Source: Cordylochernes scorpioides (Eukaryota > Arthropoda > Arachnida > Pseudoscorpiones > Chernetidae). From it: a DNA stretch of 64,000 bases. Below the pieces are notes generated by a model. The model saw only the letters and a program-made list of their open reading frames with translations. It had not been told where the DNA came from and ran no database searches. The stretch lies in contig CP092877.1 in NCBI GenBank assembly GCA_030710605.1, positions 74,626,524 to 74,690,523 on the forward strand, read 5' to 3'. Of the stretch, positions 1 through 64,000 are shown piece after piece. Made by a program: the position numbers and the translations under genes. Every line of letters starts with the position of its first letter. Position 1 is the stretch's first letter.

Positions 1-200
1 GTGAGAAACTGATTACCCGAAAGCTCACCAAAATCATAACTCTTTAATAAACAACAACAAAAAGCTTTATTAAGACCTTTCAGTCTTATACAGATTCTCC
101 GAGCACAGAAATATAGGGTATATGAAGGAATAACAATAATAGTACCAGTAATCAACAATGTTATTATTATTTTTAAAGCTAATCATGTTAAATTTTAATA
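1..200. other. AT-rich stretch with a ribozyme-element-like fragment
   Basis: No gene is seen. Near position 16 the sequence holds CCCGAAAGCTC followed by an AT-rich run. This resembles the GAAAGCT half of the degenerate hammerhead-like repeats at 28.0-28.5 kb and 35.7-35.9 kb, and may be the truncated edge of one. The motif TTATTAAGACC recurs near 29.86 kb and 30.02 kb, so this is interspersed repeat material. Confidence 0.35.
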
Positions 201-204
201 TGTT

Positions 205-790
205 ATTGTCGTGTCCAATGAAGAACTTCAGATATTCCCATACATCTCTATCACAGCAGCAGCAATGTCCACTATCTTGGGTGTGTAAAGTTTCTGCTCT
301 GGGTACATTTTCTGTTGTTGTTGTTCAATGAAGAGCTTCAGATGTCTCCATGCATTTCCATCACAGAAGTCGCAATGTCCACTATCTTGGGTGTGTAAAG
401 CTGCTGTTCTAGGTCCATGTCAATTTTCTGTTGTTGTTGTCGTGTCCAATGAAGAGCCTCAGATGTCTCCATGCATCTCACTAAAGCAGCAATCGCAATG
501 TCCACTATCTTGGGTGTGTAAAGCTGCTGCTCTGGGTCCATGTCAATTTTCCGTTGTTGTTGTCGTGTCCAATAAAGAGCCTCAGATGTCTCCATGCATC
601 TCTATCACAGCGGTAGCAATTTCCACTATCTTGTGTGTGTAAAGCTTCTGCTCTGGGTCCATGTCAATTTTCTGCAAGGCTGCGACCATTGCTGGGCATG
701 AGAATATGTGGGTAGGTGTTAGTTCCACACCAGGACAGTTGTTGCATGTCCTATAGGTTCTTGTACCATCTGGATGTATTGCCATTCCTT
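205..790 (-). repeat. 123-bp minisatellite built from a LINE 3' coding end
   Basis: Roughly five tandem units of about 123 bp (41 codons), read on the minus strand. The outermost unit (582-785) still carries a non-LTR retrotransposon C-terminal knuckle: the residues TCNNC, then HIFSC, then a PEQ-rich tail ending MHGDI and a stop. The other units repeat only the tail, with one or two substitutions each. A second array of the same kind lies at 36.37-37.09 kb. The Cys/His spacing (C-x2-C ... H-x3-C) is that of the zinc knuckle at the end of jockey/CR1-type ORF2 proteins. No reverse transcriptase remains, so this is a decayed, amplified 3' end and not a gene. Confidence 0.7.
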
Positions 791-1795
791 TATAGTGTTT
801 TGTTCCGAGTCTTGTTATAGTTTTTGTAATTATTAAATTTTAATTAGAAATTTATATATAGGAAAAACTAAGAAAGAAGTACGAATAAATTAACTCATTT
901 ACAGATATAGGAAAAGAACGTTGGTTAAGCATATTGTTGCACCAAGTGGCAGCTTTGCAAGGTCGTCGACCTTGGTTTTTTCCTTCTTGGTGTTATACAC
1001 GTTTCCCGAACGGGTTTCCATATTCAAAGCAAATAAATAAAAGTAAAAGTAAATAAATAAAAAATAAAATAAAAATAAATTACCTTTCAAAGTTATTGTG
1101 TTTATTTATTCGTGGGCTTCCTCGTAGGTCGTGATCCGCAGTCTCCCTCTAGGTCCTCTCCCGCTCCAATAACCAATCAAAATATATGTACAATAAATAT
1201 TACAAAAGGAATGAAACTATAAAAAGGAATGATGATAATCTAAATATCATGTTTTAAATAATATTAAATATCATAGAATATTTTGAATAAATGTAAGGCG
1301 CATAAAAATTGATGTAACAATATCACGAATTTGAAAGAAATTTGAATTTTGGTTTAATTAAAAAGGAACAGCGATCAAATTCCCATTTCTCAGCCACCAA
1401 GCTGTGGAAGAGGAGGCTCACAAAAGCGAGGGTCGGGAGAAGCCAATTAGAAACCAATCCGGTGCCCTGGGACCAGGGTTGCCAATTACCGCCTAAATAT
1501 TTATTGGCGTTTAAATAAGGCGACGAAGACTTCTGTGATTGTGATGACGTTTCCATCCTCCGCGGGGGCTAAGCCCCTTGTCCCCTCACAATAGCTATTG
1601 ATACTGCCCCCCGCCTTTTGTTGGGGGACTCCTGTGGTGTCAGTGCTTGCCCTCTTCCCAGCCCTTTCCTCCCTTTGTTTTCTGGTATCCTCCTGTGGAA
1701 ATGTTTATGGCGACTCTTCTATCTCTATAGTGGGGATACCTCCCTCTACTTATATTGTCTGAAACTGCTCTTATATCTGTGTTACACGATAGTCT
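791..1795. other. No gene seen; AT-rich sequence with a GC-rich patch near 1.56-1.72 kb
   Basis: Mostly AT-rich, with a poly-A/T tract near 1040-1080. The stretch 1380-1720 is richer in GC and holds minus-strand open frames without any domain I recognise. I cannot assign a gene or repeat family with confidence. Confidence 0.3.
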
Positions 1796-1935
1796 TCTAT
1801 CCATGTTACACGATACTCTTCTATCCATGTTACACGATACACTTCTATCCATGTTACACGATACTCTTCTATCCATGTTACACGATACTCTTCTATCCAT
1901 GTTACACGATACTCTTCTATCCATACAAAGCAATA
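1795..1935. repeat. 24-bp satellite, left block
   Basis: About six tandem copies of a 24-bp unit containing CCATGTTACACGATACTC. Because 24 is a multiple of three, several frames stay open on both strands, giving spurious repeat proteins. The same unit resumes at about 2545 after the palindrome, so the two blocks look like one array split by an insertion. Confidence 0.9.
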
Positions 1936-1955
1936 ACGCGCCATCTATATATAAA

Positions 1956-2542
1956 AAAATAAAATGATTTAAAGCGCGAATGTTTCTTTTATACATAATA
2001 CGAACTTCTACTGTCCTTACTGCGATGAAAAATATATTGGGAGGGCTTGGCTCATCAGTGGTGAACCCTCCAGCGGTTGCGCCAATTTAATCCACCAGAC
2101 CGCTTCTCAGAGCTCTAATACTGTATTGGATCATTCTGCTTTTATATGCTACACTAAAGGATGGAATCTTAGAAATGGTTTTCGAGTAAACTATGGACAT
2201 AAGCTTATAGGACAGTAGAATTACATTCAAATATTTGCTTCGAGCATTGCTCGATGCAAACATTTGAATATGATGCTACTGTCCTATAAGCTTATGGCCA
2301 TAGTTTACTTGAAAACCATTTCTAAGATTCCATCCTTTAGTGTAGCATATAAAAGCAGAATGATCCAATACAGTATTAGAGCTCTGAGAAGCGGTCTGGT
2401 GGATTAAATTGGCGCAACCGCTGGGAGGGTTCACCACTGATGAGCCAAGCCCTCCCAATATATTTTTCATCGCAGTAAGGACAGTAGAAGTTCGTATTAT
2501 GTATAAAAGAAACATTCGCGCTTTAAATCCTTTTATTTTATA
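1956..2542. repeat. Family A foldback (large palindrome)
   Basis: Two nearly identical arms of about 270 bp in head-to-head orientation, centred near 2249 around the turn TTCGAGCATTGCTCGATGC. Each arm is a family A element with inner ends TTCTACTGTCC/GGACAGTAGAA and an internal GGGAGGG/CCCTCCC stem. The left copy has lost one base of that stem (CCCTCCAGC). The element splits a 24-bp satellite. Its class is unknown; it has no coding capacity. Confidence 0.85.
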
Positions 2543-2544
2543 TC

Positions 2545-3115
2545 TTCTATCCATGCTACACGATACTCTTTTATCCAGGATACACGATACTCTTCTATTT
2601 CATGTTACACTATGCTTTTCTATCCATGTTACACGATACTCTTCTATCCATGTTACACGATACTCTTCTATCCATGTTACAAGATACTCTTCTATCCGTG
2701 TTACACGATACTCTTCTATCCGTGTTACACGATACTCTTCTATCCGTGTTACACGATACTCTTCTATCCGTGTTACACGATACTCTTCTATCCGTGTTAC
2801 ACGATACTCTTCTATCCTTGTTACACGATACTCTTCTATCCCTATAGTGGCGGATACCTTTCTGCCTATATTGTCTGAAACTGCTCTTATATCTATGTTA
2901 CACGATACTCTTCTATCCATGTTACACTATGCTCTTCTATCCATGTTACACGATGCTCTTCTATCCGTGTTACACGATACTCTTCTATCCATGTTACACG
3001 ATACCCTTCTAGCCTTGTTACACTATGCCCTTCTATCCGTGTTACACGATACTCTTCTATCCATGTTACACGATACCCTTCTAGCCTTGTTACACTATGC
3101 TCTTCTATCCATGTT
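2545..3115. repeat. 24-bp satellite, right block
   Basis: About two dozen units of the 24-bp repeat. Unit variants carry CCATG, CCGTG or CCTTG. The block is interrupted near 2840-2895 by a segment (TATAGTGGCGGATACC) that also lies just left of the first block near 1730. This suggests local segmental duplication within the array. Confidence 0.88.
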
Positions 3116-3500
3116 AGAAATTATTCAGAAAGATATCTTGTTCCTTTTAAAATCAGTAAAAACACTTTCTATTTATTCATAGTGGTCCATTTGGATGAGG
3201 AAAGCGTAGACTAAAACGCGGCTGATTCTACACTCGCCTCTACGCTAACCTTGACGTATGCACGGTGGATTCTGTGGCCACTGGACATACGTCGGACCTG
3301 AAGGCTGTTGTTGGGTTCTGTGCTACCTGGAGTATAGGAGCTCCATCTATGCTTCCTTTCTGTGGTGAAAGTGTATAAGAGACCTGTGGTCTTAATGAAG
3401 CTGTATTTTTGTGTGTTTTTACCAGGAGAGATCATATACCATGTTCTGTTCTTTCGAGCAATTGGTGATATAGATACAGGAGAGATTTGTTCAATATTAA
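3116..3500. other. Unassigned sequence, no gene seen
   Basis: Moderate GC with no long open frame and no match to the other repeat families in the window. It could be an old transposable-element end or a single-copy sequence. Confidence 0.3.
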
Positions 3501-3925
3501 TTCTCTAAAAAACGCCCCGGCACCAGTGAAGAAGACGTGAGGTAACAAATCAGGCTAAAAGCCACGCGACCCACGGACAAATCGGATTATCCACGCCCGG
3601 CAATGGAAAAATCACTTTTAAAAACATCAAATATAGACATCTGGCATTCTTGGCTGAGCTCGCGCCCGGCTAATCCGGCAAGCGACGCCTGCGCCCCATT
3701 TGCATGCCAAAAGAGCGTTACGTCGCCGTCCATTTGGCGAACAAAGCGGACGCATCTGCCCGGCGTTACCATCACAAAAGATTCCTGATGGGAGTTTGAT
3801 GATCTGCACATCGTCCCTGTCCCGCCCCGCTCCCCGACAACGATCCTTTTGTCAAATAAGAAATAAATCAGGGAGGCGCGGAGTTTGTTCCCCGACCTGT
3901 CGCGTGTTGACTTTGGGTGGTTCGT
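3500..3925. promoter_or_regulatory. GC-rich unique island, candidate conserved noncoding element
   Basis: Distinctly more GC-rich than its surroundings and not repeated elsewhere in the window. It contains two Bicoid-class (K50 homeodomain) sites, GGATTA at 3584 and TAATCC at 3671, and an octamer-like ATTTGCAT near 3698. The short overlapping frames on both strands look like GC-rich chance ORFs. Calling it an enhancer is inference. Confidence 0.3.
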
Positions 3926-3931
3926 TACACA

Positions 3932-6900
3932 GATGTGGCCACTCTACTGACTTCGATATGGCTGTTTGAATGTTGACTCTGTGTAGACAATCTTTATTGC
4001 TCTGTAGGACAACCTTGATGTGGTCATTCCACTGACTTCGATATGGCTGTTTGAATGTTGACTCTGTGTAGACAATCTTTATTGCTCTGTAGGACAACCT
4101 TGATGTGGCCACTCCACTGACTTCGATATGGCTGTTTGAATGTTGACTATCTGTAGACAATCTTTATTGCTCTGTAGGACAACCTTGATGTGGCCACTCC
4201 ACTGACTTCGATATGGCTGTTTGAATGTTGACTGTGTGTAGACAATCTTTATTGCTCTGTAGTGCAACCTTGATGTGGCCATTCCACTGACTTCGATATG
4301 GCTGTTTGAATGTTGACTCTGTGTAGACAATATTTATTGCTCTGTAGGACAACCTTGATGTGGCCACTCCTCTGACTTCGATATGGCTGTTTGAATGTTG
4401 ACTCTGTGTAGACAATCTTTATTGCTCTGTAGGACAACCTTGATGTGGTCACTCCACTGACTTCGATATGGCTGTTTGAATGTTGACTCTGTGTAGACAA
4501 TATTTATTGCTCTGTAGGACAACCTTGATGTGGCCATTCCACTGACTTCGATATGGCTGTTTGAATGTTGACTGTGTGTAGACAATCTTTATTGCTCTGT
4601 AGGACAACCTTGATGTGGTCACTCCACTGACTTCGATATGGCTGTTTGAATGTTGACTCTGTGTAGACAATATTTATTGCTCTGTAGGACAACCTTGATG
4701 TGGTCACTCCACTGACTTCGATATGGCTGTTTGAATGTTGACTCTGTGTAGACAATCTTTATTGCTCTGTAGGACAACCTTGATGTGGTCACTCCACTGA
4801 CTTCGATATGGCTGTTTGAATGTTGACTCTGTGTAGACAATCTTTATTGCTCTGTAGGACAACCTTGATGTGGTCACTCCACTGACTTCGATATGGCTGT
4901 TTGAATGTTGACTCTGTATAGACAATCTTTATTGCTCTGTAGTACAACCTTGATGTGGCCACTCCACTGGCTTCGATATGGCTGTTTGAATGTTGACTCT
5001 GTGTAGACAATCTTTATTGCTCTGTAGGACAACCTTGATGTGGTCACTCCACTGACTTCGATATGGCTGTTTGAATGTTGACTCTGTGTAGACAATCTTT
5101 ATTGCTCTGTAGGACAACCTTGATGTGGTCACTCCACTGACTTCGATATGGCTGTTTGAATGTTGACTGTGTGTAGACAATCTTTATTGCTCTGTAGGAT
5201 AACCTTGATGTGGTCACTCCACTGACTTCGATATGGCTGTTTGAATGTTGACTCTTTGTAGTCAATCTTTATTGCTCTGTAGGACAACCTTGATGTGGCC
5301 ACTCCACTGACTTCGATATGGCTGTTTGAATGTTGACTCTGTGTAGACACTCTTTATTGCTCTGTAGGACAACCTTGATGTGGTCATTCCACTGACTTCG
5401 ATATGGCTGTTTGAATGTTGACTCTGTGTAGACAATCTTTATTGCTCTGTAGGACAACCTTGATGTGGTCACTCTACTGATTTCGATATGGCTGTTTGAA
5501 TGTTGACTCTGTGTAGACAATCTTTATTACTCTTTAGGACAACCTTGATGTGGTCACTCCACTGACTTCGATATGGCTGTTTGAATTTTGACTGTGTGTA
5601 GACAATCTTTATTGCTCTGTAGGACAACCTTGATGTGGTCACTCCACTGACTTCGATATGGCTGTTTGAATGTTGACTCTGTGTAGACAATCTTTATTGC
5701 TCTGTAGGACAACCTTGATGTGGTCACTCCACTGACTTCGATATGGCTGTTTGAATGTTGACTCTGTGTAGACAATCTTTATTGCTCTGTAGGACAACCT
5801 TGATGTGGTCACTCCACTGACTTCGATATGGCTGTTTGAATGTTGACTCTGTGTAGACAATCTTTATTGCTCTGTAGGACAACCTTGATGTGGTCACTCC
5901 ACTGACTTCGATATGGCTGTTTGGATGTTGACTCTGTGTAGACAATCTTTATTGCTCTGTAGGACAACCTTGATGTGGTCACTCCACTGACTTCGATATG
6001 GCTGTTTGAATGTTGACTCTGTGTAGACAATCTTTATTGCTCTGTAGGACAACCTTGATGTGGTCACTCCACTGACTTCGATATGGCTGTTTGAATGTTG
6101 ACTCTGTGTAGACAATCTTTATTGCTCTGTAGGACAACCTTGATGTGGTCACTCACTGACTTCGATATGGCTGTTTGAATGTTGACTCTGTGTAGACAAT
6201 CTTTATTGCTCTGTAGGACAACCTTGATGTGGTCACTCCACTGACTTCGATATGGCTGTTTGAATGTTGACTCTGTGTAGACAATCTTTATTGCTCTGTA
6301 GGACAACCTTGATGTGGCCACTCCACTGACTTCGATATGGCTGTTTGAATGTTGACTCTGTGTAGACAATATTTATTGCTCTGTAGGACAACCTTGATGT
6401 GGCCACTCCACTGACTTCGATATGGCTGTTTGAATGTTGACTCTGTGTAGACAATCTTTATTGCTCTGTAGGACAACCTTGATGTGGCCACTCCACTGAC
6501 TTCGATATGGCTGTTTGAATGTTGACTCTGTGTAGACAATCTTTATTGCTCTGTAGGACAACCTTGATGTGGCCACTCCACTGACTTCGATATGGCTGTT
6601 TGAATGTTGACTCTGTGTAGACAATATTTATTGCTCTGTAGGACAACCTTGATGTGGCCACTCCACTGACTTCGATATGGCTGTTTGAATGTTGACTCTG
6701 TGTAGACAAAATTTATTGCTCTGTAGGACAACCTTGATGTGGCCACTCCACTGACTTCGATATGGCTGTTTGAATGTTAACTCTGTGTAGACAATCTTTA
6801 TTGCTCTGTAGGACAACCTTGATGTGGTCACTCTACTGACTTCGATATGGCTGTTTGAATGTTGACTCTGTGTAGACAATCTCTATTGCTCTGTACGACA

Positions 6901-9900
6901 ACCTTGATGTGGTCACTCCACTGACTTCGATATGGCTGTTTGAATGTTGACTCTGTGTAGACAATCTTTATTGCTCTGTACGACAACCTTGATGTGGCCA
7001 CTCCACTGACTTCGATATGGCTGTTTGAATGTTGACTGTGTGTAGACAATCTTTATTGCTCTGTACGGACAACCTTGATGTGGCCACTCCACTGACTTCG
7101 ATATGGCTGTTTGAATGTTGACTCTGTGTAGACAATCTTTATTGCTCTGTACGGACAACCTTGATGTGGCCACTCCACTGACTTCGATATGGCTGTTTGA
7201 ATGTTGACTCTGTGTAGACAATATTTATTGCTCTGTAGGACAACCTTGATGTGGCCACTCCACTGACTTCGATATGGCTGTTTGGATGTTGACTGTGTGT
7301 AGACAATCTTTATTGCTCTGTAGGACAACCTTGATGTGGTCACTCCACTGACTTCGATATGGCTGTTTGAATGTTGACTCTGTGTAGACAATCTTTATTG
7401 CTCTGTAGGACAACCTTGATGTGACCACTCAACTGACTTCGATATGGCTGTTTGGATGTTGACTCTGTGTAGACCATCTTTATTGCTCTGTAGGACAACC
7501 TTGATGTGGTCACTCCACTGACTTCGATATGGCTGTTTGAATGTTGACTCTGTGTAGACAATCTTTATTGCTCTGTAGGACCACCTTTATGTGGTCACTA
7601 CACTGACTTCGATATGGCTGTTTGAATGTTGACTCTGTGTAGACAATCTTTATTGCTCTGTAAGACAACCTTGATGTGGTCACTCCACTGACTTCGATAT
7701 GGCTGTTTGAATGTTGACTCTGTGTAGACAATCTTTATTGCTCTGTAGGACAACCTTGATGTGACCACTCCACTGACTTCGATATGGCTGTTTGGATGTT
7801 GACTCTGTGTAGACCATCTTTATTGCTCTGTAGGACAACCTTGATGTGGTCACTCCACTGACTTCGATATGGCTGTTTGAATGTTGACTCTGTGTAGACA
7901 ATCTTTATTGCTCTGTAGGACCACCTTTATGTGGTCACTCCACTGACTTCGATATGGCTGTTTGAATGTTGACTCTGTGTAGACAATCTTTATTGCTCTG
8001 TAGTACAACCTTGATGTGGTCACTCCACTGACTTCGATATGGCTGTTTGAATGTTGACTCTGTGTAGACAATCTTTATTGCTCTGTAGGACAACCTTGAT
8101 GTGGTCACTCCACTGACTACGATATGGCTGTTTGAATGTTGACTCTGTGTAGACAATCTTTATTGCTCTGTAGGACAACCTTGATGTGGCCACTCCACTG
8201 ACTACGATATGGCTGTTTGAATGTTGACTCTGTGTAGACAATATTTATTGCTCTGTAGAACAACCTTGATGTGGCCACTCCACTGGCTTCGATATGCCTG
8301 TTTGAATATTGACTCTGTGTAGACAATCTTTATTGCTCTGTAGGACAACCTTGATGTGACCACTCTACTGACTTCGATATGGCTGTTTGAATGTTGACTC
8401 TGTGTAGACCATCTTTATTGCTCTGTAGGACAACCTTGATGTGGTCACTCCACTGACTTCGATATGGCTGTTTGAATGTTGACTCTGTGTAGATAATCTT
8501 TATTGCTCTGTAGGACAACCTTGATGTGACCACTCTACTAACTTCGATATGGCTGTTTGAATGTTGACTCTGTGTAGACAACCATTATTGCTCTATAGGA
8601 CAACCTTGATGTGGCCACTTCACTGACTTCGATATGGCTGTTTGAATGTTGACTCTGTGTAGACAACCATTATTGCTCTGTCGGACAACCTTGATGTGGT
8701 CACTCCACTGACTTCGATATGGCTGTTTGGATGTTGACTCTGTGTAGACAATCTTTATTACTCTGTAAAGCAATCTTGATGTGGTCACTCCACTGACTTC
8801 GATATGGCTGTTTGAATGTTGACTCTGTGTAGACCATCTTTATTGCTCTGTAGGACAACCTTGATGTGGTCACTCCACTGACTTCGATATGGCTGTTTGG
8901 ATGTTGACTCTGTGTAGACAATCTTTATTGCTCTGTAGGACAACCTTGATGTGGTCACTCCACTGACTTCGATATGGCTGTTTGAATGTTGACTGTGTGT
9001 AGACAATCTTTATTGCTCTGTAGGACAACCTTGATGTGGCCACTCCACTGACTTCGATATGGCTGTTTGAATGTTGACTCTGTGTAGACAATCTTTATTG
9101 CTCTGTAGGACAACCTTGATGTGGCCACTCCACTGACTTCGATATGGCTGTTCGAATGTTGACTCTGTGTAGACAATCTTTATTGCTCTGTAGGACAACC
9201 TTGATGTGGTCACTCCACCGACTTCGATATGGCTGTTTGAATGTTGACTCTGTGTAGACAATCTTTATTGCTCTGTAGGACAACCTTGATGTGGCCACTC
9301 CACTGACTTCGATATGGCTGTTTGAATGTTGACTCTGTGTAGACAATCTTTATTGCTAGGTAGGACAACCTTGATGTGGCCACTCCACTGACTTCGATAT
9401 GGCTGTTCGAATGTTGACTGTGTGTAGACATTCTTCATTGCTTTGTAGTACAACCTTGATGTGGCCACTCCACTGGCTTCGATATGGCTGTTTGGATGTT
9501 GACTCTGTCTAGACAATCTTTATTGCTCTGTAGGACAACCTTGATGTGGCCACTCCACTGACTTCGATATGGCTGTTTGAATGTTGACTCTGTGTAGACA
9601 ATCTTTATTGCTCTGTAGGACAACCTTGATGTGGTCACTCCACTGACTTCGATATGGCTGTTTGGATGTTGACTCTGTGTGGACAATCTTTATTTCTCTG
9701 TAGGACAACCTTGATGTGGTCACTCCACTGACTACGATATGGCTGTTTGAATGTTGACTCTGTGTAGACAATCTTTATTGCTCTGTAGGACAACCTTGAT
9801 GTGGCCCCTCCACTGACTACGATATGGCTGTTTGATTGTTGACTCTGTGTAGACAATCTTTATTGCTCTGTAGGACAACCTTGATGTGGTCACTTCACTG

Positions 9901-12118
9901 ACTTCGATATGGCTGTTTGAATGTTGACTCTGTGTAGACAATCTTTATTGCTCTGTAGTACAACCTTGATGTGGCCACTCCACTGACTTCGATATGGCTG
10001 TTTGAATATTGACTCTGTGTAGACAATCTTTATTGCTCTGTAGGACAACCTTGATGTGACCACTCCACTGACTTCGATATGGATGTTTGAATGTTGACTC
10101 TGTGTAGAAAATCTTTATTGCTCTGTAAGACAACCTTGATGTGGCCACTCCACTGACTTCGATATGGCTGTTTGAATGTTGACTCTGTGTAGATAATCTT
10201 TATTGCTCTGTAGGACAACCTTGATGTGACCACTCTACTAACTTCGATATGGCTGTTTGAATATTGACTCTGTGTAGACAACCATTATTGCTCTGTAGGA
10301 CAACCTTGATGTGGCCACTTCACTGACTTCGATATGGCTGTTTGAATGTTGACTCTGTGTAGACAACCATTATTGCTCTGTCGGACAACCTTGATGTGGT
10401 CACTCCACTGACTTCGATATGGCTGTTTGGATGTTGACTCTGTGTAGACAATCTTTATTACTCTGTAAAGCAATCTTGATGTGGTCACTCCACTGACTTC
10501 GATATGGCTGTTTGAATGTTGACTCTGTGTAGACCATCTTTATTGCTCTGTAGGACAACCTTGATGTGGTCACTCCACTGACTTCGATATGGCTGTTTGG
10601 ATGTTGACTCTGTGTAGACAATCTTTATTGCTCTGTAGGACAACCTTGATGTGGTCACTCCACTGACTTCGATATGGCTGTTTGAATGTTGACTCTGTGT
10701 AGACAATCTTTATTGCTCTGTAGGACAACCTTGATGTGGTCACTCCACTGGCTTCGATATGGCTGTTTGAATGTTGACTCTGTGTAGACAACCATTATTG
10801 CTCTGTAGGACAACCTTGATGTGGTCACTCCACTGACTTCGATATGGCTGTTTGAATGTTGACTCTGTGTAGACAACCATTATTGCTCTGTAGGACAACC
10901 TTGATGTGACCACTCCACTGACTTCGATATGGCTGTTTGAATGTTGACTCTGTGTAGACAATCTTTATTGCTCTGTAGGACAACCTTGATGTGGTCACTC
11001 CACTGACTTCGATATGGCTGTTTGGATGTTGACTCTGTGTGGACAATCTTTATTTCTCTGTAGGTCAACCTTGATGTGGTCACTCCACTGACTACGATAT
11101 GGCTGTTTGATTGTTGACTCTGTGTAGACAATCTTTATTGCTCTGTAGGACAACCTTGATGTGGTCACTCCACTGACTTCGATATGGCTGTTTGAATGTT
11201 GACTCTGTGTAGATAATCTTTATTGCTCTGTAGGACAACCTTGATGTGACCACTCTACTAACTTCGATATGGCTGTTTGAATATTGACTCTGTGTAGACA
11301 ACCATTATTGCTCTGTAGGACAACCTTGATGTGGCCACTTCACTGACTTCGATATGGCTGTTTGAATGTTGACTCTGTGTAGACAACCATTATTGCTCTG
11401 TCGGACAACCTTGATGTGGTCACTCCACTGACTTCGATATGGCTGTTTGGATGTTGACTCTGTGTAGACAATCTTTATTACTCTGTAAAGCAATCTTGAT
11501 GTGGTCACTCCACTGACTTCGATATGGCTGTTTGAATGTTGACTCTGTGTAGACCATCTTTATTGCTCTGTAGGACAACCTTGATGTGGTCACTCCACTG
11601 ACTTCGATATGGCTGTTTGGATGTTGACTCTGTGTAGACAATCTTTATTGCTCTGTAGGACAACCTTGATGTGGTCACTCCACTGACTTCGATATGGCTG
11701 TTTGAATGTTGACTCTGTGTAGACAATCTTTATTGCTCTGTAGGACAACCTTGATGTGGTCACTCCACTGGCTTCGATATGGCTGTTTGAATGTTGACTC
11801 TGTGTAGACAATCTTTATTGCTCTGTAGGACAACCTTGATGTGGTCACTCCACTGGCTTCGATATGGCTGTTTGAATGTTGACTGTGTGTAGACAATCTT
11901 TATTGCTCTGTAGGACAACCTTGATGTGGTCACTCCACTGGCTTCGATATGGCTGTTTGAATGTTGACTCTGTGTAGACAATCTTTATTGCTCTGTAGGA
12001 CAACCTTGATGTGGCCACTCCACTAACTTCGATATGGATGTTTGGATGTTGACTCTGTGTAGACAATCTTTATTGCTCTGTAGTACAACCTTGATGTGTT
12101 CACTCCACTACCTTCTCA
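3932..12118. repeat. 85-bp satellite, 96 tandem units
   Basis: Units run from GATGTGGCC at 3932 to a last degenerate unit starting at 12093. That is 8161 bp, exactly 96 units of 85 bp plus one net base (one deletion near 6154 and two insertions near 7070 and 7152). Most units differ by only 1-5 substitutions such as GGCC/GGTC, CTGTGTG/CTCTGTG and ATCTTT/ATATTT/ACCATT. The chain of 73-83 aa minus-strand frames is a by-product, since 85 is not a multiple of three and each unit is read in all frames in turn. Both edges are abrupt. No telomeric or centromeric signal is visible. Confidence 0.97.
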
Positions 12119-12247
12119 TATAGCTCCTTAAATGTTTACTTCGTGTAGAGACGCTCTGTTACTTTATAAGCTCTATAGTAACCATGTAAGACTCTATTTT
12201 CTAGTAACTGCAAAATTCGAACTTCTTTCTACATGTTTAGACCTGTG

Positions 12248-12680
12248 TTTTATATAAACTCATGGACAGAACGCAAGGAAGTTGTACCTTTAAGCATGTA
12301 TATCAGGATTCAGACAATATCTCTGAAAGATACACGCATGGACAAAACTTAAGGAAGTTGTACCTTTCAGCATGTATATCAGGATTCAGACAATATCTCT
12401 GAAAGATACACTCATGGACAAAACTTAAGGAAGTTGTACCTTTCAGCATGTATAGCAGGATTCAGACAATATCTCTGAAAGATACACTCATGGACAAAAC
12501 TTAAGGAGGTTGTACCTTTTAGCATGTATATCAGGATTCAGACAATAACTCTGAAAGATACACGCATGGACAAACCTCAAGGAAGTTGTACCTTTTAACA
12601 TGTATATTGGGATTCAGACAATAACTCTGAAATATATTACAGTGACCTTTATTGAAGATATACGAGATAACCAAGTGTGA
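12248..12680 (+). repeat. Family B tandem array, 76-bp units
   Basis: Five units beginning CATGGACA at 12261, 12337, 12413, 12489 and 12565. The first four are a 76-bp short form. The last runs on through the extra 42-bp segment (ACAGTGACCTTTATTGAAG ... AGTGTGAA) that makes the 118-bp long form at 45.8-46.6 kb. Family B ends look like CACTCATGGACAAAACTTAAG, plausibly a Tc1/mariner-type terminal repeat, but no transposase is present. Confidence 0.85.
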
Positions 12681-13004
12681 ACAACCTCTGTCTACTTAAA
12701 TAATAATAAAAAAACAGACAACATACATCAAAGACCTTCCACTTCTTTAAGTTTTGTCCATAGGTAAAGTTCTCCAGTAGAAAGACCATATTTAATCCCG
12801 AAAAGCTAACAATATTAAATATAATCTTAAAAGAAACTCAATTCTGGATGTTTTAATTTTTTTTTTCTCTCTCTTCTCTTCTTAATTAAATACAAGAATT
12901 AATTTATTGAATATATCATTTTTTAAATGAGTAAATAACATTGATATTCCTTTTATCAACGGGACAATGCCCAGGCTCTATTTTGCCTAGACGCCCAAAG
13001 TCTC
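12681..13004. other. AT-rich sequence, no gene seen
   Basis: AT-rich with a family B terminal fragment in reverse orientation near 12730-12765 (CTTTAAGTTTTGTCCAT). Nothing else is recognised. Confidence 0.4.
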
Positions 13005-13015
13005 TATTTCAGGTC

Positions 13016-13034
13016 GCGACGCTTGTTCGGCGGT

Positions 13035-13072
<38 letters not shown>

Positions 13073-13121
13073 GTGGACCCTGCGCAAGGATCACACGCAA
13101 AATCGTGAAGCCTTCCATATT
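13016..13121 (+). pseudogene. U6 spliceosomal snRNA retropseudogene
   Basis: The sequence follows U6 snRNA from the 5' stem-loop (TTCGGC) through CATATACTAAAATTGG, the invariant ACAGAGA box (13058 region), AGATTAGC, and CTGCGCAAGGAT to CGTGAAG. It departs from animal U6 at several sites: a deletion in the 5' stem-loop, GCGTGG for GCATGG, TCACAC for TGACAC and CCTTCC for CGTTCC. It has no terminal T run for RNA polymerase III. It is flanked by an 11-bp direct repeat TATTTCAGGTC (13005-13015 and 13118-13128), the mark of LINE-mediated retroposition, so I call it a retropseudogene and not a working snRNA gene. Confidence 0.9.
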
Positions 13122-13248
13122 TCAGGTCCCGGGCGGAGAACACCAACCTATCTCTATGTAGGTAAGAGAAACTCCAAGAAAAACTGCGGAATTCCGTTGT
13201 CTCTACGGCAGGTATCTGGTAATTCGGCTAGTAGAGGTTTTATTTTTT

Positions 13249-13284
13249 CGATGTTTCGATAAAAATCGTTTGTCTTCGTCAGGA
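13249..13284 (-). ncRNA. Hammerhead-like motif, family M, decayed
   Basis: On the minus strand the core CTGACGA (13276-13282) is followed by an extra A, a weakened stem II (GACAAA ... TTTATC), GAAA and then CATC. It aligns with the better-preserved family M motifs at 30783, 46890 and 61518. Stem II is partly mismatched and stem III has lost its palindromic ACGT, so activity is unlikely. Confidence 0.5.
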
Positions 13285-13577
13285 AAAAATTAAAAATACA
13301 ATTTATGTAAAGGCGTTTAATTTTTTTTTTATTTTGAGGATAGCGTTTGCCTGGTGGCATTCATTGTTCTTGAAATTGAAGATAACGTTTGACTTGCCAA
13401 AACATACACAGCAACCATTTTTATTTAAAAATCAAAACTGTACTGTCGAAGTGTGTCTATTATTTCAAGGTGAATTAATGCCCCGGCCAGGCAACCTCTA
13501 TCTTTATGATAAAAGCTAACTTTTAATCTTTTTTTTTTTATTCATATTTCCTTTTTTTATTTCTCGATAAGAGATTA
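13285..13577. other. AT-rich sequence with a family M body fragment
   Basis: The stretch near 13483-13510 (CGGCCAGGCAACCTCTATC) matches the body of the ribozyme-bearing family M and the 74-bp satellite at 31.2-31.8 kb. The rest is AT-rich with homopolymer runs and no credible ORF. Confidence 0.45.
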
Positions 13578-13885
13578 TAATGTGATGCATTTAGCGCCCC
13601 ATCTGTTATGAAAATTCGAAACTATTATTGAGGCGTATGATTCTTTTTGGAATTAAACAATTTCTACTGTCCTTACTGCAATGGAAAAATTATTGGGAGG
13701 GCCTGGCTCATCAGTGGTGAACCCTTCCAGCGGTTTCGCCAGTTTAATCTACCATAACGCTGTTATAAGTCATTTTTCGGTTTTCCTTTTATAGTGATAC
13801 TGATGCTAGACTCAAGGAATGGGTATTTTAGATGAACTATGGACATAAGCTTTGAGGACAGCAGAATTACATACAATTATAAATA
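13578..13885 (+). repeat. Family A element, left part (split by mariner)
   Basis: Begins near GATGCATTTAGCGCCCCATC and contains TTTCTACTGTCCTTACTGC and the GGCCTGGCTCATCAGTGG segment typical of family A. It breaks at the mariner insertion and resumes at about 15171. The uninterrupted sequence is seen in opposite orientation at 15.70-15.76 kb, which provides the empty site. Confidence 0.8.
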
Positions 13886-15168
13886 CAAAGTGAGTTCAAT
13901 AATTTCCAGGTCTGGTTAAAAAAGAAAATAAATAAAAAAGCTAAAGAATTTTTTTTTATACAGAGTTAAATATTGGACATTCGACCACACCTGACTGAAA
14001 GCACGCGCCGATCTAAAAATAGAACAAAACAACTTCCTTGTAAGGTTCGCATTTCTAATTTTAAGAATCTGCATTAAGTTTTGTTTTAAATTGAAAAAAA
14101 GTGCTACTGAGACGCATGAATTGATTAAAGAAGCTTTTGGCGATGCAGCTTTATCCCGTTCAAGAACCTTTGAATGGTTTTCACGCTTCCTAAAAGGTCG
14201 GGAAAAGGTAAACGATGATCAGCATACTGGGCGTCCAAGATCATTACGTTGCGAGGAAAACAAGCTCAAATAAATGAATTAATTAAATCTAACGGAAGAA
14301 TTTCTATTAAAGACTTATCTTCAGAGACTGGACTATCTGTAGGACTGTGTCATCAAATAGTAACAAAAGATTTGGGCATGATCCGGACGTCTTCAAAATT
14401 TGTTCCCCGGATTCTAACAGAGGAACAAAAGGAGGTTAGAAGGGATGTCTGCAAAAACTTGGTTGAAATGACTCGGACCGATCCAGAATGGATGCAAAAA
14501 ATCATTACCGGGGATGAGACATGGGTGTATCGGTACGACTCGGATACCAAACGTCAATCCAGTCAATGGATTGAAAGAGGGGAACCGAAACCCAAAAAGG
14601 CAAGATCTACAAAATCCAAAGTCAAGACATTGCTTGTTACATTTTTTTATATTAATCGTTTGGTTCACCATGAATTTATTCCTTTTGGACGTAAAATTAA
14701 TCAAGAGGTTTATTTGGGGATAATGAGGCGCTTAAGGGAGGCAGTGCGCCTTAAAAGACCTGAAAGATGGCAAAACAATGACTGGATACTTTACGTCGAT
14801 AATGCGCGGCCGCACACAGCCCATGTTGTTTTGCAGTTCTTGGCCAAGCATTTAACCATACAGATCCCTCATCCACCCTATTCCCCCGACTTAGCCCCCA
14901 ATGACTTTTTCCTCTATCCTAAATTGAAAATGAAGTTAAAAGGAAGGAAATTTGACAACGTTGATATGATACAAGCTGAATCGAAGGCAACCTTGAGGAA
15001 CCTCTCAAAAAGTGATTTTATATCCTGCTTCGACAATTGGAAAAAAAGATGGAACAGGTGTATTGAGGCAGGAGGGGCATATTTTGAAAAATATTAAATT
15101 AGTTTTTTTATTTGTTTTATTTTTTTCAAAGATACAGAGCAGTCCTGGAAATTAATAAACGCACCTTG
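13886..15168 (+). mobile_element. mariner element with 28-bp inverted repeats
   Basis: The 5' terminus (CAAAGTGAGTT...) and 3' terminus (...AACGCACCTTG) are inverted repeats of about 28 bp that match at all but a few positions. Both are bounded by TA (13884-13885 and 15169-15170), the mariner target duplication. The element is about 1283 bp, a usual size for mariner. It lies inside a family A repeat. No other copy is seen in the window. Confidence 0.92.
14091..15097 (+). pseudogene. mariner transposase, interrupted by one frameshift
   Basis: Encodes a Tc1/mariner superfamily DNA transposase that would bind the terminal inverted repeats and cut and paste at TA. The first 60 codons (14091-14273) cover the N-terminal helix-turn-helix region, ending in a GRPR hinge-like motif (GRPRSLR). 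The frame then shifts around 14250-14270 and continues open to 15097 for about 280 residues. The catalytic signature is complete: GDETWVYRYD, then YVDNARPH, then SPDLAPNDFF. There are 34 residues between the second and third acidic residues, so this is D,D34D, the true mariner pattern. The HPPYSPDLAP motif and a C-terminal W-x-R-W-x-x-C-I segment ending YFEKY are also present. The second frame starts at a TTG and has no initiator of its own. The single frameshift means the copy is probably inactive; the break could also be a sequencing or assembly error. Confidence 0.92.
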
Positions 15169-15170
15169 TA

Positions 15171-16055
15171 TATAATATGCTTCGAGAAATCTCTCTTCCG
15201 CAAATATCAAATTGTATCTTTTATTAGAACAATTATATTATGATGCATTAGCGCGCCATCTGTTATGAAAATTAGAAACTATTATAGACGCGTATGATTC
15301 TTTTTAAAATAAAATAATTTGTACTGTCCTTACTGCAATAGAAAAAAATTGTGATCTTAATTGTTACTTTTATATTACGATGCACTAAAGAGCCATCTGT
15401 TATGAAAATTAGAAACTATTTTAGACGCGTAAGATTCTTTTTGAAATTAAACAATTTATACTGCCCTTCCTGCAATAGAAAACTGGCGAAACCGCTAGGA
15501 GGGTTCACCACTGATGAGCGAGGTCCTCCCATTAATGTTTCCATTGCAGTAAGGGCAGTAGAAATTGTTTAATTTCAAAAAGAATCATACGCGTCTATAA
15601 TAATTTCGAATTTTGATAACAGTTGGCGCGCTAATGCATCATAATATAAAGGTTCTAATAAAAGACACAAATTAATATTTGCGGAAGATCGATTGCTCGA
15701 AGCATATTATATATTTATAATTGTATGTAATTCTACTGTCCTCAAACCTTATGTCCATAGTTCTTCTAAAATACCCATTCCAAGAGTCTAGCATCAGTAT
15801 CACGATAAAAGGAAGATCGTAAAAATGCAATATTGAGCCTTAAAATGCTTATCAGATAGCATGTAGAAGGCGGAATAATTGTTACGTAAAAATGCAATAT
15901 AACAGCGGTATGGTAGATTAAACTGGCGAAATCGCTGGGAGGGTTCACCACTGATGAGCCAGGCCCTCCCATTAATTTTTTCATTTCAGTAAGGACAGTA
16001 GAAATTGTTTAATTTCAAAAAGAATCATACGCGTCTATAATAGTTTCGAATTTCA
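15171..16055. repeat. Family A cluster: split end, truncated copy, foldback and reverse copy
   Basis: After the mariner the interrupted family A element ends near 15240. A truncated direct copy follows (15239-15376), then a foldback pair (15377-15650) and a full copy in reverse orientation (about 15670-16050). Outer ends carry GATGCATTAGCGCGCCATC, and the inner stem is CGGTTTCGCC/GGCGAAACC. No coding capacity is visible. Confidence 0.8.
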
Positions 16056-16069
16056 AATGTTACTTTTCT

Positions 16070-16345
16070 CAGATACCTCGCACCCCTTTCTTCAATTTAA
16101 GACTCAAAGATATCTAGGTACCGCCGCGCCACGTGGTGGTGGTTGTTTACTCCGTCGTTGTCATGGTAACACAGATCGATCGTCTGGCAGGTAATTAAGG
16201 CGGAGGACTCCCCACATAATGAGACGCCGATGTTAATGACTTTCGCCCCCTTTTTGCCGAAGAGCTCGTTATGTCCGGGCTAATTCCTGGTGTCCCCCGT
16301 CTGCTGGACAGTCTGCGACAGTGTCGCTACACATGGTATCATGGG
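16070..16345. promoter_or_regulatory. GC-rich unique island
   Basis: Single-copy in this window, with homeodomain-type sites (GGTAATTAAGG, GGCTAATTCC) and a CACGTG E-box near 16130. No ORF is credible. It may be a conserved noncoding element; this is inference from composition and motif content only. Confidence 0.27.
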
Positions 16346-16559
16346 ATGATGCAAACACAAATCGTGTTTTTTTAATTGATAATTACACTGATGAACAAAA
16401 CTTAAGAAAGTGGAAAGTCTTTGAGGTCGCCGGTTGTTCATAAATAAAGTCAGGAACTTATCCTCGGAGACCGTTTTATTTTATTGTATAAAAAACTTTA
16501 CAAAAAGATCTTCGCCTAACCATTTTTATTCTTAGATAATTATTAAAACACTTTAAAAA

Positions 16560-16600
16560 TATAGCCTTCATACATACATGCATACATACATACATACATG
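16560..16600. repeat. CATA microsatellite
   Basis: A short tandem run of the tetranucleotide CATA with small interruptions. Confidence 0.85.
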
Positions 16601-16639
16601 GAATGACGAGACAGATTCTAAAAAGAGATGTAATAATTT

Positions 16640-16880
16640 TTTTTCTATTATTTTTTCACATGTTAAGCGTGTTTACGCAAGTTTGGCCTTAAATACCCAT
16701 TTCTTGGTTTCTCTTGGTCGCAGTGGTACAGTCTACTCCACGCTGACGAGTGCCAACAACGCGAAACCCGTTTGTGGATGGCTTGATTTATCAAGAAAAT
16801 GGATTGGTCAAATATCAGGGAACAAGCTAAATCAATGTTTAGTTGATTTCTGTTCCACTAGATGGCGTTCTGTCATCTAA
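16640..16880 (+). ncRNA. Penelope-like element remnant with decayed hammerhead
   Basis: Homologous along its length to the better copy at 50.14-50.40 kb: both read GTTTACGC/TCTTACGC, then TTGGCCTTAAATACCC or its equivalent, then the ribozyme, then an inverted complement and AGATGGCG. Here the core is CTGACGAG (16743-16750) and GAAA is at 16763-16766. Stem II has decayed (TGCCAACAACGC against GGGCCAACAGCCC), and the cleavage-site region CGCGTC has become CCCGTT. Stem I can still pair (CTCCAC with GTGGAT, one mismatch). Confidence 0.6.
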
Positions 16881-17158
16881 AAAGAACATGTGCTCCTGGT
16901 CAGGATATGACTTCTTTATTTTTAAACTTCGAATTTTACAGTTCCAACACAGAAGAAGCAACCAGGAGAATAATCATGCAAATAAGTGATACATGCAATA
17001 AACTGTTGGAATACCCATTCTTCTTTAGTGCTAGACAACAGACAGTAAATAATGTTGTAGATCTATATCAATTTGTAAATACTAATTATCACAGATTTAA
17101 CCATTTTTGTGAATATATTTATGATTATCTTTCTAATCTGGAAGAATCAGGTTCCTAA
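16862..17158 (+). CDS. Unrecognised 98-aa ORF just 3' of a ribozyme remnant
   Basis: An open frame of 98 codons starting at an ATG within ATGGCGTTCTG and ending just before a TA-flanked miniature element at 17159. The sequence is non-repetitive, with mixed polar and aromatic content and no transmembrane or zinc-binding pattern. It begins about 90 nt after the decayed hammerhead. In Penelope-like elements that is where the coding region follows the pseudo-LTR, so it may be a fragment of such an ORF. I see no reverse transcriptase or GIY-YIG motif. Alternatively it is a chance frame or a single-copy exon. Confidence 0.3.
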   Translation: MAFCHLKRTCAPGQDMTSLFLNFEFYSSNTEEATRRIIMQISDTCNKLLEYPFFFSARQQTVNNVVDLYQFVNTNYHRFNHFCEYIYDYLSNLEESGS

Positions 17159-17325
17159 TACAGTAGAACATCCCTGTAAAGGACAACACCTAATTGCAGA
17201 GCCAAAGTGTCTTTTAGGGAGAGGTGTCCTCTTACCAGAGAGTTGCTAAATAGTAAAAATGGTAATTTTGCAAATGAAAACTGTCCTTTGTGGAGAGGTG
17301 TCCGCTAAAGGGAGGTTATACTGTA
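17159..17325. mobile_element. Miniature inverted-repeat element H (pogo-like ends)
   Basis: Starts TACAGTAGAACATCC and ends GGTTATACTGTA, flanked by TA on both sides. Subterminal motifs recur in both orientations (TGTAAAGGACA, GTCCTTTGTGGAGAGGTGTCC). No coding capacity. The CAGTAGAAC terminus resembles Tigger/pogo-type Tc1/mariner elements. Confidence 0.65.
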
Positions 17326-17407
17326 TATCTTATTTTTTGTCTTAATTTATTTATTTATTCTTGTTTAAATAAAAAGGTATATATTGGATCAAAATATAAT
17401 TTCATTT

Positions 17408-17450
17408 TACCAATATTTCAGTTGGCTGAACGCCAACCTTTATCAAGGTG
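17408..17450 (-). ncRNA. Hammerhead-like three-way junction, family K copy 1
   Basis: On the minus strand: stem I ACC (17449-17447), core TTGATAA, one extra A, stem II GGTTGGC / loop GTTCA / GCCAACT, GAAA (17419-17416), a TAT mini-stem III, T at the cleavage position, then GGT closing stem I. The layout is that of a type I hammerhead with a minimal stem III. The normally invariant C3 and G8 are U and A, which can still pair. Flanking sequence extends as a long inverted repeat. Confidence 0.5.
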
Positions 17451-17529
17451 TTATATTTAATGTGTGTCAACAACAAACTCAGCGCCACATTACGTCAATA
17501 GAATGAAGTTTAAAAAATATATATATATA

Positions 17530-18430
17530 TGTTGTAATATTTTCCAATATATCTATGTCTCCATGTGTTGTATAGTTATAATGTAATTGCCAAAGTGACA
17601 AATAAAATTTCGAGTGAGTGACAGTCGACGCCAGTAGGAGGAAAAGGTCCAAAAAACAAGTCGGGTTCCTAGGTGTGTCCTTTCTTACTCAAACAGATTA
17701 GTCGGCTTTGAGACACAATGCTTACAGACCCCTCTAGACAGATCTCCCCTGACCGGTGTCGGCTTCACTTACTCTCTCGCCATCTCTATGGTGCCATTCA
17801 ACATGTCTCGTCCTTTTGTGTAATCCCAATCACGCCTGAACCCACTCTAAACATTGTGGCCACCACGACTGCAACCAACATGCCACACTACATTCATCCA
17901 ACAAGATACAACAACTACATTACTACATATATATATTTTTTTGATTATATTTAATTCATTCTTGTATAATATGTTTATAACTGCTTCTGTTTAAAAATCT
18001 AAATCGACGCTTCCTAGCCGGGATATCGCGTTTTTTTTTTTTGTATTGAAATAAAATAATGGAAATTATTAGAGAAAAAAAAGTGAGATTTTTTCAACAC
18101 GATTCAAATATGGTAAAGTTATTGAAACAGAACGTCTCCCAATGATCTATGGCCATAAATGGGATTGTAAGGAAGTCGTTCATGCTCCTCAATAAATGAT
18201 GTAAAAGGGGAAAAAATCGAAAAACAAACTCAGATTGGATGCCTGCCAAACGATAATTGGAAAACCCGCCTAGATCGCCGAGGAGATTCGTCTGGTGGAA
18301 GTTGATTAAAAAACGCGATCTAATAAACTACGGTAGCTATGTGAGACTGTCTAGAAAACTCTATGTGATATGGATAGAAACTATGTAATAATAATATAAA
18401 AATATCTTATTATTTAATTACATATATATT
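17530..18430. other. AT-rich sequence with a LINE-tail-like fragment, no gene seen
   Basis: The segment 17700-17950 shares CACCACGACTGC and CCAACATGC with 29.10-29.22 kb, so it is dispersed repeat, perhaps the 3' part of a non-LTR element. The short plus-strand frame here has no recognisable domain. The rest is AT-rich. Confidence 0.4.
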
Positions 18431-18486
18431 AATGTTTTTTTTTAGAAAATAAAAAGACATATATTGAATTGAATAAAATATTTATT

Positions 18487-18530
18487 TGCCAATATTTCGG
18501 TTGGCTGAACGCCAACCTTTATCGAGGCAT
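18487..18530 (-). ncRNA. Hammerhead-like three-way junction, family K copy 2
   Basis: Minus strand: stem I TGCC (18529-18526) pairs with GGCA (18490-18487). Core TCGATAA, extra A, stem II GGTTGGC/GCCAACC (seven perfect pairs), GAAA, TATT. Relative to copy 1, stem I has changed on both strands and still pairs. The element is nested in a longer hairpin whose arms (ATATATTGGATTAAATAAAA and its partner) lie outside stem I. Confidence 0.55.
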
Positions 18531-18719
18531 TACATTTTTGTATAAACAAACTCAGCGCTGCATATATTTTATTTAATCCAATATATGCCTTTTTACTATC
18601 TAATGATTTAAGTATGAATTGTTATATTTTCAGAATATATTAATTTGTATAAAAAAACACTATCTAATAATGAAATAAACTATGTAGTAATGTAAGAAAT
18701 TAGATTTTTTAAAAATCGA

Positions 18720-21240
18720 AGAAATTATATTGATGCAATAATAAGAGAACTATGTAATAATGGGAGAACTATGTAATAATGGAAGCTATGTAATAATAGA
18801 AGCTATGCAATTTTTTGTAACTATGCAATTAATGGAAAATATGAAAAAATGGAAGCTATATATCAATTTTATTGTTAGAAACTATGCAATGATGGAAAAA
18901 CTATGTAATAATGAGAGAACTATGTAATAATGAAAGCTATGTTTCATTGATAGAAGCTATGCAATAATGGGAGAACTATGTAATAATGAAAGCTATGTTT
19001 CATTGATAGAAGCTATGCAATAATGGGAGAACTATGTAATAATGAAAGCTATGTTTTATTGTTAGAAGCTATGCAATAATGGGAGTACAATGTAATAATG
19101 AAAGCTATGTTTTATTGTTAGAAGCTATGCAATAATGGGAGTACTATGTAATAATTAAAGCTATGCAATAATGGGAGAACTATGTAATAATGAAAGCTAT
19201 GTTTCATTGTTAGAAGCTATGCAATAATGGGAGAACTATGTAATAATGAAAGCTATGTTTCATTGTTAGAAGCTATGCAATAATGGGAGAACTATGTAAT
19301 AATGAAAGCTATGTTTTATTGTTAGAAGCTGTGCAATAATGGAAAACTATGTTTTATTGTTAGAAGCTGTGCAATAATGGAAGAACTATGTTTCATTGCT
19401 AGAAGCTATGCAATAATGGGAGAACTATGTAATAATGAAAGCTATGTTTTATTCTTAGAAGCTATGCAATAATGGGAGTACTATGTAATAATGAAAGCTA
19501 TGTTTTATTGTTAGAAGCTGTGCAATAATGGAAAACTATGTTTTATTGTTAGAAGCTGTGCAATAATGGAAGAACTATGTTTCATTGCTAGAAGCTATGC
19601 AATAATGGGAGTACTATGTAATAATGAAAGCTATGTTTCATTGTTAGAAGCTATGCAATAATGGGAGTACTATGTAATAATGAAAGCTATGTTTCATTGT
19701 TAGAAGCTATGCAATAATGGGAGTACTATGTAATAATGAAAGCTATGTTTCATTGTTAGAAGCTATGCAATAATGGGAGTACTATGTAATAATGAAAGCT
19801 ATGTTTCATTGTTAGAAGCTATGCAATAATGGGAGTACTATGTAATAATGAAAGCTATGTTTCATTGTTAGAAGCTATGCAATAATGGGAGTACTATGTA
19901 ATAATGAAAGCTATGTTTCATTGTTAGAAGCTATGCAATAATGGGAGAACTATGTAATAAAAAAAGCTATGCTTTATTGTTAGAAGCTATGCAATAATGG
20001 AAGAACTATGTTTTATTGTTAGAAGCTGTGCAATAATGGAAGAACTATGTTTCATAGTTAGAAGCTATGCAATAATGGGAGTACTATGCAATAATGAAAG
20101 CTATGTTTTATTGTTAGAAGCTATGCAATAATGGGAGTACTATGTAATAATGAAAGCTATGTTTCATTGTTAGAAGCTATGCAATAATGGGAGAACTATG
20201 TAATAATGAAAGCTATGCTTTATTGTTAGAAGCTATGCAATAATGGAAGAACTATGTTTTATTGTTAGAAGCTGTGCAATAATGGAAGAACTATGTTTCA
20301 TTGTTAGAAGCTATGCAATAATGGGAGAACTATGTAATAATGAAAGCTATGCTTTATTGTTAGAAGCTATGCAATAATGGAAGAACTATGTTTTATTGTT
20401 AGAAGCTGTGCAATAATGGAAGAACTATGTTTCATAGTTAGAAGCTATGCAATAATGGGAGTACTATGCAATAATGAAAGCTATGTTTTATTGTTAGAAG
20501 CTATGCAATAATGAGAGTACTATGTAATAATGAAAGCTATGTTTCATTGTTAGAAGCTATGCAATAATGGGAGTACTATGTAATAATGAAAGCTATGTTT
20601 CATTGTTAGAAGCTATGTAATAATGGGAGTACTATGTAATAATGAAAGCTATGTTTTATTGTTAGAAGCTATGTAATAATGGGAGAACTATGTAATAATG
20701 AAAGCTATGTTTTATTGTTATAAGCTATATATTAATGGGAGAACTATGTAATAATGAAAGCTATGTTTTATTGTTAGAAGCTATGTAATAATGGGAGAAC
20801 TATGTAATAATGGAAGCTATGTTTCATTGTTAGAAGCTATGCAATAATGGAAGAACTATGTAATAATGAAAGCTATGTTTTATTTTTAGAAGGTATGCAA
20901 TAATGGAAGAACTATGTTTCATTGTTAGAAGCTATGCAATGATGGGAGAACTATGTAATAATTAAAGTTATGTTTCATTGTTAGAAGCTATGAAATAATG
21001 GGAGAACTATGTAATAATTAAAGCTATGCAATAATGGGAGAACTATGTAATAATGAAAGCTATGCTTTATTTTTAGAAGCTATGCAATAATGAGATAACT
21101 ATGTAATAATGAAAGCTATGTTTCATTGTTAGAAGCTATTCAATAATGGGAGAACTATGTTATAATGTAAGCTATGTATAATTGATAAGACTATGTAATA
21201 ACACAAAAAAACTATAATAATGTAAGATATGCATACATAT
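18720..21240. repeat. 56-bp satellite built from three sub-monomers
   Basis: About 40 units. A typical unit runs AGCTATGCAATAATGGGAGT, then ACTATGTAATAATGAA, then AGCTATGTTTCATTGTTAG. The unit is a trimer of a diverged 17-20 bp sub-monomer around CTATGYAATAATG. Shorter two-sub-monomer and longer variants occur near 19.3-19.6 kb and 20.0-20.5 kb. AT-rich with stops in all frames. Confidence 0.92.
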
Positions 21241-21451
21241 TCTTAGAAACTATGCAATTATGTTATAAACTATGTAATAATAGAAAAAGAAACTCAGATT
21301 GGACATCTGCCAAGGATCCAGCGATAAAAATAAATGTAATAGGGTTATAAACTATGCAATAAATTCTCATTCAATATACCTTTACCTGTGAGTTCTTCTT
21401 GCCCTTTTACTCAAATTTGATCACTTTTTGTTATAGTAGCAGTTTGAAATA
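21241..21451. other. AT-rich spacer
   Basis: Contains a degenerate tail of the 56-bp satellite and a segment (AAACTCAGATTGGA) also found near 18225. No gene is seen. Confidence 0.4.
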
Positions 21452-21632
21452 CAGTTAAACCTGTCTATAGCGCCTCCTCTTGGGAATCTCCAAAATAGGG
21501 TGTAATAGAGAGGGGGTGCTATAGACAGGTCGCTTTTAATGTAAATCGCGCATTGTACTACGTATTTCAAATCGGGCGCTATAGAGAGGAAGGCGCTATT
21601 TAAAGGGGGCGCTATAGATAGGTTTAAATGTA
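21452..21632. mobile_element. Miniature inverted-repeat element C, copy 1
   Basis: Ends TACAGTTAAACCTGTCTATA and its near-complement TATAGATAGGTTTAAATGTA, about 180 bp, TA-flanked. The motif CTATAGMSAGG recurs internally in both orientations, giving a multi-hairpin body. Copies 2 and 3 are at 23892-24529 and 44759-45030. Confidence 0.8.
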
Positions 21633-21779
21633 TGAGATTTTATTTATATTTTGAAAAAAAAAATCTGAAAGCGTTTCCGTTTCAATTTAATAAATTGTTT
21701 TTAAATTTCACAGATGAATCATCATCAATAAAAAGATAGTAAGCGCTTAATTAGATTCGTATTCCATTCGGTAAGTAAA

Positions 21780-22835
21780 GTGCTCTTAAATTTAAAGGAA
21801 ATGGGAATTGTCATAAACGGAAGGGAAGAACTCTTGGGAACAGGGGACGAGAGCAATGTATGGAATGGAAGTAGACTTGGGAACATGGAACTAGGGAGAT
21901 GCATGGAAGAGAAACACTTTTGGGAACAAGGGCAATGTACGGAATAGAGAGTGGATTTGGGAACAAGGTACTATGGCAATACGCAAAAAGGAAGGAAACT
22001 TTGGGACAAGAGACTAAGGTAATGCACAGGAGGGAATGAGACTTGGGAACAAGAGACTAAGGCAATGCACAGGAGGGAAAAAGAAGTGAAATCAAGGGGC
22101 TAGGGCAATATGCACAGATTGGAATGAGACTTGGGAACAAGGGACTAAGGCAATGCACAGGAGGGAATGAGACTTGGTAACAAGGGACTATGGCAATAGG
22201 CACAAATTGGAATGAGACTTGGGAACAAGGGACTTTGGCAATAGGCACAGATTGGAATGAGACGGGAACAAGGGACTATGGCAATAGGTACAGATTGGAA
22301 TGAGACTTGGGAACAAGGGACTAAGGCAATTCACAGAAGGGAAAGAGAAGTGAAATCAAGGGGCTAGGGCAATATGTACAGATTGGAATGAGACTTGGGA
22401 ACAAGGGACTAGGGCAATGCACAGGAGGGAAAGAGAAGTGAAATTAAGGGGCTAGGGCAATATGTACAGATTGGAATGAGACTTGGTAACAAGGGACTAT
22501 GGCAATAGGCACAGATTGGAATGAGACTTGGAAACAAGGGACTAAGGCAATGCACAGGAGGGAAAGAGAAGTGAAGTCAAGGGGCTAGGGCAATATGTAC
22601 AGATTGGAATGAGACTTGGGACTAAGGCAATACACAGGAGGGAAATGGAAGTGAAAACAAGGGGCTGGGGCAATATGTACTGATTGTAATGAGACTTGGG
22701 AACAAGGGTCTAAGGGAAAGAGAAGTGAAATCAAGGGGCTAGGGCAATATGTACTGTTTGGAATGAGACTTGGGAACAAAGGACTAGGGCAATAGGCACA
22801 GATTGGAATGAGACTTGGGAACAAGGACAATGCAC
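21780..22835. repeat. GA-rich satellite, composite units of about 40-90 bp
   Basis: Irregular tandem array of modules such as GGAATGAGACTTGGGAACAA, GGGACTAAGGCAATGCACAG and GGGAAAGAGAAGTGAAATCA in varying order. The proline/cysteine-rich minus-strand frames are artefacts of the repeat. Unit order varies, so this is a mosaic and not a simple higher-order repeat. Confidence 0.88.
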
Positions 22836-22844
22836 AGACGAGGT

Positions 22845-22990
22845 GACGAGATCATTCAGAGGACAAAAAGGAGCAATTATCTCCCGGCACCGCAGCACGT
22901 CAGCGAGCAGGTCGGGTGAGACGGCGTTGACTGACATCCCCCCATCTGCCAGTGTGGGGCCACAGCCCAACTTCCCGAGCTTCTAACAAA
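22845..22990. promoter_or_regulatory. Small GC-rich unique island
   Basis: A short single-copy stretch directly abutting the GA-rich satellite. It holds CAGCACGTCAGCGAGCAGG-type sequence and no ORF of note. Function unknown; it is flagged only because composition and copy number differ sharply from both sides. Confidence 0.2.
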
Positions 22991-23169
22991 CTTTTACATC
23001 CTACTCGACCTTTTTCAATGAGATAAAATAACAACCGTAATCGATTTTTACTTATTCTAACACACAGGGAACAAATTCCTAGATGCTTTCTGGTGATTAA
23101 TAAATGTCCTGGCGATCTTTTTATTTATTTAAAATATATATAATTGAAGAAAATGTGTGATATTTTACC

Positions 23170-23300
23170 TTTACGAATGTAAAACAAAACTTAAGGAAGA
23201 TGTACCTTTTAGCATGTATATCGGGATTTAGACAATATCTCTGAAAGATATTACAGTGACCTTTATTGAAGACACACGAGATAACCAAGTGTGAATAAAA
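23170..23300 (+). repeat. Family B single copy
   Basis: One near-full 118-bp-type family B unit, from ACAAAACTTAAGGAAG to GATAACCAAGTGTGAA. Confidence 0.8.
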
Positions 23301-23339
23301 TTGCTTCTATCTCCTTCAAAAAAATAAATGCAGAAAAAT

Positions 23340-23890
23340 ATAAATAATAATATGTTTGCGAACCTTAGGGACAACCTTGGTAGAATTATAACAGAATTCT
23401 TATAGAGAAGAATGATTTAATCTCTGATGTTCTATATCAAGGATGGCCAATCAGCATGTGAGCCAAGTTTCAGAATTACAAGGTTGTTCCAAAAGTTGGT
23501 AAACACTTTAAAACTATAAATTATAATCATAATATGTTTACGAACTTTTGGGATAAACTTATAATTCTGAAACTTGACCCACTTGCTGTTGGCCACCCTT
23601 AATATAGAACATCAGAGATTAAATCATTCTTCAATACTGTTATAATTTTACCAAGGTTACCATAATTACCAAGGTTGTTCCAAAAGTTCGTAAACATATT
23701 ATGATTTATATTTTGCAAGTGTTTACGAGCGTTTAGGACAACTTTGGTAATTATGGTAACCTTGGTAAAATTATAACAGAATTCTTATAGAAGAATGATT
23801 TAATCTCTGATGTTCTATATTAAGGGTGGCCAACAGCAATGGGTCAAGTTTCAGAATTACAAGGTTATTCTAAAAGTTCGTAAACACAAA
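23340..23890. repeat. Family L inverted-repeat elements
   Basis: Several segments with ends like AAGGTTGTCCCAAAAGTTCG and an inner TTTACGAACTTTTGGGACAA, in opposing orientations around the shared middle ATTAAATCATTCTTC. The ends resemble mariner-type termini. It looks like overlapping or nested copies. No coding sequence. Confidence 0.65.
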
Positions 23891-23999
23891 ATACAGTTAA
23901 ACCTGTCTATAGCGCCCCCCTCTTAGGACTCACCAAAATAGGGTGCTATAGAGAGGGGGTGATATAGACAGGTCACTTTTAATGGTAAAATGTTTACAT

Positions 24000-24300
24000 T
24001 TTAATCTATATAATACAATATAATACGGCTTGTGATTGTAAAACGACATTTGAAATACTATCCCGCATGTGTTTCTTTTCAACGAAAATTCAAAATTTAT
24101 TTGAAGGAGAAATAACGATTATTTCTAACCTTTTGGATGAGGTATGAAAGGGTGAATTGTGAAGAGTAACGATAAACAGAAAAAATAAAGTGTCCAGGGA
24201 TGGGAATCGAACCCACAGTGTTCCGCTTACCGGGCAGATGCCATGTCCACTAGGCTACCCTGGATATATTTTTCCGTTAGTAAATAATACATAAAGTAAT
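24000..24300 (-). mobile_element. tRNA-derived SINE, family I
   Basis: Read on the minus strand: a tRNA-like head (24193-24264), a body of about 170 bp (ends GAAAAGAAACACATGCGGG-type sequence), and a tail of ATTATATTGTATTA repeats. A second tail-proximal copy without the tRNA head lies directly beside it (24300-24465). Other copies or fragments lie at 27600, 45045, 47458, 52775 and 58390. Confidence 0.85.
24193..24264 (-). tRNA. tRNA-like head of SINE (anticodon position GGT)
   Basis: A 72-nt cloverleaf can be drawn: acceptor TCCAGGG/CCCTGGA (seven pairs), A box TAGCCTAGTGG, anticodon stem TCTGC/GCGGA with loop CCGGTAA, B box GGGTTCGATTCCC. The anticodon would read GGT (threonine). Position 33 is C, not the invariant U, and the same unit recurs as a SINE head, so I do not call a working tRNA gene. 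The A and B boxes are intact and could drive RNA polymerase III. Confidence 0.75.
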
Positions 24301-24589
24301 TTATAATACAATATAATATAATGCGGCTTGTGATTGTAAAACGACATTTGAAAATTATCCCGCAGGTGTTTCTTTTCAACGAAAATTCAAAATCAATTTC
24401 AAGGAGAAATAACGATTATTTCTAACCTTTTGGATGAGGTATGAAAGGGTGAATTGTGAAGAGTAAAATCGGGCGCTATAGAGAGGAAGGCGCTATCTAG
24501 AGGGGGCGCTATAGACAGGTTTAACTGTATAAATCATATGTTTACGAAGAAGGTTTGTGACAACCTTATATTCAGTATAATTGCCGGCG

Positions 24590-24990
24590 GGCAACACAAT
24601 AAACCCACCATGCGATAAATCGACCAACCCCAGGAGATCCCATTAAAACAGTTTTATTGGGTCCTTGATACCATTAGTATAAGTCACTTCTCCATCAATT
24701 CTCATTTGTTGCCATGGTGATAACTAATTGAACTCTGTGTGGTTTTAAAAATTATCATCATTTCTAAGCAAAGTTGGGATCTTTTTTGGTTGTTACGTAA
24801 TTTTTGGATTATCGTGTGAGTTAATCCTTCCAGGGATTTGCTTCCTTGTTATCGAATTGTTCCTTAATTCGCTTCTGATTAGGAAGACCTGACGATTGAA
24901 TTTTAAACTTTCCCAGAAACTTGAGATTACGGGGAAGATTAACCAAGTTTTACGTCGACAAATACCCAACTTTAGGAAGGAATTTATCGC
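24590..24990. promoter_or_regulatory. Unique island with paired Bicoid-class sites
   Basis: Single-copy stretch with GGATTA at 24806 and TAATCC at 24822 separated by ten bases, plus TGATTAGG near 24878. Short overlapping frames have no domains. A K50 homeodomain such as Pitx binds TAATCC, so self-regulation is a possibility only. Confidence 0.3.
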
Positions 24991-25269
24991 ATTTATTTAA
25001 TTAGTAAAGAGGTTTAAAGTTCCCAAACAAAGTTTTGTTCAGATGGGGGATTTGAACCTGGATTCTCTATACCAAAGACTGTCTTTGTTGAGATGTCGCT
25101 TTCATGTTATGTCCAATCCCACGGGCTTTATTTCAACATCTCGATTGGTGTTTGAAGGAAGTCTCTAATAAACAAGGGAGATATATTTGTATTGAGTCTA
25201 GACAAATTCTTGTCAACGTTTTTAAGATTGTCATTGTCCATTGTCCATGGTCAAATGCTACCGCCTGGA

Positions 25270-26100
25270 AAGAATAAAGGACAGGTCCAACAGTGTCTTG
25301 GACAGGTTCGTGTTTTAAGGACAAGTCCGTTTTGTAAGGACAGGTCCAACTGTGTCTTGGACAGGTCCGTGTTTTAAGGACAAGTCCTTTTTGTAAGGAC
25401 AGGTCCGTGTTTTAAGGACAAGTCCGTATTGTAAGGACAGGTTTTTGTTATAAGGACAGGTTCGTGTTGTACGGACAAATCCTTGTTATAAGGACAGGTC
25501 CGTGTTGTAAGGACAGGTCCGTGTTGTAAGGACAGGTCCGGGTTATAAGGACAGGTCCGGGTTATAAGGACAGGTCCGTGTTGTACGGACAGGTCCGTGT
25601 TGTACGGACAGGTCCGTATTGTAAGGACAGGTCCGTGTTGTACGGACAGGTCCGTGTTGTACGGACAGGTCCGTGTTGTAAGGACAGGTCCGAGTTGTAA
25701 GGAAGGTCCGTGTTGTAAGGACAGGTCCGGGTTATAAGGACAGGTCCGTGTTGTAAGTACAGGTCCAACTGTGTCTTGGACAAGTCCTTGTTATAAGGAC
25801 AGGTCCGTGTTGTAAGGACAGGTCCGTGTTGTAAAGACAGGTCCGTGTTGCACGGACAGGCCCGTGTTGTAAGGACAGGTCCGTGTTGTAAAGACAGGTC
25901 CGTGTTGCACGGACAGGCCCGTGTTGTAAGGACAGGTCCGTGTTGTAAGGACAGGTCCGTGATGTAAGGACAGGTCCGGGTTATAAGGACAGGTCCAACT
26001 GTGTCTTGGACAGGTCCTTGTTATAAGGACAGGTCCGTGTTGTAAGGACAGGTCCGTGTTGTAAGGAAAGGTCCTTGTTATAAGGAAAGGTCCAACACTG
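25270..26100. repeat. 19-bp satellite
   Basis: About 40 copies of AGGACAGGTCCGTGTTGTA with variants (CTTGTTATA, GGGTTATA) and a recurring longer variant containing CAACTGTGTCTTGG every several units. The variant spacing suggests higher-order amplification. Confidence 0.92.
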
Positions 26101-26149
26101 TCTTAGACGTTATCGCCATATAATTAATTATGTCTAAACTGACCATGTA

Positions 26150-26450
26150 ATTATTGTTTGCGGAAGAGCATTGCTCGATGCAATATGTAATTCTGCTGTC
26201 CTACAAGCTTATGTTCATATTTGATTGACTACCATTTCTGAGAGTCCACTCTTCATTGCAGAATATATAAGCAGAATCGTCTAATACAGTATTAGAGATC
26301 TAAGAAGTGGTCTGGTAGATTAAATTGGCTAAACCGCCAATGTCTGCCAATAATTCAAACCCTCCCAATATTTTTTCATCGCATTAAGAACAGTAGACGT
26401 TTTTTTTTTATGTTTAAAAAGAAACATACATGCTTTATAATGCTTCCATT
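26150..26450 (-). repeat. Family A element, reverse copy
   Basis: Carries GCGGAAGAGCATTGCTCG, CTGCTGTCCTACAAGCTTATG and the GAACAGTAGACG end. The central GGGAGGG stem region is damaged (CCGCCAATGTC). Confidence 0.75.
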
Positions 26451-26529
26451 TATTGTATATATTTATGATTATATAGAAATTTTACACAAATAAATTTACT
26501 GGCAATGCGCTTCTTTTAAATATCATCAA

Positions 26530-26870
26530 ATATTATCTCTACAGACCTTACTGCAATGATATGAGTTATTGAATGAGAGGGCTTGGCTCATCAGTAGTGA
26601 ACCCTCTCAGCGGTTTTGCCAAATTAATCTCTAGACCGCTCTACTATTGTATTGGATTATTTTGGAATATACCTTGTATTTTCTATGGAAGGCAGCTTAG
26701 GGGTGTTTAGTGAACTATGGACAAAACAATCCAATACAATAGTAGAGCGGTCTAGAGATTAATTTGGCGAAACCGCTGAGAGGGTTCACTACTCATTCAA
26801 TAACTCATATCATTGCAGTAAGGTCTGTAGAGATAATATTTGATGATATTTAAAAGAAACGCATTGCCAG
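26530..26870. repeat. Family A foldback, GAGAGGG subfamily
   Basis: Two arms head to head around a short centre near 26700. The left arm's internal stem is GAGAGGG with CCCTCTC, a two-sided change from the GGGAGGG/CCCTCCC of other copies. The outer ends ACAGACCTTACTGCAATG and CATTGCAGTAAGGTCTGT are exact complements. Confidence 0.85.
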
Positions 26871-27004
26871 TAAATTTATTTGTGTAAAATTTTAACGATA
26901 GATGGAAATTAAATTTACTAATATATATAGAAATTGTAGATATTGCATGCATGGTAAGAAAACATGTCGTTAAACTATGGTAGACACTTCTATTTATGTA
27001 AAGT

Positions 27005-27190
27005 CGAGTGATGTGTCAATTTGTCCTTCCATCAGTCGATGTCACCCGTCCGTCTACCATGGATCAATGCAGCCTCCATCTGGACTCCCGCGGGACTCGC
27101 CGTTGACATATCACGAACTGACACCGGGTCAAACGTCACGGAGCGTGCGACAGCGCGGATTATCGTCTGCGCCTTAATTTCCCCCGTGTT
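27005..27190. promoter_or_regulatory. GC-rich unique island with a GGATTA site
   Basis: Single-copy, with GGATTA at 27157 and a CpG-rich middle. It adjoins a pyrimidine-rich AT stretch up to 27400 that has only low-complexity frames. Candidate noncoding element; not proven. Confidence 0.25.
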
Positions 27191-27589
27191 GCCAGACCCT
27201 TTTCTTTCTTTTTTTTTTTCAATTTGTGCCTTTTTCTCTAATATTTTCTTCGGTGTTATCTACTCTAATCAATCCTCTGTGATTTCTTCCTTTTTTTTTA
27301 ACAATTTCATCTTTTCTTCATTTTGTTTACTCCTCTTCCAATTTTTCCCTCATCTTTCTATCTTCTCATGGCTGTTATTGGCTTTATTTACAGGGAAATC
27401 TTAAATTTACTTTAGATATTTATTTATTTATAACATACATACTCTTTCTTTCTCCGCATAACTATATGCTCTGAAATAAGGTTCTGTCTAACGAATATGG
27501 TTTCAATAAATGTGTTTATCATCATGAAAAAGTTTATGACTGTTCTCTTTACGGCCTAAAATTATTGTAAATATATATGTATTGAAAAA

Positions 27590-27815
27590 GGACATTTGAA
27601 AATTATCCCGGGGATTCCCATCTCTGGACACTTTTATTTTTCCGTTTATCATTACTCTTCACAATTCATTCATTCAAACCTCATCCCTAAGGTTAGAAAT
27701 AATCATTATTTCTCCTTGGAATAAATTTAGATTTTTCGTTGAATAGAAACACATGCGGGATAATTTTCAAATGTCGTTTTACAATCACAAGCCGCATTAT
27801 ATTGTATTATATATA
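27590..27815 (+). mobile_element. Family I SINE, head truncated
   Basis: Plus-strand copy starting within the T arm (GGGGATTCCCATCTCTGGAC) and running through the body to the ATTATATTGTATTA tail. Confidence 0.8.
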
Positions 27816-28029
27816 TATCTATTGACTTTACACTTTAAAAATGATTGGTTCTTTATATTGAGGTCTGTTATATTAAAAAGACACTTGATGATGAGTTGAA
27901 GAAAAGAGGACACTTTAGATATGATTGGACACCAATATAGAAATTTGTTATATAGAAATTTAATTTAATAAAGTTTAATAATATCAAATATGGAGACATA
28001 TCCCTGATATATATATTAAATTCAAAAGA

Positions 28030-28160
28030 CAAAAACCTCTCGCAATCAGTATCTTTTATTATTACAAATAACGGACGCTAGCTTTCGAACAATTAGTTCT
28101 TCAACGGGCGTTTTTACAAAACGAAATCAGATTCTTATTAATATATATAGAGGTAATAGA
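28030..28160 (-). repeat. Family N hammerhead-like hairpin element
   Basis: Minus strand: CGTTGAAGAAC, loop, GTTC, GAAA, GCTAGCGTC. The GAAC/GTTC stem followed directly by GAAA and a GCTAGC palindrome resembles stem II, GAAA and stem III of a hammerhead, but the CUGAUGA box is not recognisable. Related copies are at 35.69-35.94 kb. Confidence 0.4.
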
Positions 28161-28339
28161 AAAAATATATACAAATATTCGCTCAAAGATATGCTAAAAA
28201 GGTAAATTAGAGAATTGAATATGCTAAAAAGGTAAATTATGCGCAAGTTTTTTGATCTTAGAATGATATATATATGTTATAATATTCGGAAATATATAAA
28301 TAAAATGTCAATTGAAAAAGCCCTGTACGATTTATAAAT

Positions 28340-28505
28340 GAATAAAACAAAGCATCAAGGGCTGCGTATCTTTATTAGAACAAATATATACGAGCTTTCG
28401 GGTACATAATTCCTGTAGAAGGGCGTATGTGCCCGAAAGCTCGTATATATTTGTTCTAATAAAGATACGCAGCCTTTGATGCTTTGTTTTATTCATTTAT
28501 AAATA
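28340..28505. repeat. Foldback of a hammerhead-like element
   Basis: Two arms of about 70 bp, each running from the AAAGATACGCAGCC end (28360 side and 28465 side) into a core in the middle. The right core reads CTGTAGAA, GGGC, GTATGT, GCCC, GAAA, GCTCGTA (28413-28445): a four-pair stem II closed by GAAA, with a degenerate first box. The left core is more decayed. Confidence 0.55.
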
Positions 28506-28662
28506 AAATGGCCTGTGAGGGAGTACAAGGAAAGAGGGAAGGGGTAAAAAACAACCCCCTTGGTAAACAAGAGTCAAGAGAGAAAATAGAAGTAACCCGG
28601 CTCCTTGAGCGTAAATCGCCAACTACCCGGGTTGTACAGCTACAGTCTAGAGGAGAAGTCTA

Positions 28663-28688
28663 GTCATGGGGGGGGGGGGGGGGGGGGA
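28663..28688. repeat. Poly-G tract
   Basis: An uninterrupted run of about 24 G. It could form G-quadruplex structure and is a likely site of assembly error. Confidence 0.9.
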
Positions 28689-28729
28689 GATTGCTGAGGT
28701 GAACCAGGTAGTTCCAGGCCGGCAGGGAG

Positions 28730-28981
28730 TCAGGAAGTAGGGGCAAGGACTGTTGGGCTGAAGTCTTGTACTCCAAGCAGCAGGGCTGTCTGTAGCCTGT
28801 GTAGCATAAAAGCTGGACAGGAGAAGAGGAGGTGATCCACAGTTTGTGACTCTTTCCGGCAGTGAGGACAGGTTGGATCTAGATTTCTATGCCAGAGCGC
28901 TAGATCTGCCAGAACGTGGCCGTGACCGGTAAGGATGGTAGTCAAGTCTTCATTCTCCCTTAGGGGATTGATCTTACTCAA
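28730..28981 (-). pseudogene. Non-LTR retrotransposon ORF2 C-terminal fragment
   Basis: An 83-residue open frame that matches the end of jockey/CR1/R1-type LINE polyproteins, after the reverse transcriptase and RNase H domains. Visible features: TGHG with a following leucine-rich stretch (residues about 17-30), then CPHC, ESQTVDHLLFSC and P (about 38-56), a C-x2-C ... H-x4-C zinc knuckle. It starts inside the domain and has no reverse transcriptase upstream (higher coordinates), so it is a 5'-truncated copy. Its likely 3' UTR runs down to about 28510, past the poly-G tract. Confidence 0.85.
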
Positions 28982-29049
28982 ATCGGTTTAAAAGCGGCTG
29001 GATGTGATAAGAAAAAGCACAGTTCTCACCGAGGTGGTATAGACACCAG

Positions 29050-29240
29050 TTGTTCTAGGGGTTGTTCTTCTATCTTTCCTCCCCGATCTATTTCCTCACG
29101 GGCCTCTGTCTCCTGTGTGTCCTTACCACCCATCACTCAACCACCACGACTGCTTCTAACCAACATGCTACACTACAGTTATCCAACAGCATAAACAACT
29201 TGACAACATATTTTAAGAGAATAAGTTTATTTTCGATTTT
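29050..29240. repeat. Dispersed repeat shared with 17.7-17.95 kb
   Basis: Shares CCACCACGACTGC, CCAACATGC and ATCCAACA with the earlier stretch. Probably the 3' region of a retroelement; class not determined. Confidence 0.45.
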
Positions 29241-29429
29241 TAAACCAAGTTTTTATTATAATATTATCTAAGGGCTCTTATATATATGTCTCTTTTTATC
29301 GAGTAAAAGATTTAAAAAAAACGCATATTTATAAAACACATTCAAATTCAATATAACGTAGTTAAACATAACATATAAACAAATACACATACACAAACAC
29401 ACATGCTTACCAAAGCAATCACACTAAAA

Positions 29430-29835
29430 CGTATATTAACACAAAGCAATAACGCGCCATCTATACATATAAAATGAAAGGATTTAAAAGCACGAATGTT
29501 TCTTTTATTCATAATACAAACCTCTTCTGTCCTTACTGCGATGAAAAAAATATATTGGGAGGGCTTGGCTCATCAGTGGTGAACCCTCCCAGCGGTTTCG
29601 TCAATTTAATCCACCAGACCGTTTCTCAGAGCTCTAATACTGTATTGGACGATTCTGCTTATAAACGCAGCACTGATGAGTGGAATCTCAGAAATGGTTT
29701 TCAAGAAAACTATGGACATAAGCTTATAGGACAGTAGAATTACATTCAAATATTTGCATCGAGCAATGCTCTTCCGCAAACAATAAAGACAAGGTCAGTT
29801 AGGCAGTAAGGACAGTAGAAGTATGTATTGTGACT
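29430..29835 (+). repeat. Family A element, near-complete copy
   Basis: Runs from GCAATAACGCGCCATCTAT through TTCTGTCCTTACTGCGATG, the GGGAGGG...CCCTCCC stem, and AGCTTATAGGACAGTAGAA, to GAGCAATGCTCTTCCGC. The 87-residue frame across it (29474-29737) is shared by other copies and could be a fossil ORF, but it lacks any known domain and is interrupted elsewhere. Confidence 0.8.
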
Positions 29836-30144
29836 AAAACACACACACACAAAAGCCTTTATTAAGACAAACTGGTCTTATAGAGGATTCTCCCCGATAT
29901 TACAAGAGAGATAGGCCTGTGAAAGTGGGGAATATACAGAAGAAGAAAAAGAAAGATTATGTAAGTATGATATATACATACACATACATATATACAACAT
30001 AACAACAAAAGTCCCCATTAAGACCCAAAGTCTTACAAATGTGACTAAAACATATACTCATACTTTATCATATTTAGAAACTATGAATAAAACAAACACA
30101 CTTACGCAAAACATAAGCATAAACCTGGCTTCTACCAAGACATG

Positions 30145-30569
30145 TCTATATACAGTTACGAGCGTCATGCGTTCTTAATAATTCTTCATCTCTGTCACCG
30201 TTTTTTTTTTTTTTTTTTTTTTGGAATGGCGCTCTCCTATTGGTTGGCTACGACAAGCCACCTTTGCCCCCCCCCCCCCCCCCCCTCCCCACTCGCTTCT
30301 TCGTTTTTGTAACTATTGTGTTGGAGCGGGTCGCTCCTTAAATAAATGCATATATTAGTTAATAACTAAATGGAATCCTCTCTTTCTTTTTCCCAGTAAG
30401 AGACGCCTACGGAAGCCAACAGTACATAGACAGATAAAGCACATAGGCTATAGTTATTAACTAATATATGCATTTATTTAAGGCGCCAATTTATAATTGT
30501 AACAAATAGTATTTGAATAAAAACATTCAATCGGGTAAAACACGGGCGTTGCCCGGGTCATTCGGCTAG
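30145..30569 (+). mobile_element. Non-autonomous Helitron
   Basis: The 3' end has the Helitron signature: a GC hairpin (ACCCGGGCG-type, ACGGGCGTTGCCCGGGT) shortly before CTAG and then T. The 5' end begins TCTATATACAG. The body holds a T run, a C run and two copies of ATATGCATTTATTTAAGG in tandem orientation with TTAGTTAATAACTA between them. The opposite-orientation copy is at 43400-43796. The base before the 5' TC is G, not the expected A, so the exact start is uncertain. It has no Rep/helicase ORF. Confidence 0.75.
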
Positions 30570-30782
30570 TGTCTCTATAAGTATCAACATTGAACTAGAG
30601 ATCCTGTCCTTGTCTGGAGAAAGACTCTCTCAAGATGGAGGAGCCATCCTTTCCTGAGAACAACTTTTTATATTTTATCATTAAATTGTTAATATATTTG
30701 TTTAATTTCTCATTAATTTTTGTAACAATTAACTAAAGTGTAAATAAAATATTTTATTTTCTTGAAAATAAAGATACTTCGG

Positions 30783-30854
30783 CCAGTAAATCTTTTTATT
30801 ACCTCGACGTTTCGACAAAAATATTTTGTCCTCGTCAGGACAAAGATTTACTGG
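30783..30854 (-). ncRNA. Hammerhead ribozyme, family M, best copy
   Basis: Self-cleaving RNA motif on the minus strand. Stem I outer helix CCAGTAAATCTTT (30854-30842) pairs perfectly over 13 bases with AAAGATTTACTGG (30795-30783), with an internal loop toward the core. Core CTGACGA (30838-30832); one extra G; stem II GACAAAA/TTTTGTC with a TAT loop (seven pairs); GAAA (30813-30810); CGTC, where ACGT forms a two-pair mini stem III and C is the cleavage-site base. This is the type I, minimal-stem-III form known from pseudo-LTRs of Penelope-like retroelements. The 3' flank TACTGGCCGAAGTATCTTTA continues into the family M body. Confidence 0.85.
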
Positions 30855-30869
30855 TATTAGTAAATTAAA

Positions 30870-31205
30870 TTTAATTGACATCTATCGTTAAAATTTAACA
30901 CAAATAAATTTACTGGCAATATGTTTCTTTTAAATATCATCAAATATTATCTCTACAGACCTTACTGCAATGATATGAGTTATTGAATGAGAGGGCTTGG
31001 CTCATCAGTAGTGAACCCTCTCAGCGGTTTCGTCATGGCGAAATGGCGAAATTGGCGAAATATGGCGAAACCGCTGAGAGGGTTCACTACTGATGAGCCA
31101 AGCCCTCTCATTCAATAACTCATATCATTGCAGTAAGGTCTGTAGAGATAATATTTGATGATATTTAAAAGAAACGCATTGACAGTAAATTTATTTTTGT
31201 GTAAA
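30870..31205. repeat. Family A foldback, compact, GAGAGGG subfamily
   Basis: Arms of about 140 bp separated by a short centre containing four GGCGAAA-like repeats near 31035-31070. Stems are GAGAGGG/CCCTCTC as in the copy at 26.5 kb. Outer flanks (AAATAAATTTACTGGCAAT, and its partner with a few mismatches) are also inverted. Confidence 0.85.
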
Positions 31206-31800
31206 ATTTACTGGTATCTTTAAATTTAAGAAATATGAATACCGGCCAGGCAGCCTCTATCTTTACGTAGTAGATTTACTGGCCGAAGTATCTTTGATTT
31301 GAAGAACTATGAATACCGGCCAGGCAGCCTCTATCTTTACGTAGTAGATTTACTGGCCGAAGTATCTTTAATTTGAAGAACTATGAATACCGGCCAGGCA
31401 GCCTCTATCTTTACGTAGTAGATTTACTGGCCGAAGTATCTTTAATTTTAAGAACTATGAATGCCGGCCAGGCAGCCTCTATCTTTACGTAGTAGATTTA
31501 CTGGCCGAAGTATCTTTAATTTTAAGAACTATGAATGCCGGCCAGGCAGCCTCTATCTTTACCTAGTAGATTTACTGGCCGAAGTATCTTTAATTTGAAG
31601 AACTATGAATGCCGGCCAGGCAGCCTCTATCTTTACGTAGTAGATTTACTTACCGAAGTATCTTTAATTTGAAGAACTATGAATGCCGGCCAGACAGCCT
31701 CTATCTTTACGTAGTAGATTTACTGGCCGAAGTATCTTTAATTTGAAGAACTATGAATACCGGCCAGGCAGCCTCTATCTTTAGCAAAATATTTGGAATT
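31206..31800 (+). repeat. 74-bp satellite derived from the ribozyme element body
   Basis: Eight units; GAATACCGGCC or GAATGCCGGCC recurs every 74 bp from 31237 to 31755. Each unit reads AGATTTACTGGCCGAAGTAT, CTTTAATTTGAAGAACTATG, AATGCCGGCCAGGCAGCCTC, TATCTTTACGTAGT. This is the sequence found directly 3' of the family M hammerheads at 30783 and 61518, without the ribozyme itself. Units differ by one to three bases. Confidence 0.93.
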
Positions 31801-31814
31801 GTATACAATACAGG

Positions 31815-32040
31815 GCAAACAAAGATATGTCGGGTCAGGAGTTAGAGGTCCCTCCAGGGAATGCCTGCCACTCCATGTTTCTCCCGGTATCATTCCAATT
31901 TTACCGTCGAGCGAATAGGCTTCTGGCTGAACGCCCGCGCGTGCATTAGTCTCGCGTCAGGAGCATGCTGTGGACGAGAGTAAGTCATCCGCTTTTTTTT
32001 TTTATTATTCCCTGCCGTATCTATCTCCATCTGTCAGTGT
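31815..32040. promoter_or_regulatory. GC-rich unique island
   Basis: Single-copy in this window; contains CTCCATGTTTCTCCCGG and GCCCGCGCGTGCATTAG. No ORF. Candidate noncoding element by composition only. Confidence 0.2.
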
Positions 32041-32044
32041 TCTG

Positions 32045-32810
32045 CCACCTGTTCGGTCTAATGGTGGAATCCAGATTGTTGGATGGTCAGTGAGGTTGTA
32101 CTTGTAGAAATTTGAATGTCCTTTGGAAAGATGGGTTAAGGATTTTGGATAGTAAAACAGATGTGTTACTTCACGATTTGCTTATATATATATATGAATT
32201 GGTATTCGTTATTGCATATCATGCTACATGTTCTTTTTCCGCTCAATATAGGCTGAATCCATATTGTTGGACATCTAGTGAGGTTGTACTTATGGACATT
32301 TGGATGTCCTTTGGAAAGATGGGGTAAGGATTTTGGATAGTAAAACAGATGTGTTACTTCTCATGATATTGATTGGTATTCGTTATTGAAGATCATTCCA
32401 TGTGTTCTTGTTCAGCTCAATATTGGCTGAATCTTGATTGTGGAATGTTGAAAGTCCAGTGAGGTTGTACTTATGGACATTTGGATGTCCTTTGGAAAGA
32501 TGGGTTGATAATTTTGGATAGTAAAAACATGATTGGATAGATGTGTTACTTCACGATTCACTTGTTTATATATTAATTGGTATTATAGTTATTGCAGATC
32601 GTGCCACGTGTTCTCGTTCCGCTCAATATAGGCTGAATCCTGTCGTCCAGTGAGGTTCAACTTATGAAGTCTTGGATGTCCATTGAAAAGATGAGATAAG
32701 AATTTGTTTGGATAGTAAAACAGATGTTTTATATCTCGATTTACTGTTTATATATTGATTGGTATTCGTTATTTCAGATCATTCCACGTGTTCTTGTTGT
32801 GGATGGACAA
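32045..32810 (+). repeat. Irregular tandem repeat, units of about 170-205 bp
   Basis: About four diverged units marked by GCTCAATATAGGCTGAATCC (32241, 32415, 32621) and TGGATGTCCTTTGGAAAGAT. Unit length varies through AT indels. The open frames here are incidental. Confidence 0.8.
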
Positions 32811-33030
32811 AACTTAAAGGAAGTTGTACCTTTTAACATGTATATCGGGATTCAGACAATAACTCTGAAAGATATTAAAGTGACCTTTATTGAAGACACG
32901 AGATAACCAAGTGTGAATATACACTCATGGACAAAACTTAACGAAGTTGTACCTTTCAGCATATATATCGGGATTCAGACAATAACTCTGAAAGATATTA
33001 CAGTGATCTTTATTGAAGACACACGAGATA
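32808..33030 (+). repeat. Family B, two 118-bp-type units
   Basis: Two direct copies ending GATAACCAAGTGTGAA and GAGATAA, with the GGACAAAACTTAA terminus starting each. Confidence 0.85.
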
Positions 33031-33129
33031 ATTCCTAAAACTTCGTATTTTGAAAATCATCATAAGTGCAGAAAAATCTTTCTTTCCGTTTATCCTTACA
33101 ACAAATGGCTTCAGTAAATACATTGTGGC

Positions 33130-33465
33130 CAGCTCCTACTGATCAAGACAGCCGAGACGACGGATGTAGTTGACAAAAAAAAAAAAAAAGATGCACGCTT
33201 GGCACCTTCCCCGTATCGATAACTTATCTTGAGATAAGTAGAGTGAAGTCGGGGTGTGTCGTGCGTATCTGGCCTCATTGTCACTTCAAGTGATAATGTC
33301 TCTTGGGGGTAAAAAACGGGAGATTGTGGCTTGATTTAACTTCTTGAACATCCTGATCAATATAGCAGCCCCATACAGGAATCCTGATATCGACTATGCT
33401 CTTACAGAGAATCCATGGTAAATGTCTTACCTCCAATTTGCCCAGATTAATCTATTTATAGGCAC
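33130..33465. other. Unique sequence with a GC-rich core, no gene seen
   Basis: Includes an inverted motif ATAACTTATCTTGAGATAAG near 33218 and moderately GC-rich single-copy sequence. It may be regulatory, but I see no gene. Confidence 0.25.
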
Positions 33466-33545
33466 TCGGTGGAAGGATGGTCTAAACCGTTGGTTTTCGA
33501 CCAGTGAAAAGTCTTTTATGTCGCCTATTATCCTTTTTTTTTTAA
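33463..33545 (+). mobile_element. Truncated tRNA-like SINE, family J
   Basis: Matches the head of the family J SINE at 34.36-34.67 kb (CTCGGTGGAAGGATGGTCTA, GTTTTCGACCA) but ends before the B box. Confidence 0.6.
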
Positions 33546-33559
33546 GGAGACAGAGAATA

Positions 33560-33915
33560 TTTTGTTCACACTTGGTTATCTCGTATCTTCAATAAAGGTC
33601 ACTGTAATATCTTTCAGAGTTATTGTCTGAATCCCGATATATATGCTAAAAAGGTACAACTTCCTTAAGTTTTGTCCATGAGTGTATCTTTCAGAGTTAT
33701 TGTCTTAATCCCGATATACATGCTAAAAGGTACAAATTCCTTAAGTTTTGTCCATGAGTGTATCTTTCAGAGTTATTGTCTTAATCCCGATATACATGCT
33801 AAAAGGTATAACTTCCTTAAGTTTTGTCTATGAGTGTATCTTTCAGAGTTATTGTCTGAATCCCGATATACATGTTAAAAAGGTATAACTTCCTTAAGTT
33901 TTGTCTATGAGTGTA
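33560..33915 (-). repeat. Family B tandem array, short 76-bp-type units
   Basis: One long-form unit at the start (ACTTGGTTATCTCGTATCTTC) followed by about four short-form units of 75-77 bp marked by TTTTGTCCATGAGTGTATC. Opposite orientation to the arrays at 12.2 and 32.8 kb. Confidence 0.87.
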
Positions 33916-34355
33916 AGTTGGGTCGGCAAATATTGGCTGTCTCGTGGTATAGATTAGAATGACAGAAGATGACTACTGAGAAAACACAGCCGTCACAGAA
34001 CCTTAGACGTCCCATCCACTACTTTGGATATATGGTAGAATTGAAAATTAATTACAAATTTTACAATACGTATCTTTTTTTTTTTTTTCTGTAAAAGCGA
34101 TCTTTCGAGCAACAATGCTCTTCTACTGGTTTACAGAACTTTTAAAGTTTTGATTCCGTTATGCATGCTTGTACATGTACAGGTGGACATTTGTTTTTAC
34201 AAACAGTTTGTATTTCTTAACTTGTCATTGTTAAGCCAGTAGATGAGTGTTGTTGCTCGTAACCTCGCATTTCCAATAATAGTAATATAAAAGATATGAT
34301 TGTTAAAATTTTAGATTATTTTGAATAACTTTTAACAAATTTGCTTAATTTTTTT
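33916..34355. other. AT-rich sequence, no gene seen
   Basis: Includes a family A-like tip (TTTCGAGCAACAATGCTCTTC, near 34105). Nothing else is recognised. Confidence 0.35.
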
Positions 34356-34359
34356 AAAT

Positions 34360-34670
34360 TATCCCTAGTACACGTGGTACAGGCCATGATAATCATGGTG
34401 GGTAGTTAGCGACTGTTTTTACTGTAAGCGCACCACATGTCTACACATGTGAAAAGCAGTTCAACTTTGTACTTACAAATATGCCAGAGCCCCGTTTGGT
34501 TATTTGCACTCGCTGGTGGGGTTGGACTTTTGCAAGAATCGGGGGCCATTGGAGCATTTTATTTTTTATTTTTTTTTATCAGAAAAAAGTGTCCAATGCG
34601 GGAATCGAACCCGGGTCATAGTGGTCGAAAACGAAACGGTTTAACCAGCCTTCCACCGACTCCCATAATT
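34360..34670 (-). mobile_element. tRNA-derived SINE, family J
   Basis: Minus strand: a tRNA-like head (about 34665-34595) with a B box CGGGTTCGATTCCCG, then a body containing AGTGCAAATAACCAAACGG and CACATGTGTAGACATGTGG, ending GGTACAGGCC...CACGTGTAC. A 5'-truncated copy in opposite orientation is at 54.0-54.29 kb. The 105-residue plus-strand frame over it is not a gene. Confidence 0.75.
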
Positions 34671-35655
34671 TGCTTAATGAATGGTAGGATTGAATTTCGT
34701 ATGTATCTACTTAATCAATTCAGAAGTGCTCAAGTATGGCTGATAATCTGGTAGCTACAAATTACGAAATGGAACATTTACATGAGCATATGTGGCCATG
34801 CAGGTCTATGGAAGGGACCCTACCATAGAATTCCTTTTCCCATAAACGCGCCCATTGTATGAAAGAACTCACTGGCTTAACGCTCGCCAGGGATGGTACA
34901 TCGAGCTCAAGACAGAAAATTTAAGTATTTTTTAAAGCTCTTCTCATCATCTTTTCTTCCCCGCCAACAAAATGTACAAGCTAGCTCTGATTCATTTTTT
35001 AGCTTGATATCTTCTAAGTATCTTTAAGTATAGAGCGATTTTAAAAATTAACAAAATTCTGTGAACAATATTACATACAATATTTCATATTGAAGTGAAT
35101 TTAGTAGAGAATTGTTGAATGTAATTATGCAAGTTTTTAAACGGAGCATACAATTGTCTACTACCTTTCTAAAATCAAATTTGAAATCATTTGAAAATGT
35201 CTTCATTAAGGCTAAAGCTTTGGTAGTAAAACCTATCTCCCCACGTTGCTGATTGTTGACAGTTGTAAAATTTAATCCTTAGTTTTGACTATGTTAATTT
35301 AACTTTAGGTTAGCACAACCTAATGAAGCCATCACTGCAAACATTCAAATTACACTAGAAAAATGAGTATAAACCAACTTAGTGTTGCTCATTTAACAGT
35401 GAAATGGATACTAAGCATATTATTAACCAGCAGGTTCTTCTTCTGTGAACAATGTAAAAGAGTTATAACATATTCCTCTTGATATATATAGATAAAGGTT
35501 ATCTCTCACGTCAAAATAGACGTCAAAATTAGATCCCTTGTGAATCTCGTGGAATAAAGTTCACTCTAGATAGACAAGGTCTATTATATCGAAACAATGA
35601 TCTCTAAGTGGATGCTTCTCAGTTTCAATTCATGATAAATCCCATGATAAAATTG
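34671..35655. other. AT-rich unique sequence, no gene seen
   Basis: About 1 kb with no long frame, no tandem array and no family seen elsewhere in the window. It could be intergenic single-copy DNA. Confidence 0.4.
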
Positions 35656-35659
35656 TGAA

Positions 35660-35940
35660 AAAATTATTAAAATTACAAATATATTCTCACAATGAGTATC
35701 TTTTTTATTTAAAAAACGCTAGCTTTCAAGCATTATTCGCTCTTCAACGGGCTTACTATAATATCGACTTTATCTCACCAGAAATATTTACAGAAACTTT
35801 TATACTATACTTTTTGTAAATATTTCTGGTAGGATAAAGTCGATATTATAGTAAGCCCGTTGAAGAGCGATTAACACTTGAAAGCTAGCGTTTTTTAAAT
35901 AAAAAAGATACTCATTGTGAGAATATATTTGTAATTTTAA
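35660..35940. repeat. Family N foldback of a hammerhead-like element
   Basis: Two arms of about 130 bp head to head around an AT-rich centre near 35805. Each carries CCCGTTGAAGAGCG, a short loop, CTTGAAAGCTAGCG and TTTAAATAAAAAAGATACTC. The CTAGC palindrome after GAAA parallels stem III; the first core box is degenerate. Confidence 0.6.
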
Positions 35941-36369
35941 TGCTTCTCAGTTTGCCAAAGCTGGTGTAATGTCTTTGTCACCGACCTTGAGGCGGCTAGT
36001 TTGCGGCGACGGTCAATAAACAGCGTTTAGATTTGACGTTTAGTTTAATAGGAGAAGTGACCTTTTATCTTTATTTAAATATTTACATCAATAAAAAAGC
36101 CAATATGCGCAAATAATCCACAAAAGGATAGTTAGGTTCAATTTTTAAAAAATACAAAAACGTTTCATCTATATACAAAATGGAAAACTATTTTTAGCTT
36201 TAAAGAAACGATACCATTTACTCAAGGTAACTAATGGACATTAATTACTTAGTGTCAACACGAATATTTTACATTTTAAGATCGTTTAATAGAAATTTAT
36301 AGAAATATTTCAGAATATTTCAGACTTACGTGATAGATATGTGTATGCTCTTTTACAATTTATCTTAAT

Positions 36370-37090
36370 GTGTTGTTGTCATGTCCAAAGAAGAGACTCA
36401 GATGTATCCGTACATCTCTATCACAGCAGTCGCAATGTCCACTATCTTGGGTGTGTAAAGCTGCTGCTCTGGGTCTAAGTCAATTTTCTGTTGTTGTTGT
36501 CGTGTCTAAAGAAGAGACTCAGATGTCTCCATACATCTCTATCACAGCAGTAGCAATGTCCACTATCTTGGGTTTGTAAAGCTGCTGTTCTGCGTCCATG
36601 TCAATTTTCTGTTGTTGTTGTTGTCGTGTCCAAAGAAGAGTCTCAGATGTCTCCATACATCTCCATCACAGCAGTAGCAATGTCCACTATCTTGGGTGTG
36701 TAAAGCTGCTGTTCTGGGTCCATGTCAATTTTCTGTTGTTGTTGTCGTGTCCAATGAAGAGCCTCAGATGTCTCCATGCATCTCTATCACAGCAGCAGCA
36801 ATGTCCACTATCTTGGGTGTGTAAAGCTGCTGCTCTGGGTCTAAGTCAATTTTCTGTTGCTGTTGTAGTGTCCAAAAAATAGTCTTAGATGTCTCCATAC
36901 ATCTCCATCACAGCAGTAGCAATGCCCACTATTTTGGGTGTGTAAAGCTGCTGCTCTGGGTCCATGTCAATTTCCTGCAAGGCTGCGGCCATTGGTGGGC
37001 ATGCGAATATGTGCGTAGGTGTTAGTTCCACACCAGGATAGTTGTTGCATGTCCTATAGGTTCTTGTGCCATCTGGATGTATTGTCATTC
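36370..37090 (-). repeat. 123-bp minisatellite from a LINE 3' end, second array
   Basis: About six units of 120-123 bp on the minus strand. As at 205-790, only the outermost unit (36885-37088) preserves the zinc-knuckle part (TCNNYPG, HIFAC; the second Cys of the first pair is now Tyr). The remaining units repeat the PEQQLYTPKIV tail. Internal divergence between units is comparable to that of the first array. Confidence 0.75.
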
Positions 37091-37479
37091 CTTTATAGTG
37101 TTTTGTTCTAAGTCTTGTTATAATTTTTGTCAGTTTTTTCTCAGAGGTTATTTCACATATTTGATCTTTTCTTAAGATCTCATCTTAATGTGTTTTTCCA
37201 CATATTAGATGCCCTATACGAATGGTGTCTAGATTTGACGTCTATTTTGACAGGAGAGAGTTGACCTTTATCTTTATAGATAAATATCCTCCTGGCAAAA
37301 TTTCCATATAAATTCTTCTTGGTTGATAGAAGATGGAATGAGTAGTCGTTATAATGCAGTATTTGGTAGTAGAACCAGTATTGTAGGGTATGTTGCCAGG
37401 AAGCTGGATCTTAACTATGTGCTAGAGAACTAAAATTGTAGGTTTGATTGTAACCCATTCAATATGTAGACCGCTTTAT

Positions 37480-37640
37480 CCTCAAAAAGTTCATTGTCCG
37501 AAATTTCGGCGATCACTATCGCTCCTTTTCAAGTTGGAAAACATTTAGGCGAAGTTTATCTTTGTTAAAATTTGCTTTAAAGCTTTATACCCATTGAAAA
37601 GAGCAATAGTGGCTCGCCTAAATGGCAAATAATAGACTTT
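37480..37640 (-). repeat. Degenerate hammerhead-like hairpin
   Basis: Minus strand near 37541-37500: TTGAAAA, GGAGCGAT, loop, ATCGCC, GAAA, TTTCGG. The order of box, stem II, GAAA and short palindrome parallels family K, but the core box is far from consensus. A second, weaker hairpin of the same style lies near 37597-37625. Confidence 0.35.
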
Positions 37641-37664
37641 TTAAAGGTTGATAAGTTGATATAA

Positions 37665-37935
37665 AAGTCAATGTATGTAAATATATATAAAATGAAAGGA
37701 TTTAAAAGCACGAATGTTTCTTTTATACATAATACAAACTTTTACTGTCCTTACTGCGATGAAAAAATATATATTGGGAGGGCTTGTTTCATCAGTGGTG
37801 AACCCTCTCAGTGGTTTCGCCAATTTGATCCACCAGACCGCTTCTCAGAGCTCTAATACTGTATTGGACGATTCTTCTTATATACGCAACACTGTTATAT
37901 GTTTGTCGGATATGCATGTCTTCAATACCTAACTA
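37665..37935 (+). repeat. Family A element, truncated
   Basis: Starts with AAATGAAAGGATTTAAAAGC and includes the stem region and TCTAATACTGTATTGGACG, then breaks off near 37890. The short frames over it are the same fossil reading seen in other copies. Confidence 0.7.
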
Positions 37936-38219
37936 ATCTGGCTGAAATTTCAACAGTAATAGGAGTTGAATCTGGAAAAACTTGTAGTCGAATTGTTAGG
38001 ACTCTATCTCGAATATCTTTGGAGTTATTTACAAATTTGCCAATTTTACTCGCAACCAGCACCCTACTGCCTGTACTGAGTGAAATACATTAAGAAAATG
38101 TGCAGTGTTCTCCGATTCGGAGATAGGTTTCGGTTTTGACAGGAAGTTTGTTACGTGTAGCAGAACTCAGGTGAAACCGGGTCATCTGTTTTGTAGAATA
38201 TAAAAGCAAAACACAACCA

Positions 38220-41009
38220 ATATATAGGAATTAATCTTTTTTTATTGAGAAGATTTTTAATTTTACATTTGAACACACTTTTTTTCTGTGATGACTACCT
38301 ATACAATCATATGTACAAGCAACGAAGTGTAAGAATTGATATGGACTATATTTTTGTTGTTGTTGATAAAATATATAAAATGTTTTTTTTTTTATTCCCC
38401 TTGTTAAAAATATTTTTTGACACTTTTGTATTGTTTAAAAACAAAGAGAGTTAAAAAATTGCCTCGTTTTTTGATCAGCCTCAATATAAAACTATACATT
38501 TAAATTGCACGAGGTATTTATAAAAAATACAACATAGTCGTTAAAGTGTTTTTTTTTTTCTTCTTTCTTTCAAGATTGTATATATTGACTAGCTTAAGGT
38601 ACATGTAAAATTCTCGTTGGTTTCTATAGATATTATTCTATTTACGAAAAAAATATATATAACTAATATATTTGAAAAAATAATAATAAAACAGAAATAA
38701 TATAAACATTTGAAAAAAATACTGAATAAAAATTTGGATGAAGTTTTCTAAAAGATTCAATGATTTTCCCATTTTTGCCATTTTTGACTAGACAGTTCTA
38801 TTAGTAATTCAAAGCGTAATAGAAAGGAGTATGTAAAAACTGAATTTACCTTGCTATGTAACTTTAAAATATTGTATTTGTTTATCATATTTGAATGATG
38901 ACACTCCTATTATATGAAAATGCTGAAATGATGAGCCAATCTGAACTTTTCAAACGTAACCTCTACGCCAGATTGGAGGGCAGTATGGGTAGAGGACGAT
39001 TTAGAACCAAGTGGATATGTTACCATATATATATATAGCTTATACCATCCTTAAACAGTTAGCCAACTAGCAAGAAAAAGATAGAAATGAAGAAGACGTC
39101 TCGTTGAGCCCCTTAACCCGTTTAAGTTTTTAAAAAAGCTGTTTAATTTAAGAACTTTTTAAAAAACTTTCAAATTCCCCACCTCCCAAGCAATTAAAAA
39201 AATTGTTGTGAAAATATTAATATAAAATATATTTGTTTTTATTTTATTCATAAAAAATCGATAGTTTTAAAATTTATTTCTAACAAAATGAAATGGGTTG
39301 AAAATAATTTTAAAAACTACATTCCATTATCTCGTTTGATTTACAAATATACTTTTTTAAATCTGTAAAACTTACGCTTTTTAATATATTATCATCATTA
39401 TTATTTATATATGTGTTTATTTTATATATTGTGCTTGATCATATACTGCAATATAAATATTACAATGACACCAATATACTAAGCAAAAGAGAAAAATCAA
39501 TATTATATATATATAATATTAAATGATAAAAAATAAAAAAAAATAGTAGAAACTCCAATGATAGTTTTAAAATAATAAGTATTTCTGGTCTCTCCAGGAG
39601 AGGTTATCCTTCATTGGAGATTAGATTATATAAAGTTAATATTATATTTTTAAATGGTAGTGGGTCGCTCACGTAAGCGGCTGTATTACAATTAATAGAT
39701 TTATCATAATCCTAAATGAGAACAAAAAAATATATTTAAAATAGGAACTCTAAATATATGTGTGAGCTATAATAACAAAACATAATATAGAATTAAAACA
39801 AAAAAAGTAAATAATGTGTATTCAAAATATAAATACATAATCTTTCAAAGAAAAAAAAATTAAGTTTTGACATATAAATATATAAAACAACACATACGAG
39901 TATAATCTTTGCTGTGAAAGCAAATTGTCAAATATCTTTATATGAAAATATTATAGCGTTTTAAATATAGTTTTCCTTTTTTTTTGCAATAGGAAATAAT
40001 TGGCCTTATTATTTTATTATTTTTTGTAGTCAAAACTAGACTAGCATCGACTAGAGTTGTAAAAATAAAGTGAGGGTTTGTGCTTATTATACATTAAAAA
40101 AAATAATAATATAAATTTTAAAAGTTCCTTTCTTCAAAAAAAAAAAAAAAAGAGTAAATCTATTTACAAAATTAAAATAAATATTATAAAAGGGTGTCCC
40201 GTCCTTAAAGTATAACGAATTATTTTTATGAAGCATAGGTGTGTCGTATGTTTCCGTCTTTTTCTAGTATAGAGTATAGTTTTCACTCGTCTGCTTTTTA
40301 AAAAATATAAAATATACAAACAAAAGAAAATTAATTTCTTAAAGTGACAACTAAGTTTAAATATAGAATTCGATAAAGCAAATGATTTTGGCACTATTGG
40401 AACAAATTCCCTAGCGAAATGTATATCTTCTAACAAATTAACTCTTTCTTTGAAAGTTAAGAGAAATAAATTTATTTCTATAGATTTGAATCTTCTGATA
40501 ATTTTATCCTCATTTTATGTGTGTGTGGCGTTTAGCCAACTATAAAAATAAAAGGCAATAAAAATAATTATATTTGTCAAAATATAAAAAAATAATTCAT
40601 AGCAAATTTATAATTGCCATTTTTATATTTATATTTTAGCGTTATAAAGTATATATAAGCACTTATATTATTATTATTATTATTTTAGAAAATTAGAATT
40701 ATTAAGCACTAATAAATATAAATACACATATTCAGTCTATTTTATTTTAAATTGTGGAGGGAAAAAGGCTTTGGGCATCCTCATTATATTTAAAAAAACA
40801 AACAAACATTTTTTTTTTCTTCTGAAAAACAAAAACAAACAAATAATATCGTAATATATACCTGTAATATACCTCACGAAATATTTCTATTCACATCTTT
40901 TGTCTTTTTTTTTTTTTTACAGGATGTTTTCCGCCGGTATGGAACAACGGCCAGATTTACTGGTGTGTATTGAAAAAAAAAAGCAGTCATTCCAGGAACT
41001 GTACAGCTA
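38220..41009 (-). other. AT-rich region, possible Pitx 3' UTR
   Basis: About 2.8 kb lying directly 3' of the Pitx stop codon, very AT-rich and without any repeat family seen elsewhere. Several AATAAA-like signals occur on the minus strand, for example near 38240 and 40740. A long 3' UTR would explain the absence of transposons, but transcript ends cannot be set from sequence alone. Confidence 0.35.
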
Positions 41010-41489
41010 TTAAACAGTCGAGCGTTCTATTGAAGAGGCGTACTGGCAAGGTGAGAGAGTAGGTGTTTGCCGTGGGGACATAGGGGAGTAGGTACCGAAT
41101 CCCGCCGCTGTATGCTGCTTCGCCTTGAGTCGTAAAGAAGCGATACTGGAAGTACATTGCTCTCGGTATACGTAAGGAGGTGCTGCGGCAGCGTATGGGC
41201 ACGAGGGTCCTCCAGTAGGCCCTGCGGGGCTTGGGGAAGCTGCAGCTGCGGCGTTGAAGCAGGCCATGCTTTGTCCTGCTGCTGAAGCTAGGCCAGGCCA
41301 GGGGAAGGTCTTTGCGCTAAGCGGGCTGGGGACCTTGGCCGCCCAATTATTATAGGAGTACCCGGAGTAGAGCGGTTCGTCAAACGGCTGCATCAGCCCG
41401 TTGAATTGTGTGCCGAAACCATTCTTTAACTCGGCCGCTGCATTCCGCTCACGTTTCCTCCACTTGGCCCGTCGGTTCTTAAACCACAC
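41010..41489 (-). CDS. Pitx: Pitx/Ptx paired-type homeobox gene, terminal exon
   Basis: Encodes the C-terminal 159 residues of a Pitx family transcription factor, a nuclear DNA-binding protein of the K50 (Bicoid-class) homeodomain group. The exon opens with [15 protein letters not shown], homeodomain residues 47-60, including lysine 50, which specifies TAATCC sites. Next comes the Pitx-typical FNGLMQP (about residues 29-35) and [10 protein letters not shown] (43-52). A low-complexity Ala/Pro/Ser linker follows, then PPYVYR and the OAR motif [12 protein letters not shown] (115-126), and a CQYA tail. The 3' splice site reads TGTGCGCAG then GTG, a phase-0 junction at homeodomain position 46/47 that is shared by paired-class genes. 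The first codon GTG is valine inside the protein, not a start. The exon is clearly more GC-rich than its surroundings. No exon for the first 46 homeodomain residues is seen up to 64000, so the preceding intron is probably over 22.5 kb. Confidence 0.96.
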
Positions 41490-41690
41490 CTGCGCACATA
41501 GACCGAGTGGTTAGACTACATCTACATGGTACAAATAGCATCACAAGGTAATTCAACGTAAGCTGTTTCATTCTACCCAGACTTTTCAATAAGACTATGA
41601 GGCATTGATGTCCTTGCTAGAAGAAACTATCAAATTATATTGACAAACATTTTCAGTTTTTTTTTCTGATCAGGTTTTAGAGGGAAGAAT
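41490..41690 (-). other. Pitx intron, acceptor-proximal part
   Basis: Starts with the acceptor CAG at 41490-41492. No repeat family is recognised in this stretch. Confidence 0.7.
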
Positions 41691-41694
41691 GTTG

Positions 41695-41945
41695 TCTTCG
41701 TTTGTTAGTGAACCAATCTCTCACGTCTTCTCATTGGACGAATGTGGCCATGTCTGTATATAAGAGGGGACTAAGGGAATGCGAGGGGGGTCCAGAGCGT
41801 GGAGAATTGGTGTGGAGACAAAGGGTTTTTCTACGAAGTTTTCCCTGTCTGGCTGTTCTCTTCGCATCCCTGTGTCACCCGAGTCCGATCCCTACCAACG
41901 CTACAATAAAGATAAGTACTGTGTTTTATTTTATTTAACAAATCG
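41695..41945 (+). repeat. Possible solo LTR (promoter plus poly-A signal)
   Basis: Contains CCAAT-like sequences near 41712 and 41733, a TATA box TATATAAGAGG at 41757 and AATAAA at 41905, all within 200 bp. That order is typical of a retroelement LTR. Terminal TG/CA and a target duplication were not pinned down, and no internal region is present. The 78-residue frames are incidental. Confidence 0.35.
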
Positions 41946-42059
41946 TGAGTGTTTTTTTTATCTCCTTTTAGTTGTTAGTGTTGTACTCTTGAGTGTACGT
42001 TGTTCGGTGTATTAAGTTACTCTTACGGTAGGCCCTAGTATTTTCCTTTTTTTTTTGTG

Positions 42060-42500
42060 TGTTAACCCGCAAAAGTAGTAACTTTTGTCAAAACTAAAGG
42101 TAAATGTGACGAGTTTATTTATTTAAAAGGCTGCGAATTTTCCATAATAGGGCCACGAATATTAGGTATTCGTGTATTAGCCTGTTAAAGGACGTTATTG
42201 TTTGAAAGATCGCAGCCTTTTTGTTGTATATATATCAATTAATTGTTCCACAGAGTGTGTGTAAGTTCACAGGTAAATAGGCGCTAACCGAAAAAAAAAA
42301 GTTCCTTTGTTTATGTAGTGTATTTGCATATTGAATTATGGATATGCCAATATCCTGTTTTGCATAATAGTTTTTATAGAATTTTGTATATAAATAGCAA
42401 CAGTTTTTAGTTACCAGCCGTCAGTCAATTTATGTAATAAACGAGATTACTGGAGTCCGTTTGCCTCAGTTAAGCGACACTTCACTCTTGGTTACCTCCC
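42060..42500 (+). repeat. Hairpin-rich segment and second LTR-like block
   Basis: Two separate stretches. At 42105-42235, AAGGCTGCGAATTTTCC and GATCGCAGCCTTTTTG form an inverted pair flanking TATTAGGTATTCGTGTATTAG. At 42290-42490 a TATATAAATAG box (42387) and AATAAA (42436) lie 50 bp apart, followed by CTCAGTTAAGCGACAC. The LTR reading is tentative. Confidence 0.3.
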
Positions 42501-42844
42501 AACCTTCTAGGATAAAACCGTTTAATATTAGTTTCCCTTTTATATTTTCCTCTCTCTCTTGTAAATCAATAAATATAATGTTTAATTAATAATTATTGGA
42601 ATCAGGTTCACATTAAAAATTCTAAGCAAAGTCAACACACTTTTAAATAAATAAACACGTCGCATCTACCTTTGGTCTCTTCCAACAATGATACCCTGTG
42701 ATTCATTCTATTGTGATTTATGTCCTTGTGTATTATTTTTCTTTGGCTCAAAGTGGTCTACAATCAATAGGAATCAATAGGATCTGTTCAAGGCAATGGC
42801 ACTCCCTCCCCCTCTTTTCATGGATTGGATAAGACACCACTACC

Positions 42845-43135
42845 AGGAGATATCTACTAAGCGGGATTTCTGACATAACACGGTCCTACAGTTCCGTCTG
42901 ATTTTTCCTAATATATCTACAGGAGATATCTACAAAGCGAGATTTCTGCCATAACTCGGTCCTACAGTTCCGTCTGATTTTTCCTAATATATCTACAGGA
43001 GATATCTACAAAGCGAGATTTCTGCCATAACTCGGTCCTACAGTTCCGTCTGATTTTTCCTAATATATTTACAGGAGATATCTACAAAGCGAAATTTCTG
43101 CCATAACTCGGTCCTACAGTTCCGTCTACCTGTAG
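42845..43135 (+). repeat. 76-bp tandem repeat, four units
   Basis: AGGAGATATCTAC recurs at 42845, 42921, 42997 and 43073. Units are nearly identical (TTTCTGCCATAACTCGGTCC) with one more diverged first copy. Not related to family B despite the same period. Confidence 0.9.
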
Positions 43136-43280
43136 ATAACCGGTGGGGCGGTGTCAAACTCAGGCTCTGACGCGGCTTATCGGTAATTTACGGCGGTGGC
43201 ATATATCAGGAGTTATCAGGAGCTGGCAAAACATTGGCTATCTCACCGCACGATAGCTGTCTGAAGATCGGTCAAGGAAT
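43136..43280. promoter_or_regulatory. GC-rich unique island in the Pitx intron
   Basis: Single-copy, with GCGGCTTATCGGTAATTTAC and ACGATAGCTGTC, about 1.65 kb upstream of the terminal exon in gene direction. Candidate intronic element by composition only. Confidence 0.22.
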
Positions 43281-43399
43281 AGTTGGCGTTTCACTTCACT
43301 GAAACTGATGAATGATTGCTTTTTTTTTCGTCTCTCTCAATTTACAGGTGTTACATTCGAGCATAGCTCGCGAGTCACCTTGTCCTGGCTATTTACACA

Positions 43400-43796
43400 C
43401 TAGCCGAATGACCCGGGCAACGCCTGTGTTTTACCCGATTGAATGTTTTGATTCAAATACTATTTGTTACAATTATAAATTGGCGCCTTATATAAATGCA
43501 TATGTTAGTTAATAACTATAGCCTATGTGCTTTATCTGTCTATGTACTGTTGGCTTCCGTAGGCGTCTCTTACTGGGAAAAAGAAAGAGAGGATTCCATT
43601 TGGTTATTAACTAATATATGCATTTATTTAAGGAGCGACCCGCTCCAACACAATGGTTACAAAAACGAAAAAGCGAGTGAGGGGGGAAAGGTGGCGTGAT
43701 TGTAGCCGACCAATAGGAGGGCGCCATTCCAAAAAAAAAAAAGCAAACGGTGACAGAGATGACTGATGAAGAATGACGCTCGTAACTGTATATAGA
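43400..43796 (-). mobile_element. Non-autonomous Helitron, second copy
   Basis: Reverse-orientation relative of the element at 30145-30569: CTAG at 43400-43403 preceded (in element sense) by the GC hairpin, and TCTATATACAG at the other end. The T run and C run differ in length and the C run is degraded. Confidence 0.75.
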
Positions 43797-43799
43797 ATG

Positions 43800-44385
43800 G
43801 CGAGTTGGTGGAGTAGAGGTGGTCCCCCCGGACCTTGCAGGAGGGCAGCTGTTGGGCGATGAGCTCTTAACTAAATGTCAGGGCCGGGTCGTCGGAATCA
43901 GGGATTGATTGCTTTTTTTTTTTTCTGAAAAATTTGTTCTTTACCAGATCATTGATTCTTAAAGATGGCGGAATAAAATTTTCGCATAATCTGTTGATAT
44001 TTAAAAGAGATTTCCATTTTAATAGTTTCAGAAAAATGATTCTCGACTGGGGATCTTTTGATTCTTAAATATGACGGAATAAATTTTTCTTCTTCACATT
44101 AATCTTTTGATATTAAAATGAGGCTTCCATTTTTACTAGTTGCAATTATTTCCTAATTGACAATTTCTGATATAAGGTTATCCCAAAAGTTCGTGTTTTC
44201 CTTTTTACAAGGCGAATAATATTATTACGGTGAATACATAATAATACAAATCAATGAAGAATGTTTATTGAAAATAAAAAGTTGCACAAGAAATTTAACC
44301 CTGGAGGCTTAATTTATTTTATAATAATACAATTACTTTATACATAATACAAATACATAACGGCGAATAATATTATGGCGAATAA
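43800..44385. other. Mixed AT-rich sequence with a family L end
   Basis: No gene. A family L terminus (ATAAGGTTATCCCAAAAGTT) lies at 44173. A GATTCTTAAAGATGGCGGA segment and its diverged repeat lie 100 bp apart near 43957 and 44064. Confidence 0.4.
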
Positions 44386-44667
44386 TACACCTATCCCCCA
44401 ATTTACACGGTAGATACGTTCCTGAGAAAAACGTGTAAATCGGGGGATAGGTGTACACAGAAATAAAATGCATTGACAGGTTAAAATATATAGTCAGCAC
44501 ATATAAGCTCGGGATTCCTCGTAAGATGTGTACACAGCGCATGTGTTCAATCACAGTAGCATTTAGTATAGTGCGATAAAAACAACAACAAAAAAAACTT
44601 ATTTGGAAAACTGTGTAAAAGCGAAAACGTGTAAAACAAGTACTGTGTAAATCGGGGGAAAGGTGTA
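44386..44667. mobile_element. Miniature inverted-repeat element D, copy 1
   Basis: TA-flanked, ends TACACCTATCCCCCAATTTA and its complement-like TAAATCGGGGGAAAGGTGTA. Subterminal GTGTAAA/TTTACAC motifs recur many times in both orientations. Other copies: 58949-59411, 59895-60174 and 60400-60670. Confidence 0.8.
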
Positions 44668-44758
44668 TTGGTATTTAATTTTTTTTTGCAAGTGTTGTAA
44701 CCTTGTAATAATCAATATTTTCCGGCGAAAAATTCATCATATAACTTTCTATCTATAA

Positions 44759-45030
44759 TACAGTTAAACCTGTCTATAGCGCCTACTCTAAATAGCGCCT
44801 TCCTCTCTATAGCGCCCGATTTTAAATACGTAGTACGATGCGATTTACATTAAAAGTGACCTGTCTATAGCACCCCCTCTCAATAGCACCTTCCTCTCTA
44901 TAGCGTCCGATTTTAAATACGTAGTACGATGCGATTTACATTAAAATTGACCTATCTATAGCATCCCCTCTCTATAGCACCCTATTTTGGTGAGTCCCAA
45001 GAGTGGGCGCTATAGACAGGTTTAACTCTA
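44759..45030. mobile_element. Miniature inverted-repeat element C, copy 3
   Basis: TACAGTTAAACCTGTCTATA at the left and CTATAGACAGGTTTAACTCTA at the right. An internal block (TCTATAGCGCCCGATTTTAA to GCGATTTACATTAAAA) is duplicated, making this copy about 90 bp longer than copy 1. Confidence 0.82.
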
Positions 45031-45044
45031 CATATACATTATAA

Positions 45045-45330
45045 TACACTGCGGCCTGTGATTGTAAAACGACACTTGAAGTTACACCGCATGAGTTTCT
45101 TTTCAATGAAAAATCAAAATTTTATTTCAAGGTGAAATATTGACTATTTCTAACCTTTTTTGGATGAGGTATGAAAGGGTGAATTATGAAGAGTAATGAT
45201 GAACGGTAAAATAAAAGTGTCCAGGGATGGGAATCCAAAAAGGTTAGAAATAGTCAATATTTCACCTTGAAATAAAATTTTGATTTTTCATTGAAAAGAA
45301 ACTCATGCGGTGTAACTTCAAGTGTCATTC
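45045..45330. mobile_element. Family I SINE foldback
   Basis: A minus-sense SINE running up to the T arm of the tRNA head (CCAGGGATGGGAATCC), then an inverted copy starting in the body (AAAAGGTTAGAAATAG) back to the tail side. The turn lies near 45237 and the right arm lacks the tRNA part. Confidence 0.82.
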
Positions 45331-45718
45331 TACATATTCATCTCCCCTGCCTTTACAATTGAACAAAATCAATAAACAATTCAGGTTTAAATCTATTTTA
45401 ACTATTTTTTATTGGTTTGTTGGAATGATTGGCTTGTTGGAAGGTTTGTCTGTGTATAGCTACATAGACATCGTGTGTGATCAAGTTAGACGTGTGTTGT
45501 TTAATCAAGATACCCTCATTGACTTAATAGTTATGAACTGTTAAAATCAGTTTCACGGTCTGATTGCATTAGAAACTGAGAATTTCAGTCTCCATAGAGA
45601 ACTGAACATTTTTATTACCTAAGAGCTTCGTTAAAGTTAGCTGTAACTTAAACATCCTTGGTGTATAACAGAACTTCGCAAGGATTTTAAACTGCCAAAT
45701 ATCAGCCAGTTTTCATAC
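45331..45718. other. Unassigned AT-rich sequence
   Basis: A 79-codon plus-strand frame (45305-45544) begins inside the SINE and has no recognisable domain, though its middle is hydrophobic. I see no gene here. Confidence 0.35.
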
Positions 45719-46620
45719 TTGATTATCACGTATGTCTTCAATAAAGGTCACTCTAATATCTTTCAGAGTTATTGTCTGAATCCCGATATACATGCTGAAA
45801 GATACAACTTCCTTAAGTTTTGTTTGTATGTATTCAATAAAGGTCACTGTAATATCTTTCAGAGTTATTGTCTGAATCCCGATATACATGTTAAAAGATA
45901 CAACTTCCTTAAGTTTTGTCCATGAGTGTATATTGGTTATCTCGTGTATCTTCAATAAAGGTCACTGTAATATCTTTCAGAGTTATTGTCTGAATCCCGA
46001 TATACATGTTGAAAGATACAACTTCCTTAAGTTTTGTCCATGAGTGTATATTGGTTATCTCGTGTATCTTCAATAAAGGTCACTGTAATATCTTTCAGAG
46101 TTATTGTCTGAATCCCGATATACATGTTAAAAGATACAACTTCCTTAAGTTTTGTCCATGAGTGTATATTGGTTATCTCGTGTATCTTCAATAAAGGTCA
46201 CTGTAATATCTTTCAGAGTTATTGTCTGAATCCCGATATACATGTTAAAAGATACAACTTCCTTAAGTTTTGTCCATGAGTGTATATTGGTTATCTCGTG
46301 TATCTTCAATAAAGGTCACTGTAATATCTTTCAGAGTTATTGTCTGAATCCCGATATACATGTTAAAAGATACAACTTCCTTAAGTTTTGTCCATGAGTG
46401 TATATTGGTTATCTCGTGTATCTTCAATAAAGGTCACTGTAATATCTTTCAGAGTTATTGTCTGAATCCCGATATACATGTTAAAAGATACAACTTCCTT
46501 AAGTTTTGTCCATGAGTGTATATTGGTTATCTCGTGTATCTTCAATAAAGGTCACTGTAATATCTTTCAGAGTTATTGTCTGAATCCCGATATATATGTT
46601 AAAAGATACAACTTCCATAT
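45719..46620 (-). repeat. Family B tandem array, 118-bp units
   Basis: About seven units; CATGAGTGTATATTGG recurs every 118 bp from 45921 to 46511. Units are almost identical, so amplification was recent. The two leftmost units are more diverged and one is shortened. Confidence 0.92.
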
Positions 46621-46860
46621 ATTTTATACTGATGATAAAAGTTACCTGGCCGGCATTCATATTTCTGTGAAAAATAGACACTTCGGCCAGTTAGAATATA
46701 ACAGCAGTATGGTAGATTAAACTGGCGAAACCACTGGGAGGGTTTCACCACTAATGAGCCATGCCCTCCCATTAATTTTTCCATTACAGTAAGGGCAGTA
46801 GAAATTTAATTTTCAAAAGAATCATACGCGTCTATAATATTTCTATGAAAAATAGACAAT
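46621..46860. repeat. Family A element inserted in a family M element
   Basis: A truncated family A copy (about 46701-46842) lies between two near-copies of a 36-bp family M segment (TGAAAAATAGACACTTCGGC at 46667 and TGAAAAATAGACAATTCGGC at 46846). This resembles a long target duplication or a repeat-mediated insertion. Confidence 0.65.
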
Positions 46861-46889
46861 TCGGCCAGTTAGAGTTTTTTTTTTTAATT

Positions 46890-46932
46890 TTCTCAACGTT
46901 TCGACAAAAATCTTTTGTCTTCGTCAGGAGAA
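46890..46932 (-). ncRNA. Hammerhead ribozyme, family M, second good copy
   Basis: Minus strand: stem I TTCTC (46932-46928) with GAGAA (46894-46890), core CTGACGA, extra A, stem II GACAAAA/TTTTGTC (seven pairs, loop GAT), GAAA, CGTT. The cleavage-site triplet is GTT in place of GTC, which is permitted though slower. Stem I sequence differs from the copy at 30783 yet still pairs. Confidence 0.75.
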
Positions 46933-46939
46933 GTAAATA

Positions 46940-47455
46940 AAAAATAAAGCATTTGACAAGCCGTTAAAAATTGTTCTGAGGTTGCAAGGGCGTTCTCACA
47001 TGATTTTTTGAATTATAATAGTTTCGAATTATTTTTATTAGATTTATCTATGCACAGAAACATATTTCTATATATGATCTATTTTGACCATAAAATATAT
47101 AAAAGTATGTAATATAATTGTAACAAAACTCTATCGAAAACTCGGACAAATGAACGACAAAATGAGATAAAATAAAATCGAATTTGAAGAAGTGAAGAAA
47201 GTTGGAAAAGTTGTTTACATCCAAATGAAAGAGTGACAAATGGTCTCCGTATCTATTATGGAGGAACTGAAGCTTTTATTACTTTAGTTTTTTTGTCTGT
47301 CAAACTTTCTCCCAGAGGGTTTTTTATGGCACCTGGCGACTTAACTAGCCTTAACTAACTTAACTAAAAAGTGAAGACTATTTCTCTCTCTCTCTCTCTC
47401 TTACCCATTTTTTATAGATAAAAAATCATTAAGATTTTATCACTATATAAATATT
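46940..47455. other. AT-rich sequence with a CT microsatellite
   Basis: No gene. (CT)n lies at about 47382-47401. Confidence 0.45.
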
Positions 47456-47457
47456 AT

Positions 47458-48150
47458 TTATAATACAATATAATGCGGCTTATGATTGTAGAATGACATT
47501 TGAAAATTATCCCGTATGTGTTTCTTTTGAACGAAAAATCGAAATTTATTTTAAGGAGAAATAAAAAGACATCTACTGATCGATTTGCCCAGCATTTCAA
47601 GATTATAGATTCATTGATTCATTTTTTAAAACAAAGCAAAATCATAAGCTTATACAACTTTCACTTTTCATACAAACCAAATTTTTTATAATACTCAATT
47701 TGTTACAAACCACGGAAATTTCAAAAGTTTTTAAAATAGAATAAAGGCAGTGGAGGATTCAAGTTGTTTTTGTGGCATTGAGGAATAAACCTCAAGACAT
47801 CTACTGATCGATTGCCCAGCATTTCAAGATTATAGAATGAAGAATGAACTAGTTGTTTGTGAACTTAACGATTTGATTGCTGATAAAAAAATCATATTTA
47901 AAGTTTAATTCACTTTGTAAATACATTCTAAACTTTCTACAAAATCTGGATCTCTAATATTTTCATGCGTTGAATAATGTAAATAACTTATGTAAATAAA
48001 CTTTTCTCCTTGTTTGACGCAAGTATCCCTTGCGGGATATAGCGCTTTGGAAATAAAATAATTGTAATTGTAAGGAGAAATAACGATTATTCCTAACCTT
48101 AAGGATGAAGTATGAAAGGATGAATTGTGAAGAGTAATGATAAACGGAAA
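47458..48150 (-). mobile_element. Family I SINE split by a LINE 3' end
   Basis: The tail and distal body of a minus-sense SINE (47458-47563) resume at 48072. The interruption is bounded by an 11-bp direct repeat AAGGAGAAATA (47553-47563 and 48072-48082). The head was not found to the right of 48150. Confidence 0.85.
47564..48071 (+). pseudogene. LINE 3' end with C-terminal knuckle, target-site duplicated
   Basis: Read from about 47745 the plus strand gives CFCG, a stop, then HLLIDCPAFQDYR and a short tail ending in a stop near 47905. This is the C-x-C ... H-x4-C knuckle at the end of jockey/CR1-type LINE polyproteins. A 3' UTR with CCCTTGCGGGATATAGCGC and a tail of AATTGT repeats follows. 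An earlier, frameshifted copy of the same HLLID segment starts near 47570, a tandem duplication of about 228 bp. Dead on arrival as a 5'-truncated insertion. Confidence 0.82.
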
Positions 48151-48545
48151 TTTCAATTTCGTTCTACAATAAATATTATTTGTTTTAGAGGTAATACTGG
48201 TAAATTTTATCAGATAATGTGTTTTTTCCGAAATATTGCAACATGGAAAATTAGGAAAGACAAACTTCGGGATAACAACAACATCCGCCCAAAATGTGGA
48301 CGAGTTACACTTACATCGCCCGTTCAAGTCCATTTGGGGACTTTTCCGGACTTATCTGAAGATGGTTCAGTTAAAAGGTGGATATGCTAAGGAGAGTAAG
48401 TCAAGAGATGAATCCCGGATATGTACAGTAATACTGTAAGTGAGCAGATAGTTAAAGAAAGGTTATGAAAGTATAAAGTGAAAGGGTACTGGAGATATCG
48501 GTTATGTAAATTTCTCTATTTTTTTGCTTTTTCAGCCAGAAGATT
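48151..48545. other. Unassigned sequence, no gene seen
   Basis: Overlapping plus-strand frames exist (48127-48439) but two frames are equally open and no domain is evident. Confidence 0.3.
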
Positions 48546-48549
48546 TGTA

Positions 48550-48839
48550 TACACCCATACCTCGCTTTGCGTCGAGGTTACGTTCCAAAAAAACACGACG
48601 CAAATTGAAACGACGCAAAGTGAAAATATGTGAAGGCGCAATCAAAAACAGAGGTGTTGCCATATTTTAGGAAAAAAAAATTCAAAAAAAAAAAAAAAAA
48701 TTAAAGACTCGAATCCAAAACAACGCAACTTCGAAAATCTAACGACGCACAGTGAAAATCAGTAAAAATTAAGTAGCGACGCAACTTCGAAAAAAAAAAA
48801 AACACAAAACGAAACGACGCAAAGCAAGGTATTGGTGTA
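48550..48839. mobile_element. Miniature inverted-repeat element F (pogo-like)
   Basis: TA-flanked, TACACCCATACCTCGCTTTG at left and CAAAGCAAGGTATTGGTGTA at right. The words CGACGCAA and GACGCAAAG recur throughout in one orientation. About 290 bp with poly-A runs and no ORF. Confidence 0.75.
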
Positions 48840-48940
48840 ATTGTAAATATATTTCTGTATATATAAGGATGTGTAAGTTTAATAAAAGTGTGTCAGTTAT
48901 AAATCGGGTGTTGGTGAATTATTAGTGTCATCATTGTGTT

Positions 48941-49129
48941 GTGGGCACTTTTAAGGAAGCATATAGGCTTCAATTCGGTTGGAGACCAGAAGAAGTCTGG
49001 CAAGAAGATACAGTCAAGTTCTGCCATAACTATTTAGATAAAACCAGACATATCCAGGATACGGCAAGCTTTCCGAGCTTAGAAAGTGAGGCAGTGATCG
49101 TATCCGAAACAGGTAAATTAGTGTTATAA
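48941..49129 (+). CDS. Possible exon or fossil ORF, unrecognised
   Basis: A 62-codon open frame with mixed, protein-like composition (EAYRLQFGWRPEEVW near the start) beginning at a GTG, so no natural initiator. A splice-donor-like CAG/GTAAAT lies near its end (49107-49117) and AG dinucleotides lie near its start. It could be a short internal exon or a decayed element ORF. It is on the opposite strand from Pitx. I do not recognise the family. Confidence 0.25.
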   Translation: MGTFKEAYRLQFGWRPEEVWQEDTVKFCHNYLDKTRHIQDTASFPSLESEAVIVSETGKLVL

Positions 49130-49324
49130 TAACAGTTACAAGTTCATGCAAAAAAGACAAACTTCAGGATGACATAGCAATTTATTTTAGACAATAACAA
49201 ACTATGAGTGATAAACAAAAGATAAGCAATGAGGGAAGTTTACAGAGTATCAAAATATAAACATAAAAAATAATACTCTGTTAATAAAATATGCTACAAT
49301 ATCATTCTAATTTTGTATTTTTAA

Positions 49325-49690
49325 CTACAAAATTCTATGTAAACGCGATTAATGTTTTCCGTGTTGTATTAAATGGCGTTATAGGAATTCGCGTTGTACG
49401 AAATAAAACTTGTATAACGCGAATGTTGATAGGGTAAATTGTTAGTGACAAATATCATGTAAAAATGTATTGTATAAAATGATGTATATAGGAAAAATAA
49501 TTATATACTAAAACAAAATTAAATGTTATAGTATTTTATATGCAAAATGTATTGTACAGTTGTCAATAAGGAAATTTCCGCATTTTATTTTATAACGCGT
49601 TATACGAAAATTCGCGCATAATACGAAATTTGTCGCAATTTTTTTAAGGCGTTGTACGAAATCGCGTTATAGGAGAGTCTACTGTATATA
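49325..49690. mobile_element. Miniature element G (pogo-like, decayed)
   Basis: The right end reads CGCGTTATAGGAGAGTCTACTGTA. The body contains many GCGTTATACGAAA / TTCGCGTTGTACG words in both orientations. The left end is not clearly preserved. Confidence 0.55.
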
Positions 49691-49837
49691 TAGCTTTGTT
49701 TAATTGTTGAATATTTTTTTTAAATTTTATATCTCTTCTCTCCATAGAGATAATTTTCCCCCTCATTGTTAGCATCATATGACTATTTTATTCACGGCCT
49801 ACAATTATTGTATATATATTGTAACAAATTATTTATT

Positions 49838-50136
49838 GAAAAAATAGTACAAATGTGATATTGTACTGGGATAAGGTGCATAAATTGAGTGATTTAGTAT
49901 CACCCTTAGTATTTATCACACTCGATTCCTGACAGTCATGAACTGGGATTGAATCCGGCGTTAAAATTTTGTTTAATATGTGAATAACCTTGACATATTA
50001 TTCACTGTTTCAATTATCATGAACTAGGTTGCTCTTGCTGAGCGGTACCTATTAATGTGATTTTAAACCAATCCCTATCGTGGAACTGAAAGTTGCTGCT
50101 GGCCTAGTACAATATCACATTTGTACTATTTTTTCA
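49838..50136. mobile_element. 299-bp element with perfect 31-bp inverted repeats
   Basis: TGAAAAAATAGTACAAATGT at 49838 continues to TACT, and the exact complement closes the element at 50136. The perfect arms imply recent origin or selection. The left end fragment recurs at 61621-61668. No ORF. Confidence 0.8.
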
Positions 50137-50238
50137 CATTGTGTCGCGGTCTTACGCAATTCTGGCCTTAACTACCCGTTTCATGATTTTTCAGGATGCC
50201 TGAATGACTAATTTTTTGGTCGTTGAGGTACAGCTTGC

Positions 50239-50281
50239 ACCACACTGATGAGGGCCAACAGCCCGAAACGCGTCCGTGGTT
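50239..50281 (+). ncRNA. Hammerhead ribozyme, canonical core
   Basis: All invariant core residues are present. Stem I ACCAC (50239-50243) with GTGGT (50276-50280); CTGATGA (50245-50251); stem II GGGC/CAACA loop/GCCC; GAAA (50265-50268); CGCGTC, where ACGCGT supplies a minimal stem III and C50274 is the predicted cleavage nucleotide. This is the type I form found in Penelope-like retroelement pseudo-LTRs. Flanks are complementary beyond stem I (TAACTACCC with GGGTATTTGG) and the 3' side runs on to GATAGATGGCGCAAGCC. No reverse transcriptase ORF is nearby. Confidence 0.88.
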
Positions 50282-50399
50282 AGCTTTTCTTTGATTAATC
50301 AAGAATGGGTATTTGGTCAATCCTGGAATAATTAAAAAATCAACGAGAATAGTTGATATTTATTCCGATAGATGGCGCAAGCCATCAGCAACTTTTAAT

Positions 50400-50870
50400 A
50401 GCACGATAAGGAGATGCCTTTTTCTTAAAGTATTTATTATTTTATTAACAGAGTATTATTTTTTATGTTTATATTTTGCTATACACTCTGTACACTTCCC
50501 TCTTTTGCTTATCTTTTGTTTATCACTCATAGTTTGTTCTTGTCTGAAATAAATTGTTGTCTGATCTCAAAGTTGTGGTCTTCCCTAATTCTCCACGTGG
50601 CAATATGTATAGATAAATGTAAAGACATACATGTATGACAGCGTAAGTGTCCCTAGGGGGACATAGCGCTTTAAATTGAAATAAATAAATAAACATGTTT
50701 TATATATCAAATAATAATATATATAAATTATAAGTTTTTTTATTATTATTTCTAAGTTATAAGCTTTCGGGGGATGTTCTTTATTAAACAAAGATATAAA
50801 AGTGAATAATCATAGAATATATTTTGAGTTAAATGTTTTTGATAATATGTTTATATATTTTTTAAATAAA
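50400..50870. other. AT-rich sequence with a LINE-tail-like fragment
   Basis: At 50640-50695 GTCCCTAGGGGGACATAGCGC and AAATAAATAAAT resemble the LINE 3' tail seen near 48010-48070. No gene. Confidence 0.45.
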
Positions 50871-50905
50871 AAGGCATATAGTGGATCAAAATATAATTTA
50901 TTTTA

Positions 50906-50946
50906 CCAATATTTCAGTTGGCTGAACGCCAACCTTTATCAAGTTA
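50906..50946 (-). ncRNA. Hammerhead-like motif, family K copy 3
   Basis: Minus strand with core TTGATAA, extra A, stem II GGTTGGC/GCCAACT, GAAA, TATTGG. Stem I is weakened: the base pair next to the core survives but the next is a mismatch. Confidence 0.45.
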
Positions 50947-51104
50947 TTATAACTTTTTAATGTGTGTCAACAACTATGGGTAAAATAGATGATTTTTTGA
51001 CCCAAAGATTTATTTATGGATTGCTCTATTTTCAAAATGTTCATATATGTTATATACGATTATTCGTATTTAAATATATAACGTTGCTTGATAAAGGGAA
51101 TCCC

Positions 51105-51355
51105 TCGAAAGTGGATTCAGACAATAACTTTGAAAGATATTACAGTGACCTTTATTGAAGACACACGAGATAACCAAGTGTGAACAAAATTGCTTCTGTC
51201 TACTTCAAAAAGACGACGTCCGAGGCAATTTTGTTCACACTTGGTTATCTCGTGTGTCTTCAATAAAGGCCACTGTAATATCTTTCAAAGTTAATGTCTG
51301 AATTCCGATATACATGCTGAAAGGTATACCTTCCTTAAGTTTTGTTGATGAGTGT
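51105..51355. repeat. Family B foldback
   Basis: A plus-sense unit (TTCAGACAATAACTTTGAAA ... CAAGTGTGAA) followed by its inverse ending AAGGTATACCTTCCTTAAG. Arms of about 100 bp surround a centre near 51207 (CAAAAAGACGACGTCCGAGG). Confidence 0.85.
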
Positions 51356-51369
51356 AATTGATTATTTAT

Positions 51370-51800
51370 GTTCTGCTAACAAATAAAAACTAAATGAGCT
51401 CTTTTTAATTTCATAAACAGTCTGAACCAAAGTATACAATTTACATATGAAAAAAGAAAACCCAGAAGAAATCACATTTTGGACATAAAATGCAAAAGAA
51501 ATGGTAGCTCTGTACGAACAACAGTCCATAAGAAGTTAACAGATGTAACAGGTATAAAATTACAATAGTCACGCCAATTTGCAGCATTTAAAAGGCTGTG
51601 ATGAATTAATTGGTCAACAGAGTTATGTCTATATGTACGGGAAAAAAAAAGATTATAAAGAAGAAATCAATAAAGTCAAAGAGAAATAGAAGAAAAACGA
51701 ATTCCCATTAAAATATCATAACAACTAAAATAGATTAATTGGACCAAAGATTGGAGAGAGAGAGAGAGAGTATTTTCCCTTTATTAAAATACTCCCGAAA
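51370..51800. other. AT-rich sequence, no repeat recognised
   Basis: Includes a GA microsatellite near 51755-51770. No gene apart from the ORF that follows on the minus strand. Confidence 0.35.
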
Positions 51801-51804
51801 TTGA

Positions 51805-52212
51805 TTAAAGATCAGTTTCTAAATGAAAATAAATTCGTGTCGTAACGGACGGAACCCCGTCAAGTGAAGGTGTTCTAAACACAATCAAGATTGGTAGAGC
51901 TAGTGGAGCTTCGACGGAAATCTCGGAAATGATATCGTCCAGGATTTTTCCAAAGTCTACTTGGACTTCAGCATCCTTTTTCATTTTTTCATGGCCTTGA
52001 TTGCCCGGTTCATCCGAATGAACATTTTTCATCTCCAAATTATTTTTTTTTCTCAATCCTCGGGCATCGCCTGCACATCCGGGGTTCCGACACCTCGGTT
52101 CAGATGTCAGAGTGAGGATTTTCACCGCATCCTCTTTGATGCCAGGAGCTCTAACTTCCTTCACCTCTTTTGCTTTCTTTTTATGACAACAACAAAACAA
52201 TGAAAAAAACAT
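51805..52212 (-). CDS. Hypothetical 135-aa ORF in single-copy sequence
   Basis: Minus-strand ATG frame of 135 codons in a stretch without recognised repeats, the most gene-like unassigned ORF here. It starts MFFSLFCCC followed by HKKKAKE, a hydrophobic start with a Cys cluster and a basic patch that would suit membrane association by acylation. Three further Cys lie near residues 40-48 (RCRNPGC, AGDARG). The C-terminal third is mixed hydrophobic (ILDDIISEIS ... ALPILIV). A CT/GA tract flanks both ends. No family is recognised. It would lie within the inferred Pitx intron on the same strand. It could be a small intronic gene, a retroposed fragment or chance. Confidence 0.35.
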   Translation of the reverse strand: MFFSLFCCCHKKKAKEVKEVRAPGIKEDAVKILTLTSEPRCRNPGCAGDARGLRKKNNLEMKNVHSDEPGNQGHEKMKKDAEVQVDFGKILDDIISEISVEAPLALPILIVFRTPSLDGVPSVTTRIYFHLETDL

Positions 52213-52249
52213 TGTTAAAAAAGTTTTAGAGAGAGAGAGAATAGACTGT

Positions 52250-52770
52250 CTTCACTAGAAACTGGGATAGGAGAACTAAATGAGATATCTCTTGAGAAGA
52301 CAGATAAATCAGTGAGTGTTAACTCGAAATGGATAAATTTTTGGAAAAAAAGGTTAGATTTTTGCGAGTTGAAGCAAAAATAAAAGAATTTGATTTTCTA
52401 CATTAAAATCGAAAGATGGATAAAAGAGAAAACAACAAAGAAATAGTCTTAAGAACAGACAAGCATTAGAGAAAATGAATATGATCATATCCTACATTGA
52501 AGGAATAGATGCAAAGATCAATTGTAAATAGGAAGAGGTATATCGTCTAAAATACACTGAGCAGAACTAGAGACATTGAAACAAGAAACCAAATAATAAA
52601 AGAACCTAAGATCAAATTATAATAAAATAGAAGATATTGTATACAGAATATAATGTTGAAATCTCAACGAAATATAACTAGGGGAAACAAAATGCACTTT
52701 AGAGGATAGAATCAAATAATAAAAAAAAAACAGGAACTGAAAGGTACTAGAAATCTTACAAACATAGGAA
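52250..52770. other. A-rich sequence, no gene seen
   Basis: Low-complexity, purine-rich on the plus strand. No repeat family or ORF is supported. Confidence 0.4.
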
Positions 52771-52774
52771 TGTA

Positions 52775-53130
52775 TTACATTATAAAGGACTGCGGCGTAT
52801 GATTATAAAACAACACTTAAAGTTTCACCGCATAAGTTTCTTTTCTGTGAAAAATCAATATTTATTTCAAAGAGAAATATTTACTATTTCTAACTTTTTT
52901 GGATGAAGTATGAAAGGGTGAAAATATGAAGAGTAATGGCGAACGGAAAAATAAAAGTGTCCAGGGGCGGGAATCGAACCCACAACCTTCCGCTTACCGG
53001 GCAGATGCCATGTCCACTAGGCTACCCTGGACGTATTCCTCCGTTCGTAAATAATACTTAAAGTAACTTATATTACATTATAAAGGACTGCGGCGTATGA
53101 TTATAAAACAACACTTAAAGTTTCACCGTT
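52775..53130 (-). mobile_element. Family I SINE with intact head
   Basis: Minus-sense copy with tRNA-like head at 52960-53031 and the usual body. The tail segment (TTATAAAGGACTGCGGCGTAT) appears on both sides (52782 and 53080), indicating a second partial copy or a long target duplication. Confidence 0.82.
52960..53031 (-). tRNA. tRNA-like head of SINE, second intact copy
   Basis: Same 72-nt layout as at 24193: acceptor TCCAGGG/CCCTGGA, A box TAGCCTAGTGG, loop CCGGTAA, B box GGGTTCGATTCCC. Two substitutions lie in the variable and T-arm region. Not called as a functional tRNA gene for the same reason (C at position 33). Confidence 0.72.
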
Positions 53131-53159
53131 GTTTTATAGGAATGTATGTAAATTTGAAA

Positions 53160-53300
53160 CTATTATAGACACGTATGAATTTTTTACAAATTAAACAATT
53201 TCTCCCATTAATTTTTCCATTGCAGTAAGGGCAGTAGAAATTGTTTAATCTGAATTTTCATAACAGATGGCACGCTAATGCATCATAGATGTGAAAAATT
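53160..53300. repeat. Family A fragment
   Basis: Carries TAGACACGTATGAATTTTT, CATTGCAGTAAGGGCAGTAG and CAGATGGCACGCTAATGCATC. The central stem region is lost, leaving the outer ends joined. Confidence 0.7.
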
Positions 53301-53605
53301 AAAGAAAAAAAAGAAAATGGTCAAGTGTTGATATTAGAATGCTCTCATATGAGCGATCAAAAGGAATGCCAAATTAGTGTTTTTAATAGGTATATATATA
53401 AATATTGAATCAAAATGCCAACTAGGAAGTAACACGTTTATTAATCAACTATTTGTACAAGTATGTACTTGTATATTTGAGGAAATACATTTATAGAACA
53501 AAGATTTGTTGATCAAGTATGAAAATAGGTGTTATTCTTTCAGATTCTAAGAAACAGCCGAACAAATTTATATAGTTCTTACTAAACTAGGGAAATCAAG
53601 CTATT
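53301..53605. other. AT-rich spacer, no gene seen
   Basis: No repeat family or ORF is recognised. Confidence 0.4.
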
Positions 53606-53609
53606 GAAC

Positions 53610-53890
53610 ACCGCAGTCAATAAGCGATAATTAAAGGCAGACGACACACGCCGCAGATAATCTCGGCAGCAGAGAGGGAGGAGTGCCAGCTATAAATATT
53701 GAAACGACATAATTTCCGTGGTGTCAGACGGTGATGAATGGCTCCTCGTTGTAAATAACGCCAAATATTCTGTGAGCCCAATAAATATGGAATCAGCCCC
53801 CATCGATCGTTAACTTCAACCTGGCAACATGGCCATCGTCGTCTGATTCGTTCTTTAGCTCTACCTAACCCTTCCTGCACGAATCTGTTG
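53610..53890. promoter_or_regulatory. GC-richer unique island in the Pitx intron
   Basis: Single-copy stretch with GCGATAATTAAAGG and CATCGATCGTTAAC motifs. The 87-residue frame over it is rich in Arg and Trp and looks noncoding. Candidate intronic element only. Confidence 0.25.
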
Positions 53891-53984
53891 GTGTTATTAT
53901 CCCTGACTTATATATAACCCACGCATCTCTTTTTCTTCTTGTTGTGGTGCTCTATTGATGTTACTGCTGCTAATCTAATAAATA

Positions 53985-54290
53985 ATAATAATAATAACGT
54001 TATTAGGTGCCACTCAAAAAAAGTAACCATCATATTGAGGTCGATTTCCGCATTGGGCACTTTTTTATGTTAAAAAAAAAATGCTCCAATAGTCCCCGAT
54101 TCTAGCAAAAGCCCAACCTCACCAGCGAGTGCAAGTAATCAAACGGGGTTCTGGCACATTTGTAAGTGCTAAGTCGAACTGCTTTTCACATGTGTAGACA
54201 TGTGGTACACTTACAGTAAAAGAAGTCGCCTATTTCTACCCACCATGATTATCATGGCCTGTACCACGTGTACTAAGGATAAAAAAAAAA
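53985..54290 (+). mobile_element. Family J SINE, head truncated
   Basis: Plus-sense copy starting at the end of the tRNA-like head (TTTCCGCATTGGGCAC) and following the body of the copy at 34.36-34.67 kb to GTACCACGTGTACTA. Preceded by an (AAT)n run and the word ATTAGGTGCCACTC, which also occurs near 60910. Confidence 0.78.
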
Positions 54291-54363
54291 GTAAACATCA
54301 TATTGACCATAATTTGGAGATAGGGTTTATATATACATTTTTTCATTTACAATTATAATTCTA

Positions 54364-55098
54364 CTAGACGAATGGCCCGGGCAACGCCCGGGTTTTACCC
54401 GAGTGCGAATATATTTTAAAAACGTTGTCTTGGGTGGTCGCTATAGACAGGGTGGTCTGTATAGACAGGTGTATGTATCACACAGCTGATAACAGGGTTG
54501 TCTAGAGTGGCCGCTATAGACAGGGTGGTCTGTATAGACAGGTGTATGTATCACACTGCTGATAACAGGGTTGCCTAAAGTGACCGCTATAGACAGGGTG
54601 GTCTGTATAGACAGGTGAATGTAACACACTGATGATAACAGGGTTGCCTAAAGTGACCGCTATAGACAGGGTGGACTGTATAGACAGGTGGATGTATCAC
54701 ACTGCTGATAACAGGGTTGTCTAGAGTGGCCGCTATAGACAGGTGTATGTATCACACAGCTGATAACAGGGTTATCTAGAATGGCCGCTATATACAGGGT
54801 GGTCTGTAAAGACGGGTGGATGTATCACACAGCTGATAACAGGGTTGTCTAGAGTGGTCGCTATAGGCAGGGTGGTCAGTGGTCGCTATAGACAGGGTGG
54901 TCTGTATAGACAGGTGGATGTAACACACTGCTGATAACAGGGTTGTCTAGAATGGCCGCTATAGACAGGTGTATGTATCACACAGCTGATAACAGGGTTG
55001 TCTAGAGGGGGGCAGGGAGGACACGTGTTCGCCGGCAGCCAATGGGCGCGCATTCTATCCGTGAGCTTCAGACAGAATAAGGCAATTATATATATAGA
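54364..55098 (-). mobile_element. Helitron carrying a 73-bp minisatellite
   Basis: Minus strand: 5' end TCTATATATATAATTGCC preceded by A; 3' end GCCCGGGCCATTCGTCTAG followed by T, with a strong GC hairpin (CCCGGGCGTTGCCCGGG). This is the A/TC...CTAG/T insertion pattern of Helitrons. Between the ends, about eight units of 73 bp repeat (CGCTATAGACAGGGTGGTC at 54438 and every 73 bp thereafter), with unit-internal deletions near 54735 and 54960. Non-autonomous, like DINE-type elements with internal arrays. Confidence 0.85.
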
Positions 55099-55099
55099 T

Positions 55100-55530
55100 T
55101 ATGGTATCGAGAGAGATGTCTTTAGGTCTTCGTATTCTTGAGATCTTGATTTTGAAGTGGTTTTCCATGCTTTTTTGTTATTTAAAATGCATTTCTCCCC
55201 TCACCTTTCATTGTATGTGTCGTGTATATGTGTGAGTGTTTGTTGTATGTATACATCAAAGACTTACAATTTCCATAAGTTTTGTCTCCATGAGTGTATC
55301 TAAACAATAAAATGCTAAATCGATGTTTGTCACTCTTCCTTTGCAAAAAGATTGAAGAATTGTAGAGATAGAGTTGAAGATACACATATAGAGGCTATTC
55401 AAAGAGGATTCGGCTTATATATTCGACATTCAGATCTTGGTTATAGTGACTGATAGAATACCGGCTATATAAACATAATTGTCCAATACAATAGTAGAGC
55501 TCTAAAAAGTGGTATATATATGCTGTATAT
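55100..55530. other. AT-rich spacer
   Basis: Holds a family B scrap (TCCATAAGTTTTGTC near 55271) and a family A scrap (CAATACAATAGTAGAGCTC near 55485). No gene. Confidence 0.45.
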
Positions 55531-56776
55531 GGCCCACCCTCAGTAGAGGAAGACATTGAAGGAGGGAGATATGGAGAGACCATGTGGCCCACCCTCAGTA
55601 GAGGAAGCCACTGAAGGAGGGAGATATGGAGAGACCATGTAGCCCACCCTCAGTAGAGGAAGGCACTGAAGGAGGGAGATATGGAGAGACCATGTGGCCC
55701 ACCCTCAGTAGAGGAAGGCAATGAAGGAGGGAGATATGGAGAGACCATGTGGCCCACCCTCAGTAGAGGAAGGTACTGAAGGAGGGAGATATGGAGAGAC
55801 CATGTGACCCACCCTCAGTAGAGGAAGGCAATGAAGGAGGGAGATATGGAGAGACCATGTGGCCCACCCTCAGTAGAGGAAGGCATTGAAGGAGAGAGAT
55901 ATGGAGAGACCATGTGGCCCACCCTCAGTAGAGGAAGGCACTGAAGGAGGGAGATATGGAGAGACCATGTAGCCCACCCTCAGTAGAGGAAGGCATTGAA
56001 GGAGGGAGATATGGAGAGACCATGTGGCCCACCCTCAGTAGAGGAAAGCACTGAAGGAGGGAGATATGGAGAGATCATGTGGCCCACCCTCAGTAGAGGA
56101 AGGCACTGAAAGAGGGAGATATGTAGAGACCATGTGGCCCAACCTCAGTAGAGAAAGGCACTGAAAGAGGGAGATATGGAGAGATCATGTAGCCCACCCT
56201 CAGTAGAGGAAGGCACTGAAGGAGGGAGATATGGAGAGACCATGTGGCCCACCCTCAGTAGAGGAAGGCACTGAAGGAGGGAGATATGGAGAGACCATGT
56301 GGCCCACCCTCAGTAGAGGAAGGCACTGAAGGAGGGAGATATGGAGAGACCATGTGGCCCGCCCTCAGTAGAGGAAGACATTGAAGGAGGGAGATATGGA
56401 GAGACCATGTGGCCCACCCTCAGTAGAGGAAGGCATTGAAGGAGGGAGATATGAAGAGACCATGTGGCCCACCCTCAGTAGAGGAAGGCATTGAAGGAGG
56501 GAGATATGGAGAGACCATGTGACCCACCCTCAGTAGAGGAAGGCATTGAAGGAGGGAGATATGAAGAGACCATGTGGCCCACCCTCAGTAGAGGAAGGTA
56601 CTGAAGGAGGGAGATATGGAGAGACCATGTGGCCCACCCTCAGTAGAGGAAGGTACTGAAGGAGGGAGATATGGAGAGACCATGTGGCCCACCCTCAGTA
56701 GAGGAAGGCATTGAAGGAGGGAGATATTGAGAGACCATGTGGCTCACCTTCAGTAGAGGAAGGAAGGCACTGAAGT
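55531..56776. repeat. 55-bp satellite, about 23 units
   Basis: GGCCCACCCTCAGTAGAGG recurs every 55 bp from 55531 to 56741 with no length change in 22 steps. Units differ by one to three substitutions (GGCACTG/GGCATTG/GGTACTG). The last unit has a small AGGA duplication at the edge. Confidence 0.95.
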
Positions 56777-56989
56777 AAAAGGATGAAAGGAAATTGGTTT
56801 TATTTTGTAACTATCGCTCTATTCCTTAATGGCTTAAGGGAGAACATAATTTAGTGTTTCATTTTCGGAAGTCTCAAGTGACGAGCGAAGATTGAAGAGC
56901 GTCGAAAGCTTTTAAAGGAATTACAGCACGGCGTGGAGAGAAACAATGTAACGTAATCCGGTGTCATCACTACCAACTGCTGGTTGAAA

Positions 56990-57270
56990 AAAAAGTGTCC
57001 AAGAGCTTTCAAATTAGTTGAAGCCACTTAAACAATTAGACGTGATTTGCCTTAAGCCTGCATTAATTGTGAGAGGCGCGAAAAACAAAGGCTGCCTCCG
57101 GGGATTAGATCTCGCGGCTGGATATTAACGGCGCTTCTAATGCCGCAGGGCTTTGTCCAAATCCCAGGACGGCTAATTACGGAGGATCTTTTTTGGCAGA
57201 GGCGGGTGTTATTGGGGCCGGGAGATGGCGATTTAATTGGCGTGCGCATTTGTTTGTCGGCGGAAAACAT
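56990..57270. promoter_or_regulatory. GC-rich unique island with homeodomain sites
   Basis: Single-copy, with GGATTA at 57102, GCTAATTACGG near 57172 and GCATTAATTG near 57060. It sits between two satellites and within the inferred Pitx intron. Candidate enhancer; inference. Confidence 0.32.
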
Positions 57271-57274
57271 CGCT

Positions 57275-57970
57275 TGTTTCTCTTGTTGGTTCCTCTATTC
57301 CACGGGATGTCTCCGGATGTCATGGTGTGAGGATTGTTGGAGCATGTGTGTCTCTTCTTGTGGATGTTTCTCTTGTTGGTTCCTCTCTTCCACGGGATGT
57401 CTCCGGATGTTATGGTGTGAGGATTGTTGGAGCATGTGTGTCTCCTCTTGCGGATGTTTCTCTTGTTGGTTCCTCTCTTCCACGGGATGTCTCCGGATGT
57501 CATGGTGTAAGGATTGTTGGAGCATGTGTGTCTCTTCTTGTGGATGTTTCTTTTGTTGATTCCTCTCTTCCACGGGATGTCTCCGGATGTCACGGTGTAA
57601 GAATTCGGTCACTTCTTGTGGATGTTTCTCTTGTTGGTTCCTCTCTTCCACGGGATGTCTCCGGATGTCATGGTGTGAGGATTGTTGGAGCATGTGTGTC
57701 TCTTCTTGTGGATGTTTCTCTTGTTGGTTCCTCTCTTCCACGGAATGTCTCTGTTTGTCATGGTGTGAGGATTGTTGGAGCATGTGTGTCTCTTCTTGTG
57801 GATGTTTCTCTTGTTGGTTCCTCTCTTCCACGGAATGTCTCTGTTTGTCATGGTGTGAGGATTGTTGGAGCATGTGTGTCTCTTCTTGTGGATGTTTCTC
57901 TTGTTGGTTCCACTCTTCCACGGAATGTCTCTGTTTGTCATGGTGTGAGAATTGGTACTCTTCTTAAGTT
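57275..57970. repeat. 90-bp minisatellite with open frames on both strands
   Basis: About eight units of 90 bp (30 codons), one shortened near 57600. Frames stay open through the whole array in several readings: Cys-rich and Leu/Val-rich ones on plus, and a hydrophilic E/Q/H/R-rich one on minus (EERNQQEKHPQEE per unit). Because the period is a multiple of three, open frames are expected without selection. No start context or domain supports a gene. Confidence 0.88.
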
Positions 57971-58216
57971 TGAGACATGTTTGTATTGTATTTAACTTAT
58001 TTCAAACTTTTTTTTTAATGAACTATCCCTTCACCCATGTAATACTATACAAAGTTGCAGGAGGATGGTATTTATGTAATAAAAGAAGAATCTTTCCTTT
58101 TAAAATCTTCCCGATTCCCAACCCGCCCGTTCAATCTGTTTATCACCCAGTACAAAATGTAATGGTGAAGATAAAAGAATGTGCTACATGTTTTTCCAAA
58201 TATACAAGTTAGATTT

Positions 58217-58896
58217 TATAAGGTTATCCCAAAAGTTTGTAAACATATTTTGATTTACATTTTGCAAGTGTTTACGAAATTTTGAGATGACCTTGTAATC
58301 CTGAAACTTGGCCCACCTACTGATTGGCCACCCCCTTGATATAGAACATAAGAGATTAAATCATTCTTTTATAAGAATCTTGTTTATAATATTACCAACG
58401 ACACTCGAAGTTACACCGCATGAGTTTCTTTTCAACGAAAATCAAATTTTTATTTCAAGGTGAAATATCGACTATTTCTAACCTTTTTGGATGAGGTATG
58501 AGAGGATGAATTATGAAAAGTGATTATGAACGGAAAAATAAAAGTGTCCAAGGATGGGAATCGAACCCACAATGTTCCGCGGGTTGTGGGTTCGATTCCC
58601 ATCCCTGGACACTTTTATTTTTCCGTTCATAATCACTTTTCATAATTCATCCTTTCATACCTCATCCAAAAAGGTTAGAAATAGTCGATATTTCACCTTG
58701 AAATAAAAATTTGATTTTCATTGAAAAGAAACTCATGCGGTGTAACTTCGAGTGTCGTTTTACAATCACAGGCCGCAGTGTATTATATTGTAATATTACC
58801 AAGTTTACCAATATTACCAAGATTGTCCCAAAATTTCGTAAACACTTGCAAAATATAAATCATAATATGTTTACAAACTTTTGGGACAACCTTATA
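58217..58896. repeat. Family L element carrying a SINE foldback
   Basis: Outer ends TATAAGGTTATCCCAAAAGT and CTTTTGGGACAACCTTATA are inverted. The interior is interrupted by the family I foldback at about 58397-58785. Confidence 0.75.
58397..58785. mobile_element. Family I SINE foldback, nearly perfect palindrome
   Basis: Arms of about 190 bp meet at 58579-58580 within the tRNA-like head (TGTTCCGC then GGGTTGTGGG). Both arms contain the B box GGGTTCGATTCCC and the whole body. Transcribed, it would fold into a single long hairpin. Confidence 0.88.
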
Positions 58897-58948
58897 TCCG
58901 AGTCTAGCGCGACAACTCCATTACAGCTACTCGTAAAATGATATCAAG

Positions 58949-59411
58949 TACACCTATCCCCCGATTTACACGGTACTTGTTTTACACGTTTTCGCTTTTA
59001 CACGGTTTTCTAAATAAGTTTTTTATTACAGTAGAACTTGGATAATTCGAACCCCAAGGGACCATAAAAAAATTCGAATTATCCAAAAATTCGAATTAAA
59101 AACGGAAATTCTATTTATAGGAAATTCTAGGGACCAAGATAAATATTCGAATTAAAGAGGTTTTCGAATTAAAGAAGTTCGAATTATCCAAGTTCTACTG
59201 TATTATTTTTTTTTATCGCACTATACTAAATGCTACTGTGATTGAACACATGCGCTGTGTACACATCTCACGAGGAATCCCGAACTTATGTGCTGACTTG
59301 CTGCACACGCACACTGTGTCTGTATTTCTTTTTTTTATATAAATTTTTAATTTTCGATTTACACGTTTTTCTCAGGAACATATCTACCGTGTAAATCGGG
59401 GGATAGGTGTA
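58949..59411. mobile_element. Miniature element D copy 2, with element E inserted
   Basis: TA-flanked D ends at 58949 and 59411. The centre is split by element E at 59027-59202. Removing E restores the TTTTTTATCGCACTATACT stretch seen in copy 3. Confidence 0.82.
59027..59202. mobile_element. Miniature inverted-repeat element E (pogo-like)
   Basis: TACAGTAGAACTTGGATAAT at left and ATTATCCAAGTTCTACTGTA at right, exact complements for 20 bases. Flanked by TA. The body repeats ATTCGAATTA in both orientations. The terminus closely resembles Tigger/pogo ends. Confidence 0.82.
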
Positions 59412-59890
59412 TTCTCTCTTTCAACAAAAAAGTATAAAAACTGAGATAACTTAAGACGTAAAGGTTAAATATTTGGTTTATTAATATTTATACCTCACTA
59501 GTCAAGTTCCGATTACAACAATTTAATACAATTCTTACTAAAATCATCCGTTGGCCCCAACAACTGGCCATGGCGCCCAAACTGCGCTGACAGAGTTGTC
59601 AGTGCGGAAGAGACAAATGGTCAGGATGATGGATGGAGAACAGACGAAGACATCGGAGTATGCAAATTTACCAGTGAGTCCGGTGATTTATCAACCCATG
59701 GGATCTCCATTGAGGCGGTCAGTGAGATATAACCCATATAGTTCCACTGACGAGGAAGATGTGCCTTTCTACCTAGGTTCCAATTTATTGAATTTTTTTC
59801 AATTTTTATATTAGGTTCCGCTCAAAAAAAAAAAAAAAAGAGAACCTAGCTAATGTTATTTACAACGGTTAGTATGTACATCAAATTTAC
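59412..59890 (+). other. Unassigned stretch with an 87-codon frame
   Basis: The frame 59551-59814 starts with ATG and has a protein-like middle ending in an acidic patch (YSSTDEEDVPFY) before running into AT-rich sequence. It has no recognised domain. It may be an exon, given the downstream CTAGGTTCC, or a decayed element ORF. Low confidence in either. Confidence 0.25.
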
Positions 59891-59894
59891 AGTG

Positions 59895-60174
59895 TACACC
59901 TATCCCCCGATTTACACGGTACTTGTTTTACACGTTTTCGCTTTTACACGGTTTTCCAAATAAGTTTTTTTTTGTTTTTATCGCACTATACTAAATGCTA
60001 CTGTGATTGAACACATGCGCTGTGTACACATCTCACGAGGAATCCTGAGCTTATGTGCTGACTTGCTGCACACGCACACTGTGTCTGTATTTCTAATTTT
60101 TATTTTTTTTTAATTTTCGATTTACACGTTTTTCTTAGGAACGTATCTATCGTGTAAATCAGGGGATAGGTGTA
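59895..60174. mobile_element. Miniature element D, copy 3
   Basis: Uninterrupted copy, TACACCTATCCCCCGATTTA to GGGGATAGGTGTA, about 280 bp. Confidence 0.83.
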
Positions 60175-60399
60175 TTCACATATTTACATATATGTCTTTT
60201 TATTCCTCCTTTTTGCAAAATAACTTTATTAAGATCTCTTTGTGATTTATTAATGAATTATTTTTATGTACTTATTACAATTATTTTAAAAATATAAGAT
60301 AGAACTCATTTTTTCCTTTAATATTTTAAGATATTTTACATATTTGATTGCAATTTTTATAATAATTTTTTCATGCACAAATTTCTCCCACCTACTCTG

Positions 60400-60670
60400 T
60401 ACATCTATCCCCCGATTTACACGGTACTTGTTTTACACGTTTTCGCCTTTACACGGTTTTCCAAATAAGTTTTTTTTGTTGTTTTTATCGCACTATACTA
60501 AAATGCGATATTCTACTCTATACTACCTATGTTGAAAAGAATATTGGGAGGCTCTGATTCATGAGGGGGCGAACACCTATTCAGATTTGACAATTTAATA
60601 TACACCTATCCCTCGATTTACACGTTTTTCTCAGGAACGTATCTACCGTGTAAATCGGGGGATAGGTGTA
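60400..60670. mobile_element. Miniature element D copy 4, with a family A scrap inside
   Basis: Same ends as copy 3, but the middle is replaced from about 60512 to 60600 by a fragment with AATATTGGGAGGCTCTGATTC, a diverged family A segment. Confidence 0.7.
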
Positions 60671-60738
60671 TTTTAATTGATTTCAACTGTGATATTATAA
60701 CACTATGCGGCGCTAAGTTTGTGTATACAAAAATGTAA

Positions 60739-60781
60739 TGCCTCGATAAAGGTTGGCGTTTAGCTAGCCGAAATATTGGTA
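60739..60781 (+). ncRNA. Hammerhead-like three-way junction, family K copy 4
   Basis: Plus strand: stem I TGCC (60739-60742) with GGTA (60778-60781, one wobble); core TCGATAA; extra A; stem II GGTTGGC/GCTAGCC with two G-T wobbles; GAAA; TATT. The substitutions in stem II all preserve pairing. Confidence 0.52.
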
Positions 60782-60991
60782 AAATATATTTTTTTAAAAT
60801 CCAATATATGCCTTTTTATTATCTAATGAATTAAGTATGGATTGCTCTATTTTCAAAATATTTACATATATGTATTTTTATTCCTCCTTTTTCCAAAATA
60901 ACTTTATTAGGTGCCGCTCAAAAAGAGCAACCTTTAGCTTATGCCATTTACAATGGTTAGTATGTACAGATTCTTTTCATTTGCAGTCTAT

Positions 60992-61387
60992 TCACATATT
61001 TACAAGGTTAGAGCTTTGTGCAGGGTCTTGAATTTGTTTGTTCTCTATTCTAAGATGTGCTTTCTCATCTTCGCTTATTTTTTTTCTAGGTACATGTTTT
61101 TTTCTTTCGTTTTTTTTTTCTACATTTGTTCTCAATTGATATAAGAGTTGCCTTGGCTTAGGTTTCCTTCTCTTTGTTTCTTGTTTGTAGTTACAGACTT
61201 CTCTGAATGTTATATTTTCAAGATTTTCTGATTTATCATAAAAGTTAAAAGCTTCTTTTATTATGAAATCATTTGTGTTTTCTAATTTGAGGTTATTTTC
61301 TGATAATACTGCTCCTGACAAACCATGGTTGAGGCTTCTACTTTTGGGAAAGAAGTATTTGTTTCCTTTCTTGAATAGGCTCATCAT
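60992..61387 (-). CDS. 131-aa ORF directly 3' of a family M hammerhead
   Basis: Minus-strand ATG frame of 131 codons, Lys/Asn/Glu-rich and strongly basic in the second half (KRRKPKPRQ, KKNERKKH). It begins about 130 nt after the hammerhead at 61518-61556, with the family M body between them. That is the place of the first ORF after a pseudo-LTR in a Penelope-like element. No reverse transcriptase, GIY-YIG or known ORF1 domain is visible, and the frame stops near 60992. It could be an ORF1-like or N-terminal fragment, or an unrelated single-copy sequence. Confidence 0.4.
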   Translation of the reverse strand: MMSLFKKGNKYFFPKSRSLNHGLSGAVLSENNLKLENTNDFIIKEAFNFYDKSENLENITFREVCNYKQETKRRKPKPRQLLYQLRTNVEKKNERKKHVPRKKISEDEKAHLRIENKQIQDPAQSSNLVNM

Positions 61388-61499
61388 TGGATAAATGGAC
61401 GGTACTTTGGTGATATAAAGTTAAATACTGAATAGTAAAGATAGAGGCTGCTTTGTCGGCATTCATAGTTATTCAAAATAAAGATACCTCTGGCAGTAA

Positions 61500-61560
61500 A
61501 TCTTTTTTTTATTGTCTTGACGTTTCGACAAAAATCTTTTGTCCTCGTCAGAAGCGAACA
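61500..61560 (-). ncRNA. Hammerhead ribozyme, family M, third copy
   Basis: Minus strand: CTT (61556-61554) with AAG (61520-61518) as inner stem I, core CTGACGA (61553-61547), extra G, stem II GACAAAA/TTTTGTC with GAT loop, GAAA (61528-61525), CGTC. The outer stem I partner present in the copy at 30783 is missing on the 5' side, though AAAGATTTACTG remains on the 3' side. Confidence 0.72.
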
Positions 61561-61619
61561 AAAATGAAAACATTTGGCCCTTGCAGCCTTAAGAATAATT
61601 TTTAACGCTTTACCAAATG

Positions 61620-61850
61620 TGAAAAAATAGTACAAATGTGATATTGTACTGGGATAAGGTGCATAATTATGAAAAAAAGGCATCTCCTTATCGTGCAACT
61701 GAAGTTACTGATGGCTTGCGCCATCTATCGGAATAAATATCAACTATTCTCGTTGATTTTTAATTATTACAGAATTGGCCAAATACCCATTCTTGATTAA
61801 TCAAGAAAAGCTAACCACGGACGCGTTTCGGGCTGTTGGCCCTCATTATA
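61620..61850 (-). repeat. Rearranged Penelope-like remnant with half a hammerhead
   Basis: Minus strand 61846-61811: ATGAGGGCCAACAGCCCGAA then ACGCGTCCGTGG, identical to the 3' part of the ribozyme at 50245 but lacking CTG and the 5' half of stem I. The adjoining 61680-61800 matches the 3' flank of that copy, and 61621-61668 matches one end of the 299-bp element at 49838. Confidence 0.7.
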
Positions 61851-61914
61851 TATCGTTATATCTATTATCTATTATATATCTATCTTCATATGTAAACAAT
61901 AAAATAACCTTTTC

Positions 61915-62240
61915 TTCTTCTTCTTTCTTATCTTCACTCAATCATATTAGGGTATCAAGCTTGTAGAGCTTGTTGATGGTGTCTGCTGGGGATGTGTCTT
62001 CTTCTTCTTTCTTATCTTCACTCAATCATATTAGGGTATCAAGCTTGTAAAGCTTGAGACTCTTGATGGTGTCTGCTGGGGATGAGTAGAGTTCATCAAT
62101 GGAAGAGTCAATACAGTCAATAATGTATTCTTCTTTCTTATCTCTACTCAATCATATTAGGGTATCAAGCCTGTAGAGCTTGTTGATGGTGGCTACCGGG
62201 GATGAGTAGAGCTCATCAATGGATGAGTCAATGGAAGTAT
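61915..62240 (-). repeat. 84-bp-type minisatellite, inverted block
   Basis: About three diverged units, read on the minus strand as the same sequence as the block at 62.9-63.4 kb (CTTCTTTCTTATCTTCACTC, GGTGTCTGCTGGGGATG). It lies in opposite orientation on the other side of the LINE ORF. Confidence 0.8.
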
Positions 62241-62531
62241 CCTTACTTTGAATACTAAAGGTATCTCATTAAAAAAGAAGTAGAAGCAAGAACAAAAAGT
62301 CCATCAATTCAGAACTTAGCCAAATACATTACTGAACGGATGCACGAGTTTTTAGATTAAGGGGCGAAAGAAGTTTCATTAAAAGTTCATCAAACTATAG
62401 TTGAAAGTGACTTTATGCACTTGGAATTCTTCGGGTGAAAAGAAAATCCATAAGGATACTTGGAAACTATTCATTCTAAAGTAATTAACTAATATTATCA
62501 ATTTCTAATATCAATATTTCACAAATTATCA

Positions 62532-62936
62532 TTGATTTCCAGACTTAAGTCTGGTCATCTAAGGACAATGACTTTTCAGAATAGTTGCAAGGTTTTCCCA
62601 TTATGTACTAAGTGTCAACCTGCAACAATCCCAAACCACATAATTGACTGTATTGACTCATCCATTGTCCTAATGCTACACATAACTGGTACAGAGCAGA
62701 AGGGACAAGCACCGGTTCTGTCCTCCCAAGAGAAAAAGTCTCTGATTTCCAGACTTAAGTGTGGTCATCTACGGACAATGACTTTCCAGAATGGTTACAA
62801 GGTTTTCTCACTATGTACTAATTGCAATTCTCAACCTTCATCTCTAAAACACATTATTGACTGTATTGACTCATCCATTGATGAGCTTTACTCTTCCCCA
62901 GCAGACACCATCAACAAGCTTGATACCGTAATATGA
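62532..62936 (+). pseudogene. LINE ORF C-terminal module, duplicated in frame
   Basis: A 134-codon frame with two tandem copies of one module. Residues about 2-46 and 72-115 each read ISRLK, GHLRTMTFQN, KVF, C-x2-C, then HIIDCIDSSI. This is the terminal Cys/His knuckle (C-x2-C ... H-x3-C) of jockey/CR1-like LINE polyproteins. The second copy continues to the natural-looking end LYSSPADTINKLDTVI and a stop. No RNase H or reverse transcriptase lies upstream. The duplication is the first step of the tandem amplification seen in the 84-bp array that follows. Confidence 0.75.
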
Positions 62937-63395
62937 TTGAGTGATATAGATTGAGATAAGAAAGAAGAAGACACATCCCTAGCAGACACCATCAACAAGC
63001 TCTACAAGCTTGATACTCTGATATGATTGAGTGGAGATAAGAAAGAAGAAGAAGACACATCCCCAGCAGACACCATCAACAAGCTCTACAAGCTTGATAC
63101 TCTGATATGATTGAGTGGAGATAAGAAAGAAGAAGAAGACACATCTCCAGCAGACACCATCAACAAGCTTTACAAGCTTGATACTCTGATATGATTGAGT
63201 GGAGATAAGAAAGAAGAAGAAGACACATCCCCAGCAGACACCTTCAACAAGCTCTACAAATTTAATACTCTGATATGATTGAGTGGAGATAAGAAAGAAG
63301 AAGAAGACACATCCCCAGCAGACACCATCAACAAGCTCTACAAGCTTGATACCGTAATATGATTGAGTGGAGATAAGAAAGAAGAAGAAGACTAA
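62890..63395 (+). repeat. 84-bp minisatellite from the LINE 3' terminus
   Basis: Six units of about 84 bp: CCCAGCAGACACCATCAACA, AGCTCTACAAGCTTGATACT, CTGATATGATTGAGTGGAGA, TAAGAAAGAAGAAGAAGACA. The unit includes the last codons and stop of the LINE ORF plus the start of its 3' UTR. Confidence 0.9.
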
Positions 63396-63399
63396 TTAT

Positions 63400-64000
63400 C
63401 AAAATTAATTACTATCCGTAATTCGTATTGATCATTATCCAAAAATTATCACTATCCGTTACAGGATATTCTCGAAAGTTCTATCTGATTACATATCACA
63501 ATTAAGTGTAAGCTAGATAGGTAAATTTGAAATTTTGGAATGTTTTCAGCGTTTTATCAAATACTTAAAGGAAAAGCGTTGGTAGAAGTAGCCATTGTAA
63601 TGCACTACAATGTCGCCATCTTCTGCGGATGTATCGTTTGGATTTCATTGCCGTCAGACACGTTATCTCTCAAATTCATCAATTCAAACAATATCTTTTT
63701 GTACTTTTTAAATGAATTCGACCCATTTTGTTTTTTACCTTAGTACTTTGATATGCATTACGGCTTGTCTTCTTGCTAAATTATTTTTGGACTCAAAAAT
63801 CATGCACGTTGGCCTTTCCAACAGTGAAATGTATATAGTTCTTTGTATAAATTCAGCTTTATGTGTTCATCGGAGCTCAAAAATCATCTATTTTGGTTAG
63901 CAGCCCCGTAAATAAAGAAATTTTCGACCCATTTTGTTTAATGGTTAGTTTTACAGTGCGCATAGACTCATGTGCATATTCTCAAGTCTTATTTATAATT
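63400..64000 (+). other. Unassigned sequence, possible gene fragment
   Basis: Two short plus-strand frames (63540-63743 and 63712-63900) in different phases have hydrophobic stretches. They might be a frameshifted membrane-protein fragment. No family is recognised and the window ends here. Confidence 0.2.

What the first reader, a model, noticed from the sequence alone, without database searches (positions are those of the whole stretch)
17408..18530. Hammerhead-like family with U3-A8 in place of C3-G8
Four dispersed copies (17408, 18487, 50906, 60739) share hammerhead topology, but the core reads TTGATAA or TCGATAA instead of CTGATGA. C3 and G8 normally form a base pair, and G8 is the proposed general base-side or acid residue. 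Here both change together to a U-A pair. Stem I also changes on both sides between copies (ACC/GGT against TGCC/GGCA). That pattern suggests selection for the fold and possibly a ribozyme with altered chemistry, or a protein-binding relic. I know of no described natural class with this core.
Basis: partly seen in the sequence, partly recalled or inferred. Interest (0 to 1): 0.82.

Follow-up and report, generated by a model that had tools for sequence, protein, structure and literature searches.

The report
Hammerhead ribozyme repeats, known U3-A8 variant
Four scattered copies of a repeat in an animal-like genome carry a small hammerhead-type RNA motif in which one core base pair is swapped for another; the swap was already reported in natural hammerheads in 2011, so this is a neat but fairly ordinary variant of a common transposon-linked motif.

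Summary
Four dispersed copies (cores at 17446-, 18525-, 50942-, 60743+) have U3 and A8 in 4 of 4. A strict hammerhead scan finds 3 of the 4 and gives 0 hits in 1,500 shuffled windows; the fourth (50942) has a broken stem I. The motif is more conserved than its flanks: 33 of 41 columns invariant against 28 of 54 to 46 of 142, depending on how much flank is counted. The window also holds a canonical C3-G8 minimal hammerhead in four copies, one decayed, and a fuller canonical one. Best reading: a minimal type I hammerhead, of the kind known from Penelope-like elements, with a compensated core pair. The novelty claim fails: Perreault et al. 2011 report natural C3-G8 to U3-A8 covariation in several hammerheads and cite in vitro activity. 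Altered chemistry is unsupported, since A8 keeps the 2'-OH proposed as the acid. Whether these copies cleave is unknown: two also carry U4C, stem III is only AUAU, and longer flanks disrupt stem I in 17446. New member of a known kind; low interest.

The parts
17409..17449 (-). U3-A8 hammerhead-like motif, subfamily A (UUGAUAA, stem I ACC/GGU, U17)
   Evidence: folds alone to stem I + stem II, -14.3 kcal/mol, z -3.47
18487..18529 (-). U3-A8 hammerhead-like motif, subfamily B (UCGAUAA, stem I UGCC/GGCA, U17)
   Evidence: -19.5 kcal/mol, z -4.90
50905..50945 (-). U3-A8 hammerhead-like motif, subfamily A; stem I broken at 2.2-1.2
   Evidence: z -3.34 but hammerhead pairing is 0.002 of the ensemble
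60739..60781 (+). U3-A8 hammerhead-like motif, subfamily B; two stem II changes kept as G-U wobbles
   Evidence: -15.2 kcal/mol, z -2.72
17343..17474 (-). repeat unit around copy 17446, 88% alike to 50843-50974
   Evidence: BLAST
50843..50974 (-). repeat unit around copy 50942
   Evidence: BLAST
18442..18564 (-). repeat unit around copy 18525, 88% alike to 60704-60826
   Evidence: BLAST
60704..60826 (+). repeat unit around copy 60743
   Evidence: BLAST
18442..18603 (.). 40-nt inverted arms (18442-18481 and 18564-18603, 88% complementary) that flank copy 18525
46891..46931 (-). canonical C3-G8 minimal hammerhead (CUGACGA, stem III ACGU), comparator family
   Evidence: Rfam Hammerhead_1 10.9 bits, E 8.3, below gathering 34
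61516..61554 (-). canonical C3-G8 minimal hammerhead, comparator family
30807..30838 (-). canonical C3-G8 minimal hammerhead (core to stem III), comparator family
   Evidence: (1 mismatch)
13251..13282 (-). canonical C3-G8 minimal hammerhead, decayed copy (one stem II pair broken, ACAU in stem III)
   Evidence: (3 mismatches), letters; not found by the motif scans
50229..50294 (+). fuller canonical hammerhead (CUGAUGA, stem III ACGCGU), retrozyme-like
   Evidence: Rfam Hammerhead_HH9 19.4 bits, E 0.089 in a 1.2-kb search, below gathering 52

Best explanation
The four sites are copies of a dispersed repeat (about 125-175 bp, two subfamilies) whose centre is a minimal type I hammerhead of the kind found in Penelope-like elements, Terminons and, dispersed in thousands, in animal genomes. 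Its core pair C3-G8 is replaced by U3-A8. Shown: the motif, its copies, its conservation above the flanks, canonical sister motifs in the same window. Inferred: in the source element's RNA it cut 3' of U17 by ordinary hammerhead chemistry (G12 as base, 2'-OH of nucleotide 8 as acid). U-A keeps the core Watson-Crick pair, and stem III (only AUAU) would be stable mainly when two motifs pair as a dimer or with protein help. The present copies are probably weak or dead relics: B has U4C, 50942 has a broken stem I, and flanks of 17446 compete for stem I.
For: Strict motif with a Watson-Crick 3-8 pair: 5 real hits, 0 in 1,500 shuffles. G5, A6, A9, G12, A13, A14, A15.1-U16.1 and H17 (= U) kept in 4 of 4. 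Motif columns invariant 33/41 against flanks 46/142, 36/95, 32/73 or 28/54 as the flank is trimmed. Same layout as the canonical copies in the window, down to the extra nucleotide after A9 and the 4-nt stem III. Hammerhead structure counted over 8 motifs: 102 of 108 cells paired, 10 of 14 pairs changed on both sides, covariation score 0.758 against 0.381 shuffled, 0 of 500 reaching it. Natural U3/A8 hammerheads, and in vitro activity of covariants: PMC3088659 section 8. In a Penelope-like hammerhead C3G or G8C kills and the double mutant partly restores cleavage, which there needs the element's protein (PMC11167929 passages). Minimal type I hammerheads are dispersed by the thousand in many metazoan genomes (PMC7761336 passages).
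Against: The contrast with flanks shrinks to P 0.003 with the tightest flank, and in one pair (18525 and 60743) the upstream flank (14/14 to 35/41) is about as alike as the motif (37/41). In one search, 15 of 500 shuffles reach 10 changed pairs and 486 of 500 reach the count of pair types; the two families differ in every stem, so this is in effect one contrast. No reverse transcriptase or GIY-YIG Pfam match in the 14.4 of 64 kb scanned, which reaches only about 0.5 kb past 18525 and 50942 on one side. Rfam gives no hammerhead match to 3 of 4 copies at relaxed threshold (60743 not so tested), though the canonical copy also fails gathering. Inverted arms look more like a DNA element. [quoted passage not shown] In longer context stem I of 17446 falls from P 0.98 to 0.13 to 0.00. 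Extended stem I beats shuffled flanks in B (P 0.033, 0.017), not in A (0.432, 0.453).
Confidence: 0.62

Rival explanations
1. Non-catalytic use: the hairpin with its flanks is kept for another role in the element (reverse-transcriptase or transposase binding, or a foldback DNA end), and the hammerhead core is a relic that lost cleavage when C3-G8 and, in B, U4 changed.
For: Inverted arms at 18442-18603 and inverted flank matches between copies. A second conserved stretch downstream, outside the hammerhead (alignment). U4C in 2 of 4. In the reported Penelope-like element, ribozyme mutants do not affect insertion in vitro (PMC11167929 passages).
Against: Unpaired core letters G5, A6, A9, GAA and U17 are kept in 4 of 4, which a mere hairpin would not need; a paired change at 3 and 8 is what a kept core predicts.
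Confidence: 0.2
2. Neutral relics of one dead master: the likeness is shared ancestry and recent spread.
For: Only four copies; U3 and A8 never vary among them; 1 of 4 has lost stem I; no coding partner found in the part scanned; the motif-flank contrast weakens when outer flanks are trimmed (P 0.003).
Against: Motif 34-40 of 41 identical in the six pairs against 44-66 of 84-90 downstream and 17-35 of 41-51 upstream; between subfamilies upstream is 12-15 of 32.
Confidence: 0.15
3. A ribozyme with altered chemistry.
For: Core letters differ from the consensus at two (A) or three (B) positions.
Against: Both proposed catalytic groups are kept (G12; 2'-OH of residue 8). Natural U3/A8 hammerheads are already reported as hammerheads with a compensatory change.
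Confidence: 0.02
4. Chance resemblance of a repeat's hairpin to a hammerhead.
For: Short motif; stem I has only 3-4 contiguous pairs in the three copies where it holds.
Against: 0 hits in 1,500 shuffles; canonical sisters with the same layout in the same window.
Confidence: 0.01

Closest known systems
Natural U3-A8 hammerheads of Perreault et al. 2011 (PMC3088659, section 8)
   Same: C3-G8 replaced by U3-A8 in natural motifs; the paper gives it as an example of a compensatory change
   Different: Which organisms and contexts carried it was not in the text I read and the supplement was not open to me; whether any is a multi-copy animal repeat, or carries U4C too, is unknown to me
Minimal type I hammerheads of Penelope-like elements and Terminons (Cervera and de la Pena 2014; Lunse et al. 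2017; neither held, known through PMC7761336 and PMC11167929 passages)
   Same: Short or missing helix III, dispersed copies, dimer model
   Different: Core U3-A8; stem III AUAU; no element proteins found in the part scanned
Canonical CTGACGA minimal hammerheads in this window (13282, 30838, 46927, 61551)
   Same: Layout, extra nucleotide after A9, 4-nt stem III
   Different: C3-G8; ACGU stem III (ACAU in 13282); different stem II and flanks
Viroid hammerhead with U4C (PMC3088659 Discussion passage)
   Same: C at position 4 as in subfamily B
   Different: C3-G8 there (recalled); infectious RNA, not a genomic repeat
Metazoan retrozymes (PMC7229834 passages)
   Same: Genomic hammerhead repeats of a few hundred bp
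   Different: Those have full type I motifs in tandem repeats; these copies are dispersed, the nearest two 1,079 bp apart

Membership tests
Hammerhead ribozyme, type I | Core letters C3-U4-G5-A6-N7-G8-A9 | tested here: not met
   U3 and A8 in 4 of 4; C4 in 2 of 4; G5, A6, A9 in 4 of 4
Hammerhead ribozyme, type I | Watson-Crick pair between 3 and 8 | tested here: met
   U-A in 4 of 4 by sequence
Hammerhead ribozyme, type I | G12-A13-A14, A15.1-U16.1, H17 | tested here: met
   4 of 4, H17 = U
Hammerhead ribozyme, type I | Stem II | tested here: met
   7 pairs in 4 of 4, preceded by one unpaired A
Hammerhead ribozyme, type I | Stem I | tested here: inconclusive
   3-4 pairs in 3 of 4, broken in 50942; lost in longer context in 17446
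Hammerhead ribozyme, type I | Match to Rfam hammerhead models at gathering score | tested here: not met
   No match for any copy; none at relaxed threshold for 3 of 4. The canonical 46927 also fails, 10.9 bits, so this does not discriminate
Hammerhead ribozyme, type I | Self-cleavage 3' of residue 17 | not testable with these tools
   needs an RNA assay
Penelope-like or Terminon minimal hammerhead | Very short or absent helix III | tested here: met
   AUAU, no loop, 4 of 4
Penelope-like or Terminon minimal hammerhead | Lies in the pseudo-LTR of an element with RT and GIY-YIG | tested here: inconclusive
   No such Pfam match in 14.4 kb scanned; the rest of the 64 kb was not scanned with Pfam
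Metazoan retrozyme | Tandem repeats of 150-450 bp with full type I motifs | tested here: not met
   Copies dispersed and minimal

The most novel reading that the evidence does not exclude
A mobile family in an animal spread with a hammerhead core fixed for U3-A8, and one lineage went further to U3-C4-A8, still cleaving as a dimer or with its protein's help. It would be a natural lineage in which three positions usually held invariant have moved under selection for weak or assisted cleavage.
Probability: 0.15. Interest if true: 0.42.

Novelty: new member of a known kind. Interest (0 to 1): 0.24.

Why it matters
It shows how far the hammerhead core can drift in animal repeats while keeping its fold, and gives C3-G8 and U3-A8 families side by side in one window for a clean activity comparison. 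It also shows that the Rfam hammerhead models miss both at their set thresholds. It does not open a new ribozyme class.

Tried and rejected
Rfam: no match to the four copies at gathering; at relaxed threshold no hammerhead match to 17446, 18525 or 50942; 60743 was not tested so. Other low-scoring matches over the copies (mir-16, AfaR, MIR7502 at 34.8 bits and E 0.055, and others) lie below their gathering scores and I took them as chance.

Pfam on read-through frames around the copies: the mariner-type transposase, one sub-threshold DUF2207_C match (E 0.0098), nothing else at E 0.01.

Relatives elsewhere: no whole genome is held for this window. A 24-base piece of the motif gave 0 in IMG/VR, a 22-base piece 0 in GTDB contigs, the canonical sister 0 in IMG/VR. 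Looser patterns gave 3, 10 and 6 IMG/VR stretches, 19 in all. I looked at the match and its near surroundings (L001-L003, L004-L019) and judged them chance by eye, without a statistic. So there was no copy from another genome and no test on a wider alignment.

Extended stem I as a shared feature: of nine motifs, own flanks beat mononucleotide shuffles at P below 0.05 in three (18525, 60743, 30838); 50245 was 0.055; the A copies, 46927, 61551 and 13282 were not better. Own flanks averaged -7.09 and flanks swapped between groups -3.06 kcal/mol, but the own mean is carried by 30838 (-17.8) and 50245 (-11.2).

Covariation counts put two families with different stem II into one alignment; they support a shared fold but are in effect one contrast.

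Literature by letters: 'hammerhead' with 'U3-A8' 0 papers; 'hammerhead', 'C3-G8' and 'base pair' together 0 papers; core letters with hammerhead, one unrelated paper. The statement in PMC3088659 came from reading it (passages; section 8 in full). PMC11014351 and PMC10085705 passages added nothing used. Cervera 2014, Lunse 2017 and Przybilski and Hammann 2007 were not held and not seen.

Full report
What is there. The four sites are real. Read in the hammerhead sense they are: 17446(-) ACC-UUGAUAA-A-GGUUGGC-GUUCA-GCCAACU-GAAA-UAUU-GGU; 50942(-) the same but with AAC on the 5' side of stem I; 18525(-) UGCC-UCGAUAA-A-GGUUGGC-GUUCA-GCCAACC-GAAA-UAUU-GGCA; 60743(+) UGCC-UCGAUAA-A-GGUUGGC-GUUUA-GCUAGCC-GAAA-UAUU-GGUA. 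They sit in two subfamilies, A (17446, 50942; 88% alike over 136 columns) and B (18525, 60743; 88% over 124 columns). U3 and A8 are in 4 of 4. B also carries C at position 4.

More than chance. A strict pattern (core YYGANRA with a Watson-Crick 3-8 pair, stem II of 7, GAAA, 4-nt palindromic stem III, H17, stem I of at least 3) finds five sites in the window, three of them U3-A8 and two C3-G8, and none in 1,500 dinucleotide shuffles. Copy 50942 fails it because pair 2.2-1.2 is broken. Looser scans gave 5 sites against a mean of 0.13 (60 shuffles) and 7 against 0.39 (100 shuffles; one of the 7, at 44046, looks like chance). Alone, the three intact copies fold as stem I plus stem II; 50942 does so in only 0.002 of its ensemble.

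Internal controls. The same window carries a canonical minimal hammerhead, CUGACGA, at 13282, 30838, 46927 and 61551, all on the minus strand, with an extra nucleotide between A9 and stem II and a 4-nt stem III (ACGU; ACAU in 13282). 13282 is decayed: it has a broken stem II pair too and is missed by the motif scans. There is also one fuller canonical hammerhead at 50245(+), with a second copy cut inside its core near 61850(-) (92.5% over 187 nt). So the U3-A8 family stands beside ordinary hammerhead repeats. Rfam also misses the canonical minimal copy at gathering (10.9 bits against 34), so its silence on the U3-A8 copies says little.

Constraint. Over the four copies 33 of 41 motif columns are invariant. 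The flanks give 46 of 142 (P 4e-8), 36 of 95 (P 4e-6), 32 of 73 (P 1e-4) or 28 of 54 (P 0.003) as they are trimmed towards the motif. The motif bounds came from the hammerhead fold. Between 18525 and 60743 the near upstream flank is as alike as the motif, so the constraint shows mainly between subfamilies. Counting the hammerhead structure over the eight minimal motifs, 102 of 108 cells pair, 10 of 14 pairs change on both sides (15 of 500 shuffles reach 10), and the covariation score is 0.758 against 0.381 (0 of 500 reach it); pair types are no richer than shuffled (486 of 500 reach 17). This is in effect a contrast of two lineages: 3-8 is C-G in 4 and U-A in 4; 15.2-16.2 is C-G in 3, broken in 1 and U-A in 4. 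Within the U3-A8 copies nothing varies at 3 or 8, so they give no covariation there.

How it likely works. From PMC6155905 passages, G12 is the proposed base and the 2'-OH of G8 the proposed acid. An A at 8 keeps that 2'-OH, and U3-A8 keeps the pair. A route through a U-G wobble is easy (inference). A stem III of AUAU is too short to stand alone (inference), so a dimer or protein help is likely. The Penelope-like PAc hammerhead shows no cleavage without its protein, and there the C3G/G8C double mutant partly restores what either single loses (PMC11167929 passages). Against activity: the pairwise mutagenesis paper reports that its core U-turn is not easily rescued except by the G:C swap (PMC9901934 passages). 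U4C considerably decreases activity in vitro, though a viroid with it stays infectious (PMC3088659 Discussion passage). In longer context 17446 loses stem I (P 0.13, 0.00), 50942 never has it, and the B copies keep it at P 0.66-0.97.

What is known. PMC3088659 section 8, read in full, states that C3 and G8 covary to U3 and A8 in several natural hammerheads and that covarying ribozymes had been shown active in vitro by its reference 32 (Przybilski and Hammann 2007, not held, not seen). PMC7761336 passages state that many animal genomes hold thousands of minimal type I hammerheads, mostly dispersed and some in pseudo-LTRs of Penelope-like elements. The U3-A8 family fits both descriptions. What I did not find described is the triple core U3-C4-A8 of subfamily B; the searches were and the passages named, and the Perreault supplement was not open to me.

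Limits. That it is an animal rests on a U6 gene, a mariner-type transposase (Pfam Transposase_1) and a homeodomain-type frame (the Pitx resemblance is recalled). No genome is held, so there are only four copies. The link to Penelope-like elements is by motif alone: no RT or GIY-YIG match in the 14.4 of 64 kb scanned, which reaches only about 0.5 kb past 18525 and 50942 on one side. The inverted arms around 18525, and inverted flank matches between copies, leave the kind of element open.

Noticed in passing
window 30760-30900 (-): The canonical minimal hammerhead at 30838 is flanked by a perfect 13-bp inverted repeat (CCAGUAAAUCUUU / AAAGAUUUACUGG, -17.8 kcal/mol, P 0.001 against shuffled flanks) that would extend its stem I beyond an internal loop.
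   Followed up: partly
window 50245 (+) and about 61850 (-): Two copies of a retrozyme-like repeat with a canonical hammerhead, 92.5% alike over 187 nt; the second begins inside the hammerhead core.
   Followed up: partly
window 60595-60676, 60117-60176, 59354-59413, 44384-44455: Palindromic MITE-like repeat (ACACCTATCCC...GGGATAGGTGT), several copies, one about 30 bp from the 60743 unit.
   Followed up: no
window 14219-15097 (+): Transposase frame without an internal stop (ORF; Pfam Transposase_1, E 2.1e-10); mariner-type by recall.
   Followed up: no
window 3932-12109: Tandem array of an 85-bp unit, about 96 copies, 95% matches.
   Followed up: no
window 41010-41510 (-): Homeodomain-type coding frame, Pitx-like by recall.
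   Followed up: no
downstream of the U3-A8 motifs, e.g. 17380-17415: A second conserved stretch (CCAATATATGCCTTTTTATT with single changes) can pair with the 3' side of the hammerhead (AUAUUGG/CCAAUAU); base 1.1 of 17446 pairs downstream at P 0.86-0.99, of 50942 at 0.89 or 0.02 by context.
   Followed up: partly
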